Of a stretch of DNA of 37,098 nucleotides, positions 1-37,098 are shown piece by piece. The DNA is from Candidatus Iainarchaeum sp. (lineage in GTDB: Archaea; B1Sed10-29; WALL01). Positions within the stretch are counted from its first letter, which is position 1, and each line of letters opens with the position of its first letter. Both the position numbers and the translations under genes were made by a program. Location: the NCBI GenBank assembly GCA_021162685.1, contig JAGGYF010000003.1, forward strand, positions 1-37,098, read 5' to 3'. The notes beneath the pieces were generated by a model. The model did no database searches, had not been told where the DNA came from, and saw nothing but the letters and a program-made list of their open reading frames with translations.

Positions 1-1881
1 ACAAAACAACCAACCACAGAAACACCCATAAGCATATACGCAATACCTGTTGACGAAGCACACGGAAAAGTCCTTATTGCAAACACTGGAAACAAACCCA
101 TAACACTGAGCTATCTAAACACAACAGACGGAACAACATGCGACTTTGGCCAAACAGTAACAATCCAACCTGGCCAACAAGCAATGTGCACAATGCCACC
201 GAAAAGGGGAACAACATATTTGTATGGTTCAGGAACAGGAAGCACCCCTGTTTCCATGTCCTCAGTTTCTGACTTCACAGTTTCTTCTTCTCCATTGTTT
301 TCCTCAACAACATGGAGCGATTCCGGAAGCAGCGGCACATATGAGAACACAACAACTGGAAGCGTAAAACTTGCATCAAAGCAATGGTGGAAAAAGAGGA
401 TAACATCATCTTCATCAGATGAGAAAGATGCCCAGTTGGTGGTTAATTCCTCTGATATTGTTCATATAATCTTCCGCAAAACAGATACTGATGAAAACAT
501 ATATATGGCTCATTCACCTTCTTGGCAAGCTAACGCCATTATCTCTTCCTCAGGCAACCAACGTTATGTTTCTGTTGATATAGATTCCAATGACGTGATT
601 CATATTGTTTTTGAAGATTGGGAAAGGGGAGGCACATATGATATCAGTTATGCAAACTCTTCATCAGGATGGCAGAAGGTTAGGATATTTGATTACAATA
701 TAATCGGAGACACAACTCACATACCATCTGTTGCTGTTGGACCAACTGGTGAGGTTCACGCTGTGTGCGATACTGTGGGCTCTGTGTATTATACAAATTC
801 CTCTTCAAATTGGGCTAGTACAAAGATAAATACAAATTATGCAATACGAGCTAACATAGATATAGACTCCAATAATGTGCCGCATGTGGTGTGGAGGGAC
901 GGATTAAATGATGGGAACATAATCTACACAAATGGTTCCTCCAACTGGCAGAAAACAACGATCTCAGTTTACCCAGGTCGTGCAGAAACCATTGTTGTTG
1001 ATGGAAATGATGTCATCCATGTTGCATGGGCCGCGCAGCTACCCTCTGGCAATTACGCAGTTTACTATACAAACTCCTCTTCCGGATGGGCTAATACGAG
1101 GGTTTCCTCTGCCTCTTTTTCATCCCTCCCTGCTGTTCATATACAATCCGATGCCAATAATGTTGTTCATATTGCGTGGAGTGCAGCAAATGGCACAGAC
1201 TATCGTATATACTATTCAAATTCTTCATCCAATTGGCAGAATGTTGAAATTGCTAACACTCCCTCCTCCAGTAGGTTGGGCCTTGTCCAGAGGAGCCTCT
1301 GGTTGGATAGCAATAACATAGTACATGTAGGATGGGAGGATTACCGCAGCGGAAACTATGACATCTACTACGCAAACTCCTCCACCCACTACTACACAAC
1401 AGGAACATTCACCTCCCAACCATTAAACACTGGCCAAATCTCAAACATAACAAACGTTCAATGGACAGAAACAAAACCAACAGGAACAAATCTTGCTGTT
1501 TCACTAATCCTGAGCAATGTGTCAGACTTCTCAACAAACACAACAGAAACAGCAACAAACAACGCAGGCATAACAACAAACGCCCAATACATCAAATACT
1601 TCCTAAACCTGACAACAAATGATTGGGATACAACACCAATCATGCACTCTATATCCATAACATACAAACCACTACTATCAAACCTCACATATACAGTAAA
1701 TCTTGACAATGGCATACAATGGGTAGCCCTGAACAGAAGCGATGGCACACAAATAGCCAACGAAACTGTCTCAAACTGCAATACCTTCTACACAAACACA
1801 GAAGAGGTAAACACAGGTTACACATATACAATCATTGCAAAGGACTGTTTGGGAAACACTTATACAGAAAGTTATCCATAA
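1..1881 (+). CDS. Surface protein with pilin-like head domain and seven-bladed beta-propeller (5' truncated)
   Basis: The reading frame is open from base 1, so the N-terminus lies outside the window; the first internal ATG (184) is not a credible start. Residues 1-90 resemble the mature part of the pilin-like protein at 29314-29670: both have a QP...P start, a YLNT stretch, a TC...G...PGxxxxC segment and an LYxSG stretch. Next come about seven repeats of roughly 50 residues with the pattern D-x-N-x-V-H-I-x-W ... YYxNSSSxW, as expected of a seven-bladed propeller. The C-terminal 170 residues look like Ig-type beta domains. No C-terminal membrane segment is visible. NxS/T sequons are dense, as in archaeal surface glycoproteins. 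Role inferred: extracellular binding or adhesion, perhaps anchored through a pilin-type N-terminal helix that is missing here. Confidence 0.8.
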   Translation, partial: TKQPTTETPISIYAIPVDEAHGKVLIANTGNKPITLSYLNTTDGTTCDFGQTVTIQPGQQAMCTMPPKRGTTYLYGSGTGSTPVSMSSVSDFTVSSSPLFSSTTWSDSGSSGTYENTTTGSVKLASKQWWKKRITSSSSDEKDAQLVVNSSDIVHIIFRKTDTDENIYMAHSPSWQANAIISSSGNQRYVSVDIDSNDVIHIVFEDWERGGTYDISYANSSSGWQKVRIFDYNIIGDTTHIPSVAVGPTGEVHAVCDTVGSVYYTNSSSNWASTKINTNYAIRANIDIDSNNVPHVVWRDGLNDGNIIYTNGSSNWQKTTISVYPGRAETIVVDGNDVIHVAWAAQLPSGNYAVYYTNSSSGWANTRVSSASFSSLPAVHIQSDANNVVHIAWSAANGTDYRIYYSNSSSNWQNVEIANTPSSSRLGLVQRSLWLDSNNIVHVGWEDYRSGNYDIYYANSSTHYYTTGTFTSQPLNTGQISNITNVQWTETKPTGTNLAVSLILSNVSDFSTNTTETATNNAGITTNAQYIKYFLNLTTNDWDTTPIMHSISITYKPLLSNLTYTVNLDNGIQWVALNRSDGTQIANETVSNCNTFYTNTEEVNTGYTYTIIAKDCLGNTYTESYP

Positions 1882-1883
1882 TA

Positions 1884-1927
1884 CTAATAGTGGGGTCTTG
1901 TATCCCACCACGAACGCCCATATGCAA
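1884..1927 (+). repeat. Hairpin repeat, copy 1
   Basis: This 44-base unit starts three bases after the propeller gene's stop. It has CTAATA, a 7-bp stem with a 5-base loop (GTGGGGT-CTTGT-ATCCCAC), then CACGAACGCCCATATGCAA. Copy 2 at 2055-2098 has the same layout with compensating stem changes. The 127 bases between copies are GC-richer than the flanks and hold further complementary segments (GCGAAGC and GCTTCGC). It may be a terminator-linked RNA structure or a small non-autonomous mobile element. Confidence 0.7.
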
Positions 1928-2054
1928 GAGCGTCTTGGGGGACACCTACTGTTTCCCCTGCGCAATGCGAAGCGCAGAGCATACTACGGGGATATACTCC
2001 CTTGCTTCGCTTTGCGAACCCTCGGAATCCACACCCCCTCCTTTCAATGGTTTT

Positions 2055-2098
2055 CTAATAGTGTGGCTTTATGCCACACTACGAACGCCCATATGTAA
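2055..2098 (+). repeat. Hairpin repeat, copy 2
   Basis: Second copy, starting 171 bases after the first. It has CTAATA, stem-loop GTGTGGC-TTTAT-GCCACAC, then TACGAACGCCCATATGTAA. Relative to copy 1, stem pair 4 changes from G-C to T-A, pair 7 from T-A to C-G, and pair 6 from G-T to G-C, so pairing is kept while sequence changes. It ends 45 bases before the next gene. Confidence 0.7.
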
Positions 2099-2143
2099 TT
2101 TGGGCATAGTAATCTTTTTATTTTCTGACACATAAACACAATT

Positions 2144-2569
2144 ATGCGCGATCTTGTTATGTCTGCACTCTCAGTATCAATCATCGTACTATTCTTTATG
2201 ATGCTCTTTGTTACATTGTTCATCATTGCAACCTCTTGGCATTTTACAAATCCAGAGATGAAAACGCATCAAGGTTTCTACCAGATAAAGGTTTCGGATT
2301 TTGGGTTCTACAAGAACAGATTTAACATAGTGTACATAAACGATTCTCCCCAAACTATAACTCAACTCAAGGCGATATATACGTCAGATGGAGAAAGTGT
2401 GACAGAAGCACTAAACACAACATGGAAACCTAACCAACCACTATACCAGTCTGTTATCTTTGAAATGCCGTGCGAGAATACCTTTTCTGTTTCAGTGTAT
2501 ATTGAATATTCAGATGAGACAGGAAAAACACGCGTAGAAAGGGGCATAATAAGTGGGCAGTGTGGGTGA
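2144..2569 (+). CDS. Single-pass membrane-anchored secreted protein, unknown function
   Basis: A 141-residue protein with an N-terminal hydrophobic helix (about residues 8-30) after a short charged start (MRDLVMS), followed by a beta-rich extracellular domain of about 110 residues. No known family was recognised. Two cysteines (CENTF and the final CG) might pair outside the cell. The likely topology is N-terminus inside with the domain outside, as in pilin-like or FlaG/FlaF-type accessory proteins, but there is no clear class III cleavage site. It precedes the M64-type peptidase gene on the same strand with a 50-base gap containing T-rich runs, so co-transcription is possible but not shown. 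Confidence 0.7.
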   Translation: MRDLVMSALSVSIIVLFFMMLFVTLFIIATSWHFTNPEMKTHQGFYQIKVSDFGFYKNRFNIVYINDSPQTITQLKAIYTSDGESVTEALNTTWKPNQPLYQSVIFEMPCENTFSVSVYIEYSDETGKTRVERGIISGQCG

Positions 2570-2619
2570 CACCAAAACTATTTTTTACCTCTTCTTCCTT
2601 TTTCTTGTAGGTCGTGCGT

Positions 2620-3804
2620 ATGCAATCCGGGCAAGCGTTTGACACATTTAAGCTTCTCATAGGTGGAGTAGTAGCTCTCTCCTTGCTTGTAGTACTACTA
2701 TCAGTTATTAGCGGTGTGGTTCATTTGATACCTCACTCAGGGTTTGATGCGTCAAAAGCAGAGATATCTGACTTTGCTGTTTATCCAAAACAGAGCACAA
2801 TTGGCACAATTTTTTCTATAAAAGGCGTTGTGAAAATGGAATCCGGTAAAATAAAGCAATGCCGAGAACCAGCGCGCGTTTTTGTTAGGGTAGGGAGCGA
2901 AGAAATAGAGATGTACGATGATGGCAAACATAATGATGGAAAGGAAAAGGACTGTACTTTTGGAGCTCTTTGGAATTCTCTTGGGAGGGGGAAAGGTAAC
3001 TATTCGGCACAGATGTTTGCTGTTGATGCAAATGGTTTGGAGGTTTCCTCTGCTGTATTTACTTTTCAGGTTACAAACAATAAATGTGCACTTATCTCTG
3101 GCGAAGGCAATTCTTCAACAAAACTGGATATTGTTTTTGTTGGCGACAAATATACTGACCTTGATACTTTTGGTTCTGATGTGGAGATCCACTCCAATTA
3201 TTTGCTATCCACAGCGCCTTTCAATGAATATAAAGATAGGATAAAGATATATGCAGTAAGGCAGTTTGCAGATTTGGGGTGTAGTGTAGAGATGGGATAT
3301 ATCTCCTGTGATGATGATCTTGTGGAGATAGTTGCATCACAGTGTCCTTATGACGAGATAATTGTTTTAGTTAACACAACAGAGATTGCTGGTTCTGCGA
3401 ATCCACATGCGTACGCTAGTCGTTTATACCCTGAGGTGACAGTTCATGAATTTGGCCACTCATTTGGTCCAGAGCCGATAAATCTTGCAGATGAGTATAG
3501 TTATGGCGCATCAGAGGTTGGTGCAGACGAGTATCTAAGAAAAGCCCCAAATTGTGATTATTATCCATGTAATAAGTGGGAGGGAGTCCCAGGTACATCA
3601 TGTGTCCATGTAGATAAGTATGGCAGAGAGGGGTGCACATTCATAGAGTGGTACAAACCAGTGGAGTATGACCCAGCCAGGAATTTCCCCATAATGGAGG
3701 GCGCAACAATAAAAGAGAGAGACACCCCTATCCCTCCCGCACCAGTCGAACACGACCCTGCCTCTATTAGGTTTATAAGGAGGTTGTTGGAGGAATACAA
3801 ATGA
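2620..3804 (+). CDS. Membrane-anchored zinc metallopeptidase, M64 (IgA peptidase)-like
   Basis: A 394-residue protein. The start is ATG 2620, about seven bases after AGGT; GTG 2614 is an in-frame alternative. The N-terminus (MQSGQAFDTFKLLIGG and a hydrophobic stretch to residue 33) is a signal anchor resembling archaeal pilin-type leaders. Residues 49-150 look like an Ig/FlaF-type beta domain. The catalytic domain starts with LDIVFVGDKYTD (about 169) and holds HEFGHS (276-281) followed by LADEY (289-293), the HExxH...L.DEY arrangement of M64 peptidases. Cysteines are frequent downstream. It probably acts on extracellular proteins. The stop overlaps the next gene's start by four bases, so the two proteins are probably made together and may interact. 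Confidence 0.8.
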   Translation: MQSGQAFDTFKLLIGGVVALSLLVVLLSVISGVVHLIPHSGFDASKAEISDFAVYPKQSTIGTIFSIKGVVKMESGKIKQCREPARVFVRVGSEEIEMYDDGKHNDGKEKDCTFGALWNSLGRGKGNYSAQMFAVDANGLEVSSAVFTFQVTNNKCALISGEGNSSTKLDIVFVGDKYTDLDTFGSDVEIHSNYLLSTAPFNEYKDRIKIYAVRQFADLGCSVEMGYISCDDDLVEIVASQCPYDEIIVLVNTTEIAGSANPHAYASRLYPEVTVHEFGHSFGPEPINLADEYSYGASEVGADEYLRKAPNCDYYPCNKWEGVPGTSCVHVDKYGREGCTFIEWYKPVEYDPARNFPIMEGATIKERDTPIPPAPVEHDPASIRFIRRLLEEYK

Positions 3805-4313
3805 AAAGGACATTCCTTCTTCTGTTATTGTGTCTTACGGTATCAGCAGACATCTACCTCATCCACTTTGAAGAAGATGGGGGGAAGATTATATACAAAG
3901 ATATCTTCCTTAAAAGAGGAGAGGTTTACTACTCCCTCCAACCGGAGGAAGGATATACTATTAGAGTTATTGGTGATAAAGGAACATACTCATTTATGTT
4001 TGTTCCCCCAACTTTCTCACTTTTTGACAATTTTAATGGTTCGTATGAAACACCCGGCGGTATAATCATACTAAACGAAAAAAGCTTTTGTGTTCGTGTT
4101 CCCTACTTTGATGATGCAAAGCGAATAGAGGTATACAACCCAACAGGGGAGAAAATTGAGGAAATAGATGTATCCATGTTTGCGAGGGTGAAAAGAGGCA
4201 GCAACAAGGCCCATAGCAATGCAGATGCGGTGCTCCTCGTCGTTGTCATTATTGGTATTCTAGCAACTCTGGTTTATTTTATGCGTTTGATTTCATCTAG
4301 AGAACGCAGTTAA
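3801..4313 (+). CDS. Secreted, C-terminally anchored protein coupled to the M64-like peptidase
   Basis: A 170-residue protein. The first 16 residues are a signal peptide (MKRTFLLLLLCLTVSA). A beta-rich domain follows, then a C-terminal membrane segment (about 143-162) with a basic tail (RLISSRERS). This is the type I layout shared by several envelope proteins in the window. Its ATG overlaps the peptidase stop by four bases (ATGA), a strong sign of translational coupling. No family was recognised. It could be a peptidase partner, substrate presenter or inhibitor; the sequence does not decide between these. Confidence 0.7.
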   Translation: MKRTFLLLLLCLTVSADIYLIHFEEDGGKIIYKDIFLKRGEVYYSLQPEEGYTIRVIGDKGTYSFMFVPPTFSLFDNFNGSYETPGGIIILNEKSFCVRVPYFDDAKRIEVYNPTGEKIEEIDVSMFARVKRGSNKAHSNADAVLLVVVIIGILATLVYFMRLISSRERS

Positions 4314-4361
4314 ACGAAACATTTTTATACTGTTCCACATTTTATTTACAAAGGTGGTATT

Positions 4362-5150
4362 ATGCGAAAGACCCATCTATTAGTCATAGCTGCAATAGGG
4401 GTATTAATCTTTGCGGCTCTACCCTTAACAAACGCGCTGTTTGGATGGACAAGGTATTTCCATAGGTCGTCTAGACTCTCTAACTCTGGTAGCTATCTTG
4501 GTACTTGGAGCTGTAGATCAAGTTATTCCAAGCGTTGTGACCCACAAGTCTATACCCTTGGTTTGGAGATTGATGAGAACGGAAAATGGAAAAATGTGCG
4601 CACAGGGAAAAGTTATTCATATCTCACTTTTAAAGTAAAATTTAAACCTGGTGGCAGAGGGTGTAAGAACTGTGGTATAAAATGTGAGTTTTGGCTAATG
4701 AATGATAGACCAACTGGGCTACCATATCCTTGGAATTTAGTTGCAACATATGATCTGTCATCCAAAAAATTTGCCAGGAGCCAACATTGGGCGACATATG
4801 CTAAGGGACCCATAACTCCGACTAGCTTTAAACTCAGGAAAGGATTGGGCAAGGCATTTCTGACAGGTGATGCGGGCAAAGTAGGGCTAAACCATATAAA
4901 ATGCCAGATAACTGGAGGGACTTGGTACAAGAGGTGTAAATACTTGGATGCAGTTAACATAGAAGTGTATGGGTATAATAAAGCAGGATTTGCACCCATA
5001 GAGGAAGAGGGAGGACAACAAGAGACTGAAATACCGACAAGCATAGAGGAAGTACAAGGTATATTCGAAGATAATCCAGCAGTTTTGATATTAGCATTGG
5101 CTGCGATTGTGATTATTGGTGCGTTGATCTACGAATACAGAGAGAAATAA
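4362..5150 (+). CDS. Secreted Cys-containing protein with C-terminal membrane anchor
   Basis: A 262-residue protein with a signal peptide (residues 1-25, ending TNALFG), an exported domain, an acidic linker (EEEGGQQETE) and a C-terminal membrane helix (about 238-257) followed by YEYREK. The exported domain has several cysteines, including CRSSYSKRC and CKNCGIKC, and a CQITGG...KRC segment, suggesting disulfides or metal binding. A clear ribosome-binding site AAGGTGGT lies at 4351-4358, with TATA-like ATTTTTATAC at 4321-4330. No family was recognised. It closes the run of envelope genes and is convergent with the UbiD operon. Confidence 0.75.
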   Translation: MRKTHLLVIAAIGVLIFAALPLTNALFGWTRYFHRSSRLSNSGSYLGTWSCRSSYSKRCDPQVYTLGLEIDENGKWKNVRTGKSYSYLTFKVKFKPGGRGCKNCGIKCEFWLMNDRPTGLPYPWNLVATYDLSSKKFARSQHWATYAKGPITPTSFKLRKGLGKAFLTGDAGKVGLNHIKCQITGGTWYKRCKYLDAVNIEVYGYNKAGFAPIEEEGGQQETEIPTSIEEVQGIFEDNPAVLILALAAIVIIGALIYEYREK

Positions 5151-5172
5151 CCCCTTTCCTTTTCCCTTATTC

Positions 5173-5478
5173 TTATATCCTCTCTAACAACTCTTCCAGT
5201 AATGCATCTGCATCCTTTAAGATCTGGTCAATATCCTCTTTCGTAGCATTGTCATAATGGATACCTGCAACACAAACAACAGGTCTCCCCAACTTTTCTG
5301 AAACTGCCTTTGCGAACTTCAAAGCCAATGGTCCTTCCTTATGATCATCAAGCTCAACACACTCTCCCCTTGATGTAGCAATTGCGCCTATATGGCTCTT
5401 TCCACCTCCCAATGTTAAAACAATTCCATCATCAAGTTCATCAACCATAACCCATACCTTTCCATGTTCTATTTTCAT
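5173..5478 (-). CDS. LpdD-like protein (prenylated-flavin decarboxylase helper)
   Basis: A 101-residue protein with GGGKSHIGAIATS (about 24-36) and AGIHYDNATKEDI (about 70-82). I recognise these as the hallmarks of the LpdD-like family, small proteins found with UbiD-type decarboxylases such as gallate decarboxylase and proposed to help handle prenylated FMN. It is the last gene of a minus-strand operon headed by UbiD; its ATG overlaps the preceding stop by four bases, with GAGG about nine bases upstream. No catalytic role is assigned. The call rests on motif memory plus the UbiD context. Confidence 0.7.
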   Translation of the reverse strand: MKIEHGKVWVMVDELDDGIVLTLGGGKSHIGAIATSRGECVELDDHKEGPLALKFAKAVSEKLGRPVVCVAGIHYDNATKEDIDQILKDADALLEELLERI

Positions 5479-5990
5479 ATAATCGTCCTCAGAATGTTTA
5501 TTAGTATATCAAAGATAGCAGTAATTACATCCTTCTTCTCCTCTTTATGTTGTTCTATATGCTCCTGCGTTTGTTTCCATGTCTCATCAGCCTTTTTTGC
5601 TCTATAGTATGCTGAGTCATACGTTTCATTCTCAACTTCAAATCCTCTTTTTTCTGGCTCAGGGATTGTATGAATCTCAACATCAGGCATAGTACTATTT
5701 ACCTCCACAACCCTTGGTTTGTAATCCTCTATGGATGGTGGTGGCGGATACTTGGGCTGGTTCTTTACTCTTTCTAAGTGTTCATACCATTCCTTATTAG
5801 CATCTTCTGGAGGCTCCACTCCTAACTTGGCAAACCTCTTCATCTTTGGTTTCACTATTGTTGCTCCTCTTGCAAGAGCGCTCATAAACTCACAGGCTCC
5901 TTTTGAAGCGCCTGTTAAATTTTCACATCCCTCTGCTAGAACAAATCCAAACAGAACTACCAAAATCAAAAGAGCCTTATATGTACTCAT
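5475..5990 (-). CDS. Small exported protein inside the UbiD operon
   Basis: A 171-residue protein with an N-terminal signal (MSTYKALLILVVLFGFVLA) followed by GC, so it could be a signal-cleaved or lipid-modified protein. Two early cysteines (CENLTGASKGAC) lead to a Pro- and Glu-rich central part, then a charged helical stretch (YYRAKKADETWKQTQEH), ending in an amphipathic or hydrophobic helix (ITAIFDILINILRTII). It overlaps UbiD by 14 bases and the LpdD-like gene by 4, with GGTGGAT ahead of its start. No family was recognised. An exported protein between two cytoplasmic decarboxylase genes is unexpected. Confidence 0.7.
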   Translation of the reverse strand: MSTYKALLILVVLFGFVLAEGCENLTGASKGACEFMSALARGATIVKPKMKRFAKLGVEPPEDANKEWYEHLERVKNQPKYPPPPSIEDYKPRVVEVNSTMPDVEIHTIPEPEKRGFEVENETYDSAYYRAKKADETWKQTQEHIEQHKEEKKDVITAIFDILINILRTII

Positions 5991-7278
5991 TGATATCCAC
6001 CGTCATATATTCAACAGGTTCAAAACTTTTACTTGTGCTTTTCTTTGTTGCATCAACACCTGCCTTTGCACTCCTTGATTTTTGACCAGGTATGTGTTTG
6101 GCGCTTGGGTCAAGACTGCTAGCAGGCTGGTCCCTAAAGACAACAAGATCCCTATCTGCTTGGACTCTTGTCGCAATTGCCCACTCTACCTTGTTTGGAT
6201 CATATATGTCTATGTCATTATCAACAATTACAACATGTTTCAATGAGCCATGCCCTTTGAATGCCGCCTCTATTGCCTTTTTACCGTCATCTTCTGCCTG
6301 CTTTTCAATCTGTACAACAGCATGAAGCCATGACGCTCCTCCAGGTGTGATATATACATTTGTGCATTTTGTAACTTTGTTCACCTCATTGTATATTGTT
6401 GGTTCCTTTGGCATGCCCATAAGTAGTTTATGTTCTCTTTTGCCGGGAAGTAATGCCTGATATATCGGATCTCTTCGCATCGTTATACAATCAATCTCAA
6501 GTACTGGCTGCTGCCTTACTTGATCTCTAGTTTCTGTTAGGTCCACAAATGGTCCCTCATCCGTCTGCTCTTTCAGAAGCCTTCCTTCCAGAACAATCTC
6601 ACAGTTTGCAGGCACTTCTAGGTCTTTTGTTATACACTTCACCACAGGTGTTTCCTCCAACACATTTGCAATGCCTAACTCATCAACACCTGGCTTTGGT
6701 CCAAGCGATGCAGCAACAAGTGTTGCCATTGAATTCCCAATACATATCGCGATTTCTAAATCACCATCAACCTTCTCATATGTAGTTGCAACCTGCCTCT
6801 TTTTTACAAGCCTGGCAGCAAATCTATTTTTGCCTATCTGCATTAGCCTATGGTAGCTCATATTCCTTCCAGTTTCTGGATCCTTTATTATGCCAATAGA
6901 GGCAGTTGTATACCTCCCCCCATCTCCTTGCAAGTGGTAGAGTATGGGCAGAGCATCCAAATCAACATCTTTTATAACAACTTCTTGACAAGGTGCTTTT
7001 GAAACAATCTCTGGCTTAACAGGATTGTTTATGGCATCTGCAAGTTTTTTCAGAAGTTCTTCTTTCTTACAACCCAATGCATTTGCAACCAACTCCCTCC
7101 TTGAACACAATCCCGCAACAACTTTGAAGTTCTCATAGCCCTTAACATTCTCAAATACCACAGGCCTTTCATCCAACGCATTTATCACGGCAGCCATCTC
7201 AAGGTTTGTATCAACCTCCCTTTTCACATGCAATAATTGATTATTTTTGCCAAGTTGTTCCAAAAGATCCCTCAACAT
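5977..7278 (-). CDS. UbiD family prenylated-FMN-dependent decarboxylase
   Basis: A 433-residue protein covering the whole UbiD fold. The flavin and metal binding region includes YHRLMQIGKNRFAAR (142-156), the glutamates in EIVLEG (227-232) and DEGPF (240-244), and the conserved ITMRRDPIYQALLPGK segment (265-280). UbiD enzymes decarboxylate unsaturated acids with prenylated FMN made by UbiX, which is not in the window. In many archaea the UbiD homologue is the trans-anhydromevalonate 5-phosphate decarboxylase of the modified mevalonate pathway (isoprenoid lipid synthesis). That role is plausible here, but aromatic-acid decarboxylation cannot be excluded, and the LpdD-like neighbour is more typical of the latter. 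First gene of a three-gene operon with overlapping reading frames. Confidence 0.9.
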   Translation of the reverse strand: MLRDLLEQLGKNNQLLHVKREVDTNLEMAAVINALDERPVVFENVKGYENFKVVAGLCSRRELVANALGCKKEELLKKLADAINNPVKPEIVSKAPCQEVVIKDVDLDALPILYHLQGDGGRYTTASIGIIKDPETGRNMSYHRLMQIGKNRFAARLVKKRQVATTYEKVDGDLEIAICIGNSMATLVAASLGPKPGVDELGIANVLEETPVVKCITKDLEVPANCEIVLEGRLLKEQTDEGPFVDLTETRDQVRQQPVLEIDCITMRRDPIYQALLPGKREHKLLMGMPKEPTIYNEVNKVTKCTNVYITPGGASWLHAVVQIEKQAEDDGKKAIEAAFKGHGSLKHVVIVDNDIDIYDPNKVEWAIATRVQADRDLVVFRDQPASSLDPSAKHIPGQKSRSAKAGVDATKKSTSKSFEPVEYMTVDINEYI

Positions 7279-7322
7279 AAGAACACCCCTTTACATTTTT
7301 TCATAGATGCATAAAAAGATTG

Positions 7323-7442
7323 CTATAAATTTGCCAACATTGCTAAAAACCTTCTCTCCTCTCTGATAATCCTCTTTACAATATGCTCAACATCTTTCCA
7401 TTCAGCAACTCTCACCCTTCTTTTTTTGCCTGGTACCTTCAT
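7323..7442 (-). CDS. Putative 39-residue basic peptide downstream of doc-like gene
   Basis: A short frame starting MKVPGKKRRVRVAEWKD and ending RRFLAMLANL, strongly basic with a likely amphipathic helix. It begins 13 bases after the doc-like stop on the same strand. A GGGGGTGAT ribosome-binding-like run overlaps that stop but sits about 15 bases from the ATG, which is long. It is too short to assign. It might be a partner of the Doc-like protein (an antitoxin is otherwise missing) or a chance frame. Confidence 0.4.
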   Translation of the reverse strand: MKVPGKKRRVRVAEWKDVEHIVKRIIREERRFLAMLANL

Positions 7443-7455
7443 ATACTTAATAGTA

Positions 7456-7863
7456 TCACCCCCTTGTATGGTTCGCAAACCACTGCGCCATTTTATTCAC
7501 GGACATTTTTCCATTGGCTACATCTAACGTAAAAGATACCTTTGTATACTCGTGAACCTTGTCTAACTTTTTACCATTTGCTTCAAGGAGTGTTTTGGCC
7601 GCGATAAAACCCGTCCTTTTGTTTCCATCAACAAACGGGTGGCTATCTATGATTCCTTTCATTACTACAGCGGCTTTCCTATTCACTCCCCTTGTATTTG
7701 CAGTTCTGTACACAACAAAATCCAAGTTTGCTTCTCCTCCTCCTGGCATGAGCCCCTCTCCTTTTTTATAAGGGATCTGTTTGTTGATCTCTACTATTAT
7801 TTTTTTTGATAATGTTTCTACTTGTACCATGCTATCTTTATGTTCTCTGCTGAATATAAACAT
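7456..7863 (-). CDS. Doc/Fic family protein (toxin-like)
   Basis: A 135-residue protein with the Fic core HPFVDGNKRTG (75-85). The lysine after Asn (GNK rather than GNG) is the Doc-type variant; phage P1 Doc phosphorylates elongation factor Tu, whereas classic Fic proteins AMPylate. Length and layout match death-on-curing proteins. No Phd-type antitoxin gene lies upstream. A second in-frame ATG at 7830 (MVQVETLSKK) is an alternative start. On the minus strand, GTTTAAACAT near 7911-7920 is TATA-like, and a palindrome sits between it and the start. It may be a solitary regulatory Doc or a toxin with an unrecognised antitoxin. Confidence 0.85.
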   Translation of the reverse strand: MFIFSREHKDSMVQVETLSKKIIVEINKQIPYKKGEGLMPGGGEANLDFVVYRTANTRGVNRKAAVVMKGIIDSHPFVDGNKRTGFIAAKTLLEANGKKLDKVHEYTKVSFTLDVANGKMSVNKMAQWFANHTRG

Positions 7864-7867
7864 TTTG

Positions 7868-7890
7868 AATTTTGTAATACTTACAAAATT
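7868..7890. promoter_or_regulatory. Perfect palindrome upstream of doc-like gene (operator candidate)
   Basis: AATTTTGTAA-TAC-TTACAAAATT is a 10-bp perfect inverted repeat with a 3-base spacer, five bases upstream of the doc-like ATG at 7863 and about 20 bases downstream of a TATA-like element. Its place over the expected transcription start suits a dimeric repressor site, such as autoregulation in toxin-antitoxin loci. It could also form a hairpin. Confidence 0.6.
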
Positions 7891-8014
7891 TGAGAAACCA
7901 AAACCAAATGTTTAAACATATCTCGCCGAAAAACTTAAAATACGCCTTTTTTTCAAAAAACAGAGGAAAAATAACATTATTTTGCTAAAATAAAGAAATA
8001 CATATCCACCGTTA

Positions 8015-8025
8015 ACTATAAATAT
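8015..8025 (+). promoter_or_regulatory. TATA box of the DUF2341 surface protein gene
   Basis: ACTATAAATAT is a strong archaeal TATA box. Transcription would start about 25 bases downstream near 8045, right at the first base of the inverted repeat at 8046-8078, leaving a leader of about 75 bases. Confidence 0.6.
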
Positions 8026-8045
8026 GAGAACAGTGACATAATAAT

Positions 8046-8078
8046 GAACATGACAGTTTTGCAAAAAATGTCATGTTC
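8046..8078 (+). promoter_or_regulatory. Inverted repeat at the 5' end of the surface-protein mRNA
   Basis: GAACATGACA and TGTCATGTTC form a perfect 10-bp inverted repeat with a 13-base A/T-rich loop. Given the TATA box at 8015-8025, it would be the first element of the transcript or an operator over the start site. The real start codon (8122) comes 43 bases later behind a strong GGGGAGGAT. Confidence 0.55.
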
Positions 8079-8121
8079 GCGAGGAGAACTCAATGGGGAG
8101 AGGCAAGAAAGAGGGGAGGAT

Positions 8122-11100
8122 ATGTATAAGGGTTTAGTCTTTACCATAATCATAGCCACGGTTTTGTTTTTTTCTGGAGCCTATGCTTGGTGGAACTACA
8201 ATTGGCATTACAGAATACCTGTTAATATTACTGAGCCGGACGGGTCGGCTAAAACAAATATGTGGGTTAAAATCAATCTTGATACATCACAGTTGATCTC
8301 CGACGGAATGATGAATAGCGATTGTTCGGACATAAGAATCGTAGATAGTGATAATACAACAGAACTCCCAGTTCATTTTTTGGATAGTGAGTGCAACTCA
8401 GCCAACACTAGGATCTGGACCAGACTGAACATCTCTGCTTCAGAAACAAAAACAGTCTATGTTTACACTGGCAACCTTGGAGCCACATCAGTAAACCTTG
8501 GCACAGGTGTTTACGATGATTTTGAAGATGAGACAATAGACACGAGTAAGTGGAATGTTTACAGTTATGATGGAGGGTATGGTTCGTCTTCAGTATACGA
8601 GACTTCTGGATATATCCATGTAGGGGGGGTTTCTTCAAATTGTGATGTACAGTATGCTTTTGCAGAGTCAAAGACTCTTGACGATTTAGGTACATGGTTT
8701 TTCAAAATGAAAGTATACAAAAATCAGGACCAAGGAGCATCAACAATGTTGTCTAGGATTTACGTGTATGTCAATGGTGGCTGGACCAAGATTTTTGAAG
8801 ACTGTCGAACACCAGTTGCAGGAGCTTGTGCACCTTCCGAGGGTTATGCAAGCATAAGCTACACCTATAATTATATGATCAAGTGTGATGAAGGAAACAC
8901 AAAATTGTACAGACTAGAAAATGATGCGTGGGTATATCTCAATCAAATCACCGGTTGCGCCACAGAAATAAAGTTCTACACATATGATGCCTCAAATATT
9001 GGAGAAGACCACGAATACATTTATTATATTGGAACCACTCCTTTGGTTCTGGACGTAGACATCCAATCCATGCTGTCTACTGTAAATGGCCTGCCGGAAA
9101 CATATCCTGAAATAGTTTCCCAATCAGGGAGCTCAGTAATATACTCGAATGACACGCTGGTTGGGCAGAGCACATATGCAGGCCCAAATGCGGAAACAAA
9201 CTCAAAGTTTGAGTGGTGGGTCAACGGCGTCAAGGTGAAAGAAGGGACAGGTGTAGGTAGCTACACACTATCAAACTCAGAGTATGACTTTGTTGCCGGA
9301 GATAGCATTACATTTGTGTGCACTCCTTGTGATGATACTGGATACTGTGGTTCAACACAATCAACAACAAAAATTGTGGAGAACTGGCTCCCAATAATAT
9401 CCGAATCAATGGATAAAGTGAAGCTCAAAGGCGGCTCTACAGAGACATGGAACTTCACAATTCTGGATGCTGACTGGGATTCTGGGCAGCAGATAACAAT
9501 GGAGTGCTCTCTTGACGGTGGGCAAAACCAAACATATCAGGAATTGGTATTACAGGGAGGCAACAACCTCACATACTCAGCGGTGATCCCAGAGGACGAT
9601 GGGACACACTCTGTCAACTGTAGCTTTTCCGACGGATATAACACGACAACATATTCAGATGAGTTTCAAGCTGACTCCACACCACCGAGCACAGGAGTTA
9701 TAGGGATTGAAAACAATGGAGGCTATACAAATGATCCAACACCAACATTAACTCTTTTTTCAGACGGCGCATACTATATGCGCTTCGCTTGTATTGAGGA
9801 TATGCTCAATAGTGCTGTTTGGCACGACTATTTCACCACATTCGATTCGTTTGATATGACCGCAGGCCCAGGCTGTACACAAGATGAGGGCTTAAAGACA
9901 GTTTATGTTGAGTTTATGGACGATGTTGAGAACATCCAAACAACACATACTTCTGCAAATGTTATATATGATGCAACACCACCAATACCTTACCTGAGCA
10001 TAACGGGCAGTTACGAACTTCCTGGATTTACTTTAACTTTTTCTGAATCAGACAACTTTGTGTCATCAACAGACATAACAACGTATTACTGTGTTGATCA
10101 ACAAGGAACATGCCAACCAACGACTTTAATAGATGATGGAGGGACCATAACACTTGACCAGAGAGGAACAAACTACATACTGACAAACTCAACAGACAAA
10201 GCTGGAAACCAGAACATAACACAGTTCATACAGAAAATCAACATGCTTCCAAATGTAACAAACGTAACAATCTCACCACAGGAAGTATACTCTAATACTG
10301 ATCTCTCATGTAATGTTGATAACATTGAAAACGAACCTGACCAACCAATCACCCTTTACTACACATGGTATGTGAATGGTGTAAACGTATCAACAGATCA
10401 AACACTTGATGCAAGCCTCGGGCTTTTCGCGAAGGATGACCAAGTTTACTGTGAGGCCTGGGCATACGACGGCATGGAATACGGTCCATCAAACACATCA
10501 GAGGTAAAAACGGTCTTGGGTTATAAACCGACAATGGATGCGATATCAGCTACACCATATGTGAAACAAGACGATACGATAACTGTCTCAACAGTCAACG
10601 CACATGATGAAGATGGAGGCAATCTTGTGCTCAAATGTACTGAAACGCCTGGTGACTATTCAATAGTGCTCTGTCAGACAGCGCCAGGTCAACCAGAGCG
10701 TTCGTGTTCCTTTACATCATTTTGGACAGATGATGAGGCTCACCAAATATACTGTGTAATTGTGGACTCAGATGGTTATGTATCTGATGAGAAGTCCGCA
10801 ACAATAATATCAGATAACACTCCCCCAACCACAACATCAGACTACGCCTACAACAACACATGGCACAACGAAGCTGCATCAATAACACTGAATGCAACAG
10901 ATTTGTCAGGAGTCAACGAAACAAAGTATTGTTTTGGCGAATCATGCACTCCAGACTTGGTGTACTGCTCAGGTGAGAGCTGCGATTCTGGAGAGGGTGT
11001 GTCACCAATACAGATCGGTGAGGGCATAACATATCTAAGGTTTAACTCCATAGATGTTCTTGGCAATGTCGAGCCCATACAAACTCTGATCGTGAAGATT

Positions 11101-12789
11101 GACACAACCTCACCAACAATTGAAGTAACTTATCCACAATCAATAGCAATGCCATCCCAAAACTTTTCAGCTGTCTTCTATGACAATCTTGATGAGTCTC
11201 CATCAGCTCTCTACTGTGTCGACAATGATGGTGTATGTGTTCCAGATACTACATTAACAAACAACACAAACATAACGCTCCCATCACTCAGGGGGCTTGT
11301 ACACATCAGAATAAACGCCACAGACCACGCAAATAACTACAACCTAAAAGACGTTGAATTTAGGGTAAACACTCTGCCCGTAATAACAGACATCTCAATA
11401 CCAACGCTGACAACAGACACAGACGCTGTTTGTGACGCATTCACAAACACATCAAAGCTCACACCAGACGAGCAGTACGACTACCAGAACCAGAACCACA
11501 CCACATACTACAAATGGTACGTCAACGGCACACTCCTTGAGAACGAAACAGAAAAGACATTGAACCACACATACTTCAGCAGGGGAGACACAGTAAAATG
11601 CTCTGCAATGCAGAATGACGGCATGGAAAACAGCTCTTGGTACGACTCACAGGAAATCACTGTGGTGAATGCACCACCAACTGTTGACAGCATTTCTGTT
11701 TCATCAACAGCTCCTGATGTGGACATCTCATGCACGTTTACTGCGTCAGACCCTGATGGGGACACAATAACACAGAACGAGACAAAGTGGTACAAGAATG
11801 GAAACGAAACAAACTACACGGACTACATGCCTGAGAACGAAACAGAGCCGGGCGACAACTTTACATGTTCTGTTAGGGTGTTTGATGGGTTCAATTGGTC
11901 TGAGTGGAGCAACTACACATTTACTATTACTGGCATATGTGGCAACGGCATACTGGAGCCTGGAGAAGAGTGCGACGGTTCAAACTTCGGAGGAAAGACG
12001 TGTAGTTCGTATGGTTATAGTGGTGGGTCATTGACATGTACCTCCTCATGTACAATAAGTATTGATGGGTGCTCCTCCGGTGGCGACGACGGAAGCTCCT
12101 CCGGAGGAGGCGGAGGAGGTGGCGGCGGTGCCGTTGACCTAGAGGACGTGGAGTTCAAGTCAGATGAAGGCGAGACCATAACATTCCCAATCGTGTTCAC
12201 AAGCGGCCCCGTCACCATTGAGCGCGACTTTGACTACGAGTCAACGTTCATAACAATTGACTACACAGAGGTGAAGACATACATAAGAGAGGTTGTGAAG
12301 ACAGACAAAGACCTGAGGGACGTTAGGTACACAACCACTATACCAAAGGAGTTCGCGCAGAAGGCCTCTGACATAACCATAGATGGTGCAGACTACAACA
12401 TAGTCAAAGATGACCCTGTGTTTGAGCTCATACTCGGAGACATGAAAGCAGGTGAGGAGAAGACAGTAACATTCACAGTGAATAAGGAGCACTCAATGTA
12501 TGACATGGCAGACATCGTTGCAGGTATGAACGACCCAGTTGTGAGCTACAAGGTACCTGAGCAGAAGGCTGTTGAGCAGCCGAAGAAGGAATCAATCAAG
12601 GAAGAGCAGCCAGAGGAAACAGACATAAGGAATGTAACAGAATCAAAACCCCCAGAACCTAAGAGAGAAAAGGCATCTCTACTCACAGGTTTTGTAACGT
12701 TTGTTCAAGCAGAATTAAAATCAATCATTGTTATATTCATTATGTTAACGATGACAATTCTTATGGTAAGGAGGAAACAACGTGTATAA
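8122..12789 (+). CDS. Giant surface protein: DUF2341, Ig-like repeats, Cys-rich module, C-terminal stalk and anchor
   Basis: A 1555-residue protein. Start ATG 8122 is chosen for GGGGAGGAT just upstream and a clean signal peptide (MYKGLVFTIIIATVLFFSGAYA); an ATG at 8044 would overlap a hairpin and spoil the signal. Order: DUF2341 (about 28-122, beginning WWNYNWHYRIPV), a jelly-roll-like domain (about 130-310), many Ig/cadherin-like domains with DxDGD and TTPPTT-type linkers, a CGNGILEPGEECDG Cys-rich module (about 1273-1315), a glycine run (about 1328-1337), a conserved C-terminal domain (about 1338-1453), a charged linker, one membrane helix (about 1532-1549) and a basic tail. It is probably an S-layer-associated glycoprotein or adhesin. 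Its stop overlaps the next gene by eight bases. Confidence 0.9.
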   Translation: MYKGLVFTIIIATVLFFSGAYAWWNYNWHYRIPVNITEPDGSAKTNMWVKINLDTSQLISDGMMNSDCSDIRIVDSDNTTELPVHFLDSECNSANTRIWTRLNISASETKTVYVYTGNLGATSVNLGTGVYDDFEDETIDTSKWNVYSYDGGYGSSSVYETSGYIHVGGVSSNCDVQYAFAESKTLDDLGTWFFKMKVYKNQDQGASTMLSRIYVYVNGGWTKIFEDCRTPVAGACAPSEGYASISYTYNYMIKCDEGNTKLYRLENDAWVYLNQITGCATEIKFYTYDASNIGEDHEYIYYIGTTPLVLDVDIQSMLSTVNGLPETYPEIVSQSGSSVIYSNDTLVGQSTYAGPNAETNSKFEWWVNGVKVKEGTGVGSYTLSNSEYDFVAGDSITFVCTPCDDTGYCGSTQSTTKIVENWLPIISESMDKVKLKGGSTETWNFTILDADWDSGQQITMECSLDGGQNQTYQELVLQGGNNLTYSAVIPEDDGTHSVNCSFSDGYNTTTYSDEFQADSTPPSTGVIGIENNGGYTNDPTPTLTLFSDGAYYMRFACIEDMLNSAVWHDYFTTFDSFDMTAGPGCTQDEGLKTVYVEFMDDVENIQTTHTSANVIYDATPPIPYLSITGSYELPGFTLTFSESDNFVSSTDITTYYCVDQQGTCQPTTLIDDGGTITLDQRGTNYILTNSTDKAGNQNITQFIQKINMLPNVTNVTISPQEVYSNTDLSCNVDNIENEPDQPITLYYTWYVNGVNVSTDQTLDASLGLFAKDDQVYCEAWAYDGMEYGPSNTSEVKTVLGYKPTMDAISATPYVKQDDTITVSTVNAHDEDGGNLVLKCTETPGDYSIVLCQTAPGQPERSCSFTSFWTDDEAHQIYCVIVDSDGYVSDEKSATIISDNTPPTTTSDYAYNNTWHNEAASITLNATDLSGVNETKYCFGESCTPDLVYCSGESCDSGEGVSPIQIGEGITYLRFNSIDVLGNVEPIQTLIVKIDTTSPTIEVTYPQSIAMPSQNFSAVFYDNLDESPSALYCVDNDGVCVPDTTLTNNTNITLPSLRGLVHIRINATDHANNYNLKDVEFRVNTLPVITDISIPTLTTDTDAVCDAFTNTSKLTPDEQYDYQNQNHTTYYKWYVNGTLLENETEKTLNHTYFSRGDTVKCSAMQNDGMENSSWYDSQEITVVNAPPTVDSISVSSTAPDVDISCTFTASDPDGDTITQNETKWYKNGNETNYTDYMPENETEPGDNFTCSVRVFDGFNWSEWSNYTFTITGICGNGILEPGEECDGSNFGGKTCSSYGYSGGSLTCTSSCTISIDGCSSGGDDGSSSGGGGGGGGGAVDLEDVEFKSDEGETITFPIVFTSGPVTIERDFDYESTFITIDYTEVKTYIREVVKTDKDLRDVRYTTTIPKEFAQKASDITIDGADYNIVKDDPVFELILGDMKAGEEKTVTFTVNKEHSMYDMADIVAGMNDPVVSYKVPEQKAVEQPKKESIKEEQPEETDIRNVTESKPPEPKREKASLLTGFVTFVQAELKSIIVIFIMLTMTILMVRRKQRV

Positions 12790-13363
12790 CTTGTTAGCGT
12801 ATGTAATGGCGCTATATCCTGGTGTTTATATACGCGTGGGTTTCAAGGACTTATCCAAAAGGAAGAAGAGAATCAGCTCAACTCTTGCGTCGTTTGTCCC
12901 ATTTGTTACGGCAGTGTTCTCTCCAGATGCAGCGATTGTCCTTTCCACTCTAGAATTTTTTGGATTATATGCTCTTGAAAATGGCTACTTTTCATTTCCA
13001 GAGATAAATATACAGTTACCAGAATTGAGAAAGAGAGAGGAGAGGGTGCAAGAGGATAAGATAAGACCAAAACCAAGGATTTTTCCAAAGGATGAAAGGA
13101 AGAGAAGGATAATTGTGAGGGCAATAGCAGAGCGATTGTATAGGGAACACGGAAAATTTCATGCAGCAGGTATATGGCGTAGGCTATTTGAGATTTATGG
13201 TGACCAGGTTTTGAAGAATAGGATATACATAGAGAAGTGGATTTCATTCTGGATGAAAAATGAGAAGGATATTGTCTTCAAGGAACAACTTGGAAGGACA
13301 AAATACTACACTTTTTTGAGTAAGGATAATCTGCAAAATACATATATATTTCAAGAAAAATAA
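12782..13363 (+). CDS. Membrane protein with possible C-terminal winged-helix domain
   Basis: A 193-residue protein starting at GTG 12782 inside the end of the surface-protein gene; AAGGAGG seven bases upstream supports this start. Residues 1-75 contain hydrophobic stretches (about 37-70) and a basic KDLSKRKKR segment. The middle is charged and proline-rich. The C-terminal 85 residues (IIVRAIAERLYREHGKFHAAGIWRRLFE...) look like a helix-turn-helix or winged-helix fold. No family was recognised with certainty. Coupling to the surface protein suggests a membrane-linked regulator or assembly factor; this is inference from context. Confidence 0.65.
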   Translation: MYNLLAYVMALYPGVYIRVGFKDLSKRKKRISSTLASFVPFVTAVFSPDAAIVLSTLEFFGLYALENGYFSFPEINIQLPELRKREERVQEDKIRPKPRIFPKDERKRRIIVRAIAERLYREHGKFHAAGIWRRLFEIYGDQVLKNRIYIEKWISFWMKNEKDIVFKEQLGRTKYYTFLSKDNLQNTYIFQEK

Positions 13364-13380
13364 AGAATATGTGTCTCCTC

Positions 13381-13387
13381 TTTTTTT
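13381..13387 (+). terminator. Poly-T terminator candidate
   Basis: A T7 run after a pyrimidine-rich CTCCTC, 17 bases past the preceding stop. Archaeal RNA polymerase stops at such T-runs without needing a hairpin. The following 160 bases are very AT-rich with no gene seen. Confidence 0.5.
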
Positions 13388-13546
13388 GTATGGGACATAT
13401 ATCTGGCTATTTTCTGCATATGCATCCATTTTTATATATTACATATAAAAAAATAAATAAATTATTCGTTTTTTCTCAAAAAAATTGTTTACATAATGCA
13501 GATAGAAAAAATAAAGTCATATGTTACTTTATTCGCAAAACGAAAG

Positions 13547-13556
13547 CATTATAAAG
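13547..13556 (+). promoter_or_regulatory. TATA box ahead of candidate structured RNA
   Basis: CATTATAAAG preceded by purine-rich CGAAAG (BRE-like). Its centre is about 26 bases upstream of the first GC-rich stem at 13579, the spacing expected for a transcription start at that stem. Confidence 0.5.
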
Positions 13557-13578
13557 GAGTTTGACTAAAACATAATTA

Positions 13579-13654
13579 GGGCAGTTGGGTGGGCTGCCCA
13601 CGTGGAGGGGAGATGTATGTTGGGGAGAGGAGTGCACCCCTCCACCTCTTTTAT
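13579..13654 (+). ncRNA. Candidate structured small RNA (or structured leader of the helicase gene)
   Basis: A sharply GC-rich 70-base island in AT-rich surroundings. It holds two nested-free hairpins: GGGCAG (13579-13584) with CTGCCC (13594-13599), and GTGGAGGGG (13602-13610) with CCCCTCCAC (13637-13645). A TATA box lies about 26 bases upstream and a CTCTTTTAT tract follows. No tRNA T-loop, 3' ACA box or C/D boxes were found. It could be a stand-alone RNA or the 5' leader of the helicase mRNA, whose ATG is 34 bases downstream. Confidence 0.45.
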
Positions 13655-13687
13655 CTCGGCAACTCATATCCTCTCATATTTATAATC

Positions 13688-15601
13688 ATGGAATCCAAAA
13701 ACAAAACCATGCCTAGTGTGTACTTCTCACATGAGAAACCCAGGAAGCACCAAGACGAGATGCTGCGAGATGTAACACAGGCAATACACGAGGGAAAGCA
13801 TCTGATAGCACATGCTCCTACGGGCATAGGGAAGACAGCGGCAGCCCTTGGGCCTGCCCTTACCTATTCTCTACGTGAAAACAAGACCGTGTTTTTTCTT
13901 ACACCTAAGATATCACAACACCAGATTGCGGTTCAGGAGCTGAGGACACTTGCCAAAAAATATAATCTTGATTTCCTGGCTGTGGATATGGTGGGAAGGC
14001 GCTATTCCTGCGTTGATCCAGTGTTAGGTGATGCGGATTTTGATGATTTCTATGAGATATGTAAAAAGCGCAGGAAGGAGGAGCGGTGTCCGTTCTACGC
14101 AAATGCGAGGGGGTTTGATTCTCAACAGAAGGCAAGGGCAAAGATACATATGGAGAGAATACTCTCATTATACGAAACAATTGTTGAGCATGATGTCCTC
14201 TTTGATATGTGCGCAAGTTTTGTATCAAAAGGCACACCTACTCCCCTCTGTACGTATGAGGTAGCAATGCAGATCGCTAAAAAGTCCAGTGTGATTATAT
14301 GTGACTACTTTCACTTGTTGAGTCCTTCTATACGTGATACGTTCCTCAGAAAAATTAATGTAGAGCCAGAGCAAGCGATTATTATTATAGATGAGGCGCA
14401 TAATGTTCCAGAGCGCGTTAGAAAACATTTGAGCATTTCAATTACGAATAAACTCATGAAGCGTGCAGAGACAGAAGCGAAACTTATGGATTCAGATCTA
14501 GTAAAGCATATACGAAGAATCTCCAAAGCAATACAGTCCATCAAACAATCCATGGATAAGAAGGAGGCGATCATTCAGAAAACAGATATCCCTCTGTTGA
14601 GCGATGCACTTATTGGCGACTTCAAGGAAACAGGTATTGCCTATATGGAACAAACAAATAGGCACAGGAGCGCACTCCTTAAGATAGGGAGGTTTTACGA
14701 GCAATGGATAAACGATTCTGTTGCATATATGCGCATGGCAAGGAAATGGGAAACAGCAGATGGACTCACAATAAGTTATAAGTGTTTGGATCCGAGTATT
14801 GCAACAAAACAGCTTATTCATGATTCTCATTCAACAATTGCAATGTCTGGAACATTGGCTCCCCAGGAGATGTATCGCGACCTTCTGGGTTTTGAAAGAG
14901 AGCGAACAATGCTTAGAGAATACCTCTCTCCCTTTCCAAAACAAAACCGCTTGAATATAATATGCGATGCAGTGACAACAAGATTTTCAAAAAGGAATGA
15001 GGATACGTTCAAACATATAGCAGAAGAACTGGATGCAATTGTGGACGCAGTACCTGGGAACATTGCCCTGTTTTTTCCTTCCTATAATGTAATGAAGCGC
15101 GTACTTGTGCATTTAAACACGCAAAAGAAATTATTTGTCCAGAAGGAGAACAGTACGCCAGAAGAAATCAGTCAACTCCTAAAAGGATTTAGATCATCAA
15201 AACACTTTGGTGCTGTCTTATGTGCTGTTGCAGGTGGCTCATTCGCAGAAGGTATTGACTATCTTGGGAAGGACCTCATAGCTGCAGTTGTTGTTGGAAT
15301 CCCATTAGCAGAGTTCAGCCTTGAAACTGAGGCACTGGTAGATTACTATGAGTATAAGTTTGGCTCTGGTTGGAATTACGGGTATCTATTCCCAGCAATG
15401 GCTCGTGCAATTCAAGCATCTGGCCGCGTGATCAGAAGTGAAGATGACAGAGGCGTTGCTATATTTTTGGATGAGAGGTTTCTCTGGAAAAACTATCACA
15501 AATGTTTTCCGCGTTCAATGAACTTTGTGATTTCTGATGATCCTGCGGGGGAAATAAAACAGTTCTTCGCCCAAAAGGATTATAAATTTTGGTTGCAATA
15601 A
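13688..15601 (+). CDS. XPD/DinG-family iron-sulfur DNA helicase
   Basis: A 637-residue superfamily 2 helicase. Walker A is APTGIGKT (about 42-49), the Walker B box is IIIIDEAH (about 231-238), and the C-terminal motifs include MSGTLAP and a QASGRVIRSEDDRG segment. Cysteines at about 108, 125, 134, 175 and 188 lie between Walker A and the DEAH box, where XPD proteins hold a 4Fe-4S cluster. XPD opens DNA 5' to 3' in repair. The start at 13688 (MESKNKTMPSVYF) is chosen because the longer frame from 13589 would translate through the GC-rich hairpins and does not match family N-termini; M at 13709 is possible. It is followed 20 bases later by the broken pyrF. Confidence 0.9.
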   Translation: MESKNKTMPSVYFSHEKPRKHQDEMLRDVTQAIHEGKHLIAHAPTGIGKTAAALGPALTYSLRENKTVFFLTPKISQHQIAVQELRTLAKKYNLDFLAVDMVGRRYSCVDPVLGDADFDDFYEICKKRRKEERCPFYANARGFDSQQKARAKIHMERILSLYETIVEHDVLFDMCASFVSKGTPTPLCTYEVAMQIAKKSSVIICDYFHLLSPSIRDTFLRKINVEPEQAIIIIDEAHNVPERVRKHLSISITNKLMKRAETEAKLMDSDLVKHIRRISKAIQSIKQSMDKKEAIIQKTDIPLLSDALIGDFKETGIAYMEQTNRHRSALLKIGRFYEQWINDSVAYMRMARKWETADGLTISYKCLDPSIATKQLIHDSHSTIAMSGTLAPQEMYRDLLGFERERTMLREYLSPFPKQNRLNIICDAVTTRFSKRNEDTFKHIAEELDAIVDAVPGNIALFFPSYNVMKRVLVHLNTQKKLFVQKENSTPEEISQLLKGFRSSKHFGAVLCAVAGGSFAEGIDYLGKDLIAAVVVGIPLAEFSLETEALVDYYEYKFGSGWNYGYLFPAMARAIQASGRVIRSEDDRGVAIFLDERFLWKNYHKCFPRSMNFVISDDPAGEIKQFFAQKDYKFWLQ

Positions 15602-15621
15602 TTATTTGAGAGGGGAAACCT

Positions 15622-16186
15622 ATGGAGCTTGTTCAGAATACAGGCATCATCTTCTCTTTGGATGTGATTAGAAGGGAAGAGGCATTTGGTATAACAGAAG
15701 AAATAAATGAGTTCATAGATGCAATAAAGGTTGGGTACCTGCTTGTTCTGTCTTGTGGGATCGGTATCATTGATGAGCTAAAAAAAGAGTTTGGAAAACC
15801 AATTCTTGCAGATTTTAAGGTGGCGGACGTACCCGTTACAAACAAAAAGATTTTTGAGTTATGCAAAATGCACTCAGTTGATGCAGTTATGGTTCACGGG
15901 TTTATCGGGCCAGTAACGCTGAATATGTGCGTTGAGGAAGCAGGGGATTTGTTGCTTTCAAGCGCCAGGAACAAAGCCCAAACTCGTGGCCAGGATACGT
16001 GATGCAGTAGGAGAAGATATGAAGATTATTTGTTGTGGGATAGGCGCTCAGGGAGGAAAGCCTGGAAAAGCAATACAAGCAGGCGCGGATTTTGAGATTA
16101 TAGGTAGGGCAATCTATCTATCAAGAAACCCGAGAGCTGCTGCCAAGAGACTTAGTGAAGAAACGAGAAGGACAATCAGATCATAG
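15622..16186 (+). pseudogene. pyrF: Orotidine 5'-phosphate decarboxylase, disrupted by internal deletion and frameshift
   Basis: The N-terminal part (frame from ATG 15622) carries the OMP decarboxylase hallmarks: SLDV, KVGY, the catalytic DFKVAD array (ADFKVADVPVTN) and MVHGF. After CVEEAG (about 15944) the frame runs into a short unrelated tail ending at 16002. The C-terminal part continues in the +1 frame: APGTKPKLVARIRDAVGED, GIGAQGG (phosphate loop) and IIGRAIY, to 16186. Compared with archaeal PyrF (about 220 residues), roughly 35-40 residues between VHGF and APGTKP are missing, including the usual EMSHPG strand. So this is a frame shift plus a deletion. As read, no full enzyme can be made. 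It may be a true pseudogene or a consensus or assembly error. AGAGGGGAAACCT precedes the start. Confidence 0.85.
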
Positions 16187-16811
16187 ATACTACCTGCTTT
16201 ATCTCACTAATATCATCTACGATAAAGTCCGCTTTACATTTCTTTAACTCATCTTTTTTTCCAATTCCATATGTCACTCCACATGTTTTTGTGCCTGCTC
16301 TTTTTCCTGCATTAACATCTATACATGTATCCCCTACAAAAAGAGAGTGGGAAGGAGGAGTATTGAGCTTTTCTGCTGCTAGGATGATTGCATCAGGGGC
16401 AGGTTTTGGGTTTCTAACAAGATCTCCCCCAATAATTATGTCAAAAAACCTTGTGATGTTAGATGCGTCGCAGAGCTGTTTAGCGAGATTTGTTCTCTTT
16501 GTTGTGACAATTGCTAGTTTATAATTGGATAATTCATTTAGTGTGTGCGTTACTCCTGGGAATAATTGTGAGTTCTTTACTGATGTCCTTGCGTACTCTT
16601 TCCTGTATACAGTACAGAGAGAATCTGTGTCTTTTGGGTTAACGAGATATCTGTACATATCTTCAATGGGCCTGCCTATTAGGGCAATGATTTTTTCCTC
16701 AGGTACTGCATTATATCCCATTTTCCTCAAGGAAGTATTGAACGCGTGTACAATACTCCTTTTTGTGTCTATAAGTGTTCCATCAAGATCAAACATGATT
16801 GTTTTTATCAT
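16176..16811 (-). CDS. HAD-superfamily phosphatase, phosphoglycolate phosphatase-like
   Basis: A 211-residue protein with all four HAD motifs: DLDGT (8-12, nucleophile Asp8), VTTKR, KPAPD and GDTCIDV. The alpha-helical cap between motifs I and II matches the Gph/PGP class (subfamily IA). Such enzymes remove phosphate from 2-phosphoglycolate or similar small substrates; specificity cannot be read from sequence. Its start overlaps the PfkB gene end by 23 bases, so the pair is one operon (PfkB first). It is convergent with the broken pyrF, overlapping it by 11 bases. With RuBisCO 2 kb away, 2-phosphoglycolate salvage is possible but unproven. Confidence 0.85.
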   Translation of the reverse strand: MIKTIMFDLDGTLIDTKRSIVHAFNTSLRKMGYNAVPEEKIIALIGRPIEDMYRYLVNPKDTDSLCTVYRKEYARTSVKNSQLFPGVTHTLNELSNYKLAIVTTKRTNLAKQLCDASNITRFFDIIIGGDLVRNPKPAPDAIILAAEKLNTPPSHSLFVGDTCIDVNAGKRAGTKTCGVTYGIGKKDELKKCKADFIVDDISEIKQVVSMI

Positions 16812-17646
16812 GGCTTTCTCTCACCTTCTCTAATATGTATTCATACCTCTTTGCTAATTCTTCTTTATCAATCCTCCTGTGGATTGGATCTTCAGCGAAG
16901 AAGGACGCTGTTGCAGATGCAAGCGCAAGGGCTTCTTTTAGTGGCTTGTTTTTGGCTAGCGAGACAGAAAGAATTGCTTTAAATGCATCCCCTGCTCCAA
17001 TTGCGCCTGCTTCTTTTACAGGATATGCAGGTACATCAATTCTTGTGTTTTTATGATACACAGTCGCACCATTCTTCCCTCTTGTAATTACGATGATTTT
17101 TCCATTATGTGACATCTCTACTGGGTCTTGGCCAATCAACTTCTGCTCTTCTTCGTTGAGTATTATTATGTCTGAATGCCGGATCGCATTTATTACGTCT
17201 TTTATGTTCTTCAAGATAAACTGCTTTTTTGTTGAAAATATAATCTTTCCGTTGTACTTCCTTCTGAGATGTTCTACATACCTCGGATGAACATAACCAA
17301 ATGCTATAATATCAGCGGAGAGGAAATCTTTCGGGATGTCAATTTCCTCTCCTGTTGTTGGTGGCTCAATCAGTTTAAAATCCTTGAACCTTACTGATGG
17401 AAGTTCGGATAGCGAGAAAGTGCGCATATCTACATTTTTAAAAAGATACTCTCCCAAAAAGTACTTTGTTGAATTTGTTATAATGCCTACCCTCTCCTCT
17501 GGGAATACCGAGCGGGTCGCTATCACAGAGTGTGCGATATCTCCTCCTATTGTCGATAGGGAATGGCCCTTTTGCGTGTCAAATGTGTGGAGGTCGTAAC
17601 AAAGCCTACCTATAAATACTACGCGTGGGGCCTTTCGTTCTGGCAT
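16789..17646 (-). CDS. PfkB-family sugar or nucleoside kinase
   Basis: A 285-residue protein. The signature GAGDAF (217-222, base Asp220), the NEEE motif (164-167), TRGKNGA (188-194) and the N-terminal IGRLCYDLH...GGDIAHS substrate region mark the ribokinase/PfkB family. The start MPERKAP at 17646 is chosen because the frame upstream overlaps the divergent gene at 17731 and a TATA-like ATATATTTAA lies about 28 bases upstream, consistent with a leaderless message. The substrate is unknown. In archaea with form III RuBisCO, PfkB kinases include cytidine kinase and ribose-1-phosphate kinase of the pentose bisphosphate pathway, so such a role is plausible. First gene of an operon with the HAD phosphatase. 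Confidence 0.85.
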   Translation of the reverse strand: MPERKAPRVVFIGRLCYDLHTFDTQKGHSLSTIGGDIAHSVIATRSVFPEERVGIITNSTKYFLGEYLFKNVDMRTFSLSELPSVRFKDFKLIEPPTTGEEIDIPKDFLSADIIAFGYVHPRYVEHLRRKYNGKIIFSTKKQFILKNIKDVINAIRHSDIIILNEEEQKLIGQDPVEMSHNGKIIVITRGKNGATVYHKNTRIDVPAYPVKEAGAIGAGDAFKAILSVSLAKNKPLKEALALASATASFFAEDPIHRRIDKEELAKRYEYILEKVRESHDKNNHV

Positions 17647-17730
17647 TTGTCTCAGTCTTATCTTTTGAAAATTAAATATATATGTTTTTGTGTAAAAAGG
17701 TTTAAATATTTGAATTGCGTTACATTTATC

Positions 17731-18057
17731 ATGGTTTTCTGTGGCCTCTGCAAACAAACAAAAGAGACAAACTACCACTGGTACATCCAGGAACAGGGCG
17801 CAGATGGCACAGTAAACAAATTGAAGATATGCGATGATTGCGCAGGACTTCTTTTGAGAAGGATGGCAAAGAAGGTTATGGGTATAAGAGAGGATCAACC
17901 CGCGCCTGAGACATTCAAGATAAGCAAGACAGGTGTGATAGATGAAATCATACTCAACAAGGATAATGTTCTTGAATTAACAATTGCGGTAGATATATGC
18001 AAGGCAAGGCGATGGGTTGAAAAGGAGTTAGCTGGGGAACCCATAGAAGACGACTAA
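17731..18057 (+). CDS. Small zinc-ribbon protein, unknown function
   Basis: A 108-residue protein starting at ATG 17731, about 25 bases after TATA-like GGTTTAAATATT (probably leaderless). CGLC near the N-terminus and CDDC at about 35-38 form a four-Cys zinc site of the ribbon type, followed by charged helices. No family was recognised. It sits 12 bases upstream of the Hsp20 gene, whose ribosome-binding site overlaps this gene's stop, so the two are co-transcribed. A link to protein quality control is inferred from that only. Confidence 0.75.
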   Translation: MVFCGLCKQTKETNYHWYIQEQGADGTVNKLKICDDCAGLLLRRMAKKVMGIREDQPAPETFKISKTGVIDEIILNKDNVLELTIAVDICKARRWVEKELAGEPIEDD

Positions 18058-18069
18058 GGAGGTGATGCC

Positions 18070-18477
18070 ATGTACTTCTGGGATCCATTTGAGGAGATGA
18101 GGAGAATGCGAAGGTTGTTTAGTGATATTGAACGGGAGTTTGATACAGGTTTCAGGACACCAGCAATGGACATGTTTGAGAAGGACAACGAGATAGTGGT
18201 TATAGCAGAGCTGCCAGGGGTAAACAAAGAGGATATAGAGATCAACTGCGATGGAAAGGTACTAACGATTTCAGCGAGGTCAAAGCTTGAGAAGAAAGAG
18301 GAAAAGAAGAACTATTACTTCGCAGAGAGGTCAGCAACAAGTTTCAGCAGAACAGTTACATTGCCATGTGAGGTAGACCCGCAGAAAGCAACAACATCAT
18401 TCAATAATGGTGTTTTGGAGATACATCTACCAAAGAAAGAAGCAGAAACTAAGGGATTCAGAATCCCTGTTAAGTGA
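18070..18477 (+). CDS. Small heat shock protein, Hsp20/alpha-crystallin family
   Basis: A 135-residue protein with a short N-terminal arm (WDPFEEMRRMRRLF), the alpha-crystallin domain (about 32-123) with ELPGVNKEDIEI, the conserved GVLEIHLPKK strand and a short C-terminal tail ending FRIPVK, where the IPV motif mediates oligomer contacts. It holds unfolding proteins in an ATP-independent way. AAGGAGGTGAT upstream is one of the strongest ribosome-binding sites in the window. Second gene after the zinc-ribbon protein; its end overlaps the convergent gene at 18470 by eight bases. Confidence 0.95.
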   Translation: MYFWDPFEEMRRMRRLFSDIEREFDTGFRTPAMDMFEKDNEIVVIAELPGVNKEDIEINCDGKVLTISARSKLEKKEEKKNYYFAERSATSFSRTVTLPCEVDPQKATTSFNNGVLEIHLPKKEAETKGFRIPVK

Positions 18478-18904
18478 TTTCCAGATACACATTTCTTTCC
18501 TCTATTTTTTCATCCATTTCTAGCCTGGCCGTTATCTTATATGTTCCCTTTGATAACTCTGGTTTAGTCATTACTGTGAACTCAAATCTTCTGTATGCTC
18601 CTTCTCCGATTGTGGGCTCAACATGCCTATTATTTGGCACTATAAGAGAATCGCTTTCTGGGATAACCTCCACAGTGGCGTTTGTTACATCATGCCCAAG
18701 CGTATTTCTCACATTAACTACAAGTGTGGTCACTTCGTTTGCTTTTATTTTTGGTTTTGTAAAGCTCAATTCAAGGGTTTTTGGTTGTGCAAACCCAGAG
18801 ATAAACCACAGCAGGCCCACCAATATTACTACAATAATTACTCCAACAGCGATCTCCTTTTTTCTTTCGCTTATTGTTTCTGGCATCTCAAAGTCTATAT
18901 CCAT
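18470..18904 (-). CDS. Membrane-anchored beta-sandwich protein co-transcribed with RuBisCO
   Basis: A 144-residue protein: a cytoplasmic N-terminus (about 1-16), one membrane helix (about 17-38, AVGVIIVVILVGLLWFISGFA) and an extracellular domain of about 100 residues that looks like a CARDB/Ig-type fold (TLVVNVRNTLGHDVTNATVEV, FEFTVMTKPELSKGTYKI). Its ATG directly follows the RuBisCO TAG with GGTGGGG upstream, so it is translated from the RuBisCO message. No enzymatic motif is visible. The pairing may be chance operon packing. Confidence 0.75.
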   Translation of the reverse strand: MDIDFEMPETISERKKEIAVGVIIVVILVGLLWFISGFAQPKTLELSFTKPKIKANEVTTLVVNVRNTLGHDVTNATVEVIPESDSLIVPNNRHVEPTIGEGAYRRFEFTVMTKPELSKGTYKITARLEMDEKIEERNVYLEIT

Positions 18905-20131
18905 CTAACCCCACCTCTTTATAGCCATTTGCAACTCCTTGCTTGGATACTCCTTCAATGGGATACCTTGCATAACTGCATCTATTGCATCCCTAGCTGC
19001 TTTTGCTCCAGCTCTTGTTCCTTTTGGATGTCCATGTATCCCTCCACCCATCTGTATGATTACGTCATTACCAAAGATTTTATGAAGTGCAGGCACGTGG
19101 TTTGGGTTCAGACCTCCTGAGGCAACAGGCATAACTGGTTTAATGTTGTAATACTTTCGTTTACAAGCATCCACATTTTCAAGTACTTCCTTCTTCCCTT
19201 CTATCATCTTTCCTACCGCTGTCCCTACGTGTATCTGATCAACACCAATTGTTCTCGCAATGGTACATATAACTGGCATTGCAATGCCATGATACTTTAT
19301 CTTTGTGAATGCTGCATGCCCAGCCCTGTGCGCATGGATTACCCTGCTTCTTGATTTATCTCTCAAGGTCTGAAGTGCACCCCATCCCTCTGTGATTATG
19401 TCTATCATAATATATTCATTCCCGAAATCTGCAACAAGATCTTTCCTTTTTAGCATTTCCATAGTTTCTGCAGTAACGTTTATCATGTATCCCTTCCTTT
19501 CGCCTGTTTCTTTTTCAGCCTTTCTTTTGTATCTCAGCGTTGTCCTAAGTCTTTGCGAGAACCTATTAAATGATTGCGAGGAGAGGTTTTCATCATCCTT
19601 TACAATGTCGCATCCACCAACCCATGCTTCATAGGCTACTTTAGCATGGTCTTTTGATTTCAATCCAAGTTTCGGTTTTACTATTGTTCCAATCAAAGGA
19701 GTCTTCTTTCTAAAGATTTTTCTTACTCCCTTGATACCATATTTCGGACCTTTAAAGCTTGTTGCAATCCTTTTTGGTAGAATGATATCCTCCATCCTCA
19801 GATATTTTAGGTCCTTCATACCAAATATGTTTCCTGCAACACTACTTAGTATATTGGGCATGTTCCCAGGCTCAAATAACTCAATAGGATATGCAATCCG
19901 TATGTATGCGCCTCTTTTTGTTTTCTGCATCTCAAAAACAGTAGCAGCAAGTTTTTTCATATATGGCTTTACAGTAGTGAGCTCTGTCCATGTGCCTGTT
20001 GAACTTTCAGCAGCGATGGCGCCCATTGCCCTCTTCAGAGGCACGCCTTTTGATGGCTCCATATAGAACTCGCATATAAGGTCAGATTTTGATGGTTTAT
20101 ACCCAATATGGACATAATCCTCATATTTCAT
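18905..20131 (-). CDS. rbcL: Ribulose bisphosphate carboxylase large chain, archaeal form III
   Basis: A 408-residue protein. Start ATG 20131 is chosen because AGGTGA lies seven bases upstream; an ATG six codons earlier (20149) lacks this. Catalytic positions all appear intact: E42 and T47-W48 (ESSTGTW), N101, K152 and K154 (VKPK), the carbamylated lysine K178 with D180-E181 (VKDDE), H268-R269 (HAHRA), H301 (IHVGT), loop-6 K308 (VGKM), S338 (ASGG) and the GGG at 362-364. Form III enzymes carboxylate ribulose-1,5-bisphosphate made from AMP by AMP phosphorylase and ribose-1,5-bisphosphate isomerase (both absent here), feeding 3-phosphoglycerate into central metabolism rather than a Calvin cycle. 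A TATA box sits at 20174-20188 on the minus strand. Confidence 0.95.
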   Translation of the reverse strand: MKYEDYVHIGYKPSKSDLICEFYMEPSKGVPLKRAMGAIAAESSTGTWTELTTVKPYMKKLAATVFEMQKTKRGAYIRIAYPIELFEPGNMPNILSSVAGNIFGMKDLKYLRMEDIILPKRIATSFKGPKYGIKGVRKIFRKKTPLIGTIVKPKLGLKSKDHAKVAYEAWVGGCDIVKDDENLSSQSFNRFSQRLRTTLRYKRKAEKETGERKGYMINVTAETMEMLKRKDLVADFGNEYIMIDIITEGWGALQTLRDKSRSRVIHAHRAGHAAFTKIKYHGIAMPVICTIARTIGVDQIHVGTAVGKMIEGKKEVLENVDACKRKYYNIKPVMPVASGGLNPNHVPALHKIFGNDVIIQMGGGIHGHPKGTRAGAKAARDAIDAVMQGIPLKEYPSKELQMAIKRWG

Positions 20132-20173
20132 GGTTTCACCTAATTGCATTACTCAACACACTATAAAAAACAT

Positions 20174-20188
20174 AATGCTTATAAATCT
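20174..20188. promoter_or_regulatory. Shared TATA region between RuBisCO and the Cys-repeat protein gene
   Basis: ATGCTTATAAATCTG contains TTATAA, which reads as a TATA box on both strands. For RuBisCO (minus) it predicts a start near 20156, leaving a 25-base leader with AGGTGA. For the plus-strand gene it predicts a start near 20207, just before GGTG and ATG 20219. The two genes probably compete for this element. Confidence 0.5.
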
Positions 20189-20218
20189 GAATGTGTAAAA
20201 TATATGCACGGTGTTTTT

Positions 20219-20659
20219 ATGAGGACTCTTTTCATTTCACTTCTATTGTTATCTGTGGCATTAGCAGCATGTGTGAACGATGGCGTGTGCAGGGCTGGTG
20301 AGGAGAACACATGTCCAGATTGCAGTTTTGGGATAGATACAACGTCTGTTATATACACCAATAATCAGTGCAACAACAATGGAATATGTGAGCTTGGAGA
20401 AAAAGGAGGGCATTGCCCAGATTGCAGTCTGACTGGCTCAAAACCAGTATATGAATGTAAGGATGATGGGTATTGCAGTGTTGAGGAGAGAGACCTTGGA
20501 AACTGCGCAGATTGCCAGGAACCTTTGTTAGGCACTGGCCTTGTTGTCTTTACTGTTGGCATAGGCTTTTTAGGTTTTGTTGTGATTGGCATCCTAGTAT
20601 TGGTTGCAATAGTATTCTTTGCATACAAGAAGATGGCAAGGGGAAGGGTAAGGCTTTAG
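20219..20659 (+). CDS. Secreted protein with three Cys-rich repeats and C-terminal anchor
   Basis: A 146-residue protein. The start at 20219 is favoured by GGTG just upstream and a clean signal peptide (MRTLFISLLLLSVALAA); ATG 20204 is an alternative. Three repeats follow with the pattern C-x(3-4)-G-x-C-x2-(G/E)-E ... C-x2-D-C: CVNDGVC...CPDC, CNNNGIC...CPDC and CKDDGYC...CADC. A membrane helix (about 106-135) and a basic tail end the protein. The repeats resemble the CGNG...GEECD module in the surface protein at 8122-12789 and may bind calcium or be disulfide-bonded. Probably an extracellular anchored protein. Confidence 0.8.
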   Translation: MRTLFISLLLLSVALAACVNDGVCRAGEENTCPDCSFGIDTTSVIYTNNQCNNNGICELGEKGGHCPDCSLTGSKPVYECKDDGYCSVEERDLGNCADCQEPLLGTGLVVFTVGIGFLGFVVIGILVLVAIVFFAYKKMARGRVRL

Positions 20660-20985
20660 CTCTGATAAAAACAGACAATAACTTGGTAAAACAAAAAGAC
20701 AGAAATATTCTATACCAAATGGTTCCCCTTTGTGATTATCTCTTGTGCCTAAATTTTGATAGGTTGCAACAGTAATACGATGTGAGCAATGAAACAAAAA
20801 AGATAATATTTAACGATTTAAGAACAAAATCCAACATTGAGCTAATGAGGAGACCGCTACAAATACACTTGCAGTTTTATTTTTGCTACGATAACTGATG
20901 CGAATTAGAGTTGATGAGCTGATTGTGAAAATAGCAACCACAAGATTTTTAAACCCTTTCTTCTTTATGCAATTGAGGGCCGCAT
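20660..20985. other. Non-coding interval
   Basis: AT-rich, with no convincing gene on either strand. GATTTTTAAACCC (about 20941-20953) is a TATA-like element for the PIN gene at 20986. A TTGATGAGCTGA string near 20909-20920 looks like fused C/D boxes but lacks guide spacing. Confidence 0.5.
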
Positions 20986-21642
20986 ATGCACGAAATCGTG
21001 TGTGACGCAAGCTCATTGATATCTCTGTCAGATAATTGTCTCCTCTGGATTCTCAACGAACTTGAAGCAAGTTTTTTGGTGCCCCATAGTGTCAAGTTAG
21101 AGATTGTTGATTATCCTCTCCAATCAAAACGATTTGAGTTAAAGGCATTGAGGCTGAATGAGGCAATCACAGATGGTGTTTTGAAGGTTATACACGAGCC
21201 AAGGGTAAGAAACAGGGCGAATGAGATCCTAAGACTTGCGAATAGTGTATTTAAGTATGGTGGGCATACAGTGAAGATCATACACAAAGGAGAGGCAGAG
21301 ACCATCGCCCTCATGAAAGAAAAGGGATATCAAACCTTACTTATAGATGAGAGGACAACAAGGTTGCTTATAGAGGACATATATGCTTTAAAGAAATATA
21401 TAGAGAGCCGTACAGGGTTCAGGATAAAGATGAACAGGGAAATAGTAAAGGATTTGCAGAAGAAGTTGAGGGATATCAGAGTTGTACGTTCTGGTGACCT
21501 TGTAGCTTATGCATATGAGCAGGGCCTTTTAGATAGGTACGGAACAAAAGAAGCACTAAAAGCAACGTTATATGGCGTAAAATATGCAGGATGTGCAATT
21601 ACGAATGAGGAAATAGAGCAATACGTAAAAATGCTTACTTGA
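20986..21642 (+). CDS. PIN-domain protein (putative RNase)
   Basis: A 218-residue protein beginning MHEIVCDASSLISLSD, where the first Asp of a PIN active site sits; HKGEAETIAL (about 100-109) and LIDERTTRLL (about 118-127) supply the further acidic positions and the usual PIN order. The C-terminal 80 residues are a helical extension (KKLRDIRVV...EEIEQYVKML). PIN proteins are metal-dependent ribonucleases, often VapC-type toxins, but no antitoxin gene is adjacent and the protein is longer than VapC (about 130). It may be a stand-alone RNA-processing enzyme. Own promoter upstream; 70 bases ahead of the next gene. Confidence 0.75.
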   Translation: MHEIVCDASSLISLSDNCLLWILNELEASFLVPHSVKLEIVDYPLQSKRFELKALRLNEAITDGVLKVIHEPRVRNRANEILRLANSVFKYGGHTVKIIHKGEAETIALMKEKGYQTLLIDERTTRLLIEDIYALKKYIESRTGFRIKMNREIVKDLQKKLRDIRVVRSGDLVAYAYEQGLLDRYGTKEALKATLYGVKYAGCAITNEEIEQYVKMLT

Positions 21643-21712
21643 TTGTCACTTAAACGTAGTTACAGAAACTATTTATTTATAAACTATTTAAACTTCCTTA
21701 CGAGGTGTTTAT

Positions 21713-24700
21713 ATGAATTTTAGAAGTGTATTATACACTCTAGCATTTTTACTGGTAATCTGTTTCCCTGCAAGTGCTGATTTTCTCACAGTGAGTGCAG
21801 TATCCGATGGAAATGATATGAATATCAGTGCTGGGACAACAGAGACGTTTAATTTTACTGTTACTAATACCTACACTACTTTAACAAACATAACACAAGT
21901 TAATATAACATTTGACCCAACTTACTTCACATTTGTGGATGCTTCAAACGGCACCTCGCAAACTAGCACGTTCTCAAACACTACCTCTTTGTTGGAATGG
22001 GATTTAACTGATAAAATAGAGAACGGCACCTCGGGGTATTTTTGGTTTGATGCAATCGCAGCAAGCATTTCTGATGATACGACATTGAATTTTACTGTTT
22101 ATGCTAAAGACGATTCTGCAAATGCGTACATAAATAGCACAAATGTTTCTGTACAAATTGATGCAGAGGCACCGGAGATTTCGTACAACACTCCGACTGC
22201 TTCTTACGTAAGAGGCACATTAGTGGTAAATGTTACTGTTAAGGATAGATACATTGGTACAAATACTTCAACAGTACAAGTTTATAATGAAACTGGTGCA
22301 GCATGGTTGACAATGACCTGTACTGCAATTACTGCTACTACAGGTTATATAGATACATACTATTGTAATTATTCAAACTTTGATACAAGTTGGGTTGCGG
22401 ATGGAAATAATATCCAGGTAAGAGCATCTGATGATTATGGTCATCAAAGAACCGTAAACTCAACAAGTATTGTAGATAATACTGCCCCAAGTGTTGGTAC
22501 TGCAACAGTTAATACAACAAATTATAACAGTACAGGTTGGGTAGGGACTCCAATTGATATAAGGGCTACTGCTACTGATGCTGTTTCTGGTGTTGATGGT
22601 GCTACATGTGAATTCTATAATGGAAGTGCATGGGTTTCAGCAAGTTGGGACGGCACATATTGTTATTTCCTTAACCTCAATCTAACAAATGGGACCCAAT
22701 ACACATTTAATTTTAGGGTTAATGATGTAGCTGGAAACCAAGGTACTGGTACAAGTCTAACTGTGACTGCAGATGCATATGGACCAACAACAACAGACAA
22801 TGAGACAGGAGGATGGCACACAGCAGATTATTATGTCTACTTAGATTGTTCAGACACTGGTGTGGGATGTAACCAAACATTCTACAATTATAGCAATGGA
22901 GGTTGGATACAAGGGTCTTCAGTTTTGATTAATCAAGAAGGAAACAATACTCTCGCTTACTACTCTACTGACGGCGTTGGCAATACAGAAGGAACACACA
23001 TAATATATACTGCATTGGACACTGTACCCCCAACAACATCAGATAATGCTCCTTCTGGATGGCAAACCTCATCATTTACAGTTACTCTAACATGTAATGA
23101 TGCAACATCTGGCTGTAACACAACTTTATACCGTGTAGATAGCGGCGCATGGCAAGTAGGCACGTCTGTTTCAATTAATACAGATGGTAATCATACTATT
23201 GAATATTATTCAAATGATACGGCAGGAAATGTGGAAACAACAAAAACAACATATGCTGCATTGGATACGAGCATTCCATCTGTTGGTCTCATTGTTCCGT
23301 TAAACAACACCCGCGTTTCTGGTACAATTTCATTTAATATCTCAGCAGGCGATGGCCCATCTGGTGTATCCACTGTTTATCTACAGAATGGAACAGGCGG
23401 AAACTGGGTTTCAATGGGCCTATATGAAGGGGATGCCACAAATGGAAACTATTCTGCTTCAATAGATACAACCCAATTAGCGGATGGGTGGACCAACTTT
23501 ACAGTGAACGTAACAGACAATGCCGGGAACTTTAATGATACAATCCTCTTCCACCTGTATATTGACAACACACCACCGACAATCGCAATATCAAGCCCAG
23601 CAGATAACACATACAATAATACTGGAAACATCTCAGTTGATTTCACACCAACAGATGCTGGAGCAGCCGCATTTGGAACAAACGTGACGTGTAATTGGAG
23701 TGTGTATAATTCATCTGGCTTAGTGTTTAACCAGGCATTTAGTGTGCCATCAAATACTGCTGTCCAACAAGTACAGCCACTTTCAGATGCTGTCTATTAC
23801 TGGAACATTACATGTGATGATGGAGTTGGTAATACCCAGACAACCACAACAAGAACATATATAGTGGACCAACATCCAGTGAACATAACAGACGCAGATG
23901 CAACACCAGATGCATTTGTTTGTGTTATCTCAGGACACACAACAAACAATCAAGTAACATTTAACGTGACAGCACAGGATGTAGGACCAGCAGGTATTGC
24001 ATGGATAAAAGCAAATATCAGTGAAATAAACGATACTGCACCATTGGTAAGCTTGACAAACGTAGGTGGGAACATATGGCAGGCAACTATAACAGTGAAC
24101 GATACATCAAATGATGATTTCAGGGGTGTTAACGTAACATTCACGGCTCAGGATAATGCTGGTAACGGATATTATTTCTGGAATAGTATAGATCCACATA
24201 CCCAGGTTGTATTGTTTAATATGACTACTCCTCCATTGAGGGATCCAAATTGTGAGCGAGCAGGACCAAGTACTACTGTGTTCTGTGATGAGTTGGATTT
24301 CAGTAATATAAACTTCATACAAGAGGTTGAGAGGAACGGTTCTGCAGCATGTAACGATGGACATGAGTTGCCATGGGGTAATACTTTCAACACAGTAATA
24401 AAACTGAACTTCACATCACTTGACTTCTCAGACCCAGCAATTGGAGAGAAAATGCAGAAGTTGGGAGAGGCGATCCAGCCACACATCACACCGCCAAATG
24501 AATTTGGAGACAGTTGGATTTATGTAAACACCACAGCATTTAATGAGCTGAACACAACAACTACTATAACAATGTATGGACTTCCGTTCGCTTCAGAGCC
24601 AGTTATAACAGGACCAGACTCTCCAATAAATGTTGTTTGGGTCGAAAGTACGCCTTATAACATCAATGGCATTATTGTACCAAACGGAAACCTAACGTTT

Positions 24701-26641
24701 ACAGTCGGGCACTTCTCTCAGTACAATGTAACAGATAACGTTGCTCCAATAATTGACATTACTGCACCACCAAGTATAACTGCAGATAATACACCAGTGG
24801 TGAATGTTACTGTTAATGGTACTGGAACCAAACTCAGCAATATTACCACATACATAGATGGACAAGTGCTATTCTCATACAATGATACCCAGATACAGCA
24901 GAATTGTTACAACCATACTGCAGATTGGGAGGTAGTGCACTGTAATGCTACAAGTTCGCAACTTTCTGGTGGACAGCATACTGTAACAGTTGTGGCATTT
25001 GACTTCGGAGGCCAAGCACCAGGAAACCAGAATACATCACAGAAGAATTTTGAGGTTGACACAACACCTCCAACAACAACTGCAAACGTAACAAATGGAA
25101 TGTGGTATGATTCAGATGTAACAGTGGTATTGACATGTAGTGATAATGGCAATTGTAACTCAACAGCGTATAGGAAAGATGGAGGAGGAGCCTGGACAAC
25201 AGGCAACACAACAACATTCAACACAGAAGGAAACCACACAATTGAGTACAACTCAACTGATACAGCAGGAAATGTAGAGACAACAAAAACAACAACATTC
25301 TATATAGACAAAACGAACCCAACAGCCACCATCTACCTAACAAACAACTCCAATTATACAACAAGCACTGTAAGCGTTACAGTAGAGCCAACAGACAACT
25401 TGGATGATACGCTTGCATGTAGTTTATACGAGGGTTCAACAGCAGTTTCTGGAACCACCTACATAACGAATAATACAAATGGAACAATAACATCAAATTC
25501 ACTTTCAGATGGCTCTCATGACTTGGTTGCTGTGTGTGTAGATAATGCAGGCAATTCAGGAACAAGTGCGCAAAGGACAGTCAATATAGCACAAGCACCA
25601 ACCGTAACGTTGAGCTCTCCAGCAAGCGGAGCATCTACAACAGATAGGACACCAACATTGACATTTACAGTTTCTGATAATGACGCATCTGTGACATGTA
25701 CAGTTTATGTAGATGGTTCATCTGTTGGTACAACAACAGTAAGTTCAGGAAGCAGCGGTTCAGTGACAACAGGTACACTGGCAGTAGGTACACATAACTG
25801 GTATGTAACCTGTACGGATGCTGCGTCACATTCAACAACCTCTAGCACTTGGAGCTTCAGAGTAAGGAGATTAAGCTCTGGTGGAGGAGGAGCAGGTGGA
25901 GGAACAATACCAGTCCAGGAATACACAGAAACATTTACTGTTGAAACAACGCCAGAGACAGTGCAAGAAGTTATAGAAACAGACGAGAATGTACAAAAAG
26001 CACTTGAGGAGGCAGGCGTTGACCTCACTGATGAGGATACAATACAGCAGATAGTAGAGACATCTGCACAAGTATCTCAGCACTTCTCAGTAGAGATGAA
26101 TGTTGACCATATCTCACCAACAGCATCTGCTGTTTCAGTAACAATTACATACGAGGGAGATGAGAACTTAGAAGATGCTATTATCATTGTGCCAGTACCA
26201 AAGAGCTTTGCGTCAAGTGCGTCTGACATAACAGTAGATGCGCCAGGAGCAACTGTTATAGTAACACAGTCAGACCCAGTGTTTGCATTAGTGTATGATA
26301 CATTGGAAGCAGGAGCAGAGAAGGTTGTCCAGTTTATAACGAATAAGCGTGTTAATAGGGAAACAGTTAAGAACGAGCTTGATGAGCCAACAGTCCTAGT
26401 GAAAAGCATAGCAGCGGAAGAGGAGCAGCCACAACAGCCACCAGCTGAGGAGGAGAAGCCAGCGGAAGAGGAGCAGCCACAACAGCCACCAGCAGAACAG
26501 CCACAGCCACCAGCAGAACAGCCGCAACCACAACCGCAACCAGAGCAGGCTGGAATAAGCACATCTATGATTGCGGGCATATTCGTGGCATTGGCAATAG
26601 TGATTATCCTAGCATATGTACTGTACACAAGGAGGAAGTAA
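21713..26641 (+). CDS. Giant surface protein with Ig-like repeats and shared C-terminal stalk
   Basis: A 1642-residue protein. Signal peptide 1-22 (ending PASADF), ATG eight bases after GAGGTG. An N-terminal cohesin/CARDB-like domain (about 25-150) is followed by many Ig-like domains with dense NxS/T sequons. At least three copies of one repeat (PPTTSDNAPSGW..., SDTAGNVETTKTT...) occur at about 357-440, 440-523 and 1120-1204. A middle module ends NLTFTVGHFSQYNV. The C-terminal part has SGGGGAGGG (about 1388), a conserved domain (about 1459-1545) matching that of the protein at 8122, a Glu/Pro/Gln-rich stalk (about 1566-1612), a membrane helix (about 1618-1637) and TRRK. Probably an S-layer-type or adhesin glycoprotein spanning the envelope. 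Confidence 0.9.
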   Translation: MNFRSVLYTLAFLLVICFPASADFLTVSAVSDGNDMNISAGTTETFNFTVTNTYTTLTNITQVNITFDPTYFTFVDASNGTSQTSTFSNTTSLLEWDLTDKIENGTSGYFWFDAIAASISDDTTLNFTVYAKDDSANAYINSTNVSVQIDAEAPEISYNTPTASYVRGTLVVNVTVKDRYIGTNTSTVQVYNETGAAWLTMTCTAITATTGYIDTYYCNYSNFDTSWVADGNNIQVRASDDYGHQRTVNSTSIVDNTAPSVGTATVNTTNYNSTGWVGTPIDIRATATDAVSGVDGATCEFYNGSAWVSASWDGTYCYFLNLNLTNGTQYTFNFRVNDVAGNQGTGTSLTVTADAYGPTTTDNETGGWHTADYYVYLDCSDTGVGCNQTFYNYSNGGWIQGSSVLINQEGNNTLAYYSTDGVGNTEGTHIIYTALDTVPPTTSDNAPSGWQTSSFTVTLTCNDATSGCNTTLYRVDSGAWQVGTSVSINTDGNHTIEYYSNDTAGNVETTKTTYAALDTSIPSVGLIVPLNNTRVSGTISFNISAGDGPSGVSTVYLQNGTGGNWVSMGLYEGDATNGNYSASIDTTQLADGWTNFTVNVTDNAGNFNDTILFHLYIDNTPPTIAISSPADNTYNNTGNISVDFTPTDAGAAAFGTNVTCNWSVYNSSGLVFNQAFSVPSNTAVQQVQPLSDAVYYWNITCDDGVGNTQTTTTRTYIVDQHPVNITDADATPDAFVCVISGHTTNNQVTFNVTAQDVGPAGIAWIKANISEINDTAPLVSLTNVGGNIWQATITVNDTSNDDFRGVNVTFTAQDNAGNGYYFWNSIDPHTQVVLFNMTTPPLRDPNCERAGPSTTVFCDELDFSNINFIQEVERNGSAACNDGHELPWGNTFNTVIKLNFTSLDFSDPAIGEKMQKLGEAIQPHITPPNEFGDSWIYVNTTAFNELNTTTTITMYGLPFASEPVITGPDSPINVVWVESTPYNINGIIVPNGNLTFTVGHFSQYNVTDNVAPIIDITAPPSITADNTPVVNVTVNGTGTKLSNITTYIDGQVLFSYNDTQIQQNCYNHTADWEVVHCNATSSQLSGGQHTVTVVAFDFGGQAPGNQNTSQKNFEVDTTPPTTTANVTNGMWYDSDVTVVLTCSDNGNCNSTAYRKDGGGAWTTGNTTTFNTEGNHTIEYNSTDTAGNVETTKTTTFYIDKTNPTATIYLTNNSNYTTSTVSVTVEPTDNLDDTLACSLYEGSTAVSGTTYITNNTNGTITSNSLSDGSHDLVAVCVDNAGNSGTSAQRTVNIAQAPTVTLSSPASGASTTDRTPTLTFTVSDNDASVTCTVYVDGSSVGTTTVSSGSSGSVTTGTLAVGTHNWYVTCTDAASHSTTSSTWSFRVRRLSSGGGGAGGGTIPVQEYTETFTVETTPETVQEVIETDENVQKALEEAGVDLTDEDTIQQIVETSAQVSQHFSVEMNVDHISPTASAVSVTITYEGDENLEDAIIIVPVPKSFASSASDITVDAPGATVIVTQSDPVFALVYDTLEAGAEKVVQFITNKRVNRETVKNELDEPTVLVKSIAAEEEQPQQPPAEEEKPAEEEQPQQPPAEQPQPPAEQPQPQPQPEQAGISTSMIAGIFVALAIVIILAYVLYTRRK
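26413..26493 (+). repeat. Tandem coding repeat in the Pro/Gln/Glu stalk
   Basis: A 33-base string starting AGCGGAAGAGGAGCAGCC occurs at 26413 and again at 26461, 48 bases apart, followed by shorter CAGCCACCAGCAGAACAG copies. It encodes the EEEQPQQPPAE-type linker and could expand or contract in frame. Confidence 0.8.
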
Positions 26642-26651
26642 TTCCTCTTTC

Positions 26652-26792
26652 TTATTCTCTTTTATATAGATAAGTATACTCGCTCTGCTTTTTCTTGATC
26701 AAGAAATAGATAACTATTGCTATCATTAGTATTACAAGAGCGCCCACAAAGAGCAAGATAATCCCTGTTCCTTCTCCTTCTAATCCAGCCAT
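26652..26792 (-). CDS. 46-residue single-pass membrane protein
   Basis: MAGLEGEGTGIILLF... has one membrane helix (about residues 10-31) followed by a basic-aromatic tail (KKKQSEYTYLYKRE). On the minus strand TTTATATAC lies about 24 bases upstream of the ATG, so it can be a leaderless message. It is convergent with the giant surface-protein gene and divergent from UppP. No family was recognised. The start-codon and promoter fit makes it more than a chance frame. Confidence 0.6.
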   Translation of the reverse strand: MAGLEGEGTGIILLFVGALVILMIAIVIYFLIKKKQSEYTYLYKRE

Positions 26793-26807
26793 ATGCTAAA
26801 AGAGGAG

Positions 26808-26822
26808 GTTAGTATATAAATG
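26808..26822. promoter_or_regulatory. Two-way TATA element between small membrane protein and UppP
   Basis: TTAGTATATAAATGC reads as TATA boxes on both strands and lies about 25 bases from each start (26792 minus, 26843 plus). Both genes would then be leaderless and share one promoter core. Confidence 0.5.
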
Positions 26823-26842
26823 CTTTTTGTGTAACCCTCTGT

Positions 26843-27601
26843 ATGCTTGATTATCTTTTGCTTGGTGTGTTGCAAGGCGTTTTTGAATGGTTGCCTGTAA
26901 GTAGTGAGGGCATATTAACGCTTGTTTCTATGTTTTCTATCCAAAACCCCATTGATTTAGCCATCTTTCTACATTTAGGTACAACCCTATCCGCCATCTT
27001 CTATTTTAGGAATGAACTTTGGGATATCCTTACGCTCAGAAATAAGAAGCTATTAATGTTCGTTGTTATCTCCACAATTGTTTCACTGGTTATTGCGTTT
27101 CCTATATACCTTTTTCTAAGTGGCATAAGTGCGTATTATGGTCTATTTCTCCTTCTTGTGATTGGAATAGCCTTATTTGTGACAGGTATTGTTTTGAAAA
27201 GGTCAGAGGAGAGAGGGAAAAAGAGCATAGATGAACTAACAAGAAAGGAGGCAGCCATTGTAGGTATTCTCCAAGGCATCGCAGTCATACCAGGTCTATC
27301 AAGGAGTGCCACAACAATCACTGGGTTGCTTTTACTTGGCGTTGAACAGGAAACAGCGCTTAAACTCTCATTTATTATGAGTATCCCGGTAGTGATTGCT
27401 GCAAACGTCTTCTTTGCGCTTAAGGGAGTAACATTTGAGTTGGGATATCTCCTAGCGTTGTTAACCTCTTTTGTTGTTGGTATCTTGTCAATGCATGTGC
27501 TTATAACATTTTCAAGAAAGGTTGATTTCACACTGTTCTGTTGGATTTTGGGAGCATTAGCAACAGCAACGTTTTTATTCGTTGTTTTCTTTAATGTGTA
27601 A
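26843..27601 (+). CDS. uppP: Undecaprenyl-diphosphatase UppP/BacA-like
   Basis: A 252-residue polytopic protein with the two BacA signatures: QGVFEWLPVSSEG (11-23; Glu15, Ser20-21) and PGLSRSATTI (about 150-159). UppP removes a phosphate from polyprenyl diphosphate, recycling lipid carriers. In archaea the carrier would be a dolichyl or other polyprenyl phosphate used for N-glycosylation of surface proteins, which fits the glycosylation-rich proteins nearby. Probably leaderless, 25 bases after a TATA box. Ten bases separate it from the next membrane-protein gene, so they are likely an operon. Confidence 0.9.
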   Translation: MLDYLLLGVLQGVFEWLPVSSEGILTLVSMFSIQNPIDLAIFLHLGTTLSAIFYFRNELWDILTLRNKKLLMFVVISTIVSLVIAFPIYLFLSGISAYYGLFLLLVIGIALFVTGIVLKRSEERGKKSIDELTRKEAAIVGILQGIAVIPGLSRSATTITGLLLLGVEQETALKLSFIMSIPVVIAANVFFALKGVTFELGYLLALLTSFVVGILSMHVLITFSRKVDFTLFCWILGALATATFLFVVFFNV

Positions 27602-27611
27602 TGGTGCTTAT

Positions 27612-28463
27612 ATGTATACTAACTTGATGAAGTCCTCGTTTTCCCTGTGGAAAAAAGATAAACAACTTTCTTTCATTCCTCTTATATGGGTTTTTCTGCG
27701 TGGCCTTTTGTTCCTTGCTGTTGTTGTAGGGGTCCTTTTGGTTTCAGCACTTGCTGCAGCTGTTTTTTCTCCAATCAGTAAAGAGTTCTCATTACTCATC
27801 GCCATACTTCTTATATTTATCGGCATTATATGTGGTACTTTAGTGTTCGTATATGCAAATGCTGTCTATGATTCAGCATTGTACTTCATGGCAGATAAAG
27901 TAATGAACAAAAAGAAAATAAGCATTGATAAAGCCATAAAGGAATCAAGGCCGTTATGGAACAGGTTTTTCAATTTTAAACTATTACAGATAGCACTTAT
28001 TATCCTGCTGCTGTTTGGTATTGGAATTATCACAGGCATTGGTATTCTTGTTGATGTTCTGTCCAACTCAAACGGAGTATTCACAATAACATTTTTTATT
28101 ATAAGCATATTCTTGGCTTTATTAGTAGGCGCTTATCTGATGTTCACCTTCTTTTTTTCGCCAGCAGTTATTCTGTATGGTAAGGACGATACCTTCACGA
28201 TATTCAAAAAATGCATCAAACTATTACATAAAAAACCAGCACATGTTATAATATCATTTATTGTCATTATGTTGGTCGGAATTGTTTTTAGGGTAGTAGT
28301 TAATCTTATCCTTTCCCCATTATGGATTCTTCATCTTATACTTGCGCTAGCTTTTTTTAGCCCTCTTGGTTATATCATAAGTCTCATAGAAGAAGTAGCA
28401 TCAGCGATATTTTTTGTTCCATGGTCAGCATTGTTTATTTTACAGGCGTATAAAAAGGCTTAG
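27612..28463 (+). CDS. Polytopic membrane protein, unknown function
   Basis: A 283-residue protein with about six membrane segments. Start ATG 27612 follows GGTG by six bases and avoids overlap with UppP. The N-terminal MYTNLMKSSFSLWKKDKQLSFIPL then a helix, and AIKESRPLWNRFF in the middle, resemble large membrane-protein families of the DUF6159/DUF4013 type, but this is a weak impression. Its end overlaps the convergent Cas4-like gene by four bases. Probably co-transcribed with UppP; a role in lipid or envelope handling would be guesswork. Confidence 0.65.
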   Translation: MYTNLMKSSFSLWKKDKQLSFIPLIWVFLRGLLFLAVVVGVLLVSALAAAVFSPISKEFSLLIAILLIFIGIICGTLVFVYANAVYDSALYFMADKVMNKKKISIDKAIKESRPLWNRFFNFKLLQIALIILLLFGIGIITGIGILVDVLSNSNGVFTITFFIISIFLALLVGAYLMFTFFFSPAVILYGKDDTFTIFKKCIKLLHKKPAHVIISFIVIMLVGIVFRVVVNLILSPLWILHLILALAFFSPLGYIISLIEEVASAIFFVPWSALFILQAYKKA

Positions 28464-29221
28464 TGGGATTTATTGCAGATGTCCTTATAGAGACAGAAGT
28501 CACACATGTTGCTGCGGCTTGGGACATGCACGCCTCGTTCCATCAGCTCAAATCTTCTTTTGTATTGTAGTGCGTTCTGGAACAATGCATTTGTGAACTC
28601 AATCCTTTTTTCTTCGTGTGCGTATTCAAGTATTCCATACGGAGAATCCCTTTTCCATTCCTTTTGGATGAGTAGGCCATAGCTTGCCAGTTGTATTGTA
28701 TCTCTCCACACCCTTTCTTTTGGGACATCAATTGCACTTTTGTACTCATGCGGTATAACTTTGCCATCAATAATCTCAATACTATCTATCCTTCCTCTCA
28801 TGCCGAGCGTTTGTGATGATATAAATTTTTCTGTTAGAACAGATACTGGTTTGTATATCCCCTTCACGATCTTTCCAGCATGTGCCTTTGCCCTTTTCTT
28901 TATCTCATCTTTTAGATCATCATAAACAAAATTGAAGTCCAAGCCATTTGACTCTATGCTCTCTCTCATCTCCTCAAGATATTTTGATACTATATGCATC
29001 CACTCTTTAGAATAATACTTTTCTATATCACGTAAGGGCAGTGTTTTATCCACCGCTTTGTCAAGTTCTACTGTCTTGTTTTTTATTGACTCTATGACAT
29101 TGTGTTTTATTGTTCCCCAGTAGTATAGGCGCGTATCCCTTGGAGGCATTTTGAGTATATGCTTTATATATGCTAAACGCTCGCAGAATGCTGTATCTGC
29201 AACTGCACTTACTGGAATCAT
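28460..29221 (-). CDS. Cas4-like PD-(D/E)XK exonuclease with Fe-S cluster
   Basis: A 253-residue protein. RecB/Cas4 features: GTIKH (36-40), GRIDSIEI with Asp146, HEYK (158-161; Glu159, Lys161) and QLASYGLL (177-184). Four cysteines, C13 near the N-terminus and C240, C243 and C249 near the C-terminus, match the Cas4/AddB-type 4Fe-4S site. Such proteins degrade single-stranded DNA ends. No cas genes or CRISPR array are in this window, so it is probably a free-standing Cas4-like repair nuclease. On the minus strand, GTTTTTATAC about 25 bases upstream points to a leaderless message starting at 29221. Confidence 0.85.
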   Translation of the reverse strand: MIPVSAVADTAFCERLAYIKHILKMPPRDTRLYYWGTIKHNVIESIKNKTVELDKAVDKTLPLRDIEKYYSKEWMHIVSKYLEEMRESIESNGLDFNFVYDDLKDEIKKRAKAHAGKIVKGIYKPVSVLTEKFISSQTLGMRGRIDSIEIIDGKVIPHEYKSAIDVPKERVWRDTIQLASYGLLIQKEWKRDSPYGILEYAHEEKRIEFTNALFQNALQYKRRFELMERGVHVPSRSNMCDFCLYKDICNKSH

Positions 29222-29313
29222 ACGTTATTTTTTGTTTTGTACGTATAAAAACAATATATAGTATGGATTTCCGAGAGCAAGGTTTTTATTTTCTTTCCGT
29301 TAAACAAAGACAT

Positions 29314-29670
29314 ATGGGTAAGGGAATATCGCCTGCAATCTCCTTTATGATTATTGTTGCCATTGTTGCCATTGGGGCAGTTGCTGTCTATTTCTGGGTT
29401 TCTGGGACACTAAATCAGCCCGTAGTGAAGGAGCAACCCGTGCCAATCCAGGCCTATGCATATAACTCATCTGCAATAAAAGTGATAAATATAGGCACAA
29501 CGAACTCCTCTGAGATAACCTATCTCAATACCTCAGTTGGAGCATGCACCTTTTCAGGAGCAACAGTTTTAGAACCAGGTGTTGCTGAGACCTGCGTTCT
29601 GCCAGTACAACCATCTGGTCCAGTAACCCTATATAGTGGCGCTACTAAGTCATTTACGGTTTCTTTCTAG
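29314..29670 (+). CDS. Archaeal pilin-like protein with class III signal
   Basis: A 118-residue protein. MGKGISPAISFMIIVAIVAIG is a typical archaeal type IV pilin/archaellin leader: cleavage by the FlaK/PibD-type peptidase would follow the glycine in MGKG, leaving a hydrophobic N-terminal helix. The short mature domain has two cysteines (GACTF and TCVLP) and ends SFTVSF. Start 29314 is chosen for the leader and for a TATA-like GGTTTTTATTTTC about 28 bases upstream. The mature domain resembles the head of the truncated protein at 1-1881. Likely a minor pilin or surface subunit. Confidence 0.85.
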   Translation: MGKGISPAISFMIIVAIVAIGAVAVYFWVSGTLNQPVVKEQPVPIQAYAYNSSAIKVINIGTTNSSEITYLNTSVGACTFSGATVLEPGVAETCVLPVQPSGPVTLYSGATKSFTVSF

Positions 29671-29841
29671 GTTAAACCCCTTTGCCAGTAATGCTACTCC
29701 AATGAAGAAAGGGATGCCTATAACTATCAGGCGTTCACCGCTCAGCACATAATTATTAAGCACCAGGAGAACAATAGATAGCAACATAGCAACAATCCCG
29801 ATAAATATCAAATCCGTGTCAAATGGTTTTCTCTTGGCCAT
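29650..29841 (-). CDS. Small two-helix membrane protein
   Basis: A 63-residue protein starting MAKRKPFDTD, with two hydrophobic helices (about 10-30 and 37-56) and a basic tail (NLERNRK). GGTGAGC lies just upstream of ATG 29841; a longer frame to 29892 has no such support. It overlaps the pilin-like gene end by 21 bases (convergent). No family was recognised. Confidence 0.6.
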   Translation of the reverse strand: MAKRKPFDTDLIFIGIVAMLLSIVLLVLNNYVLSGERLIVIGIPFFIGVALLAKGFNLERNRK

Positions 29842-29902
29842 ATGCTCACCACAGTTAAGTATGTACCACACATATTTAAATCTTATTATCATCTATAATA
29901 GC

Positions 29903-30325
29903 ATGGCAGAGATGGAGATCCCAGGAACACTTATAAGGGTTCTTGGGGTGATTGGTGGGAGGAAACTCGTTAAATCTGTTGAGTCAATGGCAGCAGCCAT
30001 TGCACGTTTTAATAAAGATGTTTATGTCAGAAGCGATGGAAATTTGGTTGAACTTACATTAAAGGATAAAAAGGCAACGATTGAGGTAGTTGGAGAGAAA
30101 CCACAAATATTGGACAACTATTATGCTTACCAGGATGGCAAAGCGATAGTAAAAGGAGACGAGGACACATTGGAAAGAATCAAATCAACACTTATAGAGC
30201 TTGTTCCTTTCAGGAAGGCATATCTTTTAGGTATGTACTCACCGAAACAGCTGAAGAGATATGGCATAGACATAGCCTACATTGATTCATTAGAGGAAAA
30301 GGTATCCTCCCTCAGGATAAGGTGA
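29903..30325 (+). CDS. Conserved-looking cytoplasmic protein, unknown function
   Basis: A 140-residue protein, MAEMEIPGTLIRVLGVIGGRK..., mixed alpha/beta and without signal or membrane helices. The last third (ERIKSTLIELVPFRKAYLLGMYSPKQLKRYGI) is basic and may bind nucleic acid. ATG 29903 lies about 25 bases after ATATTTAAATC, so it looks leaderless. It is followed four bases later by a 68-residue gene and then by tRNA-Gly, suggesting one transcript and perhaps a translation or RNA role. No family was recognised. Confidence 0.65.
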   Translation: MAEMEIPGTLIRVLGVIGGRKLVKSVESMAAAIARFNKDVYVRSDGNLVELTLKDKKATIEVVGEKPQILDNYYAYQDGKAIVKGDEDTLERIKSTLIELVPFRKAYLLGMYSPKQLKRYGIDIAYIDSLEEKVSSLRIR

Positions 30326-30329
30326 GCCC

Positions 30330-30536
30330 ATGGTTTGTTGGATGATTTATGTCAATCTAGTCAAACAATTGACAGGTGTTTCAGAGAAAGATGCAATAGA
30401 TATCCTAAGAGATATAGAAGAGGAGGTTGGACACAACAAAGAACTTATCAAAGCAGTTGTGGATGCTGAGGGCCCAAACCTAATAAAACGATTAAAAAGG
30501 AAAAAACACAAAAAGAAAAACATAGCATATGCGTGA
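30330..30536 (+). CDS. Small basic protein directly upstream of tRNA-Gly
   Basis: A 68-residue protein ending in a strongly basic tail (IKRLKRKKHKKKNIAYA), so it probably binds RNA or DNA. The helical core contains ILRDIEEEVGHNKELIKAVVDAEG. AGGTGAGCCC precedes ATG 30330; a start at 30345 is possible. The stop ends only two bases before the tRNA-Gly gene, so tRNA processing must cut right at the end of this message. No family was recognised. Confidence 0.6.
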   Translation: MVCWMIYVNLVKQLTGVSEKDAIDILRDIEEEVGHNKELIKAVVDAEGPNLIKRLKRKKHKKKNIAYA

Positions 30537-30538
30537 GT

Positions 30539-30644
30539 GCGCCGTTAGTCTAGTCTGCTTCCAGCCATCCGTGGTTGGATGCCTAGAATGGTAGGACTCA
30601 GCCCTCCCAAGGCTGCGACCCGGGTTCAAATCCCGGGCGGCGCA
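30539..30644 (+). tRNA. tRNA-Gly(CCC) with D-loop intron
   Basis: Acceptor stem GCGCCGT (30539-30545) pairs with GCGGCGC (30637-30643), discriminator A. Anticodon stem CAGCC/GGCTG encloses CTCCCAA, anticodon CCC (30606-30608). T-arm CCGGG-TTCAAAT-CCCGG. The D-arm is interrupted: GTCT AGTC ... TGGTA GGAC with 33 extra bases. After removal the D-loop reads AGTCTGGTA, a normal archaeal form. No encoded CCA. It lies two bases after an upstream stop codon and is probably released from a longer transcript. Confidence 0.9.
30556..30588 (+). other. Noncanonical intron in the D-loop of tRNA-Gly
   Basis: CTAG (30550-30553) can pair with CTAG (30583-30586). This 4-bp helix is flanked by 3-base bulges TCT (30554-30556) and AAT (30587-30589). 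Cutting after the second base of each bulge removes 33 bases and leaves AGTCTGGTA. The intron folds into GC, a T-T mismatch, then TCCAGCC paired with GGTTGGA. The outer helix is weak, so this is a relaxed bulge-helix-bulge. Confidence 0.75.
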
Positions 30645-30695
30645 TTTCCCAAAATTTTTAAATATGACACCTTCCTTTTTTCATCAGGTGTTCTA

Positions 30696-31229
30696 ATGGG
30701 CATTTCAAGTTTGATTTATGATTCCTGGATGAAAGAGAAACAATACAAAAAGTATTCTGGCATTCTCAACATGCTCTCAAAAACAAACCTAAATGGAAAA
30801 ATCCTAGATGTTGGTATGGGCACAGGACTATTTGAGGATTATTTGAAAGGGAAAGGCATACATGTTGACGTAAAAGGCATAGAAATAGACAAGAAGATGA
30901 TGGATGAGGCAAGGAAGAAGGGTTACGATGTTGCACTTGGGAGCGCAGAGGAATTGCCTTTTGAAAGCAACTCATTTGATTTGGTCATATGTATAGATAC
31001 CATCCATGCTGTTAGAGATAAAGAGCGAGCGATCAGAGAGATTATGCGTGTTCTAAAGCCAAATGGATATGCACTCATTACGCACTTCTGCAACACATTC
31101 ACAAAAAAGGAGACAATTAACAAGATGGAAAAACTTACAGACGGATTGGATGTTGTTGAGAAGAAGATTGTTGGGCATCCAGATGATGAGATATCTGTAG
31201 CTTTTCTTGTGAGGAAATCAGCGCTTTAG
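30696..31229 (+). CDS. SAM-dependent methyltransferase (Methyltransf_11 type)
   Basis: A 177-residue class I methyltransferase. Motif I is ILDVGMGTGLFE (about 34-45), GIEIDKKMMDEA is the acidic motif II region, and ELPFESNSFDLVICID plus IMRVLKPNGYALITHF complete the fold. Start ATG 30696 follows AGGTG by about seven bases; the upstream frame reads through the tRNA and is rejected. The substrate is unknown; candidates are small molecules or quinone-like or lipid targets. Own promoter TTTTTAAATATG about 40 bases upstream. It ends 12 bases inside the convergent peptidase operon. Confidence 0.85.
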   Translation: MGISSLIYDSWMKEKQYKKYSGILNMLSKTNLNGKILDVGMGTGLFEDYLKGKGIHVDVKGIEIDKKMMDEARKKGYDVALGSAEELPFESNSFDLVICIDTIHAVRDKERAIREIMRVLKPNGYALITHFCNTFTKKETINKMEKLTDGLDVVEKKIVGHPDDEISVAFLVRKSAL

Positions 31230-32660
31230 GAACTTACCTCTTATTATCCTCTCTCTTGCGCTCATTCTTCTTTTCTTTGGGAGCATTCTCTCTAATATCC
31301 CCCATGCTCCTTCCTCTTTCCTCCTTCCTCTCTCAAACATCTCTCTGAGTTTTTCACGTGCAGGTTCGGGCAAATAGCGTTCTCTGCTCGTTATCCTCTC
31401 CCAATACTCTTCTGGCCTATACCCTGTTTCATGAAGTTCTCTTAGCTTTGCGCCCAGAATACCTAGGCTTCTTTCCACTTTATCCCTGTTACCAAACATC
31501 CTTCCAGCACGATGCGCTATTGCAAAATCAACAAGCGCCCTTTCTCTGTGTGCGTCTTTAAGTTCATTGATATACCTATGAAACTTCTCTTTTCTAGCAA
31601 AGTTTTCCAGAGACAATAGGATGTCTGATGGTAACCTTTGTCCTCTTTCAAGTTTTTTCCTCCACATCTCAAGTTCGTTGATTGCTGTTAGGTGTTCAAG
31701 GTCTCCTTTCTTGAACCTAGATATTGCTTTAACCCTGAACTTTTCTGGTTCCCTAAGCTCCTTCATATCTGGTGGTCTTCCTTTGCTGAGTATCTCCTCT
31801 ATACTCCTTGCCCTTATAGTGAAGTATGAATCTAAGTCAGTGATGTTTCCTCTTACAAGTTCTTTGAGTGTTTGCTCCCTAACATAGTTAACCACGTCCT
31901 CTCCTTCTTTAGCAACCTTTTCCTGTAATATCAACGCCCTCTTTATCTCCTCTACGCCTTTTCTTGATAACTTTGGATTAATCCCTCTCTCCCACTTAAA
32001 GAAATCTGGCATAATGGTCTCAACCCTTCTTTTAAACCACAGCCCAGGATATTTTTGTGTTTTATCAAATTTTATTATGTCACTTCGTGTAATCCTTGGA
32101 ATGTAATCAACTACGTCACCAAACCGTTTCAGAAATTCCTGTTTCAGTTCCCAGTATTTGCTTCCTTCCTTTGCATTCAATATCTCTGAAACCTTTTCAA
32201 GCATATCCATTGTTAGTAATGCATTTGCACCTTCTATGTCCGCAATACTTAATCTCTTACGTATCTCCTCTGGTAGCTCATTGATTGACATGTTTGCCAA
32301 TGTGTGTGAATATTCATGTCCTAATACCATCATCATCTCTTTGTTCAGCTTTGCACTATCCCCCTCAAATAGTATTGCTGGCTCTTTTATGAAATTAGCT
32401 ATTTCCATACCTCTCTGTCTTAATGTGATGTTCTCACCCATTGTTATAAATCGGCCTTTTCTTTCAAGTGCTGAGCCAGGGACAACCAGAACATTTAGTG
32501 CGCCTTCATTTGCCTTTTCCCTCAATTTGTTTACATACTCCATTTTTGGATACGCATGCTCAAATCGTTTTCTCTCCTTTGCGAGTACAGTATAACCTAA
32601 ACAGAACAAGCTAGCAACCGCGTCCAAAACACGTTTCCTTTGTTTCCTTATACCTGCCAT
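31218..32660 (-). CDS. Putative zinc metalloprotease with HEYSH motif
   Basis: A 480-residue protein with VLGHEYSHTLANMS (112-125), an HExxH zinc motif, and IEGANALL (142-149) whose Glu about 24 residues later could be the third ligand (gluzincin-like). The N-terminal 30 residues are basic with a moderately hydrophobic stretch (AVASLFCLGYTVLA); the C-terminal 300 residues are highly charged and helical, rich in Arg/Lys/Glu, ending RERIIRGKFLKR. No family was recognised. It lies 14 bases after the M24 gene and is the last gene of a four-gene peptidase operon. The charged C-terminal part might bind nucleic acid or another protein. Confidence 0.7.
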   Translation of the reverse strand: MAGIRKQRKRVLDAVASLFCLGYTVLAKERKRFEHAYPKMEYVNKLREKANEGALNVLVVPGSALERKGRFITMGENITLRQRGMEIANFIKEPAILFEGDSAKLNKEMMMVLGHEYSHTLANMSINELPEEIRKRLSIADIEGANALLTMDMLEKVSEILNAKEGSKYWELKQEFLKRFGDVVDYIPRITRSDIIKFDKTQKYPGLWFKRRVETIMPDFFKWERGINPKLSRKGVEEIKRALILQEKVAKEGEDVVNYVREQTLKELVRGNITDLDSYFTIRARSIEEILSKGRPPDMKELREPEKFRVKAISRFKKGDLEHLTAINELEMWRKKLERGQRLPSDILLSLENFARKEKFHRYINELKDAHRERALVDFAIAHRAGRMFGNRDKVERSLGILGAKLRELHETGYRPEEYWERITSRERYLPEPAREKLREMFERGRRKEEGAWGILERMLPKKRRMSARERIIRGKFLKR

Positions 32661-32674
32661 ACTTATTTATTGTA

Positions 32675-33694
32675 TCACAGTTTTTTAAAACCTTTTGCTG
32701 TTAAAAGCCCGGTGTCCTCAAATCTTGCTCCCCCAACGCCAGGTATCGCCAATCCTGGTTCAATTGTGAATACCATACCCTCTAAAAGTACATCTTTTGA
32801 TTCCTTTGTGATGCTCGGACTTTCATGTATATCCAAACCAACACCATGTCCTAAACCGTACTTCCAATACTTTGCTCTCTTTCCAAAAAAGGCATGTACT
32901 AGTTCATATAGTTCTGACGCGCTCATCCCAGCATAGCAGTGTTTTGCTGCTAATATGTTTGCTTCTGCCACAAGCCAGATCATCTCTTCCTGTTTTTTGT
33001 TAGGCTTAATGCAAAATGTTCTTGTCATGTCAGAGCAGTATCCTTCAACCCTACACCCTGTATCAACAATAACAACATCTGTTTTTTTGACCTTTTTGCC
33101 CTGTGGGGATACATGTACATATAACCCATTTCTTCCAGATGCCACTATTGGATCAAATGATGGTTTAAGACTCTTTTTATTGTAATAGTACATTATCTCT
33201 GCCATTATATCTGATTCTTTCTTTCCTTCATATATGGCATTTTCAGCAATCCTCAATGCTTTCTTCGTGTGTCTGCAAGCTTCTTGTATGTACTTAATCT
33301 CCCTTCTCTCCTTTATCTCTCTGATCTTCTTCAATTCATTACTTATATCAACAAACCTCACGCCCTTTAGCTCCTTCCTCAACCTTTTCATTGTGTTCAT
33401 ACTAACATACTCATAGTTCACTCCTATTGTTTTATGCCTCCTCCTTCTGATATGTTTGTAAATGTCTTCCCTTTTTTCTATCTCAACCTTCTCTACATTT
33501 GCTTTATGTCTTGCATCACCAAGAAAGAGCAAGGGCTCGTTCCCAATTTTCCAATATAGTACTGCACTTGCAGAGAACACATCCAACCCGCTATAATACT
33601 GTACATTCGTATCTGGGTTAGTAGAGCGCGACATCAACAAAACAGCATCGCACTTATTTCTAATCAACTCATTCAGTTTTAAAAAACGCTTCAT
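32675..33694 (-). CDS. M24 family aminopeptidase (Xaa-Pro dipeptidase-like)
   Basis: A 339-residue protein: N-terminal creatinase-like domain (1-125) and pita-bread catalytic domain. The five metal ligands are Asp211 (IVDTGC), Asp222 (CSDMTR), His283 (GHGVG), Glu312 (TIEPG) and Glu326 (RFEDT); HESP (290-293) is also present. It removes N-terminal residues, probably before proline, from short peptides in the cytoplasm. Its start overlaps the M29 gene end by four bases (ATGA), so the two peptidases are translationally coupled. Confidence 0.9.
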   Translation of the reverse strand: MKRFLKLNELIRNKCDAVLLMSRSTNPDTNVQYYSGLDVFSASAVLYWKIGNEPLLFLGDARHKANVEKVEIEKREDIYKHIRRRRHKTIGVNYEYVSMNTMKRLRKELKGVRFVDISNELKKIREIKERREIKYIQEACRHTKKALRIAENAIYEGKKESDIMAEIMYYYNKKSLKPSFDPIVASGRNGLYVHVSPQGKKVKKTDVVIVDTGCRVEGYCSDMTRTFCIKPNKKQEEMIWLVAEANILAAKHCYAGMSASELYELVHAFFGKRAKYWKYGLGHGVGLDIHESPSITKESKDVLLEGMVFTIEPGLAIPGVGGARFEDTGLLTAKGFKKL

Positions 33695-34596
33695 ATCAAC
33701 AATCTCCCTTTTTCCATTATTTTCTTTTTGTCAAACCATATTGTTGGTTTTTTTATGATGAAATCCCAGTGTATAGGTGCTTCAACATTTCCCCCCAAGC
33801 TTTTTGAATCACCTATCGCAATATGACATGTGCCAAGAACCTTCTCATCTTCCAATACATTTCCGCTCACCTTTGCTCCTGGATTTGTGCCAATACCCAA
33901 TTCAGCTATGTTGCGGGCATTTCTTATGCGCCAGATATGTCCCTTTAATTGCTTATTGCTTATATCTATAACCTTACCGTTTCTGACATCAAATCTGACA
34001 ATCTTCTTTGTTAGGTGCTGGTCCTTTGCTGTGAAATATCCATTAGCACTTTTTGGCGCAGTCGCTGCTTCTCCGCTTGGCAGGTTGTGGATGCTGCCCC
34101 TGTACAAATCACCGTCATCGTCTGCTCTTTTGCAACCTTCTACATCCAACCATATATCCGTACCTTTTGCCACAACATGAACGCTCTTTGCTTTTGCTAG
34201 CTTGTTCCCAATCCTTCTGGTGAGTCTATTCACCTTCTTATAATCAACACCCATCCCTCTAACAAAAATGCTCTTTGTTATGCCAGGCATTGTTACAACA
34301 GTTGCACCGTTTCTTCTGGCATTCCTTGATGCATTTGTATGTGTTAGAGAATATTCTGTTATGCAATACACAATGTCGGCATGCTCCATTGCCTTTGCTA
34401 CAACTTTTGGTGGTTCCATTCCATGCTGTCCTGTTGGTTCCATAACAAGCATAACAGTATTGCAGTATTTTGATGCTGCATTATAAACAGCCCAACCTAT
34501 ATCTATCTTCGTTGGGTCTACAACTACTAGAAACTGCTCACTTTTTTTTGGCTTTGCGAGTTTAACTGCATTCTCAGCAGCACTTTTTAGATTCAT
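33691..34596 (-). CDS. M29-type leucyl aminopeptidase, short archaeal form
   Basis: A 301-residue protein with the M29 ligands: Glu176 (NLPSGEAATAP), Glu232 (AELGIGTNPG), His258 (GTCHIAIGD), and His276 with Asp278 (IHWDFI). It is shorter than bacterial AmpS/PepS (about 370-410 residues), as in several archaeal homologues. A cytoplasmic metal-dependent aminopeptidase that would complement the coupled M24 enzyme. Its start overlaps the zinc-finger gene end by four bases; second gene of the operon. Confidence 0.9.
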   Translation of the reverse strand: MNLKSAAENAVKLAKPKKSEQFLVVVDPTKIDIGWAVYNAASKYCNTVMLVMEPTGQHGMEPPKVVAKAMEHADIVYCITEYSLTHTNASRNARRNGATVVTMPGITKSIFVRGMGVDYKKVNRLTRRIGNKLAKAKSVHVVAKGTDIWLDVEGCKRADDDGDLYRGSIHNLPSGEAATAPKSANGYFTAKDQHLTKKIVRFDVRNGKVIDISNKQLKGHIWRIRNARNIAELGIGTNPGAKVSGNVLEDEKVLGTCHIAIGDSKSLGGNVEAPIHWDFIIKKPTIWFDKKKIMEKGRLLI

Positions 34597-34820
34597 TTCC
34601 TTATATCACCTGGTTTAACTGTTGTTGGTTTTTCTGATGATGGAACAAATAATTGACCTGGCTCTACAACACCTTTTTCGCGCTTTTCTTTGGAGCATAT
34701 CACACATAAGCCAGTACTCTTATCAAAATGTTTTTCGCACACCCTCCTTCCACATCTCCAACATGTATACAACTTTGCAGGTTTTCCACAGATGTCACAC
34801 AATCCTTGTAGCTCTGTCAT
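34593..34820 (-). CDS. Small zinc-finger protein heading the peptidase operon
   Basis: A 75-residue protein with CDIC, CWRC, CEKH and CVIC pairs (about 8-11, 20-23, 28-31 and 39-42), a four-pair pattern able to bind two zinc ions in a cross-brace or B-box-like way. The tail is Pro/Thr-rich (SSEKPTTVKPGDIRK). It is overlapped by the M29 gene by four bases. A minus-strand TATA-like GTTTTTATTC near 34841-34850 lies about 25 bases upstream, so the message may be leaderless. Role unknown: adaptor or regulator for the peptidases is inference. Confidence 0.75.
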   Translation of the reverse strand: MTELQGLCDICGKPAKLYTCWRCGRRVCEKHFDKSTGLCVICSKEKREKGVVEPGQLFVPSSEKPTTVKPGDIRK

Positions 34821-34823
34821 ACT

Positions 34824-34850
34824 GTTTTATATATGCTCTATGAATAAAAA
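34824..34850. promoter_or_regulatory. Overlapping divergent promoters of the peptidase operon and S2P gene
   Basis: Plus-strand TTTATATATG (about 34826-34835) lies about 27 bases before ATG 34858. Minus-strand GTTTTTATTC (about 34841-34850) lies about 25 bases before ATG 34820. The TATA elements are crossed, so binding for one gene would block the other. Confidence 0.45.
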
Positions 34851-34857
34851 CATTCCT

Positions 34858-35955
34858 ATGAGAACATCGTGGAAACTGGTAAATATTGCAGGTATAGATA
34901 TTGAACTTCACATCAGCTTCATACTTTTTCTGGCGCTTTTTGCGATATTTGCCATGTCTTTTATCCCCATCCTCATCATACTCTTTGTTTCAATCTCTCT
35001 TCATGAATTATCACACTCACTAATGGCAAGGCGTTATGGAGTAAAGGTCAACAAGATAATCCTTCTTCCTATTGGTGGTATGGCAGTTATGAAAGAGCAA
35101 CGTTTAAAACCATTTGCAGAGTTTAAAATGGCTATTGCAGGCCCATTATTCAATTTTATCTTGTGTTCAGCAATTGTCATAATCCTTGCTCTTACAAATC
35201 AGGGTCATTTGTTGTATACCTGGACAAATTGGAATTTCGCAGTAGAAGGGGCAATAGAAAAGATGAGCGCGCCTTTCAGTTTAACTGCACTCATAGTTTC
35301 AACAACATTCTGGTTAAATTGGTTATTAGGAACATTTAATCTCTTCTTGCCAGCAATCCCTCTTGATGGTGGGAGGGTATTCCGTTCTTTACTCTCCACA
35401 TTTACGGATTATGTGAATGCGACAAAGATTGCAACAACAGTGTCTACTATTGTGACGTTTTTCCTTTTCATGTACTCTATTCTGACATTTAATCTCATTT
35501 TGTTATTCATATCAATCTTTATCTATCTAGGAGCAAATGCTGAGCTAGAGTACGCAATGTCAAATAAGTTGCTGGCGAAATTTCCAATAAGCAGACTTAT
35601 ACGTTCCGATTTTTTATTGGTTGAACCAGATGCACCTTTAGACAAGGTTCTTTTAGAGATGATTCAGAACAGATCACTAGTTGCTATCACTCCAACAAAA
35701 AAGGGAGTTTGCATTGCAAGTGTTTATGATATACGCCATATACCCAAGACCAAATGGAGGACAACAAAGATAAGTAAGATAGCAAAGTGCATAAAACCAA
35801 TAGGCATAAACCATGATGCTGTTTATGCATTGAGAAAGATGAGACAATATGATACAGAGGCACTGCCTGTGGTATCCAAGGGGCAGATTATTGGTTGCAT
35901 ATTCCGCTCTGACGTTGAGAGGGTCTACGAGATACTAAAAATTATGTCAGAATAA
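34858..35955 (+). CDS. Site-2 protease (M50) with C-terminal CBS pair
   Basis: A 365-residue membrane metalloprotease. HELSH (49-53) in a membrane helix and PLDGGR (about 168-173) give the zinc ligands; FKMAIAGPLFNF is typical of the family. Two CBS motifs (about 246-360) follow, often binding adenine nucleotides and possibly tuning activity. S2P enzymes cut membrane-spanning regulators such as anti-sigma-like or membrane-bound transcription factors. Start 34858 (MRTSWKL) is preferred over 34840 because the TATA box predicts a transcription start there. Divergent from the peptidase operon. Confidence 0.9.
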   Translation: MRTSWKLVNIAGIDIELHISFILFLALFAIFAMSFIPILIILFVSISLHELSHSLMARRYGVKVNKIILLPIGGMAVMKEQRLKPFAEFKMAIAGPLFNFILCSAIVIILALTNQGHLLYTWTNWNFAVEGAIEKMSAPFSLTALIVSTTFWLNWLLGTFNLFLPAIPLDGGRVFRSLLSTFTDYVNATKIATTVSTIVTFFLFMYSILTFNLILLFISIFIYLGANAELEYAMSNKLLAKFPISRLIRSDFLLVEPDAPLDKVLLEMIQNRSLVAITPTKKGVCIASVYDIRHIPKTKWRTTKISKIAKCIKPIGINHDAVYALRKMRQYDTEALPVVSKGQIIGCIFRSDVERVYEILKIMSE

Positions 35956-35957
35956 CG

Positions 35958-35970
35958 CAAATATTTTTAA
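35958..35970 (+). promoter_or_regulatory. TATA-like element ahead of tandem repeats and tRNA-Ser
   Basis: AAATATTTTTAAG lies about 25-30 bases before 35993, where the first hairpin repeat begins. A transcript from here would run through both repeats into tRNA-Ser, since no clear TATA box is seen right before the tRNA. Confidence 0.4.
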
Positions 35971-35992
35971 GTCTCTATCTTACAAATTCTAT

Positions 35993-36053
35993 ACAACCCT
36001 TTTCCCTTCGCTGCGCTCAGGCAAAAGCGTTGACGGAAAAGGGCCTTCGGCAA
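35993..36053 (+). repeat. 61-base hairpin repeat, copy 1
   Basis: The unit begins ACAACCCTTTTCCC and ends GGCCTTCGGCAA. CCCTTTTCC (35997-36005) pairs perfectly with GGAAAAGGG (36035-36043), and GCGCT pairs with AGCGT inside. Seven bases later a 9-base piece identical to the tRNA-Ser 5' end (GCTGGGGTG, 36061-36069) follows, so the duplicated unit (81 bases) includes part of the tRNA gene. Confidence 0.85.
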
Positions 36054-36073
36054 GAAATGTGCTGGGGTGCCAA

Positions 36074-36134
36074 ACAACCCTTTTCCCTTCGCTGCGCTCA
36101 GGCAAAAGCGTTGACGGAAAAGGGCCTTCGGCAA
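36074..36134 (+). repeat. 61-base hairpin repeat, copy 2
   Basis: Identical to copy 1 over 61 bases, at an 81-base offset, and followed 11 bases later by the complete tRNA-Ser gene. The perfect identity indicates a recent duplication or active homogenisation. Confidence 0.85.
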
Positions 36135-36145
36135 TTGGTACATAT

Positions 36146-36280
36146 GCTGGGGTGGCGGAACCCGGTTAACGCGGTGGCCTCGAGATGAAATTTCCTCTTT
36201 GCGGCTTCGCCGCTTTGGAGGTGGGCAACGGGAGAGCCACTGGGCTTCGGCCCGTGCAGGTTCGAATCCTGCCCCCAGCG
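36146..36280 (+). tRNA. tRNA-Ser(CGA) with canonical intron
   Basis: Acceptor GCTGGGG/CCCCAGC with discriminator G, D-stem GCG/CGC, anticodon stem GTGGC/GCCAC, anticodon CGA (36181-36183), long variable arm GGGC-TTCG-GCCC, and T-arm GCAGG-TTCGAAT-CCTGC. G73, the long variable arm and CGA identify serine (UCG codon). An intron of 50 bases lies after position 37. No encoded CCA. The next gene's ATG is 16 bases downstream. Confidence 0.92.
36185..36234 (+). other. Canonical anticodon-loop intron of tRNA-Ser
   Basis: CTCG (36179-36182) pairs with CGGG (36229-36232), and 3-base AGA bulges follow on each side (36183-36185 and 36233-36235), a textbook bulge-helix-bulge. Cutting after AG on each side joins G37 to A38 and restores loop CTCGAGA. 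The intron has an internal GCGG...CCGC hairpin. Confidence 0.88.
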
Positions 36281-36296
36281 CTAAAGGGGTATGGGT

Positions 36297-37052
36297 ATGC
36301 CAAGAAGAAGAGCAGGTATAACAGCAGAGGAAGCAAGGAAGAGAATAGAAAGAAAGAGGCCTCCAACTCGCTACCAGGTAAATGAAGCCGAACAGACATT
36401 CAGAGTAGCATCCAAGCTAAACAGAGCAGAGGTGGAGTTCATAGGAACAAATATGCGTATCCCTCTTACAACAGGGCTTGTTTCAGATCTGAGAAAGGTA
36501 GCAGAAAAAGTCAATAAAATCACTGGGGCAAAAGGAGGCACAAAAAGGAGGAGCATAGAGTTTGATATGTGGGTCAAAAGGGAAGACGACCATCTTCTCC
36601 TGGAATTAAAGAATCTACCAAAGAGAGAAAACCCTAGCACATTATCAAGATACTATAGACAATCGGCAGTGATTCTGTCTCTAATAAAGGATAATCCGCA
36701 CCTTCTCGGTACTGCATATACTCGCAGTGTGCCTCTTGAAGGCGTTGGGAATCCACGTTACACTGTTCCTGTTGAAAAGTGGCAGAATGGAAAAAGGATA
36801 GGATACGTTTTAGTAGTAGATAGAAACCCAACAGAGAAAGAATGGAGACTGATAGAAAAGATAAGAGATAAAACGGGAATCCATATCCCTATTATAAGGG
36901 ATGTTGAGATAATACCCTTCTTACAGCACTTGGGTGAGGGAAAAGAGAAAGGTGTGTTCGCAGGAAGAGAGCAGAGGATAGTATTACATAACTACGAGCC
37001 AAAAGGCCCTATAGATAAATATCTAGGCAAATCTAAATCAAAACGAGATTGA
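36297..37052 (+). CDS. Putative PD-(D/E)XK-type nuclease downstream of tRNA-Ser
   Basis: A 251-residue protein. Start ATG 36297 (MPRRRAG) lies about eight bases after AAGGGGT; the ATG two codons earlier is too close. The N-terminus is very basic (ARKRIERKRPPTR). IEFDMWVKREDDHLLLELKN (about 86-105) has the D-x(n)-E-x-K core of PD-(D/E)XK nucleases. Later parts (GYVLVVDRNPTEKEW, IPIIRDVEIIPFL) are alpha/beta. No named family was recognised. Placement 16 bases after a tRNA and next to repeats suggests possible acquired DNA, but codon use looks like its neighbours. Confidence 0.6.
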   Translation: MPRRRAGITAEEARKRIERKRPPTRYQVNEAEQTFRVASKLNRAEVEFIGTNMRIPLTTGLVSDLRKVAEKVNKITGAKGGTKRRSIEFDMWVKREDDHLLLELKNLPKRENPSTLSRYYRQSAVILSLIKDNPHLLGTAYTRSVPLEGVGNPRYTVPVEKWQNGKRIGYVLVVDRNPTEKEWRLIEKIRDKTGIHIPIIRDVEIIPFLQHLGEGKEKGVFAGREQRIVLHNYEPKGPIDKYLGKSKSKRD

Positions 37053-37085
37053 TAATCAACTACCAAAACTATAACCAAAGCAACT

Positions 37086-37098
37086 GCCTCGGTAGCTC
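37086..37098 (+). tRNA. 5' end of a tRNA gene cut by the window edge
   Basis: GCCTCGG-TA-GCTC matches a tRNA start: 7-base acceptor strand, T8-A9, and D-stem GCTC. ACTATAACC upstream is TATA-like. The identity cannot be read because the anticodon is outside the window. Confidence 0.5.

Follow-up and report, generated by a model that had tools for sequence, protein, structure and literature searches.

The window analysed in this study, a stretch of 37,098 nucleotides, contains a tRNA-Gly(CCC) gene with an intron in its D-loop at 30539–30644 on the plus strand, in which a mature tRNA of 73 nt and 33 extra bases add up to 106 nt. Direct reading of the sequence revealed that every arm is intact: the acceptor stem is GCGCCGT/GCGGCGC, the D-stem is GTCT/GGAC, the anticodon arm is CAGCC-CTCCCAA-GGCTG, and the T-arm is CCGGG-TTCAAAT-CCCGG, with the discriminator A at 30644. 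The 5' exon (30539–30555) comprises the 5' strand of the acceptor stem, positions 8-9, the 5' strand of the D-stem, and D-loop bases A14-C17, and the 3' exon (30589–30644) runs from U17a-G18-G19 onward through the anticodon CCC (30606–30608) and the T-arm to A73. The 33 nt between them (30556–30588) confirm the description in an earlier note on this DNA, which had reported intact tRNA arms and 33 extra bases in the D-loop. The junction 30555/30589, obtained there and here alike, is placed at site 17/17a by standard tRNA numbering, and joining the exons restores the loop AGUCUGGUA.

ARAGORN called a truncated tRNA-Gly(CCC) starting at 30577, and the Rfam tRNA model gave a sub-threshold fragment only; such partial recognition is expected because the gene is interrupted. 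Weak Rfam matches in the stretch (rli117, EBER1, and a tmRNA fragment) were set aside as chance or T-arm resemblance. A methyltransferase-like ORF was also called at 30579–31229 on the plus strand; its ATG sits inside the tRNA, and the ATG at 30696, 3' of the AT-rich TTTTTAAATA stretch (30655–30664), is a likelier true start.

Of all ways to excise 33 nt without a change in the mature tRNA, one alone, with cuts after 30555 and 30588, yields the four central pairs CTAG/CTAG together with an inner helix and two 3-nt bulges, TCT and AAT. On the precursor, the exon strand of the central BHB helix is CUAG at tRNA positions 12-15 (30550–30553) and the intron strand is CUAG at 30583–30586, the predicted cuts being UC^U in the 5' bulge UCU (30554–30556) and AA^U in the 3' bulge AAU (30587–30589); the inner intron hairpin GCUUCCAGCC...GGUUGGAUGC (30557–30582) has nine pairs and one U-U mismatch. 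This helix with its two bulges, which the earlier note had proposed, is real: the register is unique, and only 198 of 200,000 trials with shuffled inserts (approximately 0.1%) reached a splice-correct BHB. The minimum free energy structure of the whole precursor (MFE -49.7 kcal/mol, z = -3.67) contains both the central helix and the inner stem, and none of 200 dinucleotide shuffles was equally good. The insert therefore has a central helix of about 4 bp with a 3-nt bulge at each junction, as known for BHB tRNA introns, and removal at the bulges leaves a normal 73-nt tRNA-Gly(CCC), as in relatives. The motif is a relaxed one (HBh') and not a strict hBHBh', since the outer helix past the bulges is not continuous; it consists of a U-G pair, a G-G mismatch, and then A-U, U-A, and U-G in the Gly intron, and of one pair only in the D-loop introns of tRNA-Lys considered below.

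According to the mechanism proposed here, exon bases 12-15 (CUAG) of the precursor would pair with the CUAG near the 3' end of the intron, which would open two D-stem pairs and expose the two 3-nt bulges; EndA would cut at UC^U and AA^U, the exons would then be joined by RtcB, and the D-arm would refold after joining as GUCU-AGUCUGGUA-GGAC.

In the genome to which the window belongs (1.11 Mb, 98% complete), a second Gly(CCC) gene was not found by an Rfam tRNA scan with hand reading; another intact gene, with this copy unspliced in RNA, is what the earlier note would have taken as the sign of a decayed copy. The Gly(CCC) genes of the relatives G009, G010, and G014 have no insert at all and share the D-arm shape of the restored window form, and that of G001 has a D-loop without an insert but a strict-BHB intron in its T-loop. 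The D-loop insert in Gly(CCC) was thus seen in the window's genome only, and this would suit a tRNA gene in decay that had received a random insertion, in which case GGG codons would be read by Gly(UCC); a Gly(TCC) gene is present in the genome and could in principle read GGG by wobble, so that the Gly(CCC) gene need not be essential. We nevertheless consider decay very improbable, as all exon stems are intact, unlike in a tRNA pseudogene, the insert carries a splice-correct BHB and belongs to a family with compensated changes, and GGG is a regularly used codon (85 of the 558 Gly codons counted over 15 window ORFs).

The family of related inserts was established in several steps of comparison. 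The intron-end pattern matched in 2 of 19 genomes of the phylum, namely that of the window, in Gly(CCC) and Lys(CTT), and G003, from a sister genus, in Lys(TTT); the strict pattern was absent from eight genomes reached through named records. When the three introns were aligned, 13 of 13 pairs were formed in all three, and four of the 13 were changed on both sides, two of these in the exon–intron helix, so that pairing is kept through compensatory change. Slid controls of the three sequences paired at 18–46%, and column shuffles reached the observed values in 16 of 500 cases, three sequences being few. A covariance model built from these three and run on 394 genomes detected seven more members in the class: Lys(TTT) of G005, G011, G012, and G013 and Lys(CTT) of G008, G011, and G012. 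Matches in G159 and G089, with no recognisable tRNA downstream, were treated as chance, and a minus-strand match in G003 was the hairpin read backwards.

Site 17/17a is interrupted in nine tRNA-Lys genes from seven genomes of the class, all at the same site. Across the ten class sequences, 39 of the 40 central-helix cells agree with the exon; the Lys exon UCAG is accompanied by CUGA, CUGG, UUGA, or CUGU in the intron, and the Gly exon CUAG by CUAG. The intron strand therefore changes to match where the exon differs between Lys and Gly. In G011, both tRNA-Lys genes found are interrupted, and in G012 an uninterrupted tRNA-Lys was not found on searching the genome (both genomes being 90–92% complete). 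As only interrupted Lys genes were found in these two, removal of the insert, or its tolerance, should be needed for growth there.

Retention of the 33 nt in the mature tRNA, as an enlarged D-loop, is scarcely credible for the Gly gene, since the unspliced form should compete with the normal D-arm because the central helix uses D-stem bases, and since conservation across the class extends to the positions of both bulges and to the match between helix and exon, which fits a splicing signal and not a passive loop. The suggestion in the earlier note of an archaeal noncanonical intron is the best explanation, supported by the BHB, the recurrence in tRNA-Lys, and the compensated pairs. We conclude that the locus is very probably a functional tRNA-Gly(CCC) gene with an archaeal BHB intron at 17/17a, which likeliest came from a tRNA-Lys D-loop intron and would be spliced by EndA and RtcB, both of which are encoded in the genome.

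Concerning the origin of the intron, the window intron is identical to the Lys(TTT) intron of the sister genus (G003) in 28 of 33 positions, counted by eye on the alignment; the pair of Lys introns in that alignment is less similar. Based on this identity, the Gly intron was probably transferred from the tRNA-Lys D-loop intron that is widespread in the class, and its 3' strand would have been altered after arrival to fit the Gly exon. Both tRNAs have the D-loop AGUCUGG. In the window's genome, only a few bases separate the interrupted Lys(CTT) from a downstream Gly(GCC), the D-arm of which matches that of Gly(CCC); the common D-loop and this adjacency offer a possible recombination route, although the direction and route of the transfer are our inference.

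Outside the class, an interruption at 17/17a occurs in tRNA-Trp(CCA) of a different archaeal family, f25 (matches in six genomes of a single genus; loci L226, L228, and L229), and apparently in tRNA-Ile(TAT) of G114 (L231), from a third group, which indicates that the site is not private to the class. A site hit so repeatedly would suit an independent origin of the Gly and Lys introns, or the descent of both from an ancient shared state, with no recent Lys-to-Gly move. We regard this as unlikely, because the identity of 28 of 33 to the sister-genus intron exceeds that between the two aligned Lys introns, and the Gly(CCC) genes of G001, G009, G010, and G014 are free of D-loop introns. With transfer from Lys as the preferred origin, the Lys/Gly pair presents a neat case of an intron that moved between isotypes and was re-matched to a new exon. 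As for the view in the earlier note that D-loop sites are uncommon, they are indeed so, but they have already been described (PMC6379350), and 17/17a itself occurs in the two unrelated archaeal groups mentioned above.

The splicing enzyme was identified by type, as the earlier note had advised. The window's genome encodes one EndA of 171 aa (locus L049, 1273-1788) and one RtcB, and a second EndA subunit was not found in searches with C- and N-terminal domain models. An alignment with the M. jannaschii homotetramer (PDB 1A79) spans the whole EndA and has an insertion of about one residue; the protein keeps the catalytic Y107, H117, and K148 and lacks any CSL- or ASL-like loop. A single gene of about 170–180 aa with N- and C-terminal domains, the catalytic Y/H/K, and neither CSL nor ASL corresponds to the alpha4 type, and homology with 1A79 suggests that the protein may be a homotetramer. 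Most of the phylum likewise has a single EndA gene of this type, G016 having two; EndA was not found in three genomes of the phylum, all of them incomplete. The nearest named relatives of the protein, at 67–79% identity, come from MAGs labelled 'Candidatus Diapherotrites archaeon', 'DPANN group archaeon', or 'archaeon', and we use DPANN archaeon near Diapherotrites as a working label for the host.

The endonuclease of relaxed specificity that the earlier note expected is therefore not obvious, as the only EndA is a single alpha4-type protein without the loops of relaxed specificity. Relaxed motifs were reported to be removed efficiently only by (alpha-beta)2 and epsilon2 enzymes (PMC6379350). 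Noncanonical intron positions occur in korarchaea and in some methanogens whose enzyme consists of one protein (PMC3218864), so that the position by itself raises no conflict; the tension lies between an EndA type reported to be poor on relaxed motifs and the D-loop introns of Gly and Lys, whose outer helix is imperfect. Possibly the alpha4-type EndA accepts these introns in the context of the full tRNA, or the partial outer helix of Gly (U-G, mismatch, A-U, U-A, U-G) suffices; an additional splicing factor missing from view is also possible.

In the literature, relaxed tRNA introns are linked to two-subunit or three-unit endonucleases with a special loop. In the class studied here, such introns persist in the D-loop of tRNA-Lys, and of the window's tRNA-Gly, while only a loopless single-subunit enzyme was found. 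The joint proposal that a loopless single-gene alpha4-type EndA removes relaxed D-loop BHB introns of essential tRNAs, and that these introns move between Lys and Gly with re-matching, seems to us evenly balanced between right and wrong. If it is true, relaxed specificity requires neither a second subunit nor a CSL/ASL loop.

Noncanonical BHB introns are known in Crenarchaeota/Thermoproteales, Nanoarchaeum, ARMAN, and Thaumarchaeota (PMC4090602, PMC8450103), and the BHB junction, the restored mature tRNA, and several interrupted tRNAs per genome are the same here; the present case differs in its lineage near Diapherotrites and its loopless alpha4-type EndA. Site 17/17a is absent from the positions given in PMC4090602 (20/21, 22/23, 25/26, 29/30, 30/31, 45/46, 53/54, 56/57, and 59/60), a list that ends in 'etc.'. 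Transposition of tRNA introns in Thermoproteales (Fujishima et al. 2010, cited here after PMC4033280 and PMC4090602) resembles our case in that near-identical introns occur in tRNAs of different isotype; what differs here is that the intron would have gone from Lys to Gly while keeping its D-loop site, that the lineage is a DPANN one, that the intron strand has been re-matched to the exon, and that there is only one clear D-loop case. Compared with M. jannaschii EndA, the protein studied here is collinear over its full length, but it occurs in a genome that appears from its sequence to hold several noncanonical introns, some with relaxed motifs. Noncanonical introns, D-loop sites, and intron transposition have all been published (PMC6379350, PMC4090602, PMC4033280, PMC8450103), and what deserves testing is the combination of relaxed D-loop introns with a loopless alpha4-type EndA. 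A report of noncanonical introns for this lineage was not found in the literature searched, whose coverage was incomplete, so that 17/17a may be on record elsewhere.

The tRNA inventory of the window's genome (G000), compiled from the Rfam scan and hand reading, includes six, probably seven, further noncanonical introns. These are located in Lys(CTT) at 17/17a; in the anticodon stem of Lys(TTT) at about 30/31; in the D-loop of Arg(TCT), as a 63-nt intron with a strict BHB (L040, G000:C30:9550-10000), and of Arg(CCT), as a 63-nt intron recognised by shared sequence, the 5' exon lying beyond the contig end (L042, G000:C7:1-350), both genes having an anticodon-loop intron as well; in the D-arm of a CAT tRNA of Met type at about 22/23; in the T-loop of Gln(TTG) at about 59/60; and at the T-stem/loop border of Cys(GCA). 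The outer helix is full in the Arg, Gln, and Lys(TTT) introns. Guessed registers for several anticodon-loop introns were poor and were not used. The anticodon-loop intron of Thr(CGT) (L018/L036, G000:C17:124-229) and the T-loop intron of Gln(TTG) (L035, G000:C15:68150-68600) have in common an identical 28-nt stretch, AATGAGGAACCTCCAGCGGGTTCCTCAT, which occurs nowhere else in the genome and is a second sign of intron movement.

We also observed, in G000, an intron near 30/31 of Lys(TTT) and one at 17/17a of Lys(CTT) (L029, L032), and, in G003, one at 17/17a of Lys(TTT) and apparently one near 30/31 of Lys(CTT) (L081, L249). The intron sites of the Lys isoacceptors are thus swapped between sister genera, which intron exchange or anticodon switching would explain. 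In related genera (G001 and G003; L214-L218), several tRNAs, which by eye are of Phe, Leu, Arg, Cys, and Met types, likewise carry noncanonical inserts, and intron richness therefore appears to be a family trait. An apparent tRNA-Ile(TAT) with an anticodon-loop intron was noted in G000 (L016, G000:C30:14774-14878); in most archaea, AUA is read by a modified CAT tRNA. Within the window, a second interrupted tRNA, apparently Ser(CGA), with an ordinary anticodon-loop intron lies at 36146–36280 on the plus strand, and an ORF at 18905–20149 on the minus strand resembles, by eye and from its translation only, a RuBisCO large subunit (form III-like).
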